From contig NZ_CP015163.1 of assembly GCF_003312875.1 (NCBI RefSeq), positions 62,001 to 126,000 on the forward strand: a DNA stretch of 64,000 nt, read 5' to 3'. The position numbers were made by a program, and so were the translations under genes. This stretch comes from Amycolatopsis albispora (GTDB lineage: Bacteria; Actinomycetota; Actinomycetes; Mycobacteriales; Pseudonocardiaceae). The notes under the pieces are model-generated. The model saw only the letters and a program-made list of their open reading frames with translations, made no database searches and was not told the DNA's origin. Positions 1 to 64,000 of the stretch are shown here, piece by piece (position 1 is the first letter of the stretch; each line of letters starts with the position of its first letter).

Positions 1-310
1 GCGGCCCGCCCTGCGAAGCGATCAGCACCGGCGGACGCCGGGCCAGCAGCAGGTCGATCACCGCGTCCGCGTCCGGCCGGTACAGCGGCAGGTTCACCGC
101 CCACGGCCGGTCGGTGCCCGCCGCCACCTCGTCGAGCGTGCGCGCCAGGTCCGGCAGGCGCATCGGCCCGGCCGCGACCACCCCGAGCCCGCCCGCGTTG
201 CTCACCGCCAGCGGCAGCGCCGAGCACGACGACGCCCACGACATGCCCGCCTGCACGATCGGCAGGTCGATGCCGAGCAGCTCGGTCACCGGCGTCACGA
301 TGCGGGTCAC
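1..310 (-). CDS. Nitronate monooxygenase / 2-nitropropane dioxygenase-family flavoprotein (N-terminal part)
   Basis: Only the first 103 codons are inside the window; the gene runs off the left edge. The N-terminus (ELLGIDLPIVQAGM, then SNAGGLGVVAAG, then AVNLPLY) has the pattern of the FMN-dependent NMO/FabK-like TIM-barrel family, where the first beta strand carries PIVQAPM and the second the N-A-GGLG turn. Members oxidise alkyl nitronates or act as enoyl reductases. The GTG start overlaps the stop of the upstream ligase gene by the 4 bases GTGA, so it is the last gene of the leftward operon visible here. Its role in the pathway cannot be told from a fragment; family assignment is fairly good, substrate unknown. 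Confidence 0.7.
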   Translation of the reverse strand, partial: MTRIVTPVTELLGIDLPIVQAGMSWASSCSALPLAVSNAGGLGVVAAGPMRLPDLARTLDEVAAGTDRPWAVNLPLYRPDADAVIDLLLARRPPVLIASQGGP

Positions 311-1893
311 GACCGCACCTCACCGAGACCGAGCAGCGTGCGCGCGTGCGCCGCCAGCCGGTTCTTCTGCACCTTGGAGCTGGCGGTCATGCCGATGCCC
401 TCGAAGCCGTCGACGATGCGCAGGTGGCGCGGCACCTTGAAGCCGGCCAGCCGCCCGCGCACCCAGTCGAGCAACTCGTCCTCGGTGATCCGCCCTTCGG
501 TGAGCACCACAAAAGCGAACGGCACTTCGAGCAGGCGTTCGTCCGGCACGCCGACCACCGCGGCCTGCCGCACCAGCGGATGCCGGTGCAGCGCGTCCTC
601 GATGTCCGCCGGGGCCACGTTCTCGCCGCCGACGCGGATGATGTCCTTGGTACGCCCGGAAAAATGCAGCCGTCCCGCCGCGTCCAAAGAACCGATGTCC
701 CCTGTGGACAGCCAGCCGCCGGCATCGATCGCCTCGGCCGTCTTGGCCGGGTCGTCCAGGTAACCCCGCATCACGTTCCACCCGCGCACCAGGATCGACC
801 CCGGTTCACCCGGACCGCAGTCGTGGCGGCCGTCGAAGTCGCGGATCCGCACCTCGACCCCGGGTTGGACCGCCATCGCGCCGGACGCCCGCACCTCCTC
901 CGGCTCCCACCACGCCGACTGCGCCACATTCGGCGACGCCTCGGAAAGCCCATACCCCGCAACGCATTCCCGTGCACCGAGCTCGTCGATGACCCGCCGG
1001 ATCACGGTGGGGGAGGCGGCCACCCACGCCCCGCGCAGGCACAGTGCGCGCCGTGCGCGGTCGGGGTGGTTGAGCAGCAGGAGCGCGATGGTGTCGTTGC
1101 CGGAGAAGTGCGTGCAGCGCTCGGCTTCCAGCAGCCGCAGCGCTTCGGCTGGCTCGAACTTGGGCATGGTGACCAGCGTGGTGGCGTGCTGCACGGACGC
1201 CAGCACGGACAGCGTGCTGCCGGCGACGTGGAAGAACGGCCGCGCCGAGTGGAACCGGTCGCCGGGCCGCAGGCCCATCCGCATGCCGGAGAAGAACGCG
1301 TCGGCGCACATGCTCCGGTGCGTGAGCAGCGCACCCTTGGGCCGCGCGGTGGTGCCGGAGGTGTACTGCACGAGCAGCAGGTCGTCGGCCTCGGCGGTGG
1401 CGTCGGCGTTCCGGCCCGCACCCGCCGCCAGGAAATCCGGCCAGGAAAGCGCGTACCCGGGCACGTTTGACCCCAGCATCACGATCGACCGCAGGTCCGG
1501 CAGGTCCAGCTCGCCGAGCATGCCCGCGAAGTCGGTGCTGAGCACCCGGTCCGCGGCGAACAACGTGGTGACGCGGGCGTGCGAAAGCGTGTAGTGCACC
1601 TCGTCGGCGGTGAACCGGGTGTTGACCGGGACGGTGATCGCACCGACCGAGCCGATCGCCAGGAACAGCGCCACCCAGTCGGGCCCGTTGCCCAGGCACA
1701 GCCCGACGCGGTCGCCGCGGCCGATCCCGGCGGCCACCAGCGCGTCGCGGATGCGGCCGACCGACGCGGCCAGTTCGCCGTAGGTGACTCGCTCGTCGGC
1801 GGTGACCACGGCTTCGACGTCCGGTGCGAGCAGCGCGGCCCGTGCCAGCGCTTCGTGCGTGGTGAGCGGGCAGGCGGTGCGCAAGGGGATCAT
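307..1893 (-). CDS. Acyl-CoA synthetase (AMP-forming, FadD-like ligase)
   Basis: A 528-residue ATP-dependent acyl/aryl-CoA ligase that would activate a free carboxylic acid to its CoA thioester in the cytosol. All adenylate-forming signatures are present: the P-loop YTSGTTARPKG (residues 177-187), GYGLSE (313-318), STGD (396-399), the hinge GRTKD (413-417) and a C-terminal TASSKVQK with the likely catalytic Lys507. Length is typical of the family. A longer upstream reading exists, but the start at 1893 is preferred because its ATG overlaps the stop of the upstream hydratase gene (ATGA). It is the fifth gene of a tightly coupled six-gene operon and presumably makes the CoA ester that the hydratases and lyase work on. 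Substrate not predictable. Confidence 0.9.
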   Translation of the reverse strand: MIPLRTACPLTTHEALARAALLAPDVEAVVTADERVTYGELAASVGRIRDALVAAGIGRGDRVGLCLGNGPDWVALFLAIGSVGAITVPVNTRFTADEVHYTLSHARVTTLFAADRVLSTDFAGMLGELDLPDLRSIVMLGSNVPGYALSWPDFLAAGAGRNADATAEADDLLLVQYTSGTTARPKGALLTHRSMCADAFFSGMRMGLRPGDRFHSARPFFHVAGSTLSVLASVQHATTLVTMPKFEPAEALRLLEAERCTHFSGNDTIALLLLNHPDRARRALCLRGAWVAASPTVIRRVIDELGARECVAGYGLSEASPNVAQSAWWEPEEVRASGAMAVQPGVEVRIRDFDGRHDCGPGEPGSILVRGWNVMRGYLDDPAKTAEAIDAGGWLSTGDIGSLDAAGRLHFSGRTKDIIRVGGENVAPADIEDALHRHPLVRQAAVVGVPDERLLEVPFAFVVLTEGRITEDELLDWVRGRLAGFKVPRHLRIVDGFEGIGMTASSKVQKNRLAAHARTLLGLGEVRS

Positions 1894-2642
1894 TTCTGCT
1901 CTCCGTTGGTGAACCGGGCGACGCCGTCCCGCCACCCGCCGTCGGCTAGGCACTGCTCGATGGCGGACAGCTCGATCCGGATGCCGCGGTCGAGATCGGT
2001 TTCGCCGCCGAGATCCACCGCGCGCTTGGTCAGCGCGATGGCCAGCGGGGGTGCCTTCGCGATGTCACGCGCGGTCTCGGCGCCGGCCGAGACCAGCGCG
2101 TCCGGTGCGACCACCTGCGTGACGATGCCCAGTCGCAACGCCTCGCCGGCGTCCAGCGGGCGGTTGGTGAACAGCAGTTCCTTGGCCTTGCGCTGGCCGA
2201 TCGCCCGCTGCAGCCGCTGCGTCGCGCCGACCGTGCCCCAATGCGGTTCGGGGAACCGGAAAACCGTGCCTTCGGCGGCGATGGCGAAGTCGGCGGCCAG
2301 GGTGAGCTCACCGCCGGAGCCGACCACCGCGCCCTGCACCAGCGCGACCACCGGGCGGCGGCACTGCTCGATCGCGGCGTAGGCGGCGAACGAGGCGACG
2401 CGCCGCCGCCGCACCCAGGCCGCGTCCTTTCCGGTGCGTTCCTTGAGGTCGGCACCCGCGCAGAAGACCGGACCGCGGGCGCTCAGCAGCACCACCCGGA
2501 TGTCCTCGTTCGCGTCGATCTCGTCGAAGGCTTCCCGCAACTGGGTGCACATCGGCAGATCGACCGCGTTGCGTGCCTCGGGACGGGTCAGTTCGACGTG
2601 CGCGATGCCGTCGGTGACACCGAGTTCGACCCGGTCACCCAT
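1890..2642 (-). CDS. Enoyl-CoA hydratase/isomerase family protein
   Basis: A 250-residue crotonase-fold protein. The CoA-binding/oxyanion segment is seen as GPVFCAGADLKERT near residue 60, followed by GSGGELTLAADFAIA near residue 105, in which the Glu of the family's G-x-x-x-E-x-A pattern is kept, and FPEPHWG with the second acidic position. This favours a real hydratase over a non-catalytic relative. The start lies one base after the stop of the CaiB gene (TGA-A-ATG), and its own stop overlaps the ligase start. It is one of two different crotonases in the operon, so the pathway probably needs two double-bond or hydration steps. Confidence 0.88.
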   Translation of the reverse strand: MGDRVELGVTDGIAHVELTRPEARNAVDLPMCTQLREAFDEIDANEDIRVVLLSARGPVFCAGADLKERTGKDAAWVRRRRVASFAAYAAIEQCRRPVVALVQGAVVGSGGELTLAADFAIAAEGTVFRFPEPHWGTVGATQRLQRAIGQRKAKELLFTNRPLDAGEALRLGIVTQVVAPDALVSAGAETARDIAKAPPLAIALTKRAVDLGGETDLDRGIRIELSAIEQCLADGGWRDGVARFTNGEQK

Positions 2643-2643
2643 T

Positions 2644-3822
2644 TCAGACCACCCCCGCGGCCCGCAGGCCCTCGATCTCGTCCGCGGTCAGCCCGGCCAG
2701 CTCCGCCAGCACTTCGCCGGTGTCGGCGCCGAGCAGCGGCGGCACCCCGGTCGCCGTGGGCTCCCCGGCAGTCTCGCGCAACGGCGTGCGCAACGCCGGG
2801 AACGGACCCTCGGTCGGATGGTCGAACTCGCCGACAACCCCGCGCGCGACGGCATGCGGATCGGCCAGCGCCTCGCGCACCGAACGCACCGCCCCGGCGG
2901 GCACGTCGGCCGCACGCAGTTCCTTGACCAGCGCGTCCCGATCGTGCTGGGCGATCGCGCCGCGCAACGCCTTCATCACCCGCGCGCGGTGTTCCACACG
3001 ACCGGAATTGGTGCGCAGCAACGGATCCGCGGCCAGTGCGTCGAGCCCGAGCACCTCGCACAACGGCACCCAGTGCTGGTCGCTGCCGCTGATGTGCAGC
3101 CATTCCCCGTCACCGGCCTGGAACGCCGCCGACGGCACGCGGCCGGGGTGCTCGGTGCCGGTGCGCACCGGGTCCTCGCCCAGCGCGAACAAGCGGGCCG
3201 CGTTCAGCGCGTGCAGGCTGAGCTGAACGTCCATCATGGACACGTCAAGGTGACGGCCCCGCCGACCGGCCAGCCCGGCAAGCACGGCGATCACCACCCA
3301 CAGCCCGGAGGTCAGGTCCGCCACCGGGACCCCGGTTTTCGACGGCGGCCCGCCGGGTTCCCCGGTCATCGCCATCACCCCGGACAGCGCCTGGAACACC
3401 GTGTCGTAGCCCTTGCGCGTGCGGTCCGGCCCGGTCTGCCCGAACCCCGTCGCGGAAACGTAGACCAGCTCGGGGTTTTCCCGCGAGAGCCGGTCGTAGC
3501 CGAGGCCCAGCCGGTCCAGCGTGCCGGGCAGGAAGTTCTCCACGACCACGTCGGCGCGGGCCGCCAGCCGCCGGGCGACCTCCTGCCCGCGTGGATCCTT
3601 CAGGTCCAGCGTCACCGAGCGCTTGCCCCGGTTGAACGCGAAGAAGTACGCGCTTTCCCCGTGGGGCAGGCGGGGTTCGAAGCCGCGGGTCTCGTCGCCG
3701 GTGCCGGGTCGCTCCACTTTGATCACGGTGGCGCCGAGTTCGGCCAGGATCTGGGTGGCCAGCGGCGCGGCGAGCACGCGCGAGAAGTCCAGCACGGTGA
3801 TCCCGGCGAGCGGCCCGGTCAT
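2644..3822 (-). CDS. CaiB/BaiF family (class III) CoA-transferase
   Basis: A 392-residue member of the formyl-CoA transferase family, which moves CoA between carboxylic acids through a covalent Asp anhydride. Family features seen: N-terminal GPLAGITVLDFSRVLAAP, GATVIKVERPGTGD, NRGKRSVTLDLKD and PVADLTSG, which carries the family's Asp. Length is normal for a single-domain member. The start at 3822 is chosen because the ATG overlaps the upstream hydratase stop (ATGA) and because the conserved N-terminus begins exactly there; residues further upstream in this frame are a shadow of the neighbouring gene. In an operon that also has a ligase, this enzyme may allow CoA recycling between pathway intermediates. 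Confidence 0.92.
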   Translation of the reverse strand: MTGPLAGITVLDFSRVLAAPLATQILAELGATVIKVERPGTGDETRGFEPRLPHGESAYFFAFNRGKRSVTLDLKDPRGQEVARRLAARADVVVENFLPGTLDRLGLGYDRLSRENPELVYVSATGFGQTGPDRTRKGYDTVFQALSGVMAMTGEPGGPPSKTGVPVADLTSGLWVVIAVLAGLAGRRGRHLDVSMMDVQLSLHALNAARLFALGEDPVRTGTEHPGRVPSAAFQAGDGEWLHISGSDQHWVPLCEVLGLDALAADPLLRTNSGRVEHRARVMKALRGAIAQHDRDALVKELRAADVPAGAVRSVREALADPHAVARGVVGEFDHPTEGPFPALRTPLRETAGEPTATGVPPLLGADTGEVLAELAGLTADEIEGLRAAGVV

Positions 3823-4535
3823 GCGCGGAACCCGCGCATCAGCGCGTTGACGTCCTGGCCCGCCCGCATCGCGGCGTCGGTCGGCAGGTCCGCCACCCGG
3901 TAGAACAGGTCCTTCGCCGCGGCGATCGCGCGCGGCTCGACCTCGGCCCACTGCCGTGCGACCTCCAGCGCCGCCTCGACCACCTGGTCCGGCTCGACCA
4001 CGCGGTTGACCAGCCCGTGTTCGGCGGCTTCGGCCGCGGTGAGCAGGCGCCCGGTGCTCACCAGCTCGAAGGCGAGCTTGCGCCCGAGGTGCCGCACCAG
4101 CCCGGTCATCACCAGCGCGGGCACGATCGAATGCTTCAGCTCGGGATACCCGAACTTCAGGTCGGTGCCCGCCACGGTCATGTCGGCCCCGATGGCCAGC
4201 CCGGCCCCGCCGCCGACCGCCGCCCCGCGCACCGCGGCGACCACCGGCACCGACATCCGCTGCATCTGTGTTTGCAGGCGGGCGGTCAGCGCGGCCCGTT
4301 CGAGCACGGCGTCGGGCTGATCCGGGGTGAGCGAGGAGAACTCGCCGAGGTCGGCGCCCGCGCAGAACCCGCGGCCGCTGCCGGTCAGGACCACCGCGCG
4401 CGCCTCGCGATCGGCGGCGGCCAGGGCTTCGCTGAGCGCGCGGGTCAGCGCGGTGTCCAGCGCGTTCAGCTTGTCCGGCCGGTTCAGCGTGAGGACGCGG
4501 ACGGCGCCGTGGTCCTCGGACAGCAGTACGGTCAC
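3819..4535 (-). CDS. Enoyl-CoA hydratase/isomerase family protein (second crotonase)
   Basis: A 238-residue crotonase-fold protein: LNRPDKLNALD at the N-terminus, TGSGRGFCAGADLGEF, then GGGAGLAIGADMTVA and FGYPELKHSIVPA. The usual Glu of G-G-G-x-E-L-A is a glycine here, while the second acidic position (YPELK) is kept, so this copy may be an isomerase, hydrolase or lyase-type crotonase instead of a classical hydratase; that is inference. The GTG start overlaps the stop of the lyase-like gene (GTGA) and its stop overlaps the CaiB ATG. It shares only family-level features with the other crotonase of this operon. Confidence 0.88.
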   Translation of the reverse strand: MTVLLSEDHGAVRVLTLNRPDKLNALDTALTRALSEALAAADREARAVVLTGSGRGFCAGADLGEFSSLTPDQPDAVLERAALTARLQTQMQRMSVPVVAAVRGAAVGGGAGLAIGADMTVAGTDLKFGYPELKHSIVPALVMTGLVRHLGRKLAFELVSTGRLLTAAEAAEHGLVNRVVEPDQVVEAALEVARQWAEVEPRAIAAAKDLFYRVADLPTDAAMRAGQDVNALMRGFRA

Positions 4536-5488
4536 GAGATCTCCTGGGAAGCGGTGCGGAAGCCGGCGCGGGCCACCATGCTGTGCAGCGGGCGGCCCAG
4601 CGCCCGTTCGCAGGCGGCCGACGCGGCGGCCAGCCGGTCGAGGTCCAGCCCGGTCGCCACGCCCATTGCCTCGAACAGGCTGACCAGGTCTTCGGTGCAG
4701 ACGTTGCCGGTGAGCCCGGCGCCGTAGCTGATGGTCGACGGGTGGCCGCCGACGCCGCCGAACGCGGTGTCGAAGTGGCGGCAGCCCGCGTCCAGCGCGG
4801 CGACGGCGTTCGCGATGCCGGTGCCGCGGGTGTTGTGGAAGTGCGCGACCACCGGGAGTCCGGGGTGTTCGCGCGCGAGCCGGGTGAACATCGCGCGGAC
4901 CGCGCCCGGGGTGGCCACGCCGGTGGTGTCGCCGAGGGTGACCATCGACGCGCCGAGGTCGGCGAACCGCGCGACGTCTTCGGCGACCCGGCCCGGATCG
5001 ACGGCACCCTCGAACGGGCAGCCGAACGCCACCGAGACCACCCCGATCAGGCGGAACCGGCCGCCGGCGAGCCGGACCATCTCGGTCACGCGTGCCCACT
5101 GGCCCTCGCGAGTGGTGCGGAGGTTGCGTTCGGTGTGGCTCTCGGTGGCCGAGACCAGCAGGCTCAGTTCCTCCGCGCCGTGCCCGGCGTCGAGGTCGGC
5201 GAGCGCGCGCGAGACCGCCCGCGGATTGGGGCAGGTCGCCTTGAACGCCACGCCTTCGCGGCGGTTGATGCCCGCGAGCACCTCGGAGGCGTCGGCGAAG
5301 CCGGGCACGCGGCCGGGATGGCTGTAGCTGGTGGCCTCGATCCGCCGGAAACCGGTGTCCGCGAAGGCGTTCAGCAGCGCGATCTTGGTCGCGGCCGGGA
5401 CGGGTTCGGGCTCGTGCTGGAGCCCGTCGCGGGCGAAGCACTCGCAGATCGTGACGGCGTGGGTTGTCGAGCCGGGCAAGCGAGCCAC
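4532..5488 (-). CDS. Hydroxymethylglutaryl-CoA lyase-like protein (HMGL family, lacks the loop cysteine)
   Basis: First gene of the leftward operon; 318 residues, TIM-barrel HMGL-like aldolase. Seen: FARDGLQ (R20-D21), the two metal-ligand histidines in HFHNTRG (H216, H218), and the flexible active-site loop written GGVGGHP (244-250). In HMG-CoA lyase this loop is G-L-G-G-C-P and the Cys is catalytic; here His249 replaces it, and the Asp after the second His is Asn219. It therefore probably cleaves a related 3-hydroxyacyl-CoA, or is a distinct subfamily. A very strong AGGAGG lies directly against the GTG at 5488; the in-frame TTG at 5479 has better spacing (8 bases) and may be the real start. 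A MarR-type operator precedes the gene. Confidence 0.85.
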   Translation of the reverse strand: MARLPGSTTHAVTICECFARDGLQHEPEPVPAATKIALLNAFADTGFRRIEATSYSHPGRVPGFADASEVLAGINRREGVAFKATCPNPRAVSRALADLDAGHGAEELSLLVSATESHTERNLRTTREGQWARVTEMVRLAGGRFRLIGVVSVAFGCPFEGAVDPGRVAEDVARFADLGASMVTLGDTTGVATPGAVRAMFTRLAREHPGLPVVAHFHNTRGTGIANAVAALDAGCRHFDTAFGGVGGHPSTISYGAGLTGNVCTEDLVSLFEAMGVATGLDLDRLAAASAACERALGRPLHSMVARAGFRTASQEIS

Positions 5489-5521
5489 CTCCTCTTCGGT
5501 GACTCCAGGACTACGCTCCTA

Positions 5522-5538
5522 TGTTGACAAAGTCAACA
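5522..5538. promoter_or_regulatory. MarR-type operator O1 in the catabolic operon promoter
   Basis: TGTTGA-CAAAG-TCAACA, a 17-base inverted repeat placed between the MarR stop and the first operon gene. Read on the minus strand it contains a TTGACT -35-like hexamer, with TAGTCC 17 bases further, so a bound repressor would cover the promoter. The same arms and spacing recur at 6053-6069. Confidence 0.7.
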
Positions 5539-6024
5539 CTAGGCCTCGTTCGAGCGATCTCGCTCACGTTCTTCCATGGTCAGTGCGACGACGGTCAGCT
5601 TGGCCAGTGCGTGGTGCAGGGCGGTCGCCTCTTCGGCGGACAATGCCCCCAGGAACGCCGCGTCGCGTTCGTTCGCCGCGTCGATCAGGCCGCGGTAGAC
5701 GCGCGTGCCGTCCTCGGTCAGCGCGAGCTGCGACCTTCGCCCCGAGCCCGCCGTCCGGTTCACCAGGCCGCGCTCGGTCAGGCGGCTGACCACGCGACTC
5801 ACCTGCGCTTTGTCCAGTCCGGCGCGGCGGGCGAGCCGGTTCAGGGTGAGCGTCGGGTCGGACGCGATGAGCGCGAGGGCACGCCATTCGCCGAGGCTGA
5901 CGTCGAACTCGCGCTTGTAGCGCAGCGCCGCGCTGCGCGACATCGCCGCCGAGGCGCGGGACAGCCGGTAGGACAGCAGTCCGGCGATCTGTACCGGGTC
6001 ACGTCCGTCCGCGCGTTCACTCAT
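5539..6024 (-). CDS. MarR-family transcriptional regulator
   Basis: A 161-residue winged-helix regulator. The MarR core is clear: LGEWRALALIASDPTLTLNRLARRAGLDKAQVSRVVSRLTERGLV, with a wing TAGSGRRSQLALTEDG and a long C-terminal dimerisation helix. It sits between the leftward acyl-CoA operon and the rightward MFS transporter, and matching 17-base palindromes flank it (5522-5538 and 6053-6069). The simplest reading is a ligand-released repressor of both units that also controls itself, probably sensing the pathway acid or its CoA ester. Its stop codon abuts operator O1. Confidence 0.9.
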   Translation of the reverse strand: MSERADGRDPVQIAGLLSYRLSRASAAMSRSAALRYKREFDVSLGEWRALALIASDPTLTLNRLARRAGLDKAQVSRVVSRLTERGLVNRTAGSGRRSQLALTEDGTRVYRGLIDAANERDAAFLGALSAEEATALHHALAKLTVVALTMEERERDRSNEA

Positions 6025-6052
6025 GGGCAGATGGTAGCGGACCGGCCTCGGG

Positions 6053-6069
6053 TGTTGACAGAATCAACA
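6053..6069. promoter_or_regulatory. MarR-type operator O2 between marR and the MFS gene
   Basis: TGTTGA-CAGAA-TCAACA, same arms and spacing as O1 at 5522-5538, differing only in the 5-base centre. It overlaps TTGACA (6055-6060), a good -35 for the rightward transporter, with GACACT 17 bases downstream as a poor -10. It lies 28 bases upstream of the marR start, so it can serve both directions. Confidence 0.7.
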
Positions 6070-6121
6070 CCGGGGTTGACACTGGCCCGGTCACCGCCCG
6101 CCGGACAAAGGAGTCGCAGCC

Positions 6122-7462
6122 GTGGCCGAACCCCCCACCGCCACCGGACGGCCGGACGCCGGCGTCGACCGCGCGGCCACCTACCGGACCATCGCGCTGC
6201 GCGTGATGCCGCTGCTGGTGATCTGCTACGTGGTCAGCTTCATCGACCGCACCAACATCGGCATCGCGCAGCAGGGCCTCAAGCGGGACCTCGGCTTCGG
6301 GCCCGCGGTCTACGGCCTCGGCGTGACCCTGTTCTTCGTCGGGTTCATCCTGTTCGAGGTGCCGAGCAACGCGCTGCTCGCGCGGATCGGCGCCCGCAAG
6401 ACGCTCGTGCGGATCATGGCCTCGTGGGGCGTGGTGACCGTCGCGACGATGTTCGTGCAGGACGAGTTCACCTTCTACGTGGCCCGTTTCCTGCTGGGCG
6501 TGACCGAGGCCGGGTTCTTCCCCGGCGCGCTCTACCTGCTCTCGCGTTGGTTCCCGTCAGCTCGCCGCACCCGGATGACCGCGGTTTTTTTCATCGGCGT
6601 TCCGGTGTCCGGGGTGCTCGGTTCGCTGGTTTCCGGCTGGATCATGCACACCTTCGGCGGGGTCGGCGGGCTGGCCGACTGGCAGTGGCTGTTCCTGCTC
6701 GAAGGCGTGCCGCCGATCCTGCTGGCGGTGCTGGTGTGGTGCTACCTCGCCGACGAACCCGAGCAGGCGAAGTGGCTGACCCCGGCGCAGAAGGCGGCCG
6801 TGCGTGCCGACCTGGAAGCCGATCGCCGCGGCAAGGGTGACGCGGGCAAGAGTGAGCAGCACGGCGGCCTGCTGACGGCCCTGCGCGACCCGAAGGTGTG
6901 GATCCTCGGCCTGTGTGCCTGCGGCGCGTACACGCTGGCGAACGCGGTGTCGTACTGGACCCCGCGGATCATCGCCGACGCCGGGGTCGGCGACGTGCTG
7001 AACCTCGGGCTGTTCTCCGCCATCCCGCCGCTGCTGGGCATCGTGGTGATGCTGGTGGTCGGGCGGCACTCCGACCGGACGCTGGAACGCCGCTGGCACG
7101 CCGCGACCAGCTGGATCGTGGCCGCGTTCGCGATGCTGGCGCTGTCGGTCTCCGGCGGCAACGTGGTGGTGGTGATCCTGCTGCTGGCGATCATGGCGGC
7201 GGCCCACTACTCGGGGCTGACGGTGTTCTACTCGATCCCGTCGATCTACCTGACCGACCGCGCCGCGGCCACCGGCATCGCGGTGGTGACCTCGATGGGT
7301 TCGTTCGCCGCGGCGGCTTCGCCGTCCCTGCTCGGGTTCATCCAGTCGGCCACCGGCAGCCTCTCGCTCGGCCTGCAGATCAGCGCCGGCATCGTGCTGC
7401 TGGCCGTGGTCCTGCTGCTGACCGGGGTGAAGGCGGGCGATCTCAAGGAGAGCCGCCGGTGA
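6122..7462 (+). CDS. MFS transporter, anion:cation symporter (ACS) type
   Basis: A 446-residue twelve-helix transporter of the inner membrane. The N-terminus RVMPLLVICYVVSFIDRTNIG and the loop GARKTLVRIM are typical of the ACS family (phthalate, hexuronate and similar carboxylate permeases). GTG start with AAAGGAG about 8 bases upstream. It is divergent from marR and has operator O2 in its promoter, so it is likely induced with the acyl-CoA operon and brings in the organic acid that the ligase activates. The gene ends 20 bases inside the convergent response-regulator gene. Confidence 0.88.
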   Translation: MAEPPTATGRPDAGVDRAATYRTIALRVMPLLVICYVVSFIDRTNIGIAQQGLKRDLGFGPAVYGLGVTLFFVGFILFEVPSNALLARIGARKTLVRIMASWGVVTVATMFVQDEFTFYVARFLLGVTEAGFFPGALYLLSRWFPSARRTRMTAVFFIGVPVSGVLGSLVSGWIMHTFGGVGGLADWQWLFLLEGVPPILLAVLVWCYLADEPEQAKWLTPAQKAAVRADLEADRRGKGDAGKSEQHGGLLTALRDPKVWILGLCACGAYTLANAVSYWTPRIIADAGVGDVLNLGLFSAIPPLLGIVVMLVVGRHSDRTLERRWHAATSWIVAAFAMLALSVSGGNVVVVILLLAIMAAAHYSGLTVFYSIPSIYLTDRAAATGIAVVTSMGSFAAAASPSLLGFIQSATGSLSLGLQISAGIVLLAVVLLLTGVKAGDLKESRR

Positions 7463-8111
7463 GCCGGTAGCCCGCGCCGGGCAGCGTGGTGATCACCGGC
7501 GGGTCGCCGAGCTTGCGCCGCAGCCGCCCGATGGTCACCGCCACCGTGTTGGTGAACGGGTTGGCGTGCTCGTCCCAGACCCGTTCCAGCAGCTCCTCGG
7601 CGCTGAGCACGGCCGTTCCGGCCTGGAGCAGCTCGGTGAGCAGGGCGAACTCCTTGACCGACAGGTTGAGCGGCCGGCCGTCGCGGGTGGCGGTGCGCCG
7701 GACGGGATCGAGCTCGATGCCCGCGGCGCGCAGGACCGGGGCCCTGGCGTCCGGGCGGCGGCGGGCCAGCGCCCGGATCCGCAGCACCAGTTCGGGGAAG
7801 TGGAACGGCTTGGCGAGGTAGTCGTCGGCGCCGAGGGCGAGCCCGCTGACCCGGTCGCCGGGCGCGCCGGCCGCGGTCAGCATCAGCACCATCGCCCGGT
7901 CCGGTCGCTCGGTGACCATCCGGCAGAGCACGTCACCGTGGATGCCGGGCAGGTCGCGGTCGAGCACGACGACCTGGTAGGGATGCAGGCCGAGCTTGGC
8001 CGCCGCGGTGTGGCCGTCGTACGCGAGGTCGACGGCCATGCCTTGGTCCCGCAGCCCCTCGGCGATCACGTCGGCGAGCGCGCGTGCGTCCTCCACCACC
8101 AGCACCCTCAT
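7443..8111 (-). CDS. OmpR-family response regulator
   Basis: 222 residues: receiver domain (VLVVEDARA with the acidic pair, phosphoacceptor Asp in VVVLDRDLPG, LTAAG with Thr, LAKPF with Lys) and a C-terminal winged helix (SVKEFALLTELLQAGTAVLSAEELLERVW, GAGYRL). The start at 8111 overlaps the stop of the sensor kinase (ATGA), so the kinase is translated first. Likely partner of that kinase and perhaps controller of the divergent membrane protein at 9227. Its 3' end overlaps the convergent MFS gene by 20 bases. Confidence 0.9.
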   Translation of the reverse strand: MRVLVVEDARALADVIAEGLRDQGMAVDLAYDGHTAAAKLGLHPYQVVVLDRDLPGIHGDVLCRMVTERPDRAMVLMLTAAGAPGDRVSGLALGADDYLAKPFHFPELVLRIRALARRRPDARAPVLRAAGIELDPVRRTATRDGRPLNLSVKEFALLTELLQAGTAVLSAEELLERVWDEHANPFTNTVAVTIGRLRRKLGDPPVITTLPGAGYRLTGGSP

Positions 8112-9151
8112 ACCGTCACCCGCAGCCCGCCTTCGGGACGGGCTTCCAGCCGGAGCCTGCGTCCGTGTGCCTCCGCGATGGCGGCGACGATCGACAGGCC
8201 GAGCCCGCTGCCACCGTCCGAAGTGGTCCGATCGGCGGCGAGCCTGCGGAACGGGTCGGCGAGCCGGTCCACCTCGGCCTGGCTGAGCGGAGCGCCCCCG
8301 GTCACCACTTCGAGGCCGGTGTCGCCGGTGGTGATCCGGATCCAGCCGCCGGGCTCGTTGTGCGCGATCGCGTTGTCGACCAGGTTCGCCACCAGCCGGG
8401 ACAGCAACGCGGGACTGCCCGTGACCCGCGCTTCCCGGAGATCTCGCTCGACCCGGAGGTCCATCGCGGCGATGTCGGTTTCGCGGGCGGCCAGCGCGTC
8501 TTCGGCGAGCTGGCGCCACGAGACCTCGGCCTGGTCGGGGAAGGCGCCGTGTTGCGCGCGGGCGAGCGCGAGCAGGCCCTCCAGCAGGTGGTCGACCCGG
8601 TCGAGTTCGGTGCGGAAGCGCTCGGCCAGCACCACCGCCTGCGGGGCCGGGTCCGGTTTGGCCACCGCGACGTCCAGCGACGCGCGCATCGTCGCCAGCG
8701 GGGTGCGCAGCTCGTGCGAGGCGTTCGCCACGAACCGGCGCTGCGCGGCGAACGCGGCCTCCAGGCGCTCCAGCAGGTCGTCGATGGTGTCGGCGAGCTG
8801 CTTGACCTCGTCGGCCGGACCGGGCACGGCGAGGCGTTCGTGCAGGTTCTCCGCGGTGATCCGCCGGGTCGCGGTGGTGATGGTCCGCAGCGGGCGCAGC
8901 ACGCGCCCGGCGACGAACTTGCCCAGCAGCACCGACACCACCGCCATCACCGCGAGCGCGATCAGCGAGCCCGCCAGCAACTGGCGCGCCCGCACCACCT
9001 CCCACTGCTCGGGGAAGGCCGGCGGCGCGGTGACGGTGAGCAGGTTCGTCAGCACCAGCAGGCCGACGCCGGAGACGAGGAACAACGCGGCGTAGAGCAC
9101 GGTGAAGCGCAGCCGGATCGTCCGCAGTGGCTTGCCCATGGGCCCCAGCAT
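8108..9151 (-). CDS. Sensor histidine kinase (HAMP, HisKA, HATPase)
   Basis: 347 residues with two membrane helices (about 15-38 and 60-80) around a very short external loop, HAMP domain (GRVLRPLRTITTATRRI), HisKA box FVANASHELRTPLATM with the phospho-His, and an ATPase with N box LVANLVDNAIAHN and G box GGSGLGLSI. The minimal ectodomain argues against sensing a large external ligand; the membrane or a partner protein may be the signal source. ATG at 9151, with a second ATG four codons later as alternative. Start faces the divergent gene at 9227 across 75 bases. Confidence 0.9.
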   Translation of the reverse strand: MLGPMGKPLRTIRLRFTVLYAALFLVSGVGLLVLTNLLTVTAPPAFPEQWEVVRARQLLAGSLIALAVMAVVSVLLGKFVAGRVLRPLRTITTATRRITAENLHERLAVPGPADEVKQLADTIDDLLERLEAAFAAQRRFVANASHELRTPLATMRASLDVAVAKPDPAPQAVVLAERFRTELDRVDHLLEGLLALARAQHGAFPDQAEVSWRQLAEDALAARETDIAAMDLRVERDLREARVTGSPALLSRLVANLVDNAIAHNEPGGWIRITTGDTGLEVVTGGAPLSQAEVDRLADPFRRLAADRTTSDGGSGLGLSIVAAIAEAHGRRLRLEARPEGGLRVTV

Positions 9152-9226
9152 GCCGGTCGTGGCCTAACAACGGCGTGACAACCGCGGTTCGGCCGGTGTC
9201 ATGCCCCCTTCCGTAGACCTGAGCCG

Positions 9227-10567
9227 GTGAAACCATTCTTCGCGCTGCTCGCCGCGGCGCTGTGCACCGTGCTGCTGGGCGTGCTCCCGGCGGTGGCCAA
9301 TCGATCGACCTGCAGCACGGGCGACGTCGAAGTCGCCTGCCCGAGTGATCCGGTGGGGCCGCACGGTCGCGCGGTGAGCGACCAGTTCACCTTCGCCCAC
9401 CGTCCACTCGGGACGGACGGGGTGCTCACCGCCCGGCTCACCTCGATGACCGGGGTGATCACCTATCCGCCGCCGGACCACGACCGGATCACCGAGGGAC
9501 TGGTGCCGTGGGCCAAGGCGGGCTTGCTCGTCAAGGACGGGCTCGGCCAGGGCAGCTCGTACGCGGCGATCATGATGACCGGTGCGCACGGCGTGCGCCT
9601 GCAACACGACTACGTGCACGACACCGCGGGCAGTGCCACCGGCGCGAACTGGCTGCGGCTGACCCGGTCCGGCGACACGATCACCGGGTACGAGTCCGCC
9701 GACGGCGTGACCTGGACGCCGGTGGGCACCGCCGTGCTGACCGGTCTGCCGCCGACCGTCCAAGTAGGACTGTTTGTCGCCTCGCCCGGTGACCTGACGC
9801 TGGGCGAAGGCGGTACCCAGGTGCGGTTCACCCAGGCCAGCGCCACCTTCGACCAGGTCACCGTGACCGGTGCCGCTGATACGGGCTGGGCCGGGAACAC
9901 GATGGGGCAGCTCGGTGAGACCGATTGGGAGCGGCTTCACCGCGCGCCCGGTGTGGTCGAGCAGAACGGCACGATCACGGTGACCGGCTCCGGTGACATC
10001 GGGCCGGTCGGCACCGTCGGCGGCGCTTCGCTGGAAAGCACCTTGCTCGGGCTGCCCGTGCTGGTGATCGTGGCGGCCGTGGTTGGTGCGCGCTTCACCG
10101 GAAGACGCGTTTTGCTGGGTGGCGCTGCCTTTGCCGCCGGACTGGTCGCCGCCGGGCTGACGCTTCCGGTCGGGGTGCTGGCCGTGCGTGCCGTCGGTGG
10201 CACCGTGCTGCCTGTGGACGCGTTCACCTGGGCTCGCGTGATTCTTGGGGTCGCGTGCCTGGTGGCGTTGTTCGCGCTGCTCGCGCACGCCCTGCGGTCG
10301 TGGCTGGCTGCCGTGGCGGTGACCGTGGTGCCGTATCTGCTGGCGGTGTTCCCCGTGCTGCCCGCTGAAGTCGCCGACTGGCTGCTGCGGATCACGCCCG
10401 CCGCGGGCTTCGCCGTGCTGCAGACCGGCGAGGAGTACCCGCAGGTGCTGGCGGACTTTTCGCCGTCGGCGGGGTACTTCCCGTTGCCCTGGTGGGCCGG
10501 ACTCGCGATCACCGGCGCCTTCACCGCCTTCGCGCTGTGGGGCCGGCCCACCAGGGTGGTTGCCTAG
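9227..10567 (+). CDS. Secretory-pathway membrane protein with concanavalin/LamG-like (DUF1349-like) ectodomain
   Basis: 446 residues. A signal-like N-terminus (MKPFFALLAAALCTVLLGVLPAVA) precedes an external domain of about 230 residues with the jelly-roll pattern of DUF1349/laminin-G-like proteins (WAKAGLLVKDG, GANWLRLTRSGDTITGYESADGVTW, VQVGLFVAS). Residues from about 270 form several hydrophobic helices, resembling the membrane part of ABC-2-type permeases, but no ATPase is adjacent. Divergent from the two-component genes and probably their target or co-sensor. Function unknown. GTG start. The stop overlaps the convergent Tat-protein gene by 4 bases. Confidence 0.7.
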   Translation: MKPFFALLAAALCTVLLGVLPAVANRSTCSTGDVEVACPSDPVGPHGRAVSDQFTFAHRPLGTDGVLTARLTSMTGVITYPPPDHDRITEGLVPWAKAGLLVKDGLGQGSSYAAIMMTGAHGVRLQHDYVHDTAGSATGANWLRLTRSGDTITGYESADGVTWTPVGTAVLTGLPPTVQVGLFVASPGDLTLGEGGTQVRFTQASATFDQVTVTGAADTGWAGNTMGQLGETDWERLHRAPGVVEQNGTITVTGSGDIGPVGTVGGASLESTLLGLPVLVIVAAVVGARFTGRRVLLGGAAFAAGLVAAGLTLPVGVLAVRAVGGTVLPVDAFTWARVILGVACLVALFALLAHALRSWLAAVAVTVVPYLLAVFPVLPAEVADWLLRITPAAGFAVLQTGEEYPQVLADFSPSAGYFPLPWWAGLAITGAFTAFALWGRPTRVVA

Positions 10568-11238
10568 AGTCCGCCGATCTTCACCGGGAAGCGCTCGATG
10601 GTGGCGATCGTGGTGTCCGGGTTGTCCGGGAGCACCAGGTCCACCGGGTTCTGCAGCCGGTAGAGATCACCCCGTGGCGGGAACTGCGTCAGCCTGCCGA
10701 TGAGCTGCGCGGGTTCCTTGGTGGTCAGCACCAGCGGTTCGTGGGTCCGGGCGCCGGTATCGACGGTCATGGTGAAGTTGAGCACGGTGGTCTGCTCGTA
10801 GCGGGGCGGGAACCGGTTCTTCAGCGTCAGCAGGCTCTTCGCGTCCACATCGACGTCCTCCTGGTCGAGGGTGACCGTGCCGCCTTCGGTTTCGGGGAGT
10901 TCGGCGGCCGCCCGGAACCCGATCACCCGCAGCCTGACCGAGTTGTACGGGTCTTCGGGGTTGAACTCGACCCGGAACTTGATGCCGCCCTTGAAGTCCA
11001 CGCTCACCAGTGTGTCCCGGAGCCGCAGTGGCGTGTTGAGGGCGAGCGTGCTGCACGGGATCTCGGCGCCGATCGGCGGCAGGCCGCCCACCTGCGTGGC
11101 CGCCCGTGCCGTCGAGGTGCCGAACAGGCCGAGCGCCACCACCCCGCCCGTGGCGGCGGTGGCGGCCGCGGCGGTGAGGAACCGCCGGCGGTCCAGCCCG
11201 CCGGTGGTGGTTTCGGTGTGTTCCCCGAACGTGGACAT
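10564..11238 (-). CDS. Tat-exported protein of unknown function
   Basis: 224 residues. The N-terminus has a twin-arginine motif (DRRRFLTAAAATAA), a hydrophobic stretch and an AxA cleavage site (STARAAT), so export of a folded protein is expected. The mature part is beta-rich, with no family I recognise and no catalytic motif that stands out. It is monocistronic, preceded by a good GGAGGG ribosome site, and converges on the LamG-like membrane protein gene. No function is proposed. Confidence 0.7.
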   Translation of the reverse strand: MSTFGEHTETTTGGLDRRRFLTAAAATAATGGVVALGLFGTSTARAATQVGGLPPIGAEIPCSTLALNTPLRLRDTLVSVDFKGGIKFRVEFNPEDPYNSVRLRVIGFRAAAELPETEGGTVTLDQEDVDVDAKSLLTLKNRFPPRYEQTTVLNFTMTVDTGARTHEPLVLTTKEPAQLIGRLTQFPPRGDLYRLQNPVDLVLPDNPDTTIATIERFPVKIGGL

Positions 11239-11457
11239 TCCTTTGCCCTCCTTGGACTTCTGGTGCCCGTCGCTTCGAAACTAACCAGCGGGGCTCCGAC
11301 CCGGCAGTGGCGGGGAACAGATCAAGCCAGACGTGTCGGAGGGCGTGACACCGCGCCACTCGCCACCACCGATTCGAAGGACGGCCCACCACCAGCACAG
11401 CCCAAGGGAGTCACTGTGTGCCACTGCCGGTCGCACACGGTGACGATGTGGCGTGGT
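11239..11457. other. Gene-free stretch of 219 bases
   Basis: Contains the promoter region of the Tat-protein gene on its left and, at 11410-11444, a terminator-like inverted repeat. No open frame here is convincing. Confidence 0.5.
11410..11444 (-). terminator. Inverted repeat downstream of the MPI-fold gene
   Basis: Arms at 11410-11421 and 11433-11444 (GTCACTGTGTGC against GCACACGGTGAC, one T:G position) with an 11-base loop. It starts 14 bases beyond the stop of the leftward gene at 11458. There is no clear T tract, so terminator function is inferred from position and stem only. Confidence 0.4.
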
Positions 11458-12060
11458 TCAGTGGTCCGGCCAGTGGGGGGAGCGGCCGAGCAGCGCCACG
11501 ATCCGGTCCAAACCGGACAGTCCCGTGGTGTCGGCGGCCGGGCCGAAGGCGGCGCCGGGCTCGAGGCGTGACTGTCCATCCGGGACGCTCTCGGCGATGC
11601 GCGTCGCGTAGTCGAGCACCTCGCGCTGGAAGTGGATCGGCAGCCTCAAGGTGCGTGCGACGTCCCAGGCGTGCACCACGTAGTCGACGAAATGGAAGCC
11701 GATCGCCTGCTCTGCGGTGAAGGTGAACTCGGTGGTGAACTCGGGCAGCGGGAACTTGCGGTCGGCGATGTCGTTGGCGGCGAAGGCGTTCAGCACCTTG
11801 TTCACCGATTCGCGGTAGGTGGCCACCGGGTCCTCGCCGAGGGGCACCAGCTTCCAGTGGTCCGGATCGCCGTCGCCGTTCGCCGCGGCGGCGAAGCCCA
11901 GGTGCTGGGTGGTCATGTGCGCGAGCAGGCCGTGCAGGGTCCACGCCTCGCACGGGGTCGGCTTGGCCAGGTCGGCGGGTTCGAGGCGGGCGACGAGGTC
12001 GAGGCTGGTCCGGGTGGCGAGCGCGTCGAGAATGCGGAGCTCATTGATAGGCATGTGCAT
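11458..12060 (-). CDS. Mycothiol-dependent maleylpyruvate isomerase-fold protein (TIGR03086-like)
   Basis: About 200 residues, DinB/MPI helical-bundle fold. The first helix region ends in CEAWTLHGLLAHMTTQH and the third metal-ligand position is seen in FVDYVVHAWDVA, the usual H-x-x-D pattern of TIGR03086 proteins. Such proteins are frequent in mycothiol-producing actinobacteria and are thought to handle thiol-linked substrates, but most have no known reaction. Two ATGs are possible (12060 and 12054); both lie inside an imperfect palindrome (12045-12064). Divergent from a MarR gene, which is its likely repressor. Confidence 0.8.
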   Translation of the reverse strand: MHMPINELRILDALATRTSLDLVARLEPADLAKPTPCEAWTLHGLLAHMTTQHLGFAAAANGDGDPDHWKLVPLGEDPVATYRESVNKVLNAFAANDIADRKFPLPEFTTEFTFTAEQAIGFHFVDYVVHAWDVARTLRLPIHFQREVLDYATRIAESVPDGQSRLEPGAAFGPAADTTGLSGLDRIVALLGRSPHWPDH

Positions 12061-12064
12061 ATCA
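12045..12064. promoter_or_regulatory. Palindrome over the start codon of the MPI-fold gene
   Basis: TGATAGGCA-TG-TGCATATCA: arms match at 8 of 9 positions. It covers both candidate start codons of the leftward gene and lies 44 bases before the MarR start, a good place for the adjacent MarR protein to block either promoter or translation start. Low-complexity chance is small but not excluded. Confidence 0.5.
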
Positions 12065-12107
12065 TCTACACGTGCTTATGAATCGTCAAGGGCATTAGGG
12101 TCGGCGC

Positions 12108-12527
12108 ATGGCGGAGGGCGACCGGCGGCCGGATCTCGCGGCGATGCTCGGCGGGCTCATGCGCAGGCTGATGGCGGCCGAGGCGCCGGTGCTCGAGGAG
12201 CACGGGCTGAGCATGTGGGGTTACGTCGTGCTGAGCGCGCTCGACGACGGCCCGGTGCGCACGCAGGCCGCGCTCGCGCGCGCGATCGGCGCGGACAAGA
12301 CGCGGATCATCGGCACGCTCGACAAGCTGCAGGACGCCGGGCTGATCAGCCGGGAGCCGGATCCGGCGGACCGGCGCGTGCGGGTGCTGGCGATCACCGC
12401 CGAGGGGCGCGCGCGGCGGCGGTCCGCGCAGAAGCAGATCCAGGCCCACGAGGACGAACTGCTGGCCGGGCTGTCCGACGAGGACAGGGCGGCCTTCCTC
12501 CGGGCGGCGCGGGCGCTCGGCGAGTAG
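12108..12527 (+). CDS. MarR-family transcriptional regulator
   Basis: 139 residues, winged helix: LEEHGLSMWGYVVLSAL, then RTQAALARAIGADKTRIIGTLDKLQDAGLISREPDPADRRVRVLAITAEG, the classic MarR helix-turn-helix plus D-x-R-x-R wing. Divergent from the MPI-fold gene with a palindrome between them, so a local regulator of that gene and probably of itself. The gene ends 3 bases before the stop of the convergent TIGR03085-like gene. Confidence 0.9.
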   Translation: MAEGDRRPDLAAMLGGLMRRLMAAEAPVLEEHGLSMWGYVVLSALDDGPVRTQAALARAIGADKTRIIGTLDKLQDAGLISREPDPADRRVRVLAITAEGRARRRSAQKQIQAHEDELLAGLSDEDRAAFLRAARALGE

Positions 12528-12530
12528 CGG

Positions 12531-13157
12531 TCAGAGGCCGCGGCTCAGCGCCTTCAGCCGGTCGATGGCTTCGGGAGTGCCCTCGAAGTCCAGGCGCACG
12601 GCGTCGCGGCCGAAGGCGAACAGCAGGATCTCCACCGGGGCGCCGGTGAGCGTGACGGCGTCGGGGCCGGTTTTGGCGGACAGCTCACCGTGACCGGGGG
12701 AGCGCAGCACCACACCGACGGGGGAATTCCGCAGGGTCAGCTTGGCGATCGCCTTGACCGAGCGCCAGGCCGCCGCGTCACGAGCCGAATCGGCGGGACG
12801 CGGTTCCCAGCCCTCCTGCCCGCGGCGCGCGTCCTCGTGGTGGACGAGGAATTCGGCGCTGTTGACCAGCTCGTCCAGCGGCGGCAGGCGGGTGGGCCAG
12901 AACCAGGCTGGCCCGGAGCGCACGCGCTCGACCAGCTGGTCCCACGGTTGCGCGGCGTAACGGTGCTGCACCGAGTCGGTGTGGGAGGCCAGCATCGGCA
13001 CCAGGATCCCGGCGGCCGCGTCGGGCCGGTGCTCGCGGACGACCAGGTGCGCGGCCAGGTCGCGGGTGCGCCAGCCCTCGCACAGGGTGGGCGCGTCGGG
13101 CCCCAGCTGCTCGAACAACTCACACAACGCGCGACGTTCGTCCGTGGCAACACCCAT
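12531..13157 (-). CDS. TIGR03085-like metal-binding protein (MPI/DinB fold)
   Basis: 208 residues. Opens with ERRALCELFEQLGPDAPTLCEGWRTRDLAAHLVVREHRPDAAAG, the hallmark of TIGR03085 proteins, where the His and the R-E-x-R-P stretch recur; NSAEFLVHHEDARR supplies the later metal-ligand histidines. These are actinobacterial relatives of mycothiol-dependent maleylpyruvate isomerase without a defined reaction. ATG at 13157; a longer upstream reading is a shadow of the next gene. Probably co-oriented but not tightly coupled with the gene at 13214 (56-base gap). Confidence 0.82.
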   Translation of the reverse strand: MGVATDERRALCELFEQLGPDAPTLCEGWRTRDLAAHLVVREHRPDAAAGILVPMLASHTDSVQHRYAAQPWDQLVERVRSGPAWFWPTRLPPLDELVNSAEFLVHHEDARRGQEGWEPRPADSARDAAAWRSVKAIAKLTLRNSPVGVVLRSPGHGELSAKTGPDAVTLTGAPVEILLFAFGRDAVRLDFEGTPEAIDRLKALSRGL

Positions 13158-13213
13158 GACCACGACCCTACCCGCCACCCGTCCGGGCCCGCCGGAGTCC
13201 ACAGTGGACTGCG

Positions 13214-13549
13214 TCACCCCGCCTGGTCGTGCCAGGTGCTGGGCTGGTGTGCGGCGAGCTGGCCGGCGGTGTGCTCGGCGTGTGCCGCGCAGAGCAGCCG
13301 GTCGCCGCCCTCGGTGCCGGTCATGAACACCGTCGCCGGTTCCGCGCAGGCGCCCGGCCGGTGGCCGCCCAGCCAGAACCGCCCGCAGTCGGCGACCGTG
13401 CACCAGGTCCAGTCCGCGGTGGTGTCCAGTGCGAACCCGTGCTCCGGGCAGACCACGCCCGGCCAGCCGCAAATCGGGTTCCGCCGTTGTGCGGCCAGCC
13501 GGACAACGGCGGGGTGAGCATCCCCGGAGCCGCGGAAGAACCTGGCCAT
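13214..13549 (-). CDS. Small Cys-rich hypothetical protein
   Basis: 111 residues (MARFFRGSGDAHPAVVRLAA...). It has cysteines in CGWPGVVCPEHG, WTWCTVADCGRFW, GACAEP and LLCAAHAEHT, a spacing that suggests one or two structural zinc sites. No family recognised. ATG at 13549 preceded by a G-rich stretch that can serve as ribosome site. It lies downstream of the XRE-cupin gene with 68 bases between, same strand. A longer frame upstream has no conserved content. Confidence 0.6.
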   Translation of the reverse strand: MARFFRGSGDAHPAVVRLAAQRRNPICGWPGVVCPEHGFALDTTADWTWCTVADCGRFWLGGHRPGACAEPATVFMTGTEGGDRLLCAAHAEHTAGQLAAHQPSTWHDQAG

Positions 13550-13617
13550 TCCGACCCCTTCCCCATGGTCAACACCAGTTGAGGCTGCGGGCACCATGCG
13601 GGAGAACGGCGTTCCGG

Positions 13618-14184
13618 TCAACCCGGCGGATAGCTCATCACCAGCAGCGCGCGGCCGCCGTCCGGCCCGCCCGCGTAGACGTGCGGGGCGGCGCCGTCGA
13701 AGTGCGCGGTGTCGCCGGGCGCCAGGTCGAGCAGGTGGCCGGCCGGTCCGCACCGCACCTCGCCGCCGGTGCAGTGCACGAGTTCGCGGGTGCCCGGCTG
13801 GTGCGGTTCGCTTGCGAACCGCGTGCCGGGCGGCAGGACCAGCTCGAAGACCTCGGTGCGGTGGTGGCTGTGGTCGGTCTGGAGCAGCCGCCCGCGCATG
13901 CCACCGGTGGACTCCACGATGGTGCCCTCGCCGTCGCGCTGCAGCCGGGCGGGTGTGGTGCCGGACGGCTCGATCAGCTGGCCGACGCTCAGCCCGAGCG
14001 CGTGTCCCAGGTGCCACAGGGTTTCCAGCGACGGATTGCCCTCGCCCGCCTCGATCCGGGCGAGGCTGGTCTTGGACAGGCCGGTGAGCCTGCTCAGCTC
14101 GCCGAGCGACAGGTTGCTCGCCTGGCGGTGGCGGCGGACCGTCTCGGCGAGGTGGCGCGCGGCCGTCGTTGACTGCTTGTCCAT
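13618..14184 (-). CDS. XRE-family regulator with C-terminal cupin domain
   Basis: 188 residues: an N-terminal Cro/CI helix-turn-helix (NLSLGELSRLTGLSKTSLARIEAGEGNPSLETLWHLGHALGLSVGQLI, about 24-71) and a C-terminal cupin (FELVLPPGTRFASEPHQPGTRELVHCTGGE... DLAPGDTAHFDGAAPHVY). Proteins of this build usually sense small metabolites and control nearby amino-acid or peptide enzymes. It is divergent from the M20 hydrolase gene, so that gene is the likely target. Confidence 0.88.
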   Translation of the reverse strand: MDKQSTTAARHLAETVRRHRQASNLSLGELSRLTGLSKTSLARIEAGEGNPSLETLWHLGHALGLSVGQLIEPSGTTPARLQRDGEGTIVESTGGMRGRLLQTDHSHHRTEVFELVLPPGTRFASEPHQPGTRELVHCTGGEVRCGPAGHLLDLAPGDTAHFDGAAPHVYAGGPDGGRALLVMSYPPG

Positions 14185-14190
14185 TGTTCC

Positions 14191-14231
14191 CTAGATTGGA
14201 CGGATCGTTACTTCTGTGTGCCGCAGTCTAG
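14191..14231. promoter_or_regulatory. Inverted half-sites between XRE-cupin and M20 genes
   Basis: CTAGATTG (14191-14198) and CAGTCTAG (14224-14231) are inverted copies with one mismatch, 25 bases apart, in the 62-base divergent promoter. A plausible pair of half-sites for the XRE-cupin regulator; spacing is long, so this is tentative. Confidence 0.35.
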
Positions 14232-14246
14232 CGCGAGGGGCAGCCG

Positions 14247-15395
14247 ATGGGGGAGATCCAGGCCTGGCTCGCGGCGCGGGCCGACGAGATGGTGGAGTTG
14301 CTGGCCGAACTGGTCGCCGTCGAGACGGAGAACCCGCCTGGGCGTGAACTCGGTACGTGCGCGCGTGTCCTGCGTGACGCGATGGCGCGGCTGGAGCTGG
14401 CTCCCGAACTCATCGAACTGCCACCGACCGGTGCGCTGGAGGAACCGGCCGTGGTACGCGGAATCGCGGGCTCCGGCGAGAAGCTGCTGTATTTCCACGG
14501 GCATTTCGACGTGGTCCCGGTGCAGGACCGCGGTCAGTTCACCCTCGACCGGCGTGACGGCAAGCTGTTCGGCCGGGGCACCGCCGACATGAAGGGCGGC
14601 CTGGTCAGCATGCTGTACGGGGCCGCGGCCGCGCGGGACCTCGGCCTGCTCGGCGACGGCCGGATCGTGCTGCACCTGGTGTGCGACGAGGAAACCGGCA
14701 GTGTCGCCGGTGCCGGGCACCTGCGGGCCGCGGGGCTGATCGACCCGGACGCGGTCGCCATGCTGACCGCGGAACCGAGCGGCGGCCGGATCTGGCACGC
14801 GGCCCGCGGTGCGCTGTCGCTGCGGGTCGACGTCCGCGGCCGGGAGGCACACGTCGGGCAGGCGGACACCGGGGTGAACGCGTTCGCGCACCTGCTGCAC
14901 GTGGCGCGCCCGGTCGAGGCGTATGCCGCGGAAGCGGTGGCGCGCGGGGACATGGTCGTGGTCGGCGGGCTGGCCGGGGGCGGGTCGAACTTCAACGTGG
15001 TGCCGGGTTCGGCGTTCTTCACCGTGGACACCCGGTACCGGCCGGAGGCGGACCTCGATGCCGAACTGAAGCGGCTGACCGGCCTCATCGACGCCGCCGC
15101 CGCGGAGATCGGCGCGGACGTGTCGGTGGAGGTGACCCAGTTACAGCCACCCGCGGCCACGTCTTCGTCCCACCCGGCGGCGGTCGAACTGGCGCGGTGC
15201 ACCGGCGGTGCGTTCGAGACCTGCCCCGGCATTCTGGACATCCGGTGGTACGCGCAGCTCGGCATCCCCGCTTTTGCTTACGGGGCAGGACTTCTCGACG
15301 TTTCCCACGGGCCGGGCGAGTACGTCGAAGAGGCGGCGCTGCACCGGTGCGCCGCCGTCTACGCGCGCTACGCGTCGGTGATGCTCAGCCGGTGA
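14247..15395 (+). CDS. M20-family metallopeptidase / amidohydrolase (ArgE/DapE type)
   Basis: 382 residues, two-domain M20 zinc hydrolase. Metal and catalytic residues are all visible: HGHFDVVP (first His and Asp), GRGTADMKGG (bridging Asp), CDEETG (catalytic Glu pair) and the C-terminal SHGPGEYV His. The inserted dimerisation domain (RGALSLRVDVRGREAHVGQADTG) is also typical. Likely deacylates an N-acyl amino acid or cleaves a dipeptide in the cytosol. ATG with GAGGGG eight bases upstream. Divergent from the XRE-cupin gene; its 3' end overlaps the convergent ABC permease gene by 11 bases. Confidence 0.9.
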   Translation: MGEIQAWLAARADEMVELLAELVAVETENPPGRELGTCARVLRDAMARLELAPELIELPPTGALEEPAVVRGIAGSGEKLLYFHGHFDVVPVQDRGQFTLDRRDGKLFGRGTADMKGGLVSMLYGAAAARDLGLLGDGRIVLHLVCDEETGSVAGAGHLRAAGLIDPDAVAMLTAEPSGGRIWHAARGALSLRVDVRGREAHVGQADTGVNAFAHLLHVARPVEAYAAEAVARGDMVVVGGLAGGGSNFNVVPGSAFFTVDTRYRPEADLDAELKRLTGLIDAAAAEIGADVSVEVTQLQPPAATSSSHPAAVELARCTGGAFETCPGILDIRWYAQLGIPAFAYGAGLLDVSHGPGEYVEEAALHRCAAVYARYASVMLSR

Positions 15396-16707
15396 CCGCC
15401 CGGATGGCGGGGGTCCGGATGGCGCGGCGGGCCGCGCCGAGACTGGTCCCGAGGGTGAGCAGCGCCGCGATGGCCACCACGATCCCGTAGATCAGCGGGC
15501 TTTCGCCCGGCACCACCGAGCCCGTGCGCAGGATGCTGTACGGCACGATGGCGGCCACCGCGGCCAGCGAACCGGCCAGGATGCCGGTCACCGCCAGCAG
15601 CGCGCCTTCCACGCTCACCATGCCGAGCACCTGCGGTGGGGTCGAACCGGCCAGCCGCTGCACGCCGAACTCGGCCCGGCGGTGGATGATCGCCGCGGTC
15701 AGGGTGTTGACCAGCAGCACCGCGGCGAACAACGAGATCATGCCGACCACCACGAAGTTCAGCGTCTCCACGCTCTGGTGCTCGGGCGCGCGGACGACGC
15801 CCGCCGAGTTCTCGATCGCTTGCAGGTACAGGGTTCCGGTGGCGATGCCGGTGAACAGGATGACCGCGACCAGCCCGTCGGCGAACTGCGTGGTGCGCTG
15901 CCGGATGGTGTGCACGGTCAGGTACCCGCCGACGCCGGTCAGCGCGCGCACCGGACCGCCCGCCACCGCCACCACCGCGCGGGCCAGCGCGGGGGAGAGC
16001 ACGGCGAGGCCGATGGACGACAGGATCACCGCCTGCCCGGCGACCGCCATCACCTCCAGGCCACCGCCGGCGAACACGGTCGCGGTCAGCACCCCGCAGC
16101 TGAGCCCGGCCAGCAGAACCAGCGTCCCGGCGGCGATCCGCTTACGGCTGAGCCGCTGCCCGGTGGTCGTTGTGCGGCGGGCGTTCGGCGCGCGGCGCGC
16201 CGCCACCACGGCCCCCAGCACCGCCGCGACCAACGTGACACCCAGGCCCACGGTCAGTGCGAACACGCCGAACCGGTGCCCCACCCCGGGCGCGACCTGA
16301 CCGGTGTCGATCAGCAGGCGCAGCAGCAGTTCGCCGCCGAACGCCGCCGGGATGACCGCCGCCAGCCCGGCCACCACCGCGACCACGGCCGCCTCGCCGG
16401 TGACCAGCAGCACCGTCTGCGCGGGGGTGGCGCCGACGCTGCGCAGGAGCGCCATTTCCCGGTGACGCTGGCGCACCAGCAGGGTCAGCGTGGAGCCGGT
16501 GGCGAAGGCGACGATGATCAGCCCCCAGCCGCCGACGACCCCGGCCACCAGGTCCAGCGTGGTGGCCGAGGCCGGGTCGGCGCCGGGCGCGGTGTCCAGC
16601 AGCGACGCGAAGGTCATCAGGATGAGCGCGCCGAGGAAGAGCGCGACGAAGCTGGCGGCGAAACCGCCGGCGCGGAACCGGATCGAGCGCAGCGCGAGTC
16701 GGAACAC
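15385..16707 (-). CDS. FtsX/MacB-type ABC transporter permease
   Basis: 440 residues with two FtsX-like halves: each has a long helix pair and the conserved cytosolic loop (RQRHREMALLRSVGATPAQ near 80 and HRRAEFGVQRLAGSTPPQ near 340). This is the non-canonical permease build of the LolCDE/MacB family, which exports or mechanically transmits signals instead of importing solutes. GTG start. The ATPase gene ends 3 bases before it, so the two form an operon. Confidence 0.9.
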   Translation of the reverse strand: MFRLALRSIRFRAGGFAASFVALFLGALILMTFASLLDTAPGADPASATTLDLVAGVVGGWGLIIVAFATGSTLTLLVRQRHREMALLRSVGATPAQTVLLVTGEAAVVAVVAGLAAVIPAAFGGELLLRLLIDTGQVAPGVGHRFGVFALTVGLGVTLVAAVLGAVVAARRAPNARRTTTTGQRLSRKRIAAGTLVLLAGLSCGVLTATVFAGGGLEVMAVAGQAVILSSIGLAVLSPALARAVVAVAGGPVRALTGVGGYLTVHTIRQRTTQFADGLVAVILFTGIATGTLYLQAIENSAGVVRAPEHQSVETLNFVVVGMISLFAAVLLVNTLTAAIIHRRAEFGVQRLAGSTPPQVLGMVSVEGALLAVTGILAGSLAAVAAIVPYSILRTGSVVPGESPLIYGIVVAIAALLTLGTSLGAARRAIRTPAIRAVTG

Positions 16708-16710
16708 GGC

Positions 16711-17472
16711 TCACTCACCCACCGCGCGCGGGCGCCGCCGGTCGCCCAGCAGCGTCATCAACTCGGCCACGGCCTGGGCGGACGGGCGATGCAGCCGGTC
16801 GACGATCCGCCCGTCGGCGAGGAAAACCACCGAATCCGCATACGCGGCGGCGACCGGGTCGTGCGTGACCATGACCACGGTCTGCCCCATGGTGTGCACG
16901 GATTCGGCCAGCAGCCCGAGAATTTCGCGGGCGGTCGCGGTGTCCAGCGCCCCGGTCGGCTCGTCGGCGAAGATCAGGCTGGGCCGGGTCACCAGCGCCC
17001 GCGCGATGGCGACGCGCTGCTGCTGGCCGCCGGACAGTTCGTCCGGGCGATGGCGAAGGCGGTCGCCGAGGCCGGTGCGCTCCAGCACCTCGTGCACGAA
17101 GGCACGGTCGATTTCCCGCCCGGCCAGGCGCAGGGGGAGCGTGGTGTTCTGCCAGACGGTCAGCGTGGGGAGAAGGTTGAACTGCTGGAACACAAAGCCG
17201 ACGCGGGTGCGGCGGAACTTCGTCATCGCGGTCTCGCTGCCGTGGGTCAGCGGGGTGCCGTCGAGCAGGACCTGGCCGCTGGTCGGCTCGTCGAGGCCTG
17301 CCGCGCAGTGCAGCAGGGTGCTCTTGCCCGAGCCGGAGGGGCCCATCACCGCGGTGAACGTCCCGGCGGCGAGGCTGAGTTCGACGGCTCGGAGGGCGTG
17401 CACCGGATTTGGTGGTGTGCCGTAGGTTCTGCTCACTCCGGCCAGCCGGAGCGCGGGTCTGTCGGCGGTCAT
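16711..17472 (-). CDS. MacB/LolD-type ABC transporter ATP-binding protein
   Basis: 253 residues with all ABC motifs: Walker A GPSGSGKST, Q loop in FVFQQFNLLPTLTVWQN, signature LSGGQQQRVAIARAL, Walker B SLIFADEPTGALD and the switch His in VMVTHDP. The FVFQQFNLLP stretch is typical of the MacB/LolD group. First gene of a two-gene operon with the FtsX permease; substrate unknown, possibly a peptide or antibiotic. Upstream lies the repeat-rich intergenic region 17473-17752. Confidence 0.92.
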   Translation of the reverse strand: MTADRPALRLAGVSRTYGTPPNPVHALRAVELSLAAGTFTAVMGPSGSGKSTLLHCAAGLDEPTSGQVLLDGTPLTHGSETAMTKFRRTRVGFVFQQFNLLPTLTVWQNTTLPLRLAGREIDRAFVHEVLERTGLGDRLRHRPDELSGGQQQRVAIARALVTRPSLIFADEPTGALDTATAREILGLLAESVHTMGQTVVMVTHDPVAAAYADSVVFLADGRIVDRLHRPSAQAVAELMTLLGDRRRPRAVGE

Positions 17473-17582
17473 CCTGGGCCCCTCTCGCAGTCGACCCCGG
17501 CAACGCTACGAAGGGCGGGAGGGCGCGGCCATGGGGCGCGCCCCCGATGCGCCAGTGAGGCCACCCCCACCACGGCACGGAC

Positions 17583-17656
17583 GTGCTCGGCCCCCGCCGC
17601 TGAACACGAATGTGGCTTTCGGGGCACATTTCGCCCCGAAAGCCACATTCGTGTCC
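17583..17656. repeat. Long palindromic intergenic repeat, copy 1
   Basis: Perfect 22-base arms at 17604-17625 and 17633-17654 around the 7-base loop ACATTTC. The arm core is GAATGTGGCTTTCGGGGC. The left flank (GTGCTCG, then CGCCGCTGA) is shared with copy 2 at 26938, where the loop is the exact reverse complement. It lies between the end of the pdxA-like gene and the start of the ABC transporter operon. Confidence 0.9.
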
Positions 17657-17663
17657 ATGCCCA

Positions 17664-17718
17664 TGTCACGAAAGCCACATTCGAGACGCCCAACGTCTCG
17701 AAAGCCACATTCGTGACA
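17664..17718. repeat. Nested repeat: two direct AAAGCCACATT cores inside two stem-loops
   Basis: Two direct copies of CGAAAGCCACATTCG (17669-17683 and 17699-17713). Outside them TGTCA and TGACA are complementary (17664-17668 and 17714-17718); between them CGAGACG (17682-17688) pairs with CGTCTCG (17694-17700) around CCCAA. The cores do not pair with each other but can pair with the left arm of the repeat just upstream. Confidence 0.85.
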
Positions 17719-17752
17719 CCTGGAGGGCCGCCGACCCGGCGCGGCGAGGGTG

Positions 17753-18745
17753 TCAGGCTTGCGCGGCCCGCCGGCGGGTGCCGATGCGCGTCGCCAGGTT
17801 GAAGGCGTTGCGGATCGAGCCGGTGTTCGCGGAGCGTTTGCCGACCAGGTCGAAGGCCGTGCCGTGGGCCGGGGTGCAGATGGGGACGCGCAGCCCGCCC
17901 GCCATGGTCACGCCGCCGTCGAAACCGATCAGCTTCATCGCGATCTGGCCCTGGTCGTGGTACATGGTCAGGATCCCGTCGAACTCCTCGCGCCGCAGGA
18001 AGATGGTGTCCGACGGGAACGGCCCGGCCGCGTCGATGCCGCCGGCCCGCAGTTCCTCGACGGCCGGGCTGATCACCTCGATCTCGTGACGGCCGAACCG
18101 CCCGTTTTCCCCGGCGTGCGGGTTCAGCGCGCACACGCCCAGCCGGGGTGCCTCGATGCCGGACTCCCGCAGCACGGTGTCCAGCAGCTTCGCCGCGCCG
18201 AGCACGTTTTCCCGCGTGATCCCGGCCGCGACCTCGGCCACCGAAACGTGCGAGGTGACCCGCGCCGTCCACAGCGACGGCAGCACGTTCAGCTCGCACG
18301 TGTACGCCTCCGCGCCGAGAATCGTTTCGAACCAGCGCAGTTCGTCCAGCTCCCGCATCCCCGCGAGGTGCAGGGACGACTTGTTCAACGGCGCGAACAG
18401 GATCGCGTCGACCTCCCCGGCACCGGCCAGGTCGAGCGCGACCCGCAGATTGCTCATCGCCCACGTGCCACCGGCTTCGGTGGCCTTGCGGCGTTCGAAG
18501 GTGCCCGGCCGCGCGGCGCCGTTGTCGTGCAGCCGCGGCACGCCGGGCTTCGCTTCGAGGCTGTACTCGATCGGCGTTCCGGCGTCGGTTCCGGCGTCGG
18601 CGAGTTCGCGCTCGTCGGAGATGAGCACGATTTCCGCGGACTCGGTGGTACGCGGGTCGGCCAGCAGCTTCGCGACCAGTTCGGGGCCGATGCCGGCGGG
18701 GTCGCCGAGGGTGATCGCGACCCGGGGGAGGACGGAGGTGGTCAT
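17753..18745 (-). CDS. pdxA: PdxA-family 4-phospho-hydroxyacid dehydrogenase (PdxA2-like)
   Basis: 330 residues. RVAITLGDPAGIGPEL at the N-terminus, FAPLNKSSLHLAG in the middle, CALNPHAGENGRFG and MYHDQGQIAMKLIGFDGGV are signatures of 4-hydroxythreonine-4-phosphate dehydrogenases; the metal-ligand histidines are in these last two. The family includes PdxA2 enzymes that oxidise 4-phosphoerythronate or 4-phosphothreonate to dihydroxyacetone phosphate and CO2. Location at the end of a tctCBA operon and next to C4-sugar isomerases points to the catabolic PdxA2 role and not to vitamin B6 synthesis; that is inference. The ATG at 18745 overlaps the tctA stop (ATGA). Confidence 0.9.
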   Translation of the reverse strand: MTTSVLPRVAITLGDPAGIGPELVAKLLADPRTTESAEIVLISDERELADAGTDAGTPIEYSLEAKPGVPRLHDNGAARPGTFERRKATEAGGTWAMSNLRVALDLAGAGEVDAILFAPLNKSSLHLAGMRELDELRWFETILGAEAYTCELNVLPSLWTARVTSHVSVAEVAAGITRENVLGAAKLLDTVLRESGIEAPRLGVCALNPHAGENGRFGRHEIEVISPAVEELRAGGIDAAGPFPSDTIFLRREEFDGILTMYHDQGQIAMKLIGFDGGVTMAGGLRVPICTPAHGTAFDLVGKRSANTGSIRNAFNLATRIGTRRRAAQA

Positions 18746-20253
18746 TGTTTCCTTCCGGTGGTGACGGGAACGGGCTTGCGGTTGCGGACGAGCCGCGCGA
18801 CGGGCGGACCGGCGACGAGCGCGACGGCGGCGAGCAGGATGACCACGGCGGCCGGGCTGGCGAACACGGTGGCCGCGACACCGTCGTCCCCGGCCAGCGC
18901 GGAGGTCTGCACCAGCGCCTTTTCGAACAGCGGCCCGATCACCAGGCCCAGCACCAGCGGCGCGACCGGCAGGTTCAGCCGTTTCATCGCGTAGCCGACC
19001 AGCCCGAAGACCAGCACCACCCACACGCTGAACATGCTGTTCTTCACCGAGTACGCGCCGAGCAGGCTGGTGGCGATGATCAGCGGGTAGAGATAGGCGT
19101 ACGGCACCCGCAGCAGCTGCGCGAACACCGGGGCCATCGGCAGGTTGAGCACCAGCAGGATCAGGTTGCCGATGAAGAACGACACCAGCAGGCCCCAGAC
19201 CAGCTCCGGCTGGTTCTCGAACAGCAGCGGGCCGGGCTGGATGCCGTAGACCAGCAGCGCGCCGAGCAGCACCGCGGTGGTCGCCCCGCCGGGCACACCG
19301 AGCACCAGCGTGGGCACGAAGTTCGCGTTGGACGCGGCGTTCGTCGCCGCGTCGGGCGCGACCACGCCCTCGATGGCGCCCTTGCCGAGTTGCTTGCGGT
19401 GCCGGGAAAACCGCTTCTCCGCGCCGTAGGCCATGAACGAGGCGAGCGTGGTGCCCGCACCGGGCAGGCAGCCGAGCAGGAAGCCGACCACCGTGCCGCG
19501 CGCGGTCGGCGCGGCGGCGCGTTTCAGATCCGCCTTGGTCAGCAGCAGCTCCTTGAACCGGGCGCGGATCGGCGCCGCCATGCCGTGGTGCAGCTGGTTG
19601 AGCAGCTCACCGAGGGCGAACAGGCCGATCATCACCTCGACGAACGGCACACCGCCGAACAGGTCCACCTCGCCGAAGGTGTACCGCGCGACCCCGCTGC
19701 CCACGTCCACCCCGATGCAGGCGATCAGGATGCCCAGCAGTCCCATCGACGCGCCCAGCAGCAGGTTCTTCCCCGAGAACACCACGATGGTGCCGAGCCC
19801 GAGGATCATCACCGCCAGCATTTCCGGCGGCCCGAAGTCGAGCGCGAGCTGCGCGAAGAACGGCGCCACCGCGACCAGCGCCAGCAGGGAGACCATGGCG
19901 GCGGCGAAGGCACCGAGCGCGGAGATCGCCAGCGCCGGCCCGGCGCGTCCCTTGCGGGCCATCTGGTAACCGTCGAGCGTGCTGATCACCGAGGACGCCT
20001 CACCGGGCGTGGCGATCAGGATCGCGGTGATCGTCGCGCCGAACTGCGCGCCGTGGTAGATCCCGGCGAGCATGATCAGCGCGGTCAGCGGCGAGAAGGT
20101 CAGCGTGACCGGGATCAGGATGGCCACGCCGGTCGCCGAGCCGAGGCCGGGCAAGATGCCGATCACCGTGCCCAGCAGCACGCCGACGAAGCACCACAGC
20201 ACGTTTTCCGGGGTGAGGGCCGAATCGAAGCCCAGCATCAGGTTGTCGATCAC
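18742..20253 (-). CDS. tctA: TctA-family large membrane subunit of tripartite tricarboxylate transporter
   Basis: 503 residues, highly hydrophobic, about eleven helices. ALTPENVLWCFVGVLLGTVIGILPGLGSATGVAILIPVT and GIYHGAQFGATITAILI are the family's N-terminal repeats, and GCLPGAGTTLASFMAYGAEKR the second. It uses the proton/sodium gradient to import an organic acid delivered by TctC. The start at 20253 is preferred because GTG overlaps the tctB stop (GTGA), as elsewhere in this operon; a GTG at 20265 is possible. Confidence 0.93.
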   Translation of the reverse strand: MIDNLMLGFDSALTPENVLWCFVGVLLGTVIGILPGLGSATGVAILIPVTLTFSPLTALIMLAGIYHGAQFGATITAILIATPGEASSVISTLDGYQMARKGRAGPALAISALGAFAAAMVSLLALVAVAPFFAQLALDFGPPEMLAVMILGLGTIVVFSGKNLLLGASMGLLGILIACIGVDVGSGVARYTFGEVDLFGGVPFVEVMIGLFALGELLNQLHHGMAAPIRARFKELLLTKADLKRAAAPTARGTVVGFLLGCLPGAGTTLASFMAYGAEKRFSRHRKQLGKGAIEGVVAPDAATNAASNANFVPTLVLGVPGGATTAVLLGALLVYGIQPGPLLFENQPELVWGLLVSFFIGNLILLVLNLPMAPVFAQLLRVPYAYLYPLIIATSLLGAYSVKNSMFSVWVVLVFGLVGYAMKRLNLPVAPLVLGLVIGPLFEKALVQTSALAGDDGVAATVFASPAAVVILLAAVALVAGPPVARLVRNRKPVPVTTGRKQ

Positions 20254-20771
20254 AGCGCGCTCCACAGTGCCGGGTCGAACAGGCCGAGCGGCAGCGGCAC
20301 GCGCAGCAGGGCCACGAAGATGAGGTAACCGGCGGCACCGACACCCGCGGCGACCGCGGCCGAGCGCCAGAACGGCTGCCGTTCCACCACCGCGCTGAGG
20401 AACAGCGTCAGCAGCGCCAGCGTCGGCAGCAGGCCGGTCAGCGGGATCAGCAGCGCGGCGGCCACCATCGCGGCGAACACCGTGACCAGCTTGCGGCGGG
20501 TGCGGGCCGGGTCCGGTGGCTCGGTGTCCGGATCGGACGGTGTTCCGGCCACCTCGTCGTCCATCGCCGCGCCCGAGCGCAGTTCCTGCGCGATCAGCGC
20601 GAGGCCGACGAGCACGAGCAGCAGGCCAGCGGTCCGCGGCAGGGCGGCGGCGCCGATCGAGCCGTCCTCGGCGGTCCAGTCGTAGGCGAACGATCCGAGG
20701 AAGAAGACCAGGCCGACCAGGGTGAGCACCGCGCGGCTGGCCAGCACCGGGCGGCGTGCCTGCGCGCTCAT
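20250..20771 (-). CDS. tctB: TctB-family small membrane subunit
   Basis: 173 residues with four predicted helices (about 12-30, 40-60, 93-125, 133-150) and a central charged linker (DPDTEPPDPARTRRK). This small subunit stabilises TctA in the membrane. ATG at 20771 overlaps the tctC stop (ATGA) and its stop overlaps the tctA GTG. The family has little sequence conservation, so the call rests on size, hydrophobicity and position between tctC and tctA. Confidence 0.88.
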   Translation of the reverse strand: MSAQARRPVLASRAVLTLVGLVFFLGSFAYDWTAEDGSIGAAALPRTAGLLLVLVGLALIAQELRSGAAMDDEVAGTPSDPDTEPPDPARTRRKLVTVFAAMVAAALLIPLTGLLPTLALLTLFLSAVVERQPFWRSAAVAAGVGAAGYLIFVALLRVPLPLGLFDPALWSAL

Positions 20772-21757
20772 CCGAAGATCTCCTGCATGCGCTGGTCGTA
20801 CCGGTCGAGGAAGGCGCCGAACTCCGCGCCGCTGAGGTTCGCCGGGATCAGCAGGTCCTTGGCGAGGTAGTCGCGGTAGGTCTGGGAGTTCATCGCCTCG
20901 TGGATGCGCGCGATCCAGTAGTCGCGCTGCACGTCGGCGATGCCGCCGGCGCCGAGCACGCCGCGCCAGATGGTCACGGTGGCGTCGAGCCCCTGTTCCT
21001 TGGCGGTGGGCACGGTGCCGAGCAGCGGGTCGTCGTAACGCTTTTCGGTCATCGTGCACAACCCGATGAAGTCGCCGCTTTCCAGGTACGGCTTCGCCGA
21101 CGCCGCGCTCGCCGGCGCGGCGGCGATCTGCCCGCCGAGCAACGCGGTGAGCACCTCTCCGGTCGAGCCGTAGGGCACCACGTCGATCGACGCGCCTTCT
21201 TCGGTCAGTTCGTGCACCACCAGCGAATCGGCGCCGGTGCGGCCGCTGGACCCGGCGACCACGCGCTGGTTCTTGCTGGCCTCGACCAGTTCCGCGCAGG
21301 TCCGATAAGGACTGTCCTTGGGCGCCACCACGATGCGCGAGTCCTCGGCGAACATCACCAGCGGCGTGAAGCTGCGGTAGGTGAACGGCACGTCGTAGAC
21401 CTTGGGCAGGGTGTTGATCGCGGTTTCGGCGACCAGCAGCGTGTTGCCGTTGCCCTCCTCGGACAGGAAGGTCGACCAGCCGACCGCGCCGGAGCCGCCT
21501 TCCTTGTTCTCCACGTTCACGTCGAACCCGGCTTCGAGCTCGTTCAGCGCCTGCGCGATCACCCTGGCCGAGCGGTCGCTGCCGCCGCCGGGCGCGAAGG
21601 CCACCATGGCGGGGACCGAGCCGCGCGGGGTCCAGTCCGGTTCGACCGGTGGGCGGGCGCCGTAGAGCGAACAGCCGGAGAGCACGAGCGCGGTGGTGGC
21701 CACGGCGAGCAGCCGCAGGGCTCGCGGCCGCCGTTGATGGTTGAGTGGCGACAACAT
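20768..21757 (-). CDS. tctC: TctC-family solute-binding lipoprotein
   Basis: 329 residues. Lipoprotein signal with lipobox LVLSGC near residue 29. The mature protein has the Bug/TctC features: VPAMVAFAPGGGSDRSARVIAQALN (ligand loop) and VENKEGGSGAVGWSTF. It captures a small carboxylate outside the membrane and hands it to TctAB. Together with the pdxA-like enzyme the ligand may be a C4 sugar acid such as erythronate or threonate, but this is inference. The promoter at its 5' side carries the AGATCCTAT motif shared with the divergent sugar operon. Confidence 0.92.
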   Translation of the reverse strand: MLSPLNHQRRPRALRLLAVATTALVLSGCSLYGARPPVEPDWTPRGSVPAMVAFAPGGGSDRSARVIAQALNELEAGFDVNVENKEGGSGAVGWSTFLSEEGNGNTLLVAETAINTLPKVYDVPFTYRSFTPLVMFAEDSRIVVAPKDSPYRTCAELVEASKNQRVVAGSSGRTGADSLVVHELTEEGASIDVVPYGSTGEVLTALLGGQIAAAPASAASAKPYLESGDFIGLCTMTEKRYDDPLLGTVPTAKEQGLDATVTIWRGVLGAGGIADVQRDYWIARIHEAMNSQTYRDYLAKDLLIPANLSGAEFGAFLDRYDQRMQEIFG

Positions 21758-21784
21758 TGTCCGCCTTCCTCAGCGTGAGATCAG

Positions 21785-21793
21785 AGATCCTAT
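21785..21793 (-). promoter_or_regulatory. Candidate GntR operator upstream of tctC
   Basis: AGATCCTAT, 27 bases upstream of the tctC start. The exact reverse complement is found at 22666-22674, in the promoter of the oppositely oriented sugar-isomerase operon. Both lie next to the FCD-type GntR gene, the natural candidate regulator. Confidence 0.5.
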
Positions 21794-21848
21794 TTGATTT
21801 TCGAGACGGTAAGTCACCGTCCGCTCGAAGGCAAGGGGTCGGTGGGGA

Positions 21849-22592
21849 CTACTCGCCCGGGTGTTCGGCCCCCGCCGAGCGCTCGGCGACGCCGGCCAGG
21901 TGCGCGCGCATGGCTTCCACCGGCGCCCGCTCGTCACCGGACTCGAAGGCGGCCAGGATCGTGGCGTGCTCGGCGACCGCCTGGTCGACGTCGAATTCGC
22001 CGTGGTCCATCGACTGCCGCAGCCGGTGCACGTGGGCGCTGAGCGACTCGGCCATCTGCAGCAGGTAGCGGTTGTCCGCGGCCCGCATGATCGCCAGGTG
22101 GAAGTTCCAGTCCGCGGTGAAGTACTCGCGCAGGTCGGCGTACCCGGGCGGGGGCGCGTCACCGCGGCGGAGCTGGGTGACGCGGTGCGCGCTGAGCAGG
22201 TGGTGGGCATGCGCCACCCGCAGCTCCGGCAGCAGTTCCGCGCGCCTGGCCATGGCTTTTTCCACCGCGGCCAGCTCGACCACGGTGCGCGCGTCGACCA
22301 GCTCGCGCATCTGCTCGTCCGACAGCGGGTCGGCCACGCGGTAGCCCTTGAGCGCCTCGCGGGAGATCAGCCCGGTGTGCTCCATCTGCGCCAGCGCCTC
22401 GCGGACCGGGGTGGGGGAGACGCCGAGCTGCCTGGCCAGCGAATCGATGTTCAGCGAACTGCCCGGCGGGCTCGACCCGTCGAGCACCTGCTCCAGCAGG
22501 ACCTCGTAGACGCTGTCGCGCAGGGCGCGCCGCGCCACCACGCCTTTGCCCGGCCGGCTGCTCTCGCTCGTGGTGGCTGAATCTGCGCTCAT
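21849..22592 (-). CDS. GntR-family regulator, FCD (FadR) subfamily
   Basis: 247 residues: N-terminal winged helix (ALRDSVYEVLLEQVLDGSSPPGSSLNIDSLARQLGVSPTPVREALAQMEHTGLI) and an all-helical FCD effector domain with the metal/ligand residues expected for the family (DWNFHLAIMRAADN, VAEHATILAAFESGD). FCD regulators of this kind usually sense a sugar acid or hydroxy acid. Encoded between the tctCBA-pdxA operon (same strand) and the divergent isomerase-kinase operon; shared motifs at both promoters suggest it controls both. Confidence 0.92.
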   Translation of the reverse strand: MSADSATTSESSRPGKGVVARRALRDSVYEVLLEQVLDGSSPPGSSLNIDSLARQLGVSPTPVREALAQMEHTGLISREALKGYRVADPLSDEQMRELVDARTVVELAAVEKAMARRAELLPELRVAHAHHLLSAHRVTQLRRGDAPPPGYADLREYFTADWNFHLAIMRAADNRYLLQMAESLSAHVHRLRQSMDHGEFDVDQAVAEHATILAAFESGDERAPVEAMRAHLAGVAERSAGAEHPGE

Positions 22593-22650
22593 GACCGGTC
22601 CAGGCTAACCCAGCGCGGCGGCCGGGGTACGCACCGGCAACAGATCAGGG

Positions 22651-22679
22651 TTGTGGAAATTTCCTATAGGATCTACGTT
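22651..22679 (+). promoter_or_regulatory. Promoter with embedded GntR-type palindrome
   Basis: TTGTGG (22651-22656) and TACGTT (22674-22679) are 17 bases apart and could be -35 and -10 of the rightward operon. Between them is the perfect palindrome TCCTATAGGA (22662-22671), continuing into ATAGGATCT, the inverse of the motif upstream of tctC. A repressor here would block RNA polymerase directly. Confidence 0.55.
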
Positions 22680-22726
22680 ACGAACGTTCCTTCCCCGTGG
22701 AGTTTGTGGAGTTCGGGAGACCGCCG

Positions 22727-23686
22727 ATGTCCTTCAGCCCGCCGTTCACCGCCGCGCACTGGCCGATCGGTGCCGCCCTGCTGCAGTTCCCCGGAGTCCG
22801 GCCCGACGGCTCGGCGGTGCAGGACGCGCCCGCCGCCGAATGGGCCCGCGTGTTCGCGGAGGTGGCCGCCGCCGGGTTCGACCACGTGGACCTCACCGAC
22901 AGCTGGCTGCGTCCCGGTGATCTCGAACCCGCCCGCCGCGACGAACTCGCACGCGCCCTCAAGGAGAGCGGGCTCGGGGTCACCGCGATCTCGGTGGTGC
23001 GCCGGAGCGTGATCGATCCCGATCCCGAGGTGGCCGCGGCGAACGTCGCCTACCTGGAACGCACCATCGACGCCGCCGCCGAACTCGGCATCACCGTGGT
23101 CTGCGTGGGGCTGCACCGCCCGCTCACCCCGGCCCAGCGGGACGCGCTGTGGTTCTGGACCGAACCCGGCGCGCAGGACCCGATGGGGGACGAGCGGACC
23201 TGGCAGCTGTGCGCCGACCGGCTGCGGGCGCTCGGGCGCCGCGCCGCCGGGCACGGCGTGGCCCTGTCGCTGGAGATGTACGAGGACACCTATCTCGGCA
23301 CGGCGGAGAGTTCGGTCGCCCTGCTCGACACGATCGGCCTGGACAACGTGGGCCTGAACCCGGACATCGGCAACATCGTGCGCCTGCACCGCCCGATCGA
23401 GGACTGGGAGCGGGCGCTCGCGGTGATGCTGCCGCGTGCCAACTACTGGCACGTGAAGAACTACCACCGCGACTTCGACCCGGCGACCGGCGCGTACTTC
23501 TCCGTGCCCGCGCCGATGGAGCAGGGCGTGATCAGCTACCGCCGCGCGCTCGACCTCGCGCTGGACGCCGGTTTCTGCGGGCACATCTGCGTCGAGCACT
23601 ACGGCGGCGACGGGCTCAGCGTGTCCGCGCGCAACCGCGACTACCTGCGCGAGCTGCTGGCGGTCAAGCTGGAGGCGCGGCGATGA
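22727..23686 (+). CDS. Sugar phosphate isomerase/epimerase (AP endonuclease 2-like TIM barrel)
   Basis: 319 residues, xylose-isomerase-like TIM barrel: GFDHVDLTDSWL, ALSLEMYEDTYLG (metal-ligand Glu), NVGLNPDIGNIV (Asp), YWHVKNYHRDF (two His) and HICVEHYGGDG (Glu) give the usual metal centre. Family members isomerise or epimerise keto sugars or hydroxy-keto acids. First gene of the rightward operon; it may convert an incoming C4 or C5 sugar into the kinase substrate. ATG at 22727 is preferred over an upstream frame because GGGAG lies about 9 bases before it. Its stop overlaps the kinase ATG (ATGA). Confidence 0.85.
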   Translation: MSFSPPFTAAHWPIGAALLQFPGVRPDGSAVQDAPAAEWARVFAEVAAAGFDHVDLTDSWLRPGDLEPARRDELARALKESGLGVTAISVVRRSVIDPDPEVAAANVAYLERTIDAAAELGITVVCVGLHRPLTPAQRDALWFWTEPGAQDPMGDERTWQLCADRLRALGRRAAGHGVALSLEMYEDTYLGTAESSVALLDTIGLDNVGLNPDIGNIVRLHRPIEDWERALAVMLPRANYWHVKNYHRDFDPATGAYFSVPAPMEQGVISYRRALDLALDAGFCGHICVEHYGGDGLSVSARNRDYLRELLAVKLEARR

Positions 23687-25386
23687 CGTTGCTGCACAAC
23701 GATCCCGCGGCCTTCGCGGTGGAAGCGCTCGAAGGGTTCGCCGCGGCGAACGCGCGGCACGTGCTGCCGGTGACCGGCGGCGTGGTCCGCGGCACGGTGA
23801 GCCCGGCCGGTCAGGTGGCGCTGGTGCTCGGCGGCGGTTCCGGCCACTACCCGGCCTTCGCGGGCTGGGTCGGTCCCGGGTTCGCGCACGGCGCGGCCTG
23901 CGGTCACGTGTTCGCTTCCCCGTCGGCGTCCCAGGTGTGCTCGGTGGCCAGGGCGGCGCACGCGGGCGGTGGGGTGCTGCTCGGGTTCGGGAACTACGCC
24001 GGCGACGTGCTCCACTTCGGACAGGCGGCCGAACGACTGCGCGTGGAAGGCATCGACGTGCGCGTGCTGCCGGTGACCGACGACATCGCGTCGGCACCGG
24101 TGTCTTCACCGGAGCTGCGCCGGGGCATCGCCGGTGACCTGCTGGTGTTCAAGATCGCCGGGGCGGCGGCTGAGCGCGGGGACGATCTCGACGGCGTGGA
24201 ACGGGTGGCGCTGGCGGCGCGTGCCGCCACGCGTTCGCTCGGGGTGGCGTTCTCCGGCTGCACGCTGCCGGGCGCGGAGGCGCCGTTGTTCACCGTGGAG
24301 CCCGGTCATCTCGCCGTCGGGCTCGGCATCCACGGCGAACCCGGGCTGTCGGAACGGAAACTGCACAGCGCCGACGAGGTGGCGGACATCCTGGCCGACG
24401 GGGTGCTCGCCGAACGCCCGGCCGGGGCGGATCGCGCCGCGGTGCTGCTGAACGGCCTGGGCACCACCAAGTACGAGGAACTCTTCGTGGTCTACCGCCG
24501 GGTCGCGGCCCGGTTGCGCGCGGCGGGGCTCGAAGTGGTGGACCCGGTGGTCGGGGAGCAGGTCACCAGCCTGGACATGGCCGGGGTGTCGCTGTCGATC
24601 ACCTTTCTCGACGCGGAACTGGCCGAGCTGTGGCAGGCCCCGGCGGACACCCCCGCGTACCGCAAGGGAAACCTCCCCGCCGGTCCACTTCGGACGAACG
24701 ATCTTTCGGTGCCGAACCAGCCCGAGGTGGTGCCCGGCAGCGAAGCGTCCCAGCGAGCCGCCGCCGTGGCCCGCGACGCGCTGCACCGGGCGGCGGCCGT
24801 GCTGGCGGAGTGGGAGAAGTGGCTGGGGGAGCTGGATGCGGTGGCCGGGGACGGTGACCACGGCATCGGCATGAGCCGGGGCTCGGCGGCCGCCGCCAGT
24901 GCCGCCGACACCGCGCTCGCCGCCGGCGCGGGTGTGCGGACCCTGCTCGCGCGTGCCGGGGAGGCCTGGTCCGACCATGCGGGCGGGACCTCCGGCGCGT
25001 TGTGGGGCGCCGCGCTCACCGTGCTCGGTGGCCGGTTCGGCGACCACGACCCGGTGACTCCGGAGGCCGTCGCCGAGGCGGTCCGAGCAGCCGTCGACGC
25101 CGTGATCCGCCTTGGTGGCGCGCAACCCGGCGACAAGACGCTCGTGGACGCCGCGACTCCGTTCGCCGAAGAACTCGCCGCGAACGTCCAAAAAGGAGCA
25201 TCGCTGGATCGCGCGCTGGCCGAAGCGGCGGCGCGTGCCACCACCGCGGCGACCGGGACCGCCCGGATCGCGGCCCGGCGCGGCCGCTCCCGCACCCACG
25301 GGGACCGCAGCATCGGCACCCCGGATCCCGGCGCGACCTCCTTCGCGCTGGTCATGACCGCACTGAGCACGCACGGAGGAGACTGA
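23683..25386 (+). CDS. DhaK-DhaL fusion kinase (dihydroxyacetone/erythrulose kinase type)
   Basis: 567 residues. DhaK domain (about 1-340): [15 protein letters not shown] with His55, [18 protein letters not shown] and GLGIHGEPG with His217, the residue that binds the keto-sugar covalently in this family. DhaL domain (about 360-567): [17 protein letters not shown], the Mg-ATP binding aspartates, and [12 protein letters not shown]. One-chain ATP-dependent kinases of this build include bacterial dihydroxyacetone kinases and L-erythrulose kinase of mycobacteria. With an RpiB- and a TIM-like isomerase downstream, erythrulose is the best-supported substrate. ATGA overlap with the isomerase gene. 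Confidence 0.9.
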
Positions 25387-25841
25387 TGGGCCTGCGCATC
25401 GTCGTCGGCGCGGACAGCGCCGGGTACGACTACAAGGAAGCGTTGAAGAAGGACCTGGAGAACGATCCGTCGGTCGACGAGGTGCTCGACGCGGGCATCC
25501 AGGCCGGGGCCGACGTCGACTACCCGCACGTCGCCGTCGAAGCCGCGCAGCTCGTCGCGGACGGCAGGGCCGATCGCGCGCTGCTGGTCTGCGGCACCGG
25601 GCTCGGGGTGGCGATTTCCGCGAACAAGGTGCCCGGCGTGCGCGCGGTCACCGCGCACGACTCGTTCTCCGTCGAACGCGCCATCCTGTCCAACAACGCG
25701 CAGGTGCTCTGCTTCGGCCAGCGCGTGATCGGCCTGGAGCTGGCCAGGCGGCTCGCCCGCGAATGGCTGACCTACCGGTTCGACCCGGCTTCCGCGTCGG
25801 CCGCGAAGGTGGCCGCGATCAGCTCGTACGAACGGGGCTGA
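25386..25841 (+). CDS. rpiB: RpiB/LacAB-family isomerase (likely erythrulose-4-phosphate isomerase)
   Basis: 151 residues, normal length for Rpi[35 protein letters not shown], the catalytic-loop [27 protein letters not shown] with the active Cys, and [15 protein letters not shown] are all family signatures. In erythritol and erythrulose catabolism an RpiB homologue (EryI) converts D-erythrulose-4-phosphate to D-erythrose-4-phosphate; that role fits the neighbours better than ribose-5-phosphate isomerisation. Start ATG shares one base with the kinase stop (TGATG). Confidence 0.92.
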
Positions 25842-25843
25842 GC

Positions 25844-26605
25844 GTGACGCGCTGGGTCGGGACCAGTTTCAAGATGACCAAAACGCTCGCCGAGGCCCGG
25901 TCGTACGCGCAGACCGTGCGGCAGGCGCTGGGCGACGGCGGGATTCCCGGCGTGCAGCCGTTCGTCTGCCCGCCGGCGACCGCGCTCGCCGAGGTGGCGC
26001 GCGTGTTCCGCGGTTCACCGGTGCTGGTCGGCGCGCAGAACGCGCACTGGGCGGACGGCGGCGCCTGGACCGGCGAGCTGTCCGTGCCGCAGGTCGCCGA
26101 CGCGGGCGCGGACCTGGTCGAGATCGGCCATTCGGAACGCCGTGAGCACTTCGCCGAAACCGACGAAGTGGTGCGGCGCAAGGTGGACGCGGCGCTGCGG
26201 CACGGGCTGATCGCGTTGCTGTGCTGCGGGGAACCGGCGAGCACCTTCGCCGCCGGGCGGTCCGTGCCGCATGTGCTGGCGCAGGTGGAAAGCGCGCTCG
26301 GTGGGGTCAATGACGTCGAAGACCTTTCCCGCGTGGTGATCGCCTACGAACCGGTGTGGGCGATCGGCGAGCACGGCCGCCCGGCCGAACCCGCCGAGGT
26401 CGCCGAGGTGCACGCCGCGCTCGCCGACCGCTGGCCCGGCGTGCGCGCGGTGCTGCACGGCGGTTCGGTCAACCGCGTCAACGCTCCCCGGCTGCTCGAA
26501 CTCCCCGGCGTGGACGGGGTTTTTGTCGGGCGGGCGGCGTGGCGCGCGGAGGGTTTCCTCGAACTGCTCGACCTCGCGCGCCGGGAGACGGCAGAGCGAA
26601 GGTGA
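25844..26605 (+). CDS. Triosephosphate isomerase homologue (erythrulose-1-phosphate isomerase type)
   Basis: 253 residues. TIM motifs are complete: IGHSERREHF (electrophile His), AYEPVWAIG (catalytic Glu) and the phosphate loop VLHGGSVN; the N-terminal lysine segment reads VGTSFKMTKTLAEA and not the G-N-W-K-M-N of glycolytic TIM. That variant is what I expect for EryH/LerI proteins, which interconvert L-erythrulose-1-phosphate and D-erythrulose-4-phosphate. Hence this is probably not the housekeeping enzyme. GTG start two bases after the rpiB stop; last gene of the operon. Confidence 0.88.
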   Translation: MTRWVGTSFKMTKTLAEARSYAQTVRQALGDGGIPGVQPFVCPPATALAEVARVFRGSPVLVGAQNAHWADGGAWTGELSVPQVADAGADLVEIGHSERREHFAETDEVVRRKVDAALRHGLIALLCCGEPASTFAAGRSVPHVLAQVESALGGVNDVEDLSRVVIAYEPVWAIGEHGRPAEPAEVAEVHAALADRWPGVRAVLHGGSVNRVNAPRLLELPGVDGVFVGRAAWRAEGFLELLDLARRETAERR

Positions 26606-26891
26606 GCGCCAGCGCGACGGCCGCGACCACGGCGAAAACGGTGAACGCGGTGGCGTGGCCGCCACCCGCGACCAGCACGGCGGCCGCCTGCGCGCCGACG
26701 GCACCGCCCGCGGTCCTGGCGATCGTGTTGACCCCGGTGGCCATCCCGGTCTGACCGGCGTCCACGGCGTCCACCACCAGCGTGCCGAAGGCGGCGAACG
26801 CGAGCCCGTGCCCGGCGCCGAGGAACAGCCCGGCCACGCAGATCTGCCACAGCTCGTCGCCGCGGCCGAGGACGGGGATCGCGCGCCGCAC
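26606..26891 (-). pseudogene. C-terminal remnant of a DHA2-type MFS exporter
   Basis: The minus strand encodes about 95 residues that match the end of EmrB/QacA-type exporters: ICVAGLFLGAGHGLAFAAFGTLVVD, then AGQTGMATGVNTIARTAGGAVGAQAAA, then a hydrophobic last helix. Complete family members have 450-500 residues, so only the last few helices remain. The frame then runs on into the 3' end of the TIM-like gene, and the upstream part is lost close to the palindromic repeat at 26938. A decayed or deleted gene is the best explanation; a functional fragment is unlikely. Confidence 0.6.
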
Positions 26892-26937
26892 CTGAAGGCC
26901 CTGCTGGCGGACCTGCGCACCACCACCGGCGACGAGT

Positions 26938-27013
26938 GTGCTCGACCCTCACGCCGCTGAACACGAATGTGGCTTTCGGGGCGAAATGTGCCCCGAAAGC
27001 CACATTCGTGTCC
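26938..27013. repeat. Long palindromic intergenic repeat, copy 2
   Basis: Perfect 22-base arms at 26961-26982 and 26990-27011, identical to copy 1 (17604-17654), around the loop GAAATGT. The loop is the reverse complement of the copy-1 loop although the left flank (GTGCTCG, then CGCCGCTGA) has the same orientation, so the hairpin has been inverted relative to its flank in one copy. Located between the MFS remnant and the 3' end of the RidA gene. Confidence 0.9.
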
Positions 27014-27048
27014 GGTGGCCAGTCGGATGCCGCGGGCCAGGCGCGCGG

Positions 27049-27456
27049 TTATTCGATGACTGCGGTGGCTTCGATTTCGACCATGAGGTCGGGCTCCGCC
27101 AGTGCGGCGACACCGATGCCGGTCAGCGGCGCCTTCGGCGTGACGCCCAGTTTCGCGGCCGCCCTGGCCAGGCCTTCGCCGAACTGCGGCATCTTGTCCG
27201 GCGTCCAGTCGACCAGGTAGACGGTCAGCTTCGCCACGTCGTCGAAGGTGGCGCCCGCTTCGGCCAGTGCGGTGCCCAGGTTGAGGTAGCACTGCTCGAC
27301 CTGCGTGGCGAGATCGCCTTCGCCGACCTTGCCGCCGTCGGCGTCCCTGGCCACCTGGCCGGCGATGAACACCAGCTTCGAGCCGGAGGCGATCGACACC
27401 TGCCGGTAGAGGTCGACCTTGGGCAGGCCGTCGGGATCGACCAGGTTGATGGCCAT
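27049..27456 (-). CDS. RidA/YjgF-family protein
   Basis: 135 residues, RidA fold. Signatures seen: LVFIAGQVARDADG, QVEQCYLNLGTALAEAGATFDDVAKLTVYLVDW and a C-terminal GIGVAALAEPDLMVEIEATAVI, in which the ATAV ending is family-typical. The classical deaminase Arg of RidA (usually R105 in G-x-R-x-x-V) is not in place here: the segment reads TGIGVAAL. So this may be a non-deaminase subgroup acting on another imine or carbamate. Divergent from a TetR gene, with a short palindrome between them. Confidence 0.85.
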   Translation of the reverse strand: MAINLVDPDGLPKVDLYRQVSIASGSKLVFIAGQVARDADGGKVGEGDLATQVEQCYLNLGTALAEAGATFDDVAKLTVYLVDWTPDKMPQFGEGLARAAAKLGVTPKAPLTGIGVAALAEPDLMVEIEATAVIE

Positions 27457-27501
27457 GACTGACTCCTCGTGGTGGGCTGGAAAGCTCGGTGGCGCCATTC
27501 T

Positions 27502-27514
27502 ATAGCAAAGCTAT
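27502..27514. promoter_or_regulatory. Palindrome between ridA-like and tetR genes
   Basis: ATAGC-AAA-GCTAT in an unusually AT-rich divergent spacer of 76 bases, 19 bases before the TetR start. Likely operator of that TetR. Confidence 0.45.
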
Positions 27515-27532
27515 GTTATGTAATCTGACCGG

Positions 27533-28150
27533 ATGGCCAGGGCGAAGGATCCGGCGGTGCGCACGCTGCTGCTCGAACGCGCCGCGCAGATGCTGCGCAC
27601 CCGCGAGCCGATCACGCTGCGCTCGCTGGTGGCCGGGACCTGTGTGTCGACGATGGCCGTCTACACGCACTTCGGCAGCATGGACGGGATGTGGCAGGCC
27701 CTGCGCCAGGAGGGCTTCACCCGCCTGGCGGCCAGGTTCGCCGAGCTGGAGCCGTCGCCGGACCCGGTGCGGGACCTGGCCGCGCTGGTCGCCGCCTACC
27801 TGCGGAACGCGCTGGAGCACCCCGACCTGTACCGGGTGATGTTCGACGCGAACTTCGAACTGGAGGACCTCAAGGCAGCCGACGCGACGCTGGAGTACCT
27901 GGTGCGGGCCGCCGACCGCGGCCGGGCAGCCGGCCGGTTCCGCGACGAGGTCGTGCCGCTGGACCTGGCCACGCAGAGCTGGGCCATCGGCCACGGCCTG
28001 GTTTCCCTGGTGGCCAACGGGCCGCTGCCCCGCGACACGCTCGACTACGGCGTGCCCATGCTGACCGCGTTGTACGTCAGCGTCGGCGACGATCCCGGCG
28101 ACTGCCGCGCCTCGGTCGAAGCGGGCTGGGCGCGGCTGGTCACCGGATGA
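27533..28150 (+). CDS. TetR-family transcriptional regulator
   Basis: 205 residues. N-terminal helix-turn-helix (LLERAAQMLRTREPITLRSLVAGTCVSTMAVYTHFGSMDGMWQAL, about 14-58) and a ligand-binding region with the WHG-type C-terminal pattern (HPDLYRVMFDANFE, SWAIGHGLVSLV). Likely repressor of the divergent RidA-like gene. The 3' end overlaps the convergent LysR gene by 11 bases. Confidence 0.9.
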   Translation: MARAKDPAVRTLLLERAAQMLRTREPITLRSLVAGTCVSTMAVYTHFGSMDGMWQALRQEGFTRLAARFAELEPSPDPVRDLAALVAAYLRNALEHPDLYRVMFDANFELEDLKAADATLEYLVRAADRGRAAGRFRDEVVPLDLATQSWAIGHGLVSLVANGPLPRDTLDYGVPMLTALYVSVGDDPGDCRASVEAGWARLVTG

Positions 28151-29024
28151 GCGCCATCAGCAGTTCGACCGTGCGCCGCGCGGCCGGGTGCTCGGCGGCC
28201 GACTTCTTCACCGCGACGCTGATGCGCCGCGCCGGGCGTGGTTCGACCACCGGCACGGTGGTCAGCCCGGCGGGCAGCTCGCGGATGCCCAGCTCCGGGA
28301 GCACCGTGATGCCGATTCCGGTGGCCACGAAGGAAATCGCGGTCCGGTAGTCGTGGGTTTCCACGGCGAACCGCGGGGAGAACCCGGCCCGCGCGCACGC
28401 GGTGAGCAGGAGGCGGCGGCACGCGCCCTGCCGCAGGTCGTTGTCCACCCAGGAGCGTGCCGCCAGGTCCGCGAGCGGAACCTGGGCGGCACCGGCGAGG
28501 GGGTCGTCGGTGCGGACCACGGCCAGGTACGGGTCGTCGACCAGCCGGTGCACCTCGACGTGGGCGGCCCGCTCGCCGGCGTCGTTGTTCTCGTTGTCCT
28601 CGACGAAGATGTCCACGTCCGGATCACCGCCGGTGAACTCGGTCAGCCGCAGGTCCAGGCGCAGCTCGGGGAACTCGGCCCGCAGCGCGGCCACCACCGG
28701 TGCCAGCCAGGTCTCGCCCGCCGAGCCGAAGTAGCCGATCGACAGGCTGCCCACCCGCCCGGCCCGCAGGTCCTCCACCACCTGCTCGACCTGGCTCAGC
28801 GCCTCGAACAGCGTCTCGGCCTCGGCGGCGAGCGTGCGGCCCGCGTCGGTCGGCTCGATGCCGCGACCGGCCTTTTCGAACAGCCGGAGGCCGGTTTCCC
28901 GTTGCAGCGCGGCGAGTTGCTGGCTCACCGCGGACGGGGTGTAGCCGAGCGCGGCGGCGCTCGCCCGGATCGAGCCGGTGGCGATGACGGCCCGCAGCAC
29001 GCGCAGCCGGACAACGTCGAGCAT
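28140..29024 (-). CDS. LysR-family transcriptional regulator
   Basis: 294 residues, standard length. N-terminal winged helix LRVLRAVIATGSIRASAAALGYTPSAVSQQLAALQRETGLRLFEKAGRGIEPTDAG, then a periplasmic-binding-like effector domain starting SLSIGYFGSAGETWL. Divergent from the EamA transporter gene over an 82-base spacer, the classic LysR arrangement, so it probably controls that transporter and itself. Confidence 0.92.
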   Translation of the reverse strand: MLDVVRLRVLRAVIATGSIRASAAALGYTPSAVSQQLAALQRETGLRLFEKAGRGIEPTDAGRTLAAEAETLFEALSQVEQVVEDLRAGRVGSLSIGYFGSAGETWLAPVVAALRAEFPELRLDLRLTEFTGGDPDVDIFVEDNENNDAGERAAHVEVHRLVDDPYLAVVRTDDPLAGAAQVPLADLAARSWVDNDLRQGACRRLLLTACARAGFSPRFAVETHDYRTAISFVATGIGITVLPELGIRELPAGLTTVPVVEPRPARRISVAVKKSAAEHPAARRTVELLMALIR

Positions 29025-29106
29025 GCCGCCGACTGTACAGACCGACTTAACAAAGGTGTAGAACTAATCGCTTGTGCTGTCGTATTCGGTCGAAGACGAT
29101 GACGGC

Positions 29107-30024
29107 GTGACCGATCTTCAGACCGCCCCCGCCCCACCCCGTGTCCCGATCGCCGCCCGGACCGCCGCGGCCGTGGTGCTCACCGTGGTGCTGTGGGCCT
29201 CGGCCTTCGTGGCGATCCGCGACCTGGGGCACACGCTTTCACCGGCGCCGATGGCGCTCGCGCGGCTGGCCGTCGCGGCGGCCGCGCTGACCCTGCTGGT
29301 GTTGTTCCGGCGGCGCCGCACGCCGATCGTGCTGCCGCCGCGGCGTCAGCTGCTGCTGATCTCGGTGTACGCGGTGCTGTGGCTGGCCGGGTACACCGTC
29401 GCGCTCAACGCCGCCGAACGGCACGTCGACGCGGGCACCGCGGCGCTGCTGGTCAACATCGCGCCGCTGCTGGTGGCCGTGGCCGCCGGGAAGGTGCTGG
29501 GGGAGGGCTACTCGCGGCCGCTGATCATCGGCTCGGTGGTGGCGATGGGCGGGGTCGCGGTGATCGCCATGGGCTCGGACTCGCAGCGCGACTGGCTCGG
29601 CATCGTCCTTTGTGTACTGGCGGCGCTGCTGTACGCGGCCGGGGTGCTGGTGCAGAAGCTGACCCTGCGCTCGGTGGACGGGCTGACCGCGATCTGGCTC
29701 GGCTGCGTGATCGGCACCGTCGCGCTGCTGCCGTGGGCACCGCAACTGGTCGCCGAACTGCGTGTGGCCCCGGCCGGTGCCGTGCTCGGGGTGGTCTACC
29801 TCGGCCTGTTCCCGACCGCGATCGGCTTCACCGCGTGGGCCTACGCGCTGCGTCGCATGGACGCCGGCCGCCTCAGCGCGACCACCTATGCCGTGCCCGC
29901 GGTGTCGGTGCTGCTGTCGTGGCTGCTGCTGGCCGAGGTGCCCACCGTGTACGGCCTGGCGGGCGGCGCGATCTGCCTGGCTGGCGTGGCCATCGCCCGG
30001 CGGCGGCCCGCGGTCAGCCGCTGA
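29107..30024 (+). CDS. EamA-family (DMT) transporter
   Basis: 305 residues, ten hydrophobic helices in two EamA repeats; VVLWASAFVAIRDLGHTLSPAPMALARL at the first helix and YLGLFPTAIGFTAWAYALRRMDAGRLSATTYAVPAVSVLLSWLLLAE in the second repeat are typical of drug/metabolite exporters. GTG at 29107 is preferred; an in-frame start at 29074 would add eleven residues and reach into the LysR promoter. Likely exports an amino acid or metabolite under control of the divergent LysR. Its stop lies 11 bases inside the convergent LuxR gene. Confidence 0.88.
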   Translation: MTDLQTAPAPPRVPIAARTAAAVVLTVVLWASAFVAIRDLGHTLSPAPMALARLAVAAAALTLLVLFRRRRTPIVLPPRRQLLLISVYAVLWLAGYTVALNAAERHVDAGTAALLVNIAPLLVAVAAGKVLGEGYSRPLIIGSVVAMGGVAVIAMGSDSQRDWLGIVLCVLAALLYAAGVLVQKLTLRSVDGLTAIWLGCVIGTVALLPWAPQLVAELRVAPAGAVLGVVYLGLFPTAIGFTAWAYALRRMDAGRLSATTYAVPAVSVLLSWLLLAEVPTVYGLAGGAICLAGVAIARRRPAVSR

Positions 30025-31096
30025 GCGCGGTGAGCAGTTCGTCGCGCCCGTGCACGCCGGTTTTGCGGAAGATCGCGCGCAGGTGGTCGTTGACGGTGTG
30101 CACGGACAGCTCCAGCCGCCGGGCGATCTGCTTGGCCGCGGCCGCCTCGCGCAGCTGGCCGACCACCTGCCGTTCCCGGTCGGTCAGGCCGTACCAGGCA
30201 CACAGCGACGGCAGCAGCTGGGCGGCGGTCGCCGCCTGGATCACCACGGTGACGTCGTCGCCGAGGCGTTCGGCCTGGCAGGCGATCCACCGGCCGTAGC
30301 TGGCCGCCGGCCCGACCACCAGCGGGGAGCCGCCGGAGCGCGTCGCGGCGGACAGGCCGGCGAAGAAGGCCTTGCCGGTCCACGGCGGCGCGGCGTGCCG
30401 GGCGCTCAGGCACCGCTGCCAGTCGACCGCGTTCGCGGTGGCCGACCGGATCCGGTGGTCGGGTCCGACCACCAGCACACCGGGCGCCGGGCTCGGCGAA
30501 GCCGGGCACAACGGCACGGCCGTGACGTACTCACGCAGGAAGGCGACCAGCGTCGGCGTCAGCCGCGCGGCCGCGGCGACCTCCGCCTCGCCGAACTGCC
30601 TGCCGCCCGCCGACCGCAGCAGGCCGAGCGTGCCCCACACCCCGCGCGCGTCCCGCAGCACCATCCGCAGCTCGCTGCCGACGCCGTGCCCGGCGAACAG
30701 GCGACGCGCCGCCGTGTGCCGCCGATCCACCCCGACCACCACGGCCGGGACCGGCCACGCGGCGAATTCGGCCCAGCGGTGCGGGTCCTCGCCGGTGTGG
30801 CAGGCGTTCAGCAGCGCCTGGCCGAAATCGGGTTCGTAGCCGTGCCAGAAGGAGAAGGAGCAGAGCGCACCGGGTTCACCGCCGCTGAGCCGGATGGCGT
30901 CGTGCGGCACCGCGGCCGAGACGGCCCGCGAAAGCGCGGCCCCTGCCTCGGCCCAGTCCACCCCGTGCCCGGCTGCCGCGAGCAGCTCACGCAGCGGCCG
31001 TCCCCCCGACCGGATCACGGATCGAGCATGGCCCGCGCCGGCCGGGCAGCGCAATGGCGCGTTCGTGTCAAAACGGGACCGGTCCCGGGTGGTCAC
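30014..31096 (-). CDS. LuxR-family regulator with uncharacterised sensor region
   Basis: About 360 residues. The last 65 are a LuxR/NarL helix-turn-helix (YGLTDRERQVVGQLREAAAAKQIARRLELSVHTVNDHLRAIFRKTGVHGRDELLTAL). The N-terminal 280 residues have no receiver or P-loop; a PAS-like stretch (VLVVGPDHRIRSATANAVDWQ) and GAF-like patches may be present. The start is uncertain: GTG at 31096 gives the longest form, GTG at 31018 is an alternative; neither has a clear ribosome site. Target unknown. Confidence 0.8.
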   Translation of the reverse strand: MTTRDRSRFDTNAPLRCPAGAGHARSVIRSGGRPLRELLAAAGHGVDWAEAGAALSRAVSAAVPHDAIRLSGGEPGALCSFSFWHGYEPDFGQALLNACHTGEDPHRWAEFAAWPVPAVVVGVDRRHTAARRLFAGHGVGSELRMVLRDARGVWGTLGLLRSAGGRQFGEAEVAAAARLTPTLVAFLREYVTAVPLCPASPSPAPGVLVVGPDHRIRSATANAVDWQRCLSARHAAPPWTGKAFFAGLSAATRSGGSPLVVGPAASYGRWIACQAERLGDDVTVVIQAATAAQLLPSLCAWYGLTDRERQVVGQLREAAAAKQIARRLELSVHTVNDHLRAIFRKTGVHGRDELLTALSG

Positions 31097-31110
31097 CCCA
31101 CAATGGGCGG

Positions 31111-31557
31111 ATGTCCGCGCGTCTCAGCCCGTTCCGGGCTCCCCGGCTCTACGTCCGCCTCGCCGCGGCGCTGGCGATCGGTTACGCCGCCTGGCTGCTG
31201 CTCGTGCCGATCACCGTCGACTACACCGCGGGCGAGCGCGGGGTCACCGTCGAACGCACGCTCTACTCGTGGTGGACGAACCACCACACCATCATCGGCA
31301 TGGGGCCCGAGCTGGACAGCGACGAGGTGGTGGCGATGGTGCTGTTCGACTGCGGCAATTCCTTCGGCCCCGGTGAGCACCCGGCGCACTCGGCCGAGGA
31401 CGGGCCCGCTGCCTGCGCGGAGGTCGAAGGCCCGCGACGCGTCATCGGCATCGGGCTGGCGGTGCTCGGGGTGGCCGCGTTCGGGCTCGCCGTGAAGGTC
31501 CCCGCCGAGCGGCTCACCCGATCGGACCGCGAAGAGGAGCGCCGCCTGCGGGAGTGA
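31111..31557 (+). CDS. Small two-helix membrane protein
   Basis: 148 residues. Helix 1 near residues 14-33 (RLAAALAIGYAAWLLLVPI), an external loop of about 75 residues with two Cys (FDCGNSFGPG and GPAACAEV) that could form a disulfide, helix 2 near 112-130, then a basic/acidic cytosolic tail. No family recognised. ATG at 31111. Its stop and that of the convergent patatin gene are one base apart. Confidence 0.65.
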   Translation: MSARLSPFRAPRLYVRLAAALAIGYAAWLLLVPITVDYTAGERGVTVERTLYSWWTNHHTIIGMGPELDSDEVVAMVLFDCGNSFGPGEHPAHSAEDGPAACAEVEGPRRVIGIGLAVLGVAAFGLAVKVPAERLTRSDREEERRLRE

Positions 31558-31558
31558 C

Positions 31559-32647
31559 CTAGTGCTCCGGGGACGGGACCGGCCCCAGGATGCTGGCGGG
31601 CAGCAGCGACCGCACGGCGTCCCGGCCTGCTTCGAAGGCGGTGCGCAGCCTCCCGCCGTCGGATTCGAGGCGGGTGATGTGCGGGGACGCGTCCGACGGG
31701 CGGATCGACAGCAGCGCGGGACCGTCGCGGTCCTCGTCGGCGTCGTACCGCGCGAGCAGCAGGTCCGCCGCGGCGAGTTGCGCGTCCCCGGCGAGGAAGA
31801 CGGCTCGCAGTTCGCGGTAGCGCCGCATGCCGAACCGCGCGACCAGCCGGTAGCCGAGCGAGGGCCGCTCCCGTTGCGGCGCCCGGTCCACCCGGCGACG
31901 CGAGCGCAGCACCAGCACGTGCGTCGCGCCGTCCCGCAGGGCCTGGTGGAACGGGATCGACTCGGCCACCCCGGCGTCGTAGTAGCGGTTGGGCCCGATC
32001 GCCACCGGGCGCCCGGCCAGCAGGGGCATCGCCGCGCTGGCACGCAACGCCAGCCGCAGCGCACGTTCGTCGGTGAGGTGGCCGTGCAGGTCCACCGGCG
32101 CGCCCGTGGCCACGTCGGTGGCCAGCGGGTGGAACTCGATCGGGTTCGCCAGCACCGAGGCGTAGTCGAGCGGGAACTGGCTGGTGTACACCACTTCGAC
32201 CAGCTGCTCGACGTCGACGACCGGGCGGGCGCGCAGCAGGTTGCGCTTGCGGATCAGCGCCCGCGCGAAGGTCGGATCGGTCCAGCCGTGCAGCCCTTCC
32301 GGCCTGCTGCTGAGCAGCCACGCCCCGGAGATCGCGCCCGCGGACGAGCCGTAGACCGCGTCGAACGCGGGCAGCAGCCCGAGTTCCTTGAGCGTCCAGG
32401 CCATGCCGGCCGAAACCGTGCCGCGCATGCCGCCGCCCTCGATGGCCAGCGCCACCCGGTAACCGTCCCGCCGCGCGCCCGGCTTGCTGCGCGTGGCCGT
32501 GCGTTTCGCGAGCACCGACAACAGCCGGTGCTCGTTGCTCGTGCTGCCCACCCAAGTGTTCCCCTCAGTCGCCGATCTCGTGTTCCCCACCAGTATTTCG
32601 ACCGCCGCAACCAGGTTCAGGCGGGGCGCAGGGCCGGTGGTGACCAC
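31559..32647 (-). CDS. Patatin-like phospholipase
   Basis: About 362 residues. The patatin dyad and oxyanion elements are clear: EGGGMRGTVSAG (oxyanion), YGSSAGAISG (G-x-S-x-G nucleophile) and YYDAGVAES (the D-G/A-x motif with the catalytic Asp). The family hydrolyses acyl chains from lipids in the cytosol. The N-terminal 60 residues are not conserved; the GTG at 32647 overlaps the monooxygenase gene by 31 bases, while GTG at 32590 would give a shorter protein without overlap. Confidence 0.88.
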   Translation of the reverse strand: MVTTGPAPRLNLVAAVEILVGNTRSATEGNTWVGSTSNEHRLLSVLAKRTATRSKPGARRDGYRVALAIEGGGMRGTVSAGMAWTLKELGLLPAFDAVYGSSAGAISGAWLLSSRPEGLHGWTDPTFARALIRKRNLLRARPVVDVEQLVEVVYTSQFPLDYASVLANPIEFHPLATDVATGAPVDLHGHLTDERALRLALRASAAMPLLAGRPVAIGPNRYYDAGVAESIPFHQALRDGATHVLVLRSRRRVDRAPQRERPSLGYRLVARFGMRRYRELRAVFLAGDAQLAAADLLLARYDADEDRDGPALLSIRPSDASPHITRLESDGGRLRTAFEAGRDAVRSLLPASILGPVPSPEH

Positions 32648-33768
32648 GAAGCGTGCCGCATGATCGCGCGTGCGCTCAGTCCCGGTGGCAGCAGGCGCAG
32701 GGCGGTGTCACGGAGGGCGACCGCCGCCGGGTGCGTCAGCTGCTGGCCCAGCCGGCTCGCCTGCCGGGCCGCCCGCGCGATGGCCTGGCTGCGCGGGCGG
32801 CGCTCGGTGTCGTAGCGGGCCAGCGCGGCGTCGGCGGAAGTGCTTCCGGCGAGCGCGGCGGCGAGCACCACCGCGTCCTCCAGCGCCTGGCAGGCGCCCT
32901 GCCCGAGGTTCGGCACCATCGCGTGGGCGGCGTCGCCGAGCAGGACCACGCGCCCGGCGCGGTAGCTGGGCAGCGGGGTGACGATCTCGTGGATGTCGTG
33001 GTGCAGCACGGCTTCCGGCTCGGTCGCGGCCAGGAACGCCGGAATCGGCTCGTGCCAGCCGCCGAACCGCCGTCGCAGCTCGGCGAGCGGGTCCGGGAAG
33101 CGGACCCCGGCGGGGCCGGTCAGCACGGCGTGCCACTCGATCCGCCCGTCGGCGAAGAGGAGGTGGCCGAATTCCGCGCCGCGGCCCCAGGTGAGTTCGA
33201 ACTCGTCGGCGGGCACGACCGGTGGTGCCGTGATCGCGCGCAGCACGGTCGAGCCGCTGTGGACCGCGCCGGGATGGCCGGGGAACAACTGCGCGCGCAA
33301 CCGGCTGTGCACCCCGTCCGCGGCCACCACCACGTCGGCGTCGAGCACCTCGCTCCCCAGTTTCACCCGTGCGCCGCCCGGATCCGAAACGTCCACAGAA
33401 GACACTTCGGCGCCGATGCGCAGCGCGCCGCCGGGCAGCGCGTCCCGGAGCAGCCGGTGCAGCACGGCGCGGGGAATGCCGAGCGGGGTGAACTCCGTGC
33501 CGGTCGCGGTCATCCGCGCGAGCGGCCGCCCGGCCGGTGTGCGGGTCGAGGTGGTGCGCTGCCGCCTGCCCGCCGCGCGCACGGCTTCGCCGACGCCCAA
33601 TTCGTCCAGCGCGCGCAACCCGTTGGCGTGCAAGGAGATGCCCGCGCCGACGTCGGCGAGTTCGGTGGCGCGCTCGGCCACCACCACTTCCCAGCCGATC
33701 AACCGCAGGCCGATCGCGGTGGCCATGCCGCCGATGCCCCCGCCGACCACCACGGCTTTCCCGGTCAT
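32617..33768 (-). CDS. FAD-dependent aromatic-type monooxygenase
   Basis: 383 residues, group A flavoprotein. VVVGGGIGGMATAIGLRLIGWEVVVAERA is the dinucleotide fold; DADVVVAADGVHSRLRAQLF is the DG motif; GRVVLLGDAAHAMVPNLGQGACQALEDAVVLA is the GD motif. Overall it resembles salicylate-hydroxylase-like and kynurenine-monooxygenase-like enzymes. ATG at 33768 overlaps the stop of the upstream tetR (ATGA), so the two are one operon and the enzyme is likely part of that TetR regulon. Confidence 0.9.
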   Translation of the reverse strand: MTGKAVVVGGGIGGMATAIGLRLIGWEVVVAERATELADVGAGISLHANGLRALDELGVGEAVRAAGRRQRTTSTRTPAGRPLARMTATGTEFTPLGIPRAVLHRLLRDALPGGALRIGAEVSSVDVSDPGGARVKLGSEVLDADVVVAADGVHSRLRAQLFPGHPGAVHSGSTVLRAITAPPVVPADEFELTWGRGAEFGHLLFADGRIEWHAVLTGPAGVRFPDPLAELRRRFGGWHEPIPAFLAATEPEAVLHHDIHEIVTPLPSYRAGRVVLLGDAAHAMVPNLGQGACQALEDAVVLAAALAGSTSADAALARYDTERRPRSQAIARAARQASRLGQQLTHPAAVALRDTALRLLPPGLSARAIMRHASWSPPALRPA

Positions 33769-34364
33769 TCCGCCGGTGCCTTTCCGCTGGTGACCGCGTC
33801 GAGCAGGGCGGTGACCGCCGGCCGGACGCGGGCGCCGAGGTCCGGCGTACCGCTGAGCGCGACGCGCTGCAACACGCCGACGACCGCGAGCGCCAGCGCG
33901 GCGGGATCGGCGGCCTCGGCGAGCCTGCCGAGCCGCTGTTCCTCGGTGAGGTACGCGGTCGCGGCGTTCTCGACGGCTTCGAGCCCGGCCGTCCGGTCGC
34001 CGAGGACCGCGCGGATCTTGTCCGGCAATCGCGGCCTGGCCGCGATGAGCCGCGACAACGCCAGCAGCGTGCCCGGCGGCGTCGAGAGCAGGGCCTCGCA
34101 AACGTTCGCGGCGACGGTTCCGGTGCCCGCCCGCTCGGGCAGCGCGGCCGCCGCGGCGGAGATCAGGAAGCTGCGATCGACGGCGTAGGCGGCCAGGAAG
34201 TCGTCGAAGTCGGCGAAGTGCGCGTACAGCAGCCCGGTCGCCACCCCCGCCTCGCCGGTGATCGCCCGTCCGCTCAGCTTGCCGGGGCCGTCACGGACCA
34301 CCAGCTGCTCGACCGCGGCGAACAGCTGCTGCCTGACCTCGGGAATGGCAACGCCTCTTGGCAC
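33765..34364 (-). CDS. TetR-family transcriptional regulator
   Basis: 199 residues with N-terminal helix-turn-helix (VRQQLFAAVEQLVVRDGPGKLSGRAITGEAGVATGLLYAHFADFDDFLAAY). Two near-identical palindromes (34398-34413 and 34422-34435) lie between it and the divergent second flavin monooxygenase. It therefore probably represses both its own operon (with the monooxygenase at 32617) and the gene at 34459. Confidence 0.9.
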   Translation of the reverse strand: MPRGVAIPEVRQQLFAAVEQLVVRDGPGKLSGRAITGEAGVATGLLYAHFADFDDFLAAYAVDRSFLISAAAAALPERAGTGTVAANVCEALLSTPPGTLLALSRLIAARPRLPDKIRAVLGDRTAGLEAVENAATAYLTEEQRLGRLAEAADPAALALAVVGVLQRVALSGTPDLGARVRPAVTALLDAVTSGKAPAE

Positions 34365-34397
34365 GGGCCGAGTCTACTGCCGGGGGTTGCGCCGAGA

Positions 34398-34435
34398 ATG
34401 AGCAAGTGCTCATACTAGGTTTGAGCATCTGCTCA
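34398..34435. promoter_or_regulatory. Tandem TetR operators
   Basis: Site 1 ATGAGCA-AG-TGCTCAT (34398-34413) and site 2 TGAGCA-TC-TGCTCA (34422-34435), with shared flank ATACT on the right of each and centres 23 bases apart. The spacing, about two helical turns, would place two dimers on the same face. They occupy the whole divergent promoter between the TetR gene and the monooxygenase at 34459. Confidence 0.75.
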
Positions 34436-34458
34436 TACTTCGGCGTGCGGGAGAGACA

Positions 34459-35631
34459 GTGTCGTTTTTGGCGGATTCACAACGGGTCGTGGTGGCCGGA
34501 GCGGGCATCGCCGGGCTGGCGACGGCGCTCAGCCTGCACCGGGCGGGCCGGGAGGTGCTCGTGGTCGAGCGCGCCCCGGGGCGGCGCAGCAGCGGGTACC
34601 TGGTGAACCTCGCGGGCGTCGGCTACGACGCCGCGGAACGGCTGGGGTTGCTGCCCGCGCTGGCCCGAAGCGACCTGGGCGTGTTCACGTCGATCCTGGT
34701 CAAGGCCGACGGGCGCAAGAAGTTCACCGTTCCGGCGGCGGTCGCGCAGGCCGCGGTGGGGCCGCGGATGCTCACGGTGTTCCGCGGTGACCTGGAATCC
34801 GCGTTGTACGAGCAGGTGCGGTCGGTGGTGGAAATCCGGTTCGGCACCACGGTCACCGAGGTGCGCCAGGACGAACAAGAGGTACGGGTGTCGTTGAGCG
34901 ACGGCACCACCGAGCAGGCCGGGCTCCTGGTCGGCGCGGACGGCCTGCACTCCGGTGTGCGTGAACTGGTGTTCGGCGCCGAGGGCAAGGTGGACCTGCG
35001 CCACCTGGTCGGTGCCTTCCCGCTGGACCACGTTCCGGCGGACGTGCCGGAGGGCGCGGGCACCACGTTCATCGGCCCGGGACGGACCGCGGCGGTGATG
35101 AACCTCGGGCCGGGCCGGTCGTCGGCCTTCTTCACCTACCGCGCCGAAGACCCGGCGGCCGAGCTGGCGCTGGGACCGGCCGCCGCGTTGTCCGGCGCGT
35201 TCGGTGACCTGGGCGGTGGCGTGCCGGACGCGTTGCGGCAGCTCGAAACCGACGCGGGCGCGTACTTCGATTCGGTGTGCCAGGTGGTGCTCGACCGGTG
35301 GAGCCGGGGCCGGGTGGTGCTGCTCGGCGACGCGGCCTGGTGCGTCACCCTGTTCGCCGGGTACGGGGCGGCGCTCGCGCTGGCCGGTGCCGAGCGGCTG
35401 GCCTCCACTTTGGACGAACAGGGTGACGACGTGCCGTCCGCGCTGGCCGCGTGGGAGGCGGGCCTGCGCCCGGAGGTGGTCAAGCGGCAGGCCATGGCAC
35501 GCAAGGGGATCGGCCAGTTCGCGCCGTCCGGCAAGGCCGAGATCTGGGCCCGGGACCTGATGCTGCGGGCCATCCGGCTGCCCGGCGTCAGCGGCCTGAT
35601 CCGGCGGTCGATCGAGCGGGCGAACCGGTAG
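34459..35631 (+). CDS. FAD-dependent monooxygenase (TetX/aromatic hydroxylase-like)
   Basis: 390 residues, GTG start. Flavin motifs: VVVAGAGIAGLATALSLHRAGREVLVVERA, LLVGADGLHSGVRELVFG and RGRVVLLGDAAWCVTLFAGYGAALALAGAERLA. The GD motif with A-W-C and F-A-G-Y-G is the variant found in TetX-like and related antibiotic-modifying or tailoring hydroxylases. Divergent from TetR with twin operators, so it is likely inducible by its substrate. Degradation or inactivation of a xenobiotic is a reasonable guess. Confidence 0.88.
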   Translation: MSFLADSQRVVVAGAGIAGLATALSLHRAGREVLVVERAPGRRSSGYLVNLAGVGYDAAERLGLLPALARSDLGVFTSILVKADGRKKFTVPAAVAQAAVGPRMLTVFRGDLESALYEQVRSVVEIRFGTTVTEVRQDEQEVRVSLSDGTTEQAGLLVGADGLHSGVRELVFGAEGKVDLRHLVGAFPLDHVPADVPEGAGTTFIGPGRTAAVMNLGPGRSSAFFTYRAEDPAAELALGPAAALSGAFGDLGGGVPDALRQLETDAGAYFDSVCQVVLDRWSRGRVVLLGDAAWCVTLFAGYGAALALAGAERLASTLDEQGDDVPSALAAWEAGLRPEVVKRQAMARKGIGQFAPSGKAEIWARDLMLRAIRLPGVSGLIRRSIERANR

Positions 35632-35635
35632 CGGG

Positions 35636-36031
35636 TCAGGCGGCCGTGGCGACCTTCCACAGGTAACCGTCGGGGTCGGCGAAGTAGCCGGAGTAACCGC
35701 CCCAGTCGGCGGCTTCGGCCGGTTTGACCACGGTGGCGCCCGCGGCCTCGGCGGCGGTCATCACCTCGTCCACGGTGGCACGGGAGTCGGTGATGAAGTG
35801 GAACGAGGAGCCGCGGAAACCCGATCCCTCCGGGGAAACACCGGCGTCCGCGGCCGCCGCGTCCCATTCGTAGAGCGCCAGCTTCGGCGACCCGTCGCCG
35901 AGCCCGCACGTGACAAACCCGGGGTAGTCCTGCTCGACCGTGCAGCCGAGGCCGGTGGCGTAGAACTCCTTGGCGCGGTCGACGTCCTGCACACCCAGCA
36001 TGATGGTGCTCACCTGCAGTTTCGGGTTCAT
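35636..36031 (-). CDS. VOC-family (glyoxalase/bleomycin resistance fold) protein
   Basis: 131 residues, two beta-alpha-beta-beta-beta repeats: STIMLGVQDVDRAKEFYATGLGCTVEQDYPGFVTCGLGDG and a second half ending GYSGYFADPDGYLWKVA, the usual VOC ending with the Glu/Trp position as W. Metal ligands are not complete, so it may be a binding protein or a non-glyoxalase member. Monocistronic; convergent with the monooxygenase gene (4-base gap). ATG at 36031. Confidence 0.85.
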   Translation of the reverse strand: MNPKLQVSTIMLGVQDVDRAKEFYATGLGCTVEQDYPGFVTCGLGDGSPKLALYEWDAAAADAGVSPEGSGFRGSSFHFITDSRATVDEVMTAAEAAGATVVKPAEAADWGGYSGYFADPDGYLWKVATAA

Positions 36032-36084
36032 GGCGGCCAGCCTAGGGCGGCGCGATCGGGCCCGCTTCTCGATTCCTGACCGCC

Positions 36085-37455
36085 TCAGACGCGAGGGGCC
36101 GCGCGCATGCCGAAGTAGACGTACGGCCTGCCGTCCGGCAGGGTGCCGAAGACCAGCGGCAGCCACGGCGCGCTGACCGGCCCCATGCCCGGCATCGCCA
36201 GCACGGTGTCCGACACCGGCACCAGCTCGGCCTCCAGCGGCGGCGAGTAGTCCGCCATGCCGCCGATCAGCTCGGCCCGCACCCACGGCGTGCCGTCCCG
36301 CTCGCCGATCGTCAGGCGCACGCCTTCCCGTTCATACGTGCCAGCCAGCGGAGCGACATCGACCGCGGGCGGTTCCGCCGCGGGCGCGAAGATGTCGGGC
36401 ATGCGCACACCGGCCAGGTCACCGAGCAGTTCCTGGAACAGATCGACGAAGAAGCTCGTCGCCTCGCCGCCGTTGGTCAGCAGGGCGGCGGCGAACCCGC
36501 GCCCGGGCACCACGCGCAGGTAGGAGAACTGCCCACCCGAAGCGCCGTCGTGCCCATATCCGGCGACACCGTCCCAGTCGTACAGCGCCCAGCCGTAACC
36601 CCAGCCGCTGGTCATGAACGACCAGGTGTCCGGGGTGTCCATCACGTGCTGCCGCATCACGGCCGCCGACTCGGCGGACAGCACACGCGTGCCATCCGGG
36701 GCGAGGCCGTTTTCGAGGTGCATGCGCGCGAAGCGGATCAGGTCGGCGGCGGTGAACAGCACCCGCCCGTACGGCCCGCCCGAGCGCGGCAGCATGTCCC
36801 ACACCGGCGCGGGTTCCGGATCGGTGCCCAGCTCGCCGAGATGGCTCATCGCCACGCGGAACCGCAGCGCCTCTTCGGGCAGCGTCATCGAGTGCTCGAG
36901 CCCGAGCGGTTCGAAAATCCGCTCGCGCAACGCGTTGTCCCAGGTCTGCCCGGTGAGCACCTCGACGATCCGGCCGAGGATCGCGTATCCGGTGCTGGCG
37001 TAGGAAACCACGGTCTCCGGCGGGCAGTCCCGGCCGACCTCCCGGCACGCTTCGACGTACCGCGCGAGGCAGTCGTCACCGCGGCCGGTGTCGCGGGTGA
37101 AGTCACCGGCGATCCCGCTGGTGTGGCTGAGCAACTGCCCCACGGTCACGTTCTTCGCCAGTTCGCCGTCGGCGAGTTCGAAGCCAGGCAGCAGATCGGC
37201 GACCCGGCTGTCCAGCCGCAGCTGGCCCGCGTCGACCAGCTGCATCACCAGCGTCGCGGTGTACACCTTGGCGATCGAACCCGACTGGAACACCGAGTCC
37301 GGGGTCGCCTCGACCCCGGTGCCGCGGTGCAGCACCCCGCTGGCCAGTTCGTGGATCTCCCCGTCCACCAGCACCGCCAGCGCGGCGCCGGGGACATGAC
37401 GTGCGGCGCGGAACTCGTCTAGGCGGCGCTGCCAGCGCGCATGATCGAAATTCAT
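36085..37455 (-). CDS. Serine hydrolase of the beta-lactamase/esterase (S12) family
   Basis: 456 residues. Class C-like motifs: S-x-x-K as FQSGSIAKVYT (near residue 60), Y-x-N replaced by YASTGY near 150, and a late H-x-G as GHDGASGG near 305. The C-terminal about 100 residues form an extra beta domain as in DUF3471-type esterases and D-aminopeptidases. No signal peptide, so a cytosolic esterase or peptidase and not a secreted beta-lactamase. ATG at 37455; the upstream extension of the frame is part of the ArsR gene on another frame. Confidence 0.88.
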   Translation of the reverse strand: MNFDHARWQRRLDEFRAARHVPGAALAVLVDGEIHELASGVLHRGTGVEATPDSVFQSGSIAKVYTATLVMQLVDAGQLRLDSRVADLLPGFELADGELAKNVTVGQLLSHTSGIAGDFTRDTGRGDDCLARYVEACREVGRDCPPETVVSYASTGYAILGRIVEVLTGQTWDNALRERIFEPLGLEHSMTLPEEALRFRVAMSHLGELGTDPEPAPVWDMLPRSGGPYGRVLFTAADLIRFARMHLENGLAPDGTRVLSAESAAVMRQHVMDTPDTWSFMTSGWGYGWALYDWDGVAGYGHDGASGGQFSYLRVVPGRGFAAALLTNGGEATSFFVDLFQELLGDLAGVRMPDIFAPAAEPPAVDVAPLAGTYEREGVRLTIGERDGTPWVRAELIGGMADYSPPLEAELVPVSDTVLAMPGMGPVSAPWLPLVFGTLPDGRPYVYFGMRAAPRV

Positions 37456-37465
37456 GTGGCCGACG

Positions 37466-37951
37466 TTAGTGGGTCCGGCGGTACACCCCGACCAATACGC
37501 CGTATTCGGCCTCGCGCGGGGTTTCCGGCAGGTCGTGCACGAGGGTTTCGAGGTGCTCGTGGAGCGCACGCGCCTGTGCCGCGGTCAGCCGGACCACGCG
37601 GTGGAGCAGCAGGTTCCGCTCGTCGTCGGGGATCTCGTCGGCGATGGTGGACAGCATCGCGTGGGTGGCTTCGCCGTTCTCGCCGGGGCCGAAGCGGACG
37701 TTGCGCGCGGTCTTGACGAAGTACTGCTCGGTGCCGCCGCGCACGGTCCGCGTCGGCCCCTTGCGCACGAGTCCGGCCTCGACGAGCACCCTGAGGTGGT
37801 GCGCGATGTTGCCCTTGTTGACGCGCAGGCGGTTCGCGAGCTGGCTGATCGTGGCGCCGTCAGGGCCGAGGTCGCGCCAGATCCGGTGCCGCGTCGGGTG
37901 CGCGAAAGCCCGCAGCTGCGCCGGGCTGGTGGCGTGCAGGGCGTCGGTCAT
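37466..37951 (-). CDS. ArsR-family (winged-helix) regulator
   Basis: 161 residues: SPAQLRAFAHPTRHRIWRDLGPDGATISQLANRLRVNKGNIAHHLRVLVEAGLVRKG is an ArsR-type helix-turn-helix, followed by a C-terminal helical part that is longer than in metal sensors and lacks Cys metal sites. It lies 10 bases upstream of the serine hydrolase and may be co-transcribed with it; it is also divergent from the S41-like gene. Confidence 0.88.
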   Translation of the reverse strand: MTDALHATSPAQLRAFAHPTRHRIWRDLGPDGATISQLANRLRVNKGNIAHHLRVLVEAGLVRKGPTRTVRGGTEQYFVKTARNVRFGPGENGEATHAMLSTIADEIPDDERNLLLHRVVRLTAAQARALHEHLETLVHDLPETPREAEYGVLVGVYRRTH

Positions 37952-37961
37952 GGAATCAAGC

Positions 37962-38001
37962 GTCAAGGACAGTTGCCGCTTGCGCAAGCCTGCCCGTTGA
38001 C
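37962..38001. promoter_or_regulatory. Inverted repeat between arsR and S41-like genes
   Basis: Outer GTCAA (37962-37966) and TTGAC (37997-38001) enclose the perfect palindrome GCTTGCGCAAGC (37978-37989). It fills most of the 58-base divergent promoter, so it is a reasonable ArsR operator. Confidence 0.45.
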
Positions 38002-38009
38002 TGACGCCC

Positions 38010-38885
38010 ATGACCGACTTCATCCAGAAGCTCGCGGACCTGGTGCGCGAGCGGTACATCCTCGACCACGACGCGCCCGCGATCACCGCGGACGTGCTCA
38101 GCCTGGACCTGACCGGGCTCGCGCCGGACGCCGTCGCCGAGGTGCTGACCAGCCGCCTGCAACGCACCAACAACGACCGCCACCTGCGGGTGCGGCACCA
38201 GCCGCGTGGCGCGGCCACCGGTTTCGACAGCGCCGAGTACGAGGCGCACTACGCGGCCGAGGCGCTGCGCAACGCGGGCGGGATCCGCGAGGTGCGGCTG
38301 CTCGACGATGGCGCCGGAGTTCTCACGATCGCGCCCTACCTCTCACCCGTGCACCTCGCCGAGCCGTACGTCCGCGCCGCCTTCACCCTGCTGTCCTCGG
38401 TCACGTCGCTGGTGATCGATCTGCGTGGCGGACGCGGCGGCACCCCGGAAACCGTGGCGCTGATCTGCGGGCACCTGCTCGGCGCACAGGCGGTGCACCT
38501 GCAGGACGTCGAGGAGCGCCACCGCCCGCCGCGCCAGTTCTGGACCACCCCCGCGGCGACCAGGATCGACGCGCCGATCCGGGTGCTCACCAGCCGCGAG
38601 ACCTTCTCCGGGTGCGAGGAACTCGCCTACAACCTCCAGGCGCAGGGCCGCGCGATGGTGATCGGCGAGGTGACCGGCGGAGGCGCACACCCGGTCGAAG
38701 CGGTCGCGCTGACCGACGTGCTGGAGTTGCACCTGCCCGTCGCGCGCTCGGTCAACGCGGTCACCGGGACCAACTGGGAGCAGGTCGGCGTGCGGCCCGA
38801 TGTCGAGTGCGCCGCGGCCGACGCACTCGACATCGCGCTCCGGGATCACGCCGGAGCGGTGGCGATCGCCCAGAAACCGGCGTAG
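38010..38885 (+). CDS. S41-family peptidase-like protein (IRBP/C-terminal processing protease fold)
   Basis: 291 residues. The tail-specific protease core is visible: VTSLVIDLRGGRGGTPETVALICGHLLG, then PIRVLTSRETFSGCEELAYNLQAQGRAMVIGEVTGGGAHP, where the Ser of T-F-S-G-C-E-E is the expected nucleophile. N-terminal part resembles the IRBP-type helical bundle. There is no signal peptide and no PDZ domain, so it is probably cytosolic. Divergent from ArsR. Its last 40 bases overlap the convergent ABC exporter gene, the longest overlap in this window. Confidence 0.85.
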   Translation: MTDFIQKLADLVRERYILDHDAPAITADVLSLDLTGLAPDAVAEVLTSRLQRTNNDRHLRVRHQPRGAATGFDSAEYEAHYAAEALRNAGGIREVRLLDDGAGVLTIAPYLSPVHLAEPYVRAAFTLLSSVTSLVIDLRGGRGGTPETVALICGHLLGAQAVHLQDVEERHRPPRQFWTTPAATRIDAPIRVLTSRETFSGCEELAYNLQAQGRAMVIGEVTGGGAHPVEAVALTDVLELHLPVARSVNAVTGTNWEQVGVRPDVECAAADALDIALRDHAGAVAIAQKPA

Positions 38886-40552
38886 CGCCCGCCGCGGCGG
38901 AGCAGCTCTTCGTGGGTGCCCTGCTCGGCGATCCGGCCGCGGTCGAGGAAAACCACGTGGTCGGCGCGCTGCACGGTCCGCAGCCGGTGTGCCACCAGCA
39001 CCACGGTCCGGCCGGCCATCAGCCGTTCGACGCCTTCGTGGACCGCCGCTTCGTTCACCGGGTCCAGCGCGGAGGTCACCTCGTCCAGCAGCACGAGCGG
39101 CGCGTCCTTGAGCAGTGCCCGCGCGATCGACACGCGCTGGCGCTCCCCGCCGGACAGCAGCGCGCCGCCCTCGCCGACGTGCGCCGACCACCCGCCGGGC
39201 AGCCGTTCGACCACCTCGTCCAGCCGCGCGGCGCTCGCCGCCGCCCGCACCTCGGCGTCGGTCGCGTCGGGACGGCCGAGTCGCACGTTCTCCTCGATCG
39301 TGCCGTCGAAGAGGTAGACGTCCTGGAAAACGAAGGCGATCCGGGCCATCAGCGCCTCGGTGCTCAGCTCGCGCACGTCCACGCCGCCCACCCGCACCGC
39401 GCCCGCGTCCACGTCGTAGAACCGGGCGAGCAGCTGCAGCAGCGTGCTCTTGCCCGCGCCCGACGGCCCGACCACGGCGAGCCGCCGTCCCGCGGGCACG
39501 GTCAGCGACAGGTCGTCCACCACCACCCGGTCGCCGTGCCGGAAGGTGACCGAGTCGAACGCCAGGTCGTGGCCGTCCGGCAGGCGAGGCGCGGCGGGCT
39601 CCGGCAGCGGTTCGGTGCGCAGGACCGTGTCGAGTTTCGCCAGCACCGACCGGGCCCCGCGCAGCTTTCCGCCGATGTCGGCCAGCGACAGCAGCGGGTC
39701 CGCGCACCGGGCGGCCAGCACCAGGATCGCCAGCAGCTCGGCCGCGCCGATGTCACCACCGAGCGCGAGGTAGGCGCCCAGCACCAGCACGGCGGTGAAC
39801 ACGGCCTGCACCACGAGCGTCAGGCCGACCACCCCGGGCAGCGCCGCCAGCGTGGACCGGCGGGTCGCGCGCTGGACCTCCCGCAGCGAATCGTCGAGCA
39901 GCGCGAAGCGTTCCGCCGTCCGGCCGCCCGCCCGCAGCACCGGCTGCGCCTGGAGGAATTCGATGACGCGGCCGGTGGCCTCGTGATCACGTTCGGCGCG
40001 GTCCGCGTCGGCGGCGGCCATCGAGCGGCCCGTCCACACCTGCACCGCCGCCACCAGCGGCACGGCGAGCAACGCCGCCAGGCCCAGTGGCGGGTGGTAC
40101 GCGAGCAGCACGGCCACGATGGTCAACGGCGTCACGCAGGCGGAAATGAACGGGGACAACAGATGCGCGATCACGCCCATCGACTCGAGCACCCCGTGAC
40201 TGGCCACAGAGGACACTTCGCCGACCCGCGCGGCGCTGTACCAGCCCACCGGCAGCCGGGCCAGGTGGTCGCCGAGGCGGTGGTACATCCCGCGCAGCAA
40301 CGTGGTCCCGGCACGGAATCCGGACAGGTCGCTGGTGTACCGCAGGACCGCGTAGACCGCCACGGCGGCACCGAACCCGGCCAGCCACGGCCACGCATCC
40401 GCCGGCGCGGCCCCGAAAAGCGCGCTCAGCACGGGCACCAGCAGCGCGTAGGACAGGCCCTCGGCCGCCGCCGTGACGGTCATCAGCACCACCGTGCGCC
40501 GCACCGGCCGGGCGTACGAATTTCCCAGTACGCGCAACAACATTCGGATCAT
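38846..40552 (-). CDS. ABC exporter half-transporter (IrtB/YbtQ-like)
   Basis: 568 residues: six-helix exporter domain, then ATPase with Walker A GPSGAGKST, Q loop FVFQDVYLFDGTIEEN, signature LSGGERQRVSIARALL, Walker B PLVLLDEVTSALD and switch His VAHRL. Its start overlaps the stop of the companion half-transporter (ATGA), so the two form a heterodimer. The pair arrangement and domain look resemble IrtAB/YbtPQ, which import siderophores despite the exporter fold, but no siderophore genes are near. Substrate unknown. Confidence 0.9.
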   Translation of the reverse strand: MIRMLLRVLGNSYARPVRRTVVLMTVTAAAEGLSYALLVPVLSALFGAAPADAWPWLAGFGAAVAVYAVLRYTSDLSGFRAGTTLLRGMYHRLGDHLARLPVGWYSAARVGEVSSVASHGVLESMGVIAHLLSPFISACVTPLTIVAVLLAYHPPLGLAALLAVPLVAAVQVWTGRSMAAADADRAERDHEATGRVIEFLQAQPVLRAGGRTAERFALLDDSLREVQRATRRSTLAALPGVVGLTLVVQAVFTAVLVLGAYLALGGDIGAAELLAILVLAARCADPLLSLADIGGKLRGARSVLAKLDTVLRTEPLPEPAAPRLPDGHDLAFDSVTFRHGDRVVVDDLSLTVPAGRRLAVVGPSGAGKSTLLQLLARFYDVDAGAVRVGGVDVRELSTEALMARIAFVFQDVYLFDGTIEENVRLGRPDATDAEVRAAASAARLDEVVERLPGGWSAHVGEGGALLSGGERQRVSIARALLKDAPLVLLDEVTSALDPVNEAAVHEGVERLMAGRTVVLVAHRLRTVQRADHVVFLDRGRIAEQGTHEELLRRGGRYAGFWAIATAPA

Positions 40553-42216
40553 CGGGACCTCCGGATCTCGGTGATGACGCCGTTGTCCAGCACCACCACG
40601 GTGTCCGCGCCGGCGATGGTTTCCGCGCGGTGCGCGATGACCAGGACCGTGCGGTCACCGCCCAGCGCGGCCAGCGCCCGCCGCACGGCCTGTTCGGTCT
40701 GCGGGTCGGCGAACGACGTGGCTTCGTCGAGCACCAGCACGGGCGCGTCGGCCAGCAGCGCGCGGGCGAGCGAGATCCGCTGCGCCTCGCCGCCCGACAG
40801 CCCGGTTTCCTCACCGAGCACGGTCTCGTAGCCGTGCGGCAGTTCGAGGATCCGCTCGTGGATGCCGGCCAGTTCCGCGGCGCGCACCACGTCGGTGAAC
40901 TCGGCGTGCGGCACCGCCAGCGCGATGTTCTCGGCGACCGTCGCCCGCAGCAGGCGCACGTCCTGGAAGACAAACGAAACCCGCCGGTGCAGTTCCCGGC
41001 TGCCGATCTCCCGCAGGTCCACGCCCCCGAGCAGCACCGAACCGCCGGCCGGGTCGAAGAACCGCGGCAGCAGTTGGACCAAAGTGGACTTACCGCTGCC
41101 CGACGGCCCGGTGAGCGCGGTGACCGTGCCCGGTTCGAGCACCAGGTCGATGCCGCGCAGCACCTCGCGGCCGTTGTCGTAGGCGAACCGGACGTCCCGC
41201 AGTTCCACCCGGTTTCCGTTGGGTACCACCGGGTTCGCCGGTTCCGGCAGTGGTGGCACGGCGAGCACGTCCCGGATCCGGCCGACCGCGCGCCGGGCGG
41301 CCTGCAGATCGTCGAAGCCGTGGCCGAGCGCGGCCACCGGCGCGGTCAGGCCGAGGCCGAGCAACAGGAACGGCAGCAGGTCGGCCGGGGCGAGCGCACC
41401 CCCGGTGATCTTCACCGCGCCCCCGGTCAGTACCACCACCAGCACGAACGGCGGCGACAACGCCAGCTGCATCCCGGCCGCGGGCACCGACATGCCGTGC
41501 ACCCAGCGGTTGAAGGTGCCGACAAAGGCGTCCGCGGCGGTGCGGAACCGCCGGTGCGCGCGCTCGGTGCCGCCGAACGCCTTGACCACCGCGATGCCCT
41601 GCACGAACTCGACCACCGAATTCGAGATCCGGCCCATGGCGGCGTCGAACTCCTCCTGCTCGCGCAGCCGGGTCGGCGTCATCATCAGCGGCACCATCGC
41701 GACGGCCAGCGCCACCGGGATCAGCGTGACCAGCGTCAGCCGCCAGTCGATGGACACCAGGTAGACCAGCGAAACCAGCGGCACCACAAACGCGGCGACC
41801 AGCTCACCGGGCGCGTGCGCGATGAACGGGTGCACCGCGCCGACGTCCTCGCCGACCACCTTCGCCAGTTCCCCCGTGCGGCGCCGCGAAAACCAGCCGA
41901 TCGGCACGCGCCCCAGCCCTTCGGCCAGCCGGCGGCGGAACGACAGCTGCACGCGGCCGTCGAGCAGGTGCCCGATCCCGGAGGACGCCGCGGTGAACAG
42001 CAGCCGGACCAGCATGCCCGCCGCGCCCACCAGCACGATCAGCCACACGCGGTCCTGGTCCGGCGGTTCCGGCGCCAGGAGTATCCGGCCCAGCTCGACC
42101 ACCGCCAGCAGCGGCGCCAACCCCGCGATGGCGCCGACGACCTGCAGGAGCACCACGGCCGCGAAACTCCCGGCATGCGGTCTCACCAGCCCGGCCAGGC
42201 GGGCGTCGGCCGTCAT
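40549..42216 (-). CDS. ABC exporter half-transporter (IrtA/YbtP-like, partner)
   Basis: 555 residues: six helices, then ATPase with Walker A GPSGSGKST, FVFQDVRLLRATVAEN, signature LSGGEAQRISLARALL, Walker B PVLVLDEATSFADP and AHRAE. Walker B is followed by S-F-A-D-P where the active site often has S-A-L-D, a deviation typical of one half of asymmetric pairs. ATG at 42216 overlaps the esterase stop (ATGA); an upstream continuation of the frame is antisense shadow. Operon order: esterase, this gene, partner. Confidence 0.9.
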   Translation of the reverse strand: MTADARLAGLVRPHAGSFAAVVLLQVVGAIAGLAPLLAVVELGRILLAPEPPDQDRVWLIVLVGAAGMLVRLLFTAASSGIGHLLDGRVQLSFRRRLAEGLGRVPIGWFSRRRTGELAKVVGEDVGAVHPFIAHAPGELVAAFVVPLVSLVYLVSIDWRLTLVTLIPVALAVAMVPLMMTPTRLREQEEFDAAMGRISNSVVEFVQGIAVVKAFGGTERAHRRFRTAADAFVGTFNRWVHGMSVPAAGMQLALSPPFVLVVVLTGGAVKITGGALAPADLLPFLLLGLGLTAPVAALGHGFDDLQAARRAVGRIRDVLAVPPLPEPANPVVPNGNRVELRDVRFAYDNGREVLRGIDLVLEPGTVTALTGPSGSGKSTLVQLLPRFFDPAGGSVLLGGVDLREIGSRELHRRVSFVFQDVRLLRATVAENIALAVPHAEFTDVVRAAELAGIHERILELPHGYETVLGEETGLSGGEAQRISLARALLADAPVLVLDEATSFADPQTEQAVRRALAALGGDRTVLVIAHRAETIAGADTVVVLDNGVITEIRRSR

Positions 42217-43109
42217 GGCGCGAGCGCCCGCCGCAGCGCGCCGCCGAGTTCGGCGATCTGGCGCTGCGACACGTCGGCGGTGATGATCGCCTGCGACCCG
42301 TGGAAGGTGCCCGCCCACTGGTGCAGTTCGACCGACACGCCCGCCCGCAGCAGGCGCACCGCGTACTCGATGTTCTCGTCGCGGTTGGGGCAGAACTCGG
42401 CACTGGCGATGTAGGCGGGCGGCAGTCCGGACAGGTCGGTGGCGCGGGCCGGGGCCGCATACGGCGTGGCTTCCCGCCCGCCCAGGTAGTGCCCCCACAT
42501 CGCGCCGACCTTCTCGCGGTTCACCCAGGGCGTGTCGGTGAAGGCCTGCGCCGACCACGAGCCCTGCCGGTCGTCGAGGCCGGGCTGGTTGAGCAGCTGG
42601 AACCGGATCGGCGGCCCCTGCTCGTCGCGTGCCCGCAACGCCACACCCGCCGCGAGCCCGCCGCCCGCGCTGTGCCCGCCGACCGCGACGCGCTCGGGAT
42701 CGATGCCGAACTCCGCGGCGTGCTCGACGGTCCACGCCAGCGCGGCGTAACTGTCGTCGAAGGCGGCCGGGAACGGGTTTTCCGGCGCCAGCCGGTAACC
42801 CACCGAAACCACCATGGTGCCCGCGGCCTCGGCGAGCCGCGCGGCCCACGGGTGCTCGGTGTCCAGCGTGCCCATCACCCAGCCACCGCCGTGCAGCCAC
42901 ACGACGGCACCCTGCGCCTCGTGCGGGCGGTAGACGCGCACGGGCACCTCCGGCTCCCCGGGCACCACGTGGTCCTCGACGGTCATGCCGCTGGTGTCCG
43001 GCTCGGGCACCGAAGCGGCCAGCTCGGCGAAGTTCTTGCGATCGACGGCCGGGTCGTTGAGGTTCGCGGGCGGGAAGAGCGGGACGAAGGCTTCGAGTTC
43101 GGGATCCAT
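42213..43109 (-). CDS. Alpha/beta hydrolase, hormone-sensitive-lipase (GDXG) family esterase
   Basis: 298 residues. VVWLHGGGWVMG (oxyanion HGGG), VGGHSAGGGLAAG (nucleophile elbow G-x-S-A-G), and a late WAGTFHGSQ with the catalytic His place it in the GDXG esterase family. ATG at 43109; a longer form from 43151 is possible. First gene of the operon with the two ABC half-transporters, which is an unusual association: it may hydrolyse the substrate carried by them. Confidence 0.88.
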   Translation of the reverse strand: MDPELEAFVPLFPPANLNDPAVDRKNFAELAASVPEPDTSGMTVEDHVVPGEPEVPVRVYRPHEAQGAVVWLHGGGWVMGTLDTEHPWAARLAEAAGTMVVSVGYRLAPENPFPAAFDDSYAALAWTVEHAAEFGIDPERVAVGGHSAGGGLAAGVALRARDEQGPPIRFQLLNQPGLDDRQGSWSAQAFTDTPWVNREKVGAMWGHYLGGREATPYAAPARATDLSGLPPAYIASAEFCPNRDENIEYAVRLLRAGVSVELHQWAGTFHGSQAIITADVSQRQIAELGGALRRALAP

Positions 43110-43204
43110 GCGGTCATGCTGCCGGGCGGCGAGCTGGTGGTCGTCCGCCACGCGTCGCGCGTTCCGGCCCTCTCACGCGACGATCGCCGCGTACGCTGCG
43201 GGGC

Positions 43205-44230
43205 ATGGAGGCGTTGGTCGCGAGATTGTCGCATCTGGACCCGGATGCCGAAGGCGTGATCCGCGTGGTGATGTTCTACGACACGCTGATGAAGCGCCGC
43301 GTGGACCTGCCCGCGCTGGCCCGTGCTTCGGCGGGGCTGGCCGGATGCGTGGCGGGAATCCGGCTGCACGGCACGGGCCGGACCCTGCGGTTCGCGCCGG
43401 ACGGCCGGGAGGCGACCGCCCCGCCACTGCCGGTGTCCATGTCGGAGCCGGTCACCCTGGACGACGAGGAGATCGGCACGGTGTGGCTGGAGCGCGCCGG
43501 TGCGCCCGGCCTGCTCGACGACGCACTGCTGGACCGGCTCGCCATCGCGGTGGCGACGGTGGTCGAGCGGTACAGCCCGGCCCGCACCACGATGGCCGAT
43601 CCCGCGCTCGTCGAACTGGCGATCAGCGCCACCAGCGACGACGCGGCGCGGAACCGCGCGCTGCGGCTGCTGGGGTTCGGCACCGGCCTGCCGATCAAGG
43701 TGCTGGCCGTGCGGTCCGCGCTGCCGCTGGACCAGCTCGGCGGCCTGGTCTGCCCCGGGCGCCCGGTCAAGGCCGCGCCGCTCGCCGACGTGGGCGTCAT
43801 CCTGGCCACCACGGTGGACGTGACCTGCCTGCCGCCGGACGTGCTCGCGGGCGTCGGCGCCGCCGGAAGCCCGGACCGCTCGTGGCAACAGGCGACGACC
43901 GCGCTCCGCTTCGCCACCGCGCGCCAGCCCGTGGTGCACTACGACGACCTGGGAGCGCTGGCGCTGCTCGCGCACGTGCCCGCCGAGACCGCGCGGGACA
44001 ACGCCGACGTGGCCGCGATCGCCGAGCTGGCCCCGGAGGACCTCGAAACCCTGGACGCCTACTGCACCACGGGCTCACTGCGGCGGGCCGCGGACCTGCT
44101 GCACCTGCACCACAGCAGCGTCGCGAGGCGGCTGGAGCAACTGGGCAAGGCGCTGGGCGTGGAACTCACCGAGCCGACCGGCCTGCTCCGGGCCCGGCTC
44201 GCGCTCACCGCGTGGCGCCTGCTCGGGTAG
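43205..44230 (+). CDS. PucR/CdaR-like helix-turn-helix regulator
   Basis: 341 residues. Only the C-terminus is recognisable: ELAPEDLETLDAYCTTGSLRRAADLLHLHHSSVARRLEQLGKALGVEL, a PucR-type HTH in which the recognition helix follows a Thr/Ser-rich turn. The rest has no known sensor domain that I can name. Divergent from the esterase-ABC operon (95-base spacer), so it likely controls it. A GC-rich hairpin follows the gene (44267-44283). Confidence 0.8.
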   Translation: MEALVARLSHLDPDAEGVIRVVMFYDTLMKRRVDLPALARASAGLAGCVAGIRLHGTGRTLRFAPDGREATAPPLPVSMSEPVTLDDEEIGTVWLERAGAPGLLDDALLDRLAIAVATVVERYSPARTTMADPALVELAISATSDDAARNRALRLLGFGTGLPIKVLAVRSALPLDQLGGLVCPGRPVKAAPLADVGVILATTVDVTCLPPDVLAGVGAAGSPDRSWQQATTALRFATARQPVVHYDDLGALALLAHVPAETARDNADVAAIAELAPEDLETLDAYCTTGSLRRAADLLHLHHSSVARRLEQLGKALGVELTEPTGLLRARLALTAWRLLG

Positions 44231-44266
44231 GGCTGTCCCCACGGCCGATCCGGGGGCGCGCCCGCT

Positions 44267-44283
44267 GGCCGCCGCGGGCGGCC
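44267..44283 (+). terminator. GC-rich hairpin after the PucR-like gene
   Basis: GGCCGCC-GCG-GGCGGCC, 7-base arms, 36 bases after the stop and 18 bases before the lipase start. No T tract; it could equally be a 5' element of the next gene. Confidence 0.35.
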
Positions 44284-44301
44284 GGAACCAAAGATGATCA
44301 G

Positions 44302-45498
44302 GTGAAAAGCAAGCACCTCAAGAAGTTCGTGGCCGGCGCGGTCGCCGTCGCCGGTCTCACCACGGCCTGCGGTACGACCGAACCGCAGGCCGCCCCCGAG
44401 CCGGGGCGCGGCACCGTGGTCTCCGCCGTGCCGGTCGCCGACCTCACGCCGGCCGAAGTCACCGCGCGCCTGCGGGCGGCCGGGATCGACGCGTCGCAGG
44501 TCCGCTTCGGAGTGAGCGCGCAGCGGGTGGTCTACCGCACGGTCGGCACGACCGGCGAGCCGACCACGGCCAGTCAGCTGGTCGCGTTCCCCGAGAATGA
44601 GCGAAGCGACCTGAACGTGGTGTCCTGGCTGCACGGCACCACCGTCTACCGGGGCGATGTCGCGTCGGTGAACGAGAAGTCCACGGACCGGGCGGCGGCG
44701 CTGCTTTTTGCCGCCACCGGGCAGGCCGTGTCCGCCCCGGACTACCTCGGGCTCGGCGAAGGCCCGGGCACCCATCCGTACGGGCATCCCGAGGCAACCG
44801 TGGCCGCCGCGCTGGACGGGCTGCGGGCGGCCAGGGAGGTGGCGGGCGGCCAGGGACGGACCTTCGACGAACGGGTGCGGGTCAGCGGCTTCTCCCAGGG
44901 CGGCCCGGCCACCATGATGTTCGGCCGCGCGCTGCAGGAGGGCGCCGATCCCGCGTTCTCGCTGGGCGGGCTCGCGCCGATCGCCGGGCCGTTCCACCTG
45001 AGCCGGTTCGAGGCGGACGCCGCGTCGGACAAGATCGAGAAGGCCGGCCTCTACCTGGCGTACTTCAGCATCGCGTGGGATCGCCTGTACGGCCTCTACG
45101 AGTCACCGTCGGAAGCGTTCCGCGAGCCGTACGCCGCCCAGGTGGAAACCCTCTTCGACGGCGACCACCCGGCGCCGGAGCTCGCGAAGGCGCTGCCACC
45201 GGCGGCGAAGGACCTGTTCACCGAGCAGTTCCTGGCGCGGGTGCGGGAGCCCGCCGGAGTACTGGCGGACCGGCTGCGCCCGCTGGACACCACCTGCGAC
45301 TGGACGCCCGAAGTGCCCGTGCACCTGTTCCACGCCGCCGGTGACCGGGACGTCGCCTTCGCCAACGCCGAGCACTGCCGGGCGCAGCTCGTCGCGCGGG
45401 GCGCCGGGCCGCGGCTGACCGATGTCGGCGCGGTCGACCACAACGGCAGCGTGCGCGTGGCCCTGCCGCAGGTGGCGCGGGAGTTCGCCCCGGCGTGA
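44302..45498 (+). CDS. Secreted lipoprotein lipase (LIP/secretory lipase family)
   Basis: 398 residues, GTG start. Lipoprotein signal: VAGAVAVAGLTTAC with lipobox LTTAC and Cys23. The body has the secretory lipase pattern: VVSWLHGTTVY (oxyanion), APDYLGLGEG, and GFSQGGPATMMF (nucleophile G-x-S-x-G), with a late HAAGDRDVAF carrying the Asp. Members hydrolyse triacylglycerols or esters outside the cell. Its stop overlaps a possible GTG of the tetR gene downstream. Confidence 0.88.
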   Translation: MKSKHLKKFVAGAVAVAGLTTACGTTEPQAAPEPGRGTVVSAVPVADLTPAEVTARLRAAGIDASQVRFGVSAQRVVYRTVGTTGEPTTASQLVAFPENERSDLNVVSWLHGTTVYRGDVASVNEKSTDRAAALLFAATGQAVSAPDYLGLGEGPGTHPYGHPEATVAAALDGLRAAREVAGGQGRTFDERVRVSGFSQGGPATMMFGRALQEGADPAFSLGGLAPIAGPFHLSRFEADAASDKIEKAGLYLAYFSIAWDRLYGLYESPSEAFREPYAAQVETLFDGDHPAPELAKALPPAAKDLFTEQFLARVREPAGVLADRLRPLDTTCDWTPEVPVHLFHAAGDRDVAFANAEHCRAQLVARGAGPRLTDVGAVDHNGSVRVALPQVAREFAPA

Positions 45499-45513
45499 CA
45501 GCGGCTCGGCCGG

Positions 45514-45535
45514 TGAGTCAGAATCAACCGACTCA
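45514..45535. promoter_or_regulatory. Inverted repeat before the tetR start
   Basis: TGAGTC (45514-45519) and GACTCA (45530-45535) with a 10-base spacer, immediately before the AGGAGG ribosome site of the tetR gene. Possible autoregulatory site; arms are short. Confidence 0.3.
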
Positions 45536-45545
45536 GGAGGAGAAC

Positions 45546-46208
45546 GTGGAACCTGCGCTGTCCGTGCTCATGGCCGCGGGCGCGGAGTCGATGCTCGAAC
45601 GCGCGTACTCCGACGCCGTCGAGCAGGTGGACGATGTGGACGAGGCTCGCGCGCGGGTGCTCGACGCCGCGTACGAGCAGTTCTGCCGCCTGGGCATCCA
45701 GCGGTCCACGATGGAGGACGTCGCCCGGCGGGCCGGGGTTTCGCGGATCACCGTCTACCGCCGCTTCGCCACCAAGGACGCGCTCGTGGAGCAGGTGGTG
45801 CGCCGCGAGTTCCGCCGCTACTTCGACCGGTTCCTCGTCGAGATCGAGCAGGCCGAGACCGCCGCCGACCGGGTGGTGCTGGGCTTTGTCAGCTCACTGC
45901 GCGCCATCCGGGGCAATCCGCTGATCGGCGGGCTGATGGCGGCCGAACCGGATCTGCTGGTGCCGTCGATGGTCAGCGACGGCGGCCGCACCCTGGCCAC
46001 CGTGCGGCAGTTCGTGGCCGGGCAGCTGCGCCGCGAGCAGCGCGCGGGCACCGTGGCGGCCGGGCTGGACGCCGACCTGGTGGCCGAGCTGATGGTCCGC
46101 GTTTCCGCGTCGTTCCTGGCCATTCCCAGCCAGCTGGTCGATCTCGACAACGAGGAGCAACTGGCCGAGGTGGCGCGCAAGTTCCTGGTGCCGATGCTGG
46201 ACGCCTGA
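45546..46208 (+). CDS. TetR-family transcriptional regulator
   Basis: 220 residues. Helix-turn-helix VLDAAYEQFCRLGIQRSTMEDVARRAGVSRITVYRRFATKDALVEQV near residue 40, after an N-terminal extension of about 35 residues. The GTG at 45546 is chosen because AGGAGG lies 6 bases upstream; a GTG at 45495 overlapping the lipase stop would add 17 residues. Probably co-transcribed with the lipoprotein lipase and may control it. Confidence 0.88.
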   Translation: MEPALSVLMAAGAESMLERAYSDAVEQVDDVDEARARVLDAAYEQFCRLGIQRSTMEDVARRAGVSRITVYRRFATKDALVEQVVRREFRRYFDRFLVEIEQAETAADRVVLGFVSSLRAIRGNPLIGGLMAAEPDLLVPSMVSDGGRTLATVRQFVAGQLRREQRAGTVAAGLDADLVAELMVRVSASFLAIPSQLVDLDNEEQLAEVARKFLVPMLDA

Positions 46209-46273
46209 GGGTCACCTGAAGATCGGCCCGTGTTCCTGGCGGCACGGCCGTGCCGCTGCCCACAATCGGGCCC

Positions 46274-47470
46274 ATGGCTGTTCTCGACGAACGCGCCGCG
46301 GCCCGGCGGCTGGCCGACCGGTTCGGGTTCGGGCCCCGGCCGGGTGAGCCGCTCCCGGCACTGGACCAGCTGCTCGCGCCCGGCGGGCCGCGGCAACTTC
46401 CTCAGCTGGACGCGCCCTCCTCGGACCAGAAGGCACGTGCCGAGCAGGAGCGGCGGCTGGTGATCTGGTGGCTGGACCGCATGGTCACCGACGACACCGA
46501 GCGGCTCACCTGGTTCTGGCACGGGCACTTCGCCACCAGCGAGCAGAAGGTCCGCGATCCGGCGCTGATGCTGGCGCAGAACGAGACCTTCCACCGGCTC
46601 GGCAAGGGCGGGTTCACCGAGCTGGCCAAGGCGCTGGTGACCGACGCGGCGATGCTGAAGTGGCTGGACGGCAACGACAACAAGGTCGGCTCACCCAACG
46701 AGAACCTGGCACGCGAGTTCCTGGAACTGTTCGCGCTGGGCGTCGGCCACTACTCCGAACAGGACGTGCGCGAAGCCGCCCGAGCGCTCACCGGCTGGAC
46801 GCTGGACCGCAAAACCGGGGAAGCGAAGCTGAACCCGAAGCGCCAGGACCGTGCGCCCAAGCAGATCTTCGGCCAGCCAGGCGACTTCACCGCGGAGTCC
46901 TTTGTGGACCTGGTGCTGGCGCGGCCGGAGTCGGCGGCGTTTGTCACCGGAAGGCTGTGGTACCGCCTGGTTTCCCCGAACCCGCCACCAGCGGACGCGC
47001 ACCAGCGGGTGATCGCCGCCTACCGCCCCGGCAGTGATGTCCGGGCCGCGCTGCGGGCCATCGCCGGTGAGCCGGCGTTCCGCGACCCGGCGGCGACGAT
47101 CGTCAAGCAGCCGGTCGAATGGCTGGTCGGCCTGTTGCGCGCGACCGGGCTGAAGGCGAGTGATCTCGACGCGAAGAAGCTGCTCAACGGCCTGCGCGGG
47201 ATGGGGCAACTGCCGTTCCGGCCGCCGAGCGTCGGCGGCTGGCCCGCCGGTGGGGCGTGGCTGACCACTTCGGCGGGTGTGGCGCGGATGAACCTCGCGC
47301 AGCTCGTCGCGCAGAAGGCGAAGGACGACGCGCTGGCGCGGCTGCGCGAAACCCTCGCGATGGACACCTGGTCCGACCGGACCCGAAAGGCGCTCGACGG
47401 CGTGGCCAAGGACCCGCGCAAGCTGCTCGCGGTGGCCGCCTGCGCGCCCGAGTACGTGGTGAGCGGATGA
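46274..47470 (+). CDS. DUF1800-family protein
   Basis: 398 residues. AARRLADRFGFGPRPGE at the N-terminus, WFWHGHFATSEQKVRDP and SPNENLAREFLELFALGVGHYSEQDVREAARALTGWTLD are the hallmarks of DUF1800. These proteins are nearly always encoded next to a DUF1501 protein, as here, and are thought to act together at the cell surface, but their biochemistry is unknown. No signal peptide is visible, so it may ride with its Tat-exported partner. ATG at 46274. Confidence 0.88.
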   Translation: MAVLDERAAARRLADRFGFGPRPGEPLPALDQLLAPGGPRQLPQLDAPSSDQKARAEQERRLVIWWLDRMVTDDTERLTWFWHGHFATSEQKVRDPALMLAQNETFHRLGKGGFTELAKALVTDAAMLKWLDGNDNKVGSPNENLAREFLELFALGVGHYSEQDVREAARALTGWTLDRKTGEAKLNPKRQDRAPKQIFGQPGDFTAESFVDLVLARPESAAFVTGRLWYRLVSPNPPPADAHQRVIAAYRPGSDVRAALRAIAGEPAFRDPAATIVKQPVEWLVGLLRATGLKASDLDAKKLLNGLRGMGQLPFRPPSVGGWPAGGAWLTTSAGVARMNLAQLVAQKAKDDALARLRETLAMDTWSDRTRKALDGVAKDPRKLLAVAACAPEYVVSG

Positions 47471-47480
47471 GGAGGACTGC

Positions 47481-48734
47481 ATGAACCCCGTGACGCGGCG
47501 CCGTTTTCTCACCCTGAGCGGGGTGACCGCGGCCGGTGCGCTCGCCGTCGGCGCGACCAGGGTGGACTGGGACTCGCTGATGACCGCCGCCGCGGAGAAC
47601 CCGCTCGATCCCGCGGCCGGCGTGCTGGTGGTGGTCACCCTCTACGGCGGCAACGACGGGCTGAACACGGTGGTCCCGGCCGCCGACCGCGCCTACCAGG
47701 ACGCGCGGCCGGAGCTGGCCTACCAGCCGGAGGAGGTGCTCGACCTCGGTGACGGGCTCGGGCTGAACCCCGGCATGAAGGGCCTAAAAGGCTTATGGGA
47801 CAACCGGAAGCTCGCGATCGTGCGCGGGGTGGGGTATCCGCGGCCGGACCACAGCCACTTCCGGTCGATGGCGATCTGGCAGACCGCTTCCCCGGACACT
47901 TCGGTGCCGAGCGGCTGGCTCGGGCGCTGGCTGGACGCCTCCGGCGCGGACCCGCTGCGCGCGGTGTCGGTCGAGCCGGTGCTGCCGCCGTTGCTGGCGG
48001 GGGAGCACACGGCGGCGGCGTCGATGCCGGTCGGCGGCTTGGCGCTGCCGAGGGGCGAACTGGGTGCTGCCTTCGCCGCGCTCGGCGAGCCGGTGCCCGG
48101 TGAGGACCACTGGCGGGCGAGGGCCACGCGGTCGATCGGCGATCTGCACAACGCCGTGCGCGTGCTCGGCGGACCGGCGCGTGAAGAGTCCGAAAAGGAC
48201 GATGAGGACGAGCAGCGGCACAAGGGTGCGTCGGCGGGCGGCAGCTCGGGTCTGGCCGCGCAGCTGGACCTGGTGGCCGGGCTGGTCGAAGCGGGCGTGC
48301 CGACACGGGCGTATTCGGTGTCGCTGGGCGGTTTCGACACCCATTCCGACGAGCGCGGCACGCAGGAGCGGCTGCTCACCGAGCTGGACACCGCGCTGAC
48401 CCCGTTCGCCCAGCGGTTGCAGGGCAGTGATCGCGGCAAGCAGGTCACCGTGCTGGTGTACTCGGAATTCGGCCGCCGGGTGCGCGCGAACGCCAGTGAC
48501 GGCACCGATCACGGCACCGCGGGCCCGATGTTCCTGCTGGGCGAGCGGGTCCAGGGCGGCTTCCACGGCGAGCAGCCGAGCCTGACCGACCTGGACAACG
48601 ACGATCTCAAGGCCACCACCGACTTCCGCGACGTCTACGCCACCGTGCTCGGAGACGTGCTCGGCGCCGATCCGGCCCAGGTGCTGTCCGGCCACGCCAC
48701 CCGCCTGGACAACCTCATTCGCACGGCAGGGTGA
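47481..48734 (+). CDS. DUF1501-family Tat-exported protein
   Basis: 417 residues. Twin-arginine signal TRRRFLTLSGVTAAGALAVGA at the N-terminus. The body has the DUF1501 (alkaline-phosphatase-like sulfatase relative) features GGNDGLNTVVP, GYPRPDHSHFRSMAIWQT, GGFDTHSDERG and YSEFGRRVRANASDGTDHGTAGPMFLLG. An acidic/basic low-complexity loop (EESEKDDEDEQRHKG) interrupts it near residue 240. ATG 10 bases after the DUF1800 stop. Its 3' end overlaps the convergent kinase gene by 20 bases. Confidence 0.88.
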   Translation: MNPVTRRRFLTLSGVTAAGALAVGATRVDWDSLMTAAAENPLDPAAGVLVVVTLYGGNDGLNTVVPAADRAYQDARPELAYQPEEVLDLGDGLGLNPGMKGLKGLWDNRKLAIVRGVGYPRPDHSHFRSMAIWQTASPDTSVPSGWLGRWLDASGADPLRAVSVEPVLPPLLAGEHTAAASMPVGGLALPRGELGAAFAALGEPVPGEDHWRARATRSIGDLHNAVRVLGGPAREESEKDDEDEQRHKGASAGGSSGLAAQLDLVAGLVEAGVPTRAYSVSLGGFDTHSDERGTQERLLTELDTALTPFAQRLQGSDRGKQVTVLVYSEFGRRVRANASDGTDHGTAGPMFLLGERVQGGFHGEQPSLTDLDNDDLKATTDFRDVYATVLGDVLGADPAQVLSGHATRLDNLIRTAG

Positions 48735-49989
48735 GCCGGAAGCTCGCGCCGTGGCAGCTCAGCTCGCCACCGTGAGCCCTGGCCAGGCCACGCGCGATCG
48801 TCAGCCCGAGGCCGGAACCGCCGCTGGCCCGGCCCCGGCCGGTGTCCAGGCGCACCAGCCGCTGGAAGATCCGCTCCCGGTCGGCCTCCGGCACGCCGGG
48901 CCCGGAATCTTCGACCACCACCGAAGCCGTGGTCCCGTACCGTCCACAGTGGAATTCAACGGTGCCGGAGTCGCCCGCCGCGTTCCTGGCGTTGTCGGCC
49001 AGGTTCGCCAGGATCTGCGTGATCCGGCCTTCGTCGGCGGTCACCTCCACCTCCGGCCCGGAAACCGTCACGGTCAGCGAAGGCGCCAGCAACCGCAGCC
49101 GGTCCGCCTGGGTCCTGGCGAGTTCCCGCAGCCGCACCGGCCCGCGTTCCAGCCGCAGCCCGGCGTCGATCCGCGCCAGGTCCAGCAGGTCGTCGACCAG
49201 CCGCCCGGCCCGCTGCGATTCCCGTACCAGCAGCAGTTCCAGCCGTTCCCGCTGCTCGGGCGCCGCCTCCGGGCCCAGCTCCAGCACGGCTTCGGCGGCC
49301 GCCCGCACCCCGGCGATCGGCGTGCGCAGTTCGTGTGCGGCGTCCGCGACGAACGTGCGCATCCGCTCCTCGGATGCTTCCAGCGCGTCGAGCATCTCGT
49401 CGAACGCCTCCGCGGTGCGCCCCAGTTCGGTGTCCGGCCGAGACGGGGACAACCGGCCGCCGCGGCTGCCGGAGGCGATCGAACGGGCCAGCCCGGTCAT
49501 CCGGTCCAGCGGCCGGAGCGCGACCTTCATGCTGAGCAGCAAGGCCACCGCGGTCACCGCGATGGCGGCCAGCCCGCCGATCACCAGCACCCGGACCAGC
49601 GTGCGCTCGGCGCCGTCGAGCAGGGCCGTGTCGGCGCTCAGCACCAGCTCGGCGCCGTCGATCCGAGGTGGTCCGGACAACACCGCCCGCACCTGCCGGC
49701 GCTCACCCGAGGGCACCGCGCCGATGGTGTCGCCGGACGGCAGGCGCAGGCTGACCACCACGCCGCGTGCGTCGATGCGGCGCACCAGGTTCGCCGGGGC
49801 CACGTTCTCGCGCGCCAGCTGCTGCGCCAGCTGCACCCGGCCGGTGAGCAGCGCGTTCAGGTTGCGCTCGGCCTGCGCGGTGAACACCGCGGCGATGGTG
49901 ATGCCCAGTGCCACCAGCACCACGCCGAGCACCAGCAACGCGGTCAGCGTCACCCGGCGGCGCAGCGAGGTGGTGCGGAGAGGGCTCAT
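48715..49989 (-). CDS. Sensor histidine kinase
   Basis: 424 residues: helix 1 near 13-36, periplasmic loop of about 100 residues, helix 2 near 133-155, HAMP, HisKA box FVADAAHELRTPIAGV and HATPase with N box ILANLADNARNA, D box VVVEDSGPGVP and G box GGSGLGLTI. ATG at 49989 overlaps the response-regulator stop (ATGA). Orthodox OmpR-type system; its ligand is unknown. Confidence 0.92.
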   Translation of the reverse strand: MSPLRTTSLRRRVTLTALLVLGVVLVALGITIAAVFTAQAERNLNALLTGRVQLAQQLARENVAPANLVRRIDARGVVVSLRLPSGDTIGAVPSGERRQVRAVLSGPPRIDGAELVLSADTALLDGAERTLVRVLVIGGLAAIAVTAVALLLSMKVALRPLDRMTGLARSIASGSRGGRLSPSRPDTELGRTAEAFDEMLDALEASEERMRTFVADAAHELRTPIAGVRAAAEAVLELGPEAAPEQRERLELLLVRESQRAGRLVDDLLDLARIDAGLRLERGPVRLRELARTQADRLRLLAPSLTVTVSGPEVEVTADEGRITQILANLADNARNAAGDSGTVEFHCGRYGTTASVVVEDSGPGVPEADRERIFQRLVRLDTGRGRASGGSGLGLTIARGLARAHGGELSCHGASFRLTLPCE

Positions 49990-50666
49990 CCGTTGTCGCC
50001 GTGGTCCCGCAGCACGTAACCGAGGCCGCGCACGGTGTGCAGCAGGCGCGGGCCGTGTGCTTCGAGCTTGCGGCGCAACGCGCTGACGTGCACCTCGACC
50101 AGGTTCGCCGCGTAGTCGTCGTACCCCCACACGCCGGTGAGCAGCTGCGCCTTGCCGACCACGCGATCCCGCCGCTGCGCGAGAAAGGTGAGCAGCTTCA
50201 GCTCGGTCGCGGTCAGCTCGATCGGCTGGCCGCCCCGGCGGACCACACCGGAATCCACGTCGACCACCAGGTCACCGACCTCGACCACCGGCCGCGTCCG
50301 GCCGAGCCGCCGCAGCACGGCTTCGACCCGTGCCACCAGCTCGGCCAGCACGAACGGCTTGGTCACGTAGTCGTCGGCGCCCTGACCGAAGCCGCGCAGG
50401 CGGTCGTCCACGGCGTCGCGCGCGGTCAGCAGCACCACTCCGGCGGCGCTGGACCGCCGCACGAGCTGGAGCAGTTCGAAGCCGTCGCGGCCGGGCAGCA
50501 TGACGTCCAGCACCACGAGGTCGGGCCGGAAGTCGATCAGCGTGCGCTCCAGCCCGCTACCGTCGGCCAGGCCGAGCACGCGGTGCCCGGCGCCGGTCAG
50601 CGCCGACTCGACGGCGGCGCGGATCGCGTCCGCGTCCTCGACGAGCAGTACCCTGGCCGGTTCCAC
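49986..50666 (-). CDS. OmpR-family response regulator
   Basis: 226 residues: receiver (VLLVEDADA, phospho-Asp in VVLDVMLPG, VTKPF with Lys) and winged helix (TATELKLLTFLAQRRDRVVGKAQLLTGVWG, VRGLGYVL). Encoded upstream of, and overlapping, its kinase. The permease gene ends 4 bases before the window of its start region on the minus strand (50671), so permease and regulator may be co-transcribed. Confidence 0.92.
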   Translation of the reverse strand: MEPARVLLVEDADAIRAAVESALTGAGHRVLGLADGSGLERTLIDFRPDLVVLDVMLPGRDGFELLQLVRRSSAAGVVLLTARDAVDDRLRGFGQGADDYVTKPFVLAELVARVEAVLRRLGRTRPVVEVGDLVVDVDSGVVRRGGQPIELTATELKLLTFLAQRRDRVVGKAQLLTGVWGYDDYAANLVEVHVSALRRKLEAHGPRLLHTVRGLGYVLRDHGDNG

Positions 50667-50670
50667 GCAC

Positions 50671-52041
50671 TCATTCTCCCTGCCTGGCGCGCGTTCGCCG
50701 GATGAGGGCGTAGACCCCGAGGATCACCGCGAGGCTGACCAGGCTCAGGAACAGCTGCGCGCGGGTGGAGTTGTCGACGAAGAGCATGGACGCCGCGACG
50801 GCCAGCGTCGCGATCAGGGTGAGCCAGCTCAGCCAGGGGTAGCCCCACATCCGCAGCTTCAGCCGGTCCGGGGCTTCGGCTTCCAGCTGGCGCCGCATGC
50901 GCAGCTGCGAGCCGCAGATGATGGCGTAGACGAACAGGGCGACCGCGCCAGCGGAGTTGATGATGAAGTAGAAGATGGCGTCGGGGGAGACGTAGCTCAT
51001 CACCACCGCGACGTAACCGACCGAAGTGGACAGCAGGATCGCCTTCCACGGCACCCCGCGCCGGTTGGTGTCGGCGATCCACCGCGGTGCCCAGCCGTGG
51101 CGGCGCAACGCGAAGAGCATGCGGGAAGCCGTGTACAGCCCCGAATTCAGTACCGAAAGCGCGGCGGTGAGCACCACCGCGGAGACGATGGTGGCCGCGG
51201 CGGGCACCCCGAACCGGTCGAAGGCGGCGGCGAACGGGCTGGTCTCGCTGGGCACCTCCCGCCACGGCGTGATCATCACCAGCAGTGCCACGGAACCGAC
51301 GTAGAAGACGATGACCCGCCAGACGATCGTCGAGGTCGCCTTGCGGACCGCGGTCGCCGGTTCCCGCGACTCGGCCGCGGCGATGGTGACGATTTCCGCG
51401 CCGAAATAGGAAAAGATGACCACCACGACACCGTGGACCACCGAGAACGGTCCATTCGGGACGAACCCGTCGAGCGCGATGTTGCCCGCGGAGAACTGCG
51501 CGCCCGGCCAGAACCCGAGCACGAAGAGCGTGCCGACGACCAGGAAGACGATGATGGTGGCGACCTTGACCGAGGCCAGCCAGAACTCGGTCTCGCCGAA
51601 GGAGCGCGCCGACGCCAGGTTGGTGCCGGTGAGCAGGAGCATCAGCAGCAGCGAGAACACCCACTGCGGCACGGCGGGCAGCCAGAGTTGGAGGATCTTC
51701 GCCCCGGCGACCGCTTCGAAGGCGACCACGCCCACCCAGAAGTACCAGTACAGCCAGCCGATGGTGAACCCGGCCCAGCCGCCGAGCGCGTCGCGGGCGT
51801 ACTCCATGAACGAGCCGAGCGCGGGGGAGGCGGTGGCCATCTCACCGAGCATCCGCATGACGAGCACCACGAGCAGCCCGCCGAGCGCGTAGGACAGCAC
51901 GGCGGCGGGGCCGACGGTGTGGATGACCGCGCCGCTGCCGATGAACAGGCTGGCGCCGATGATGCCGCCGAGCGCGATCATGCGCACGTGGCGCTGTCGC
52001 AGGCCGGGCCGGAGTTGTCCTTGTTCTTCGGACGTGGTCAT
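50671..52041 (-). CDS. Amino acid permease (AAT/APC family, GABA permease-like)
   Basis: 456 residues, twelve hydrophobic helices. RQRHVRMIALGGIIGASLFIGSGAVI at the first helix and the GGLLVVLVMRMLGEMA stretch are the AAT family consensus; SYFGAEIVTIAAAESREP in helix 6 is also typical and SREPATAVRKA matches GABA/aromatic permeases. Imports an amino acid with protons. ATG at 52041. It precedes a two-component system on the same strand with only 4 bases between, which could place all three genes in one transcript. Confidence 0.9.
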   Translation of the reverse strand: MTTSEEQGQLRPGLRQRHVRMIALGGIIGASLFIGSGAVIHTVGPAAVLSYALGGLLVVLVMRMLGEMATASPALGSFMEYARDALGGWAGFTIGWLYWYFWVGVVAFEAVAGAKILQLWLPAVPQWVFSLLLMLLLTGTNLASARSFGETEFWLASVKVATIIVFLVVGTLFVLGFWPGAQFSAGNIALDGFVPNGPFSVVHGVVVVIFSYFGAEIVTIAAAESREPATAVRKATSTIVWRVIVFYVGSVALLVMITPWREVPSETSPFAAAFDRFGVPAAATIVSAVVLTAALSVLNSGLYTASRMLFALRRHGWAPRWIADTNRRGVPWKAILLSTSVGYVAVVMSYVSPDAIFYFIINSAGAVALFVYAIICGSQLRMRRQLEAEAPDRLKLRMWGYPWLSWLTLIATLAVAASMLFVDNSTRAQLFLSLVSLAVILGVYALIRRTRARQGE

Positions 52042-52141
52042 CACAACCTCCCGGGGAACGCTGCGGCGATTGTGGCAGCCGGGTGGATCGGCCGCAGCGC
52101 TCCGCGGGTCGTTTGTCCTTTTTGCTGCCAGGTGCCGGATG

Positions 52142-53203
52142 TCAGCGCCTGAGTGCCCCGGTCCGCTGCGCGGCGGCGAGTGGCAGCGCGACGGTGAAGA
52201 GCAGGCCGAGTCCAAGGTGGACGGTCCGGTTGTCCGGCTCGGGTTCCGGCACGGAGGCCGGGGGTGCGGCGCCCGTTTCCCAGACCAACCCCGCGGGCCG
52301 GACTTCGTGCTCGGCGAGCAGCGCTACGCCGATCGGCGCGGACAGCACCGCGAGCGCGACCAGAACCTTGGTGAGCAAGGGGAATCCGGGCGGGAAGAGC
52401 AGCAGTGCACCGGCCGCGAGCAGGACCGCCGCGCAGGCCAGCGCGACGATCACCAGCGGTACTTCGAGCATCGTGCCGACCGAGGTGCCGAGCCGGGAAC
52501 CGGACAGCAGCAAGGCGGTCGCCAGCCCGACGGCCGGGGTGAGCAGCAGGACGAGCCCGCCGAGCGTCAGCCGGGTGTCGGCCGGAACTTCCCGGCGGCG
52601 CAACCGGATCCCGGCGAGCACCGGCAGGCCGAGGCCGAGCAGCAGCATGGCGAGCTGGCCGAGCACGGAGACCCACGAGTCGGTCACCAGTGCGTACTGG
52701 GTCGGGCTGCCGGGTGCCTGCGTGCTGAGGTGCCCGGCCTGGAACACCTTGTCGAGGATGCCGCCCAGCCCGGCCAGCGGCGGGGCGAGCGCGCCGAGCA
52801 CGCCCAGCGCGCGGGTGCTCGCGGAGGCTTCCGCGCGCAGGACCAGCCCCAGCACGGTGCTCGAGGCGAGCACGATCAGCGCCATGCTGGGCGGGCCGGG
52901 AGGCAGTGCCGGGGCGAGGTAGAGCACGCCGGTCAGCGGCAGGAGCAGCAAGCCCAGCGCGGCACGGGCCCGCGCCGGCGAAACCGGCGGAAGCCCTTCG
53001 GCGGCAACGATTTCCGCCGGATCGCCCAGCCGGTCCACCGCCGCGGCGAGTTCGTCGTCGGACGGGTCCTCGGCGATCAGCGCCTCCAGGTGCTCGACGA
53101 GCTCCTGCCGCAGCTCGCCCCGCCGGGGTTGCGGCAGCGCGGCCGCGGCGCGGTCGAACCGCTCCAGCCACGCCGCGGCGGCTTCGTGGGTCACGGTGGT
53201 CAT
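52142..53203 (-). CDS. Multi-helix membrane protein with N-terminal DUF1700-like domain
   Basis: 353 residues. The first 75 (WLERFDRAAAALPQPRRGELRQELVEHLEALIAEDPSDDELAAAVDRLGDPAEIVAAEG) match the cytosolic helical domain often found in PadR-controlled membrane proteins; seven or eight hydrophobic helices follow. ATG at 53203 overlaps the padR stop (ATGA). Such PadR-plus-membrane protein pairs respond to membrane-active compounds or antibiotics, but no function is established. Confidence 0.82.
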   Translation of the reverse strand: MTTVTHEAAAAWLERFDRAAAALPQPRRGELRQELVEHLEALIAEDPSDDELAAAVDRLGDPAEIVAAEGLPPVSPARARAALGLLLLPLTGVLYLAPALPPGPPSMALIVLASSTVLGLVLRAEASASTRALGVLGALAPPLAGLGGILDKVFQAGHLSTQAPGSPTQYALVTDSWVSVLGQLAMLLLGLGLPVLAGIRLRRREVPADTRLTLGGLVLLLTPAVGLATALLLSGSRLGTSVGTMLEVPLVIVALACAAVLLAAGALLLFPPGFPLLTKVLVALAVLSAPIGVALLAEHEVRPAGLVWETGAAPPASVPEPEPDNRTVHLGLGLLFTVALPLAAAQRTGALRR

Positions 53204-53538
53204 TTGTCTCCCTCGAGAACCTCGTCCACCGCGGCGCTGAAGTCGCGCCAATGCCGGTGGAACACTTCCAGTGCGGTGCGGCCCTGGTCCGTCAGCTCGT
53301 AGTACCGCCGGGGTGGGCCCTGGTCGGATGGTTGCCAGGTGGTTTCCAGCAGGCCTTCCTTGCGCAGGCGGGACAGCAGTGGGTAGATCGTGCCCTCGGT
53401 CGTGCCGAGCCCCTCGGCCGCGGCGAGCGCCCGGACCAGGTCGAACCCGTAGCGGGGGCCGCGTGCCAGCAGGGCCAGCACACAATGCTCGATCACCCCG
53501 CGCCGGAGCTGGGCGAGCAACTGGGCGTCTTTGGTCAC
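53200..53538 (-). CDS. PadR-family transcriptional regulator
   Basis: 112 residues: LRRGVIEHCVLALLARGPRYGFDLVRALAAAEGLGTTEGTIYPLLSRLRKEGLLETTWQPSDQGPPRRYYELTDQG is a complete PadR winged helix with a short C-terminal helix. It is translationally coupled to the membrane protein gene. The inverted repeat 53546-53570 just upstream is the obvious operator, so autorepression of the two-gene operon is expected. Confidence 0.92.
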   Translation of the reverse strand: MTKDAQLLAQLRRGVIEHCVLALLARGPRYGFDLVRALAAAEGLGTTEGTIYPLLSRLRKEGLLETTWQPSDQGPPRRYYELTDQGRTALEVFHRHWRDFSAAVDEVLEGDK

Positions 53539-53545
53539 GGTGGCA

Positions 53546-53570
53546 AGGTACCTTGTTGCGCAAGGTACCT
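53546..53570. promoter_or_regulatory. PadR operator
   Basis: Arms AGGTACCTTG (53546-53555) and CAAGGTACCT (53561-53570) around TTGCG, 7 bases before the padR start. CAAGGTACC is also present as a direct repeat, and the left copy alone is the palindrome CAAGGTACCTTG. Confidence 0.7.
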
Positions 53571-53649
53571 GTCAACCGGTTAGGTCGTTTGGGGATGCGG
53601 CGCGCTTTCGCGTGGACGTGGTGGGCCACCCCGGTTTTTCAGTGTGACG

Positions 53650-53709
53650 ACGGCGAAGGACCCTTTGTCAAGGCTGGGAAGAGTACCTTGACAAAGGGTC
53701 CTTCGCCGT
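53650..53709. repeat. Long perfect hairpin, second repeat family
   Basis: 24-base arms (53650-53673 and 53686-53709) around a 12-base loop; arm core GAAGGACCCTTTGTCAAGG. Sequence is unrelated to the GTGGCTTTC palindromes but has the same architecture. Seen once in this window. Confidence 0.85.
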
Positions 53710-53822
53710 GTTTGGGCTGTGGACCGGGGATGGGGGAGGGGTGGGTGAGCTGCGGGTTGGGTTTAGCGCCCGGCTGCCGGTTTGCTGGTGGGGTCCTTGG
53801 GGTTGGGTGAGGGGGCGCTACA

Positions 53823-53877
53823 CGCTATGAATGTGGCTTTCATAGCGTGTGGCGCAATGAAAGCCACATTCATAGCG
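53823..53877. repeat. Palindromic repeat, variant with nested hairpin
   Basis: 20-base arms at 53823-53842 and 53858-53877, core GAATGTGGCTTTCA; 15-base loop. The left arm itself can fold because CGCTATGA (53823-53830) is complementary to TCATAGCG (53840-53847). Same GTGGCTTTC core as copies 1 and 2 with different outer bases. Confidence 0.88.
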
Positions 53878-53917
53878 GCGGATCAGGAAATGGTGGAGCT
53901 GCTCTCCTTTCCCGGTG

Positions 53918-53976
53918 CAGAACACGAATGTGGCTTTCGGGGCGAAAAGTGCCCCGAAAGCCACATTCGTGTTCTG
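53918..53976. repeat. Palindromic repeat, copy 3 (longest arms)
   Basis: Perfect 26-base arms at 53918-53943 and 53951-53976, loop GAAAAGT. The inner 22 bases of each arm are identical to copies 1 and 2; the loop differs from copy 2 by one base. The outer four bases (CAGA/TCTG side) extend the pairing here only. Ends 22 bases before the 3' end of the gene at 53998. Confidence 0.9.
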
Positions 53977-53997
53977 TGAAGGCGCGGTCCGCCGAGG

Positions 53998-54348
53998 TTA
54001 GATCCGGTTGCGCCGTCGTAGGAGGTGGTGGGCGATGGCGGCGGTGACGGCCGTGGTGACCACCAGGGCGGCGAGTGCCGGGTGCATGTCCTTCGACAGG
54101 CTGGGCGCGCGCTCCGGGCCGATCGCCCACAGTGCCAGCGGCAGCGCGTACGCGGCGGCGAGCGCGCTCGCCCACCAGCGGAACGGTCGCATTCGGGTGC
54201 TGGCCAGGGTGCCGATCAGCACGATGGCGACCGGGACAACGGCGATCAGCGCGAACTGCCCGGCGACGAGCACCGCGGCGGCCCAGGCTGCGATGACCAC
54301 GGTTCGTGAACCGGTGGCGCCGCGCTGGTCGGGGGTGGTGGCGGTCAT
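53998..54348 (-). CDS. Small membrane protein, four helices
   Basis: 116 residues with hydrophobic segments near 17-32, 34-50, 60-76 and 88-106, a short basic C-terminus (HHLLRRRNRI). No family recognised. Same strand as, and 34 bases downstream of, the secreted SRPBCC gene, so probably in its operon under the divergent TetR. Confidence 0.65.
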   Translation of the reverse strand: MTATTPDQRGATGSRTVVIAAWAAAVLVAGQFALIAVVPVAIVLIGTLASTRMRPFRWWASALAAAYALPLALWAIGPERAPSLSKDMHPALAALVVTTAVTAAIAHHLLRRRNRI

Positions 54349-54382
54349 GGCGATTCTCCTTGAGGCATAAGGGAAAAAGGGG

Positions 54383-55060
54383 TCAGCAGGGGTGGCCTTC
54401 GGCGGTGGCCTTGAGGTCGTCCAGCCAGAGTTCGAGGCCGCTCCCGAGGAAGTGGGTGGCGGTGGGCACGTCGGCCTCGACCTGGGCGCCGGTCCAGGTT
54501 TCCTCGGTGCTCACCAGCACGCCGCCGCGGACCTGGCGGAAGTTCCACACGTGCACCCCGTTGTCGATGCGCAGCCCGTCGCCGATCGCGGGGCCGCTCC
54601 AGCGCAGGCACCGGCCCGGCTGCACCTGGTGGACGGTGGAGGTGATGACCAGCGTGGTCTCCGGGGTGGTCGGCGTGGCCGGGGCCGGGGTGGTCCACCG
54701 GAACCGCGAACCACTACGCAGCGGGCCGTGATCGAGCCGATCGGCGCTGAGCACCGGCTCCTGCCACGACGGCCAGCTCTCCACGTCCGTCTGCAATCTG
54801 AAGATTTTGCTCAGTGGCGCGTTGATCAGCCGCTCGGCCCGGTACCGGATCTTGGCGGCGGGATCCACGCCCTGACCACGACAAGTCAGCGCCGCCTCCT
54901 GAGATCGCTGAGAGGCGAAGGCGCCAGTGCCAGCGCGCGTCTCGGTCGCCTGTGCTGGGGCGCTGAAGCCGAGCGCTCCGGCACAGGCCAGCGGTAGTGC
55001 GATCAGCGCGGCCCGCGCCCCGGTCTGGCGGTGGCGGCGGGGCCTCGTGGTGCTCGGCAT
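54383..55060 (-). CDS. Exported SRPBCC (START-like) domain protein
   Basis: 225 residues. Signal peptide (RAALIALPLACAGALGFSAPAQAT, cleavage near residue 40), then a polyketide-cyclase/START-like fold: ERLINAPLSKIFRLQTDVESWPSWQEPV, LRWSGPAIGDG, GVLVSTEETWTG and a long C-terminal helix LGSGLELWLDDLKATAEG. SRPBCC proteins are hydrophobic-ligand binders or cyclases and are almost always cytosolic, so the signal peptide is unusual. Divergent from TetR. Confidence 0.82.
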   Translation of the reverse strand: MPSTTRPRRHRQTGARAALIALPLACAGALGFSAPAQATETRAGTGAFASQRSQEAALTCRGQGVDPAAKIRYRAERLINAPLSKIFRLQTDVESWPSWQEPVLSADRLDHGPLRSGSRFRWTTPAPATPTTPETTLVITSTVHQVQPGRCLRWSGPAIGDGLRIDNGVHVWNFRQVRGGVLVSTEETWTGAQVEADVPTATHFLGSGLELWLDDLKATAEGHPC

Positions 55061-55096
55061 CGTGTTCTCCTCGGTTGCTAGGCCCTATCGCGTTAG

Positions 55097-55152
55097 TTAG
55101 AAGCTATAACCCAGTCAACGTGAGTGTCAATAGCGAAAGTGATAGCCTCTAA
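55097..55152. promoter_or_regulatory. TetR half-sites in the divergent promoter
   Basis: TTAGAAGCTAT (55097-55107) and ATAGCCTCTAA (55142-55152) are inverted copies with one mismatch, 34 bases apart; further CTAT/ATAG pieces lie between. The right copy ends three bases before the tetR start codon. Good candidate for autoregulation. Confidence 0.5.
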
Positions 55153-55154
55153 CC

Positions 55155-58099
<2,945 letters not shown>

Positions 58100-58105
58100 C
58101 CACGC

Positions 58106-61012
58106 CTACTGGTTGAGCACGAAGGTCGAACCGGGTTCCTTCACGATGTCGCCCTTGGCGGAGTTCGTGATCGTCACGCCGGACAGCGTCGCGCTGCCGC
58201 GGGCGCCGCCGTGCACGAGCAGGCCCGCGCCGTTGTTCGACTTGTCGATCCGGACGTTGGTGATCGTCGCGCCGGGCACGGCACCGCCGCCCGCCTTGAA
58301 CTGGATGCCGTCGTAGGTGGAGTCGTGGATCTCGGTGTCGCGAATGGACACCCCCGGGATGTCGGGCCCCTGCGCGAACAGCGTGATCGCGCCGAACTGC
58401 TGCGCCTCGCCCCAGAACACGCCGCCGCAGCGGTGGAGCGCGTTGTTCGCGAGCACGGTCTGCCCGGAGAACGGCAGCGGATCGTGGTCGGTGGCCAGCA
58501 TGATGCCAGGGTAGTTGGCGGTGTCGGAGATCAGGTTGCTCTCCGCCTTGTTGCCGTAACCCCCGTAGATGGCGATTCCGTTGGCACGCCAGGGGAGCTG
58601 GATGGTGTTGTTGACGAAGTGGTTGTCGTGCGCGATGTCCACCGCGGGATTCTTCACGAACTTGTTGGCCCACACCGCGAGCGCGTCGTCACCGGTGGTG
58701 CGGAACGAGGAGTTGAACACGCGTGAGTTCCGCGTGCCGTTGGTGAAGTTGATGCCGTCGGCGTAGGTGTTCCGGATGCGCATGCCGCTGAACTCCAGGC
58801 CGTCGGCCGGGCCCCACAGCTCCGGGATGTTGTCGTAGTCGCGCCCCACCCAGACCCCGACGTTGGCGTGCTCGATCCACACGTTGGTGATCCGGGTGCC
58901 CTGCCCGAAGCGGCCGTTGAGCCCCACCCCGCCCTCGGCGTTCTCCGGCCCGCCGCGGATCCGTCCGGAACCGAAGATGGCGATGTCGGAAATCTGCGTG
59001 TTGCCGTCTATGTCGAAGCCGAAGTTGCCTTCGTGCGGGTGGTTGATGCTGCCGACGGCCTTGTGCGGCTCGGTCAGCGTGTACAGCTGCGAGTGCCACA
59101 TCCCGGCGCCGCGAATGGTCACGTTGCTGATGCCGACCTGGTTGTACTGCCCGCGGTCGAGCGGGTCGTCGGTGAGGATCTTCTTCTCCTGCCGCCACTG
59201 CCCGGCCGGGATCCACACGCAGCCGATCGCGCCGTTCTGGTCGGCGGTCACCGCCGCCTGGATGGCCGCGGTGTCGTCGTTCCCGTCGTTGGGCACCGCG
59301 CCGTACTCGGTGATCGAGGTGCACCCGGCCGGTTTCGCGCTCGGCGGCGCCACCTGCTCCAGATCGATCAGGTCGATGATGTAGAACGCCGCGGTGTCCC
59401 CGGAATCACGCTGCAGCCGGAACTTCGTGCCCGCCGGATAGGTCGACGGCAGCAGCGCGTGTGCCTCGTCGAACAGCCGGCGCGCGTCGGCCTGCGGGGT
59501 GTTGGTCAGCGCCTCGGGGCCGTCGGTGTTGCCGTAGAGCCAGCTGTGCTTCGACGAAAGGTTCAGCTTCTGCACGAAGTTGCCGTCGGCGTAGAGGCTG
59601 ATGGTGGCGTCGATGCCGCCACCGCCGGGTGCGTCCGGAATGGAATTGCGCACCACGATCGAGTTGGTCGAGCTGACCGAGGTGAACTCGACGAACTGCC
59701 CCTGGGTGTTCAGCCGGACCGACTTGCGGCCGGAGGACTCGGTGGCGAAGTTGGTGTGCCCGAATGTCCTCAGTGGATCCGCTTCGAGCAGCGTGCCCTG
59801 GTAGGTTCCCGCTTCCGCCTCGTACTCGACGTAGGGCACGGCGGCACCGCGGCCGACCACGATCGGCTGCGCGAAACCGTTGTTGGCCTCGTCGGTTTCG
59901 GTGACCAGCCCGGTCGCGTCGGCGGTCGCCGTGACCGTGGCGCCGCCAGCGGTCGCCGTCCACGTGCCGCTGGTGGTCACGTTCACCGTGCCACCAGCCG
60001 GTATCCGCGGGCTGCTGGTGTCCAAAGTGGTCCCGCCGACGGCGATGCGGGTGACCGTGCCAGCCTCCACCGCGGTGGTGCCGCGGTTGCGGACCGCCGT
60101 GGTGAACCGGACCGGGGCGCCCTCGGCCGGGTTCGACGGGTTCGCGGTGACACCGAGCACCTGCAGGTCCGGTCCGGGCGCCTGCGTGACGACCAGCGGT
60201 GACGCGGCGCTGAAGGTGTTGTTGCCGTCGTTGCGCTCGGGGACGGTGTTGGCCGGATCGACCACCGCCGCGGCCGGGTAGCTGCCCATCGGGCGCCTGC
60301 CCGCGTCCAGCGTGACGGTGGCCGAGGCGCCGGGCTCGAGCGCGCCCACCGGCGCGCTGCCCGCGACCGCGCCGCCGAGGCTGAAGTTGACCGTGGTCGC
60401 CGCCGACGCCGCCGTACCGGTGTTGCGCACGGTCGCGGACAGGGTGACCGCGTCCGTTTCGGACGGACTGGCCGGGCTCCAGGTCAGCGCGGACACCACC
60501 AGGTCCGGGTTCGGCGCCGGGGTGCCGAACACCTGCAGCTCGCCGATCTGCCCGCCGGGCGCGCCGGTGTTGCCGAAGAAGGCGAGCCGCACGTCGGCGG
60601 CCCGGCCGCTGACCGGGATGGTCACCGAGTTCTGGCCGGACGACGGGCTGAACGCGTAGTCGGCGCGGGGCCGGAGCGTGGTGAACCCGGTGCCCGACTG
60701 GGCGCGGCCGAGCACCTCGATGGCCTGCGTGCGCGGCCCCCAGACCGGGTCCGGGTTGAGCTTGACCACGATCGACGAAAGCTCGGCGTCGGCACCGAGC
60801 TTCGTGGTCAGCGAGGCGGGAAAACCGGCGGACTCCCAGTAGGTGCCGATGTTGCCGTCGGTGGCGTTGGGCGCGACGAACGAGAACACCGAGGACGTCG
60901 CTTCGACCGGTTTCCCGGCGGCGAGATCGGTGTCCGCGGCGCGCGCGGTGGCGGGCAGGACGGTGAGCAGGCAGGCGGCGGCGAGGCCGCCTGCCAGGCG
61001 CTTCCGGTGCAT
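58106..61012 (-). CDS. Secreted modular GH87 glucanase (mycodextranase/alpha-1,3-glucanase)
   Basis: 968 residues with a signal peptide (cleavage after ATARA, residue 25). Domains: F5/8-type C-like carbohydrate-binding domain (about 28-163), two CARDB repeats (about 168-275 and 280-386), a CBM35/CBM6-like domain (about 393-555) and a C-terminal right-handed beta-helix (560-968). The catalytic triad pattern of GH87, Asp then Asp-Asp 23 and 24 residues later, is exact: D752 in TYADGINF, D775-D776 in RTTGDDALAVW. GH87 enzymes cleave alpha-1,3-glucan or nigeran of fungal walls outside the cell. It has its own promoter region, 61013-61167, and no clear partner. Confidence 0.88.
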   Translation of the reverse strand: MHRKRLAGGLAAACLLTVLPATARAADTDLAAGKPVEATSSVFSFVAPNATDGNIGTYWESAGFPASLTTKLGADAELSSIVVKLNPDPVWGPRTQAIEVLGRAQSGTGFTTLRPRADYAFSPSSGQNSVTIPVSGRAADVRLAFFGNTGAPGGQIGELQVFGTPAPNPDLVVSALTWSPASPSETDAVTLSATVRNTGTAASAATTVNFSLGGAVAGSAPVGALEPGASATVTLDAGRRPMGSYPAAAVVDPANTVPERNDGNNTFSAASPLVVTQAPGPDLQVLGVTANPSNPAEGAPVRFTTAVRNRGTTAVEAGTVTRIAVGGTTLDTSSPRIPAGGTVNVTTSGTWTATAGGATVTATADATGLVTETDEANNGFAQPIVVGRGAAVPYVEYEAEAGTYQGTLLEADPLRTFGHTNFATESSGRKSVRLNTQGQFVEFTSVSSTNSIVVRNSIPDAPGGGGIDATISLYADGNFVQKLNLSSKHSWLYGNTDGPEALTNTPQADARRLFDEAHALLPSTYPAGTKFRLQRDSGDTAAFYIIDLIDLEQVAPPSAKPAGCTSITEYGAVPNDGNDDTAAIQAAVTADQNGAIGCVWIPAGQWRQEKKILTDDPLDRGQYNQVGISNVTIRGAGMWHSQLYTLTEPHKAVGSINHPHEGNFGFDIDGNTQISDIAIFGSGRIRGGPENAEGGVGLNGRFGQGTRITNVWIEHANVGVWVGRDYDNIPELWGPADGLEFSGMRIRNTYADGINFTNGTRNSRVFNSSFRTTGDDALAVWANKFVKNPAVDIAHDNHFVNNTIQLPWRANGIAIYGGYGNKAESNLISDTANYPGIMLATDHDPLPFSGQTVLANNALHRCGGVFWGEAQQFGAITLFAQGPDIPGVSIRDTEIHDSTYDGIQFKAGGGAVPGATITNVRIDKSNNGAGLLVHGGARGSATLSGVTITNSAKGDIVKEPGSTFVLNQ

Positions 61013-61167
61013 GGGGACCTCTGTTCGGTGGGGTGAGCAGAGCCTGGGCCGCCCCGTCCACCGGGAGGCATCCCGGCAAATTTCATGATCTTGTCTTGTT
61101 CTTGCGAGGCAGCGATTAAATATTTCAGCACGATGACGGTTTAGTCAACGGCGGATTGCCCGGAGGT

Positions 61168-62877
61168 TCACGCGGTGAAGCGCGCCGCCTCGGTGTCGAT
61201 GAGGTGCTGGGCGCGCTCCAGGGTGTGCGAGCTGTAGGTGCCGCCGGCCCGTGCGTCGAGCAGGGCGTTCTGCATCGCGTCGATGAGCAGGCGCTGCAAC
61301 TCCCGGCGTTGCTGGAGCGGGCTGTCCGGGTCGTCGCGCTCGGTGAGCAGCTTGTCGATCATCTCGGCGGTGGCGACGGTCCGCCGGCGGGACTTGCCGA
61401 GGATCGCCTCGTCGAACGGCTTGCCGTTCTCCCGGCGCAGCGCCGGGTTCTCGACCAGCGCCTGCGCGGCGGTGTGGATCTCGGTGGCCAGCCGGGCGAG
61501 CTCACGGCGTTCGTGCTCGGCGTCGGTGCCCTGGATCCCGAGCAGCTTGATCAGCGCGGGCAGCGTGCCGCCCTGCACGACCAGGGTGACGATCGCGACG
61601 GTGAACGCGATCAGCACCAGTTCGGCCCGGTGCGGCACGTCGGTGGGCAGCGACTGCGCGGCGGCGACGGTGACCACGCCGCGCATCCCGGACCACGCGA
61701 GCACCCCGCCACCGCGCCACCCGAGCCCTTCGCTGGCGAAGTAGGCGGCGTCGGCGTGGCGTCGCCGGAGGACGCGGGTCACCGCGCTGTACCGCTTCCG
61801 CGTGCCCGGCCGCGGACCGCGCGCGGTCAGCCCGTCCAGCGCCGCCTCGATCCGGTCGGTGCGTTCACCCGCGCCGCGCTGCTGCCGGCGCAGGGCCGCG
61901 ATGAGCGGGACGACAAAGACCGCGCGCAGCACGATCAGCGTGAGCGTGGCCAGCAGCCCGATGCCGACGGCGCTCCACACGCCTTCCCCGGAGTTGCGCA
62001 CGTCCGCGACCACGGCGGTGATCTCGAAGCCCATGAGCAGGAAAACGCCGTTCTCCAGCAGCAGCTGGATGGTCCGCCAGTTGGTGCGCTCGGAGATCCG
62101 GTCGTGCGCGGTGAACCGCTTCGCGCTCTGGTGCCCGGTGATCAACCCGGCCGCCACCACCGCGATCACCCCGGACGCGTGGGCTTCCTCGGCCGGGATG
62201 AACGCCAGGAACGGGACCACGAAGGAAATCGCGGTGGTGAGCACCGGCTGGTTCCGGATCCGCGAACGCGCCCACACCGACACCACGCCGATGACCGCGC
62301 CGACCGCGATGCCGACGACCACCGCGTAGGCGAAGTCGCCGAGCGCCCCCCAGAACGAGACCGTGCCCGCGATCGCGGCGACGGCGGTGCGCAGCAGCAC
62401 CAGCGCGGTCGCGTCGTTGACCAGCCCCTCGCCTTCGAGAATGGTGACGAGCCGCGGCGGCAGGCCGAGGCGCTTGCCGATCGAGGTGGCCGCGACCGCG
62501 TCCGGCGGGCTGATCACCGCGCCGAGCGCGACCGCGGTGGCGAAGCCGAGCTCGGGGATCAGCCACCAGATCAGCAGCCCGGTGCCGAACGCGGACACCA
62601 CCACCAGCACCACCGACAGCGCGCCGATCGGGCGCAGGTCGCGGCGGAAGTCCACCACCGGCATGTTCACCGCGGCCGCGTAGAGGATCGGTGGCAGCAC
62701 CACCACCAGGATCAGGTCCGGTTCGACGAACAGCTCCGGCGCGCCCGGCAGCCTGCTGCACGCCATGCCGACCAGCACCAGCAGCACTGGCGCGGCGACC
62801 TTCAGCTTCGGTGCCGCGTACGACACCACCACGATGAGCAGCACCGCCACCACCGCGAGCAACGCCAGTTCCCGCAT
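61168..62877 (-). CDS. Na+/H+ antiporter of the CPA1 (NhaP/NHE) family
   Basis: 569 residues. About twelve helices: VVLPPILYAAAVNMPVVDFRRDLRPIGALSV, the ion-site motif VALGAVISPPDAVAATS and GEGLVNDATALVLLRTAVAA with the conserved Asp residues are typical CPA1 features. The C-terminal 150 residues are a cytosolic helical tail (ELARLATEIHTAAQALVENPALRRENGKPFDE...), longer than in minimal NhaP proteins. It extrudes sodium in exchange for protons. ATG at 62877, with a frame that runs further upstream without conserved content. Confidence 0.92.
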   Translation of the reverse strand: MRELALLAVVAVLLIVVVSYAAPKLKVAAPVLLVLVGMACSRLPGAPELFVEPDLILVVVLPPILYAAAVNMPVVDFRRDLRPIGALSVVLVVVSAFGTGLLIWWLIPELGFATAVALGAVISPPDAVAATSIGKRLGLPPRLVTILEGEGLVNDATALVLLRTAVAAIAGTVSFWGALGDFAYAVVVGIAVGAVIGVVSVWARSRIRNQPVLTTAISFVVPFLAFIPAEEAHASGVIAVVAAGLITGHQSAKRFTAHDRISERTNWRTIQLLLENGVFLLMGFEITAVVADVRNSGEGVWSAVGIGLLATLTLIVLRAVFVVPLIAALRRQQRGAGERTDRIEAALDGLTARGPRPGTRKRYSAVTRVLRRRHADAAYFASEGLGWRGGGVLAWSGMRGVVTVAAAQSLPTDVPHRAELVLIAFTVAIVTLVVQGGTLPALIKLLGIQGTDAEHERRELARLATEIHTAAQALVENPALRRENGKPFDEAILGKSRRRTVATAEMIDKLLTERDDPDSPLQQRRELQRLLIDAMQNALLDARAGGTYSSHTLERAQHLIDTEAARFTA

Positions 62878-63017
62878 GTCCGGCTCGCTTTCCACGTCCC
62901 GACCTGACGCCGGGGAGTTTGCCGGACGACGGCGGGAACGGGCCGCGTTTACTCGATGGTGGGACAGTCGCGCCGGTGCTAGCCTGCGGTGCCCGAGCCG
63001 GAAGGGAGGCGGTACCC

Positions 63018-63071
63018 GTGGACCTGAACCTCGTCCTGCGTTTCCGCGCTCCCAGGGGGTTCGCCGCCTGA
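63018..63071 (+). CDS. 17-residue leader peptide with Arg-X-Arg stall motif
   Basis: A complete short frame: GTG start with GGGAGG 8 bases upstream, TGA at 63069-63071, product MDLNLVLRFRAPRGFAA. Residues R8-F9-R10 form a +X+ motif like the R-L-R at codons 7-9 of the ErmDL leader, where macrolide-bound ribosomes stall. The codons for R8-F9-R10 are themselves stem segment 1 (63039-63047) of overlapping stem-loops ahead of the MFS gene. A leader-peptide role is inferred from these matching features; the peptide alone is too short for homology. Confidence 0.6.
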   Translation: MDLNLVLRFRAPRGFAA

Positions 63072-63097
63072 GCGGAAACGACGCTTCGTTTCCGAAG
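63039..63097 (+). promoter_or_regulatory. Alternative stem-loops between leader peptide and MFS gene
   Basis: Segment 1 CGTTTCCGC (63039-63047) pairs perfectly with segment 2 GCGGAAACG (63072-63080). Segment 2 shifted by one (63073-63081) pairs perfectly with segment 3 TCGTTTCCG (63086-63094). Segment 3 also starts CTTCG (63084-63088), which pairs with CGAAG (63093-63097), the start of the MFS ribosome site. Thus 1:2 plus 3:4 hides the site and 2:3 exposes it, the logic of erm-type translational attenuation. Confidence 0.6.
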
Positions 63098-63108
63098 GTG
63101 GATACTTC

Positions 63109-64000
63109 TTGCACGCCCCTGCGCTGGATCGCTCGTTCTGGAAGTTGTTCGCCGCGTCGGCCACGGCCACCTGTGCCGACGGCGTGGTGAAGGTTTCGCT
63201 GCCCCTGCTCGCCGCTTCGCTGACCACCAGCCCAGTGCTCATCTCCGGGCTGACCGCGTTCGCCTTCCTGCCGTGGCTGCTGTTCGGCCTGCCCGGCGGG
63301 GCGCTGGCCGACCGGGTGGACCGGCGCCGGGCGATGTCCGTGGTCAACGTCGTCCGGGCGGTGCTGCTCGGCGGGCTGGTGGTGCTGATCGCCACCGGCA
63401 CGGGCGGTGTCGCGGTGCTGTACGCGGCCGCGTTCGCGCTCGGGATCTGCCAGGTGGTCTACGACTCGGCGGACCGCGCCATCCTGCCGCAGGTGGTCGG
63501 CCGCCGCGGGCTGGAGAAGGCCAACAGCTGGCTGACCGTCGAGGAGACCGTCGGCAAGGACTTCGTCGGCCCGCCGCTGGGCGCGGCGTTGTTCGGCTGG
63601 TTCCGCGCCGCCCCGTTCCTCGGCCCGGCGATCGGGTTCGCCGTCGCCGCGGTGCTCGTGCTCGCCGTTCCCGGGCGCTTCCGCGCCGACCGCACCGAAC
63701 CGGCCACGCTGCGCGCTGACATCCGGGAGGGGGTGAGCTGGCTGTGGCGGCACCCGGTGCTGCGGAGCCTGACCATCTACAGTGGACTGATCGCGGCGCT
63801 GATGTCGATGGGCACCTCGCTGACCGTGCTCTACGCCCTGGACACGCTGGCGCTCAGCCCTTCGCTGTACGGCCTGTTGTTCGCGGCCATGGGCGTCGGC
63901 GGGCTGGCCGGGTCCGCGCTGGTGGGCCCGCTGACCGCCCGTCTTGGCAGGCCCCGGGCGAGCACGCTGGCCGTGGCGATCGCGCCGGTGATGTCGGTGC
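63109..64000 (+). CDS. MFS exporter (EntS/Mef-like), 5' part
   Basis: The first 297 residues; the gene runs off the right edge. TTG start with GAAGGTGG 8-10 bases before it. Helices 1-8 of an MFS exporter are visible: FWKLFAASATATCADGVVKVSLPLLAA, then GLPGGALADRVDRRRAM (the loop 2-3 motif) and ILPQVVGRRGLEKANSWLTVEETVGKDFVGPPLG, a stretch typical of the MFS_3 group that includes EntS and macrolide exporters. The leader and stem-loops upstream suggest antibiotic-inducible expression. Substrate unproven. Confidence 0.85.
   Translation, partial: MHAPALDRSFWKLFAASATATCADGVVKVSLPLLAASLTTSPVLISGLTAFAFLPWLLFGLPGGALADRVDRRRAMSVVNVVRAVLLGGLVVLIATGTGGVAVLYAAAFALGICQVVYDSADRAILPQVVGRRGLEKANSWLTVEETVGKDFVGPPLGAALFGWFRAAPFLGPAIGFAVAAVLVLAVPGRFRADRTEPATLRADIREGVSWLWRHPVLRSLTIYSGLIAALMSMGTSLTVLYALDTLALSPSLYGLLFAAMGVGGLAGSALVGPLTARLGRPRASTLAVAIAPVMSV

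Follow-up and report, generated by a model that had tools for sequence, protein, structure and literature searches.

How might a reading frame of 17 codons, placed directly in front of the gene for an MFS exporter, govern the production of that exporter in Amycolatopsis albispora? The frame lies in the last part of the window, i.e., the whole stretch of 64,000 nucleotides that was analyzed, which stems from a genome consisting of a single contig of 9.1 Mb. The leader is flanked on one side by a Na+/H+ exchanger gene (Pfam PF00999) on the minus strand and on the other side by the exporter gene. Its codons for R8-F9-R10 are readable as a drug-stalling motif or as one arm of an RNA pairing, and the expected response is opposite in the two cases. 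According to the calculations presented below, the leader and competing hairpins in its RNA probably let a stopped ribosome decide on exporter translation. The elements concerned are the following:

63004–63009, plus strand: leader ribosome site GGGAGG, 8 bases 5' of the GTG
63018–63071, plus strand: predicted leader frame of 17 codons (GTG at 63018, TGA at 63069–63071), encoding MDLNLVLRFRAPRGFAA
63039–63047, plus strand: segment 1, CGTTTCCGC, exactly codons R8-F9-R10; 5' arm of hairpin A
63053–63059, plus strand: inner arm of hairpin A, the G-rich codons 12–14, pairing with 63064–63070
63064–63069, plus strand: segment 0, CCGCCT, at the end of the leader frame; complement of the exporter ribosome site, held by hairpin A or B
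63072–63081, plus strand: segment 2, directly 3' of the stop codon, pairing with segment 1 (hairpin A) or segment 3 (hairpin B)
63086–63094, plus strand: segment 3, partner of segment 2 in hairpin B
63095–63101, plus strand: segment 4, exporter ribosome site AAGGTGG, of which 63096–63101 pairs with segment 0
63109–64000, plus strand: MFS exporter of 405 amino acids with a TTG start, running past the window

The ribosome site, the 17-codon frame, the three stem segments and a stem of five pairs covering the exporter ribosome site (63084–63088 with 63093–63097), all described in the original prediction, are present in A. albispora. A motif of the type R/K-X-R/K is in itself unremarkable, as it is found in 132 of the 429 ATG/GTG frames of 10–25 codons in the window. 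It is conservation rather than this motif that lifts the site above chance. The cassette was found at eight further loci: in two genomes of the same genus (G092 and G004), in A. taiwanensis, Actinophytocola, Glycomyces and genome G123, and on two Streptomyces plasmids (S1591 and S984). The carriers include several soil actinobacteria. The nine loci do not represent independent events, since one genus contributes three of them and the two plasmid stretches share 98.7% identity. The leader peptides are:

A. albispora: MDLNLVLRFRAPRGFAA
G092: MDLRPVLRFRASRGPIAA
G004: MDLRSVLRFRAPRGLFAA
A. taiwanensis: MNICHVTRFRAIRRMTAA
Actinophytocola: MDLVDVMRFRTSRRPTAA
Glycomyces: MDMTLALRFRTIRRTTLI
G123: MSSHTVPRFRLSGRTITA
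Streptomyces plasmid S1591: MNLRPVTRFRAIRRMSAA
Streptomyces plasmid S984: MNLRPVTRFRAIRRTSAA

R8-F9-R10 is invariant in all nine leaders, and an Arg is found at position 13 in eight of them; each leader has three or four Arg codons at positions 8–14. Codons 2–5 vary freely. The frame, its ribosome site, where GGAGGCGG is unchanged, and the start are retained at all nine loci, and differences in leader length amount to whole codons. The R8 codon is CGT, which is used 42 times among the 953 Arg codons of 30 ORFs in the window and is required at this position for the pairing with segment 2. AGG, with 59 of these 953 Arg codons, is found at codons 13–14 at seven loci. Codons 1–2 of the leader (63018–63023) can pair with codons 6–7 (63034–63037), possibly as a start-codon hairpin; this pairing is GGAC:GTCC in A. 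albispora, G092 and G004, and GTGA:TCAC in A. taiwanensis and on the plasmids.

Two hairpins can be drawn in the leader RNA. Hairpin A consists of 63039–63047 paired with 63072–63080 (9/9 pairs in A. albispora) around a short stem between codons 12–14 and CCGCCU. Hairpin B consists of CCGCCU (63064–63069) paired with AGGUGG (63096–63101), a helix absent from the list in the original prediction, around 63073–63081 paired with 63086–63094 (again 9/9 pairs in A. albispora). As both need CCGCCU and segment 2, the hairpins are mutually exclusive. An exact 9-mer with its reverse complement 18–35 bases downstream starts at 61 of 63,940 positions in the window; if a third copy is also required immediately afterwards, this leader is the only such site in the 64 kb. 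The leader RNA of 120 bases as a whole folds modestly better than shuffled sequences (z −1.59; 13/200 at least as good). When folded in isolation, hairpins A and B of A. albispora reach −22.0 and −21.1 kcal/mol, respectively. At the six loci for which isolated hairpins were folded, A ranges from −21.1 to −23.6 kcal/mol (z −1.59 to −5.52) and B from −15.8 to −21.1 kcal/mol (z −2.81 to −4.30), with A. albispora, G092 and Actinophytocola sharing one hairpin B sequence. Thus, the two hairpins are predicted to be two states of similar stability.

Alignment of the relatives bore out the expectation that the competing stems would be conserved. Over all nine loci, pairing 1:2 is kept in 81/81 pair cells, the inner stem of hairpin A in 52/54, pairing 2:3 in 74/81 and CCGCCU:AGGUGG in 49/53, where the 2:3 and 0:4 cells of Glycomyces were counted although they are unsafe because its 3' part is misplaced in the alignments. 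The five-base covering stem, already regarded as the weak point when it was proposed, is the least conserved helix (36/45). The enclosing helix of hairpin B is fully paired or has a compensated form at six loci, is rearranged in Glycomyces and contains a C.A mismatch on the two plasmids. When Glycomyces is folded alone, a hairpin over the exporter site is kept with other pairs (AUCUGAG:CUCAGGU).

Mean pairwise identity, calculated over seven loci (without G123 and S984), is 0.97 in segment 1, 0.85 from the leader ribosome site to the start codon and 0.81 from the stop codon to the exporter ribosome site. It is 0.57 in leader codons 2–7, 0.64 from codon 11 to the last codon, 0.41 in the upstream DNA and 0.40 in the gap that precedes the conserved coding region; third codon positions of the exporter are 0.56–0.77 identical to those of A. 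albispora. Conservation is thus concentrated in the pairing arms and ribosome sites.

Covariation support for the hairpins is thin. In 1:2, one pair is compensated (U-A to C-G) in Glycomyces and G123, and in G123 this change leaves 1:2 at full strength while 2:3 drops to a G.U pair. CCGCCU:AGGUGG has two pairs with both partners altered; A. taiwanensis provides the first and Glycomyces, whose alignment here is uncertain, the second. In shuffle controls, hairpin A was equaled by 16/500 for the percentage paired, 16/500 for covariation and 228/500 for the count of pairs with both partners altered; the corresponding figures for hairpin B are 5/500, 14/500 and 14/500. As kin sequences can pass such controls without structure, these results are support rather than proof.

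How could a ribosome on the leader choose between these states? Ribosome positions were modeled as a footprint that extends 14 bases upstream and 15 bases downstream of the first P-site base; it reaches segment 1 once the ribosome is at codon 3 and CCGCCU once it is at codon 12. The values below give the openness of the exporter ribosome site for, in this order, free RNA, 1:2 forced, 30S, 30S with 1:2 forced, a ribosome at F9 and a ribosome at the stop codon; they are equilibrium values without kinetics and depend on RNA length and footprint.

A. albispora: 0.02; 0.48; 0.09; 0.22; 0.07; 0.45
G092: 0.01; 0.13; 0.01; 0.07; 0.03; 0.12
G004: 0.02; 0.43; 0.04; 0.35; 0.02; 0.39
A. taiwanensis: 0.14; 0.36; 0.21; 0.59; 0.12; 0.48
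Actinophytocola: 0.12; 0.36; 0.14; 0.13; 0.36; 0.11
Glycomyces: 0.14; 0.16; 0.21; 0.23; 0.07; 0.20
G123: 0.01; 0.59; 0.53; 0.53; 0.79; 0.45
S1591: 0.37; 0.47; 0.41; 0.42; 0.83; 0.44
S984: 0.59; 0.49; 0.38; 0.42; 0.51; 0.43

Compared with free RNA, forcing 1:2 increases the openness of the exporter site at eight of the nine loci. With a ribosome at F9, the site is mostly closed at six loci (0.02–0.36), whereas it is open at two (G123 and S1591) and half open in S984; at R10, openness is 0.01–0.10 at the same six loci. The site stays closed in these positions because CCGCCU, 6 bases past the footprint, is left to pair with the exporter site in a helix enclosing 2:3. When the footprint is moved along the leader, opening begins at codon 12 or 13 at six loci, a pattern from which G123 and the two plasmids depart. 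These values imply that 2:3 goes with a hidden site at six loci.

That the leader is part of a ribosome-responsive attenuator, of whichever polarity, is considered very likely. The more specific proposal of a two-state RNA switch, in which a translational attenuator of the MFS exporter senses ribosomes, is given about an even chance. Hairpin B, with 2:3 inside CCGCCU:AGGUGG, would bury the exporter ribosome site, whereas hairpin A, with 1:2 and codons 12–14 on CCGCCU, would take CCGCCU from the exporter site and so free it. Readout would then occur in three zones, provided that the leader is translated. If the ribosome is arrested at the start codon, or if the leader carries no ribosome, hairpin A, which is transcribed first, could form and the exporter would be on. 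A ribosome on approximately codons 3–11 would bar hairpin A, since segment 1 is identical to the R-F-R codons, and leave hairpin B, so that the exporter would be off. At codon 13 or later, the ribosome would cover CCGCCU, and the exporter site would open as well. The assignment of hairpin A to the on state and of hairpin B to the off state is tentative and falls somewhat short of an even chance. Both hallmarks of a translational attenuator, i.e., a hidden downstream site and a competing pairing, were found here by computation and conservation. No intrinsic terminator or terminator-like site with a U run, as in transcription attenuators of the mef(E) or whiB7/wblC type, was found in 62800–63300, and control of translation rather than transcription is therefore suggested. 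The switch thus seems to act on translation through two hairpins of similar stability that share one anti-ribosome-site segment.

Some of the calculations do not favor this proposal. Equilibrium folding of a longer RNA disfavors 1:2 by 6.0–11.1 kcal/mol at five of the nine loci (A. albispora, 6.0; G092, 11.1; G004, 9.1; A. taiwanensis, 8.0; G123, 6.6) and by 0–1.9 kcal/mol at four (Actinophytocola, 0.0; Glycomyces, 0.0; S1591, 1.9; S984, 0.1). With a 30S subunit on the leader start, the cost of forcing 1:2 is 0.1–2.3 kcal/mol at eight loci and 6.5 kcal/mol in G092. However, openness with 30S and 1:2 forced is just 0.07–0.59, with no gain from forcing in Actinophytocola and G123. On the plasmids, hairpin B is weak, and the free site is already 0.37 and 0.59 open. 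Moreover, for G123 and S1591, and in part for S984, the R-F-R footprint leads to an open site, in line with the original prediction.

If, as is supposed, ribosome-targeting drugs are the input, the leader might be a reverse-wired R-X-R leader that sorts drug classes by the position at which the ribosome stops, which is regarded as rather unlikely. Drugs of the lincosamide, streptogramin A or pleuromutilin type, which arrest ribosomes on the start codon, would then lead to hairpin A and switch the exporter on, stalling at R-F-R (macrolide or ketolide type) would lead to hairpin B and lock the exporter off, and late stalls would reopen the exporter site.

The main rival is the stall at R-F-R put forward in the original prediction: a ribosome bound by a macrolide or ketolide would halt once F9 occupies the P site and block segment 1, leaving segments 2 and 3 to pair and the exporter site uncovered. 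Its sequence premises hold, as R-F-R is found in nine of nine leaders and the stems compete. Known R-X-R leaders with such logic exist (R-L-R in ErmDL, MTASMRLR in Mef(E)L and R-Y-R in tlrB), and Arg13 is kept in G092 and G004 though the codon change breaks an RNA pair. The predicted outcome, i.e., exposure of the site by 2:3, was not supported, as 2:3 is the core of the hairpin predicted to bury the site. The opening of the site by the F9 footprint in G123, S1591 and, by half, S984 fits a stall of this kind, but at the six other loci the site is mostly closed both at F9 and at R10, the 3:4 stem it invokes is the least conserved, and the pairing of segment 1 also explains the conservation of R-F-R. 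This explanation is considered unlikely, though the known +X+ leaders make it plausible.

Translational coupling or late stalling would require only that a ribosome at codon 13 or at the stop codon opens hairpin B; exporter synthesis would then depend on complete translation of the leader or on a slowdown of ribosomes at its end. The start of opening at codon 12 or 13 at six of the nine loci, the openness of 0.11–0.48 with a ribosome at the stop codon and the AGG codons at positions 13–14 at seven loci are in line with this possibility. However, it leaves the perfectly kept 1:2 pairing without a role, and opening at the stop codon is weak in G092 (0.12) and Actinophytocola (0.11). Coupling or late stalling is judged distinctly improbable. 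An arginine sensor, in which scarcity of charged Arg-tRNA would park the ribosome at R8 or R10 and close the exporter site, is very improbable: the clustered Arg codons of all nine leaders and the computed polarity at R8–R10 at six of the nine loci would suit it, but the nearest models of the exporter are drug and siderophore exporters, and pairing explains the Arg codons in segment 1. A conserved RNA structure that responds to some other input (a bound protein, temperature or an RNase), with an incidental leader frame, is barely credible, since, although conservation is mostly in pairing arms and the peptide is free to vary at codons 2–5, the frame, ribosome site and start are kept throughout and lengths differ by whole codons.

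The proposed two-state attenuator belongs to an already known type, of which the present leader would be a variant. The R/K-X-R/K motif of +X+ macrolide attenuators is present, as R-F-R, in nine of nine leaders. In ErmDL, which precedes a methyltransferase gene, drug-dependent stalling at the +X+ motif has been shown, with X in the P site, and R-L-R is reported to be dispensable with erythromycin (PMC8298421); for the present leader, which shares the motif, drug stalling is hypothetical. Mef(E)L, MTASMRLR, is the leader of mef(E)/mel, lies before an MFS gene on mobile elements and acts via a Rho-independent terminator with a U run (PMC4335068). An R-X-R leader before an MFS gene and mobile elements are shared features, whereas a terminator was not found here and the leader and RNA are unrelated in sequence to those described. 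In tlrB (yxjB) of B. subtilis, a methyltransferase gene, an R-Y-R leader is combined with a hairpin in which the ribosome site of the gene is concealed, and the stalled ribosome sits in the hairpin because R-Y-R forms the last leader residues (PMC6851288). The present locus likewise has an R-aromatic-R leader and a site-hiding hairpin, but R-F-R is followed by 7 further codons before the stop and lies upstream of the helix that covers the site, and the gene does not encode a methyltransferase.

In actinobacteria, upstream frames of are5sc/tiaA switch the gene on when leader translation is blocked at the start codon, and a tiaA transcription reporter was constitutive (PMC12421871); blocked leader translation likewise switches on whiB7/wblC, according to a review (PMC11550727). 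Switching on by a blocked leader in actinobacterial hosts would be shared with the mechanism proposed here. In contrast, these systems are described as terminator/anti-terminator switches of other genes without R-F-R. The arrest peptides ApcA, ApdA and ApdP, encoded in actinobacterial upstream frames before localization genes, carry R-A-P-P or R-A-P-G (PMC10951233). R-A-P occurs in the leaders of A. albispora and G004. A reading as RAP(P/G) arrest peptides was rejected, as R-A-P-P or R-A-P-G is present in none of the nine leaders: R-A-P-R is found in two, and the others have R-A-S-R, R-A-I-R, R-T-S-R, R-T-I-R or R-L-S-G. In the open-licence literature, no description of this leader was recognized, which is weak evidence of novelty. 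A search of 4227 Rfam models against 62800–63300 gave no match up to E 1, the scan for consensus promoters around the leader gave none, and neither did a search for anti-phage families.

The exporter was assigned to the MFS in the original prediction, and this held at the superfamily level: the part inside the window passes the Pfam gathering scores of MFS_1 (79.1 of 33.4 bits) and MFS_3 (69.1 of 27 bits). A closer assignment did not follow, as the best NCBIfam model for the whole protein, TIGR00900, scores 192.7 bits, below its cut-off of 319.6. The whole protein also scored below the cut-offs of EntS (86.2 bits; cut-off 324), Tet(V) (58.6; 640), Mef(B) (44.8; 800), Tap (43.4; 625) and Mef(A) (41; 675). 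Judged from these scores, the exporter is a relative of drug and siderophore exporters. Among the best 120 of 717 homologous proteins, the closest named ones are from Amycolatopsis, and 70–87% identity, with some proteins part-length, is found for P0002–P0060, followed by a drop to 59%. Homologs among the matches listed are also found in Micromonospora ureilytica, Actinokineospora cianjurensis, Dactylosporangium cerinum and Glycomyces paridis.

If the proposed mechanism is correct, a self-contained leader switch would be moving together with its MFS exporter from one actinobacterial family to another as well as onto plasmids. In a scan of 80 genomes of the genus, the leader block matched strongly in A. 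albispora, G092 (E 1.2e-32) and G004 (E 6.6e-30), the next best match being 24 bases long (E 8.2e-4). At E 1e-4, the block was found in six of 390 genomes of the family (A. albispora, G092, G004, G148, G201 and G123). When named genomes were screened with the exporter alignment, matches were obtained in A. taiwanensis DSM 45107, Actinophytocola xinjiangensis and Glycomyces lechevalierae, along with one distant match of 27%. A. taiwanensis and Actinophytocola xinjiangensis do not differ from G201 and G148, respectively, in upstream DNA or match values, and each pair was counted once.

At all nine loci, the leader and stems are 5' of the same exporter clade or its remnant. Five of the 390 family genomes, including A. 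albispora, have an exporter of at least 77% identity, and all five have the leader; in G214, with the next exporter of the family at 50% identity, a leader match is absent. Such leaders are not general to related MFS genes, a possibility that was rejected since 33 loci with homologs of approximately 30–44% identity and one with a homolog of 50% (L088) lack a leader matching R1, a model built from seven of the nine loci; the best R1 match among them is on the minus strand of L024 (12.9 bits, E 0.68). At E ≤0.01, R1 was found in three of 394 genomes of the class sample, one being A. albispora, and in the other two (29.1 and 28.6 bits) the stretch examined contains no exporter match. In the phylum sample (1/396, E 1e-100) and the order sample (1/287, 1e-120), which overlap with each other and with the class sample, the exporter was found in A. 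albispora itself. One pattern had no matches in viral contigs, and the exporter had none in phage records at 1e-30. Among plasmid records, leader DNA is found in two, and the exporter at 60–80% identity in the same two of 109 matching records.

Several further observations concern these loci. The leader's own ribosome-site region (63007–63012) reads AGGCGG and is a perfect partner of CCGCCT at 63064–63069, and the two ribosome sites may therefore compete for one anti-site segment. Upstream of the leader, TTTACTCGATGGTGGG (62948–62963) is near-identical in G092 and G004, whereas the surrounding DNA is not; it may be a promoter or operator element. In G123 (L077, minus strand, leader at approximately 1502–1607), only short exporter-like stretches are found 3' of the leader, and the exporter looks like a degraded remnant. 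On both plasmid records (L078 and L079), a gene for an 'AIR synthase-related protein' is located 3' of the exporter, and L078 contains integrase and Tn3-family transposase genes near the exporter, within a stretch of 9 kb.
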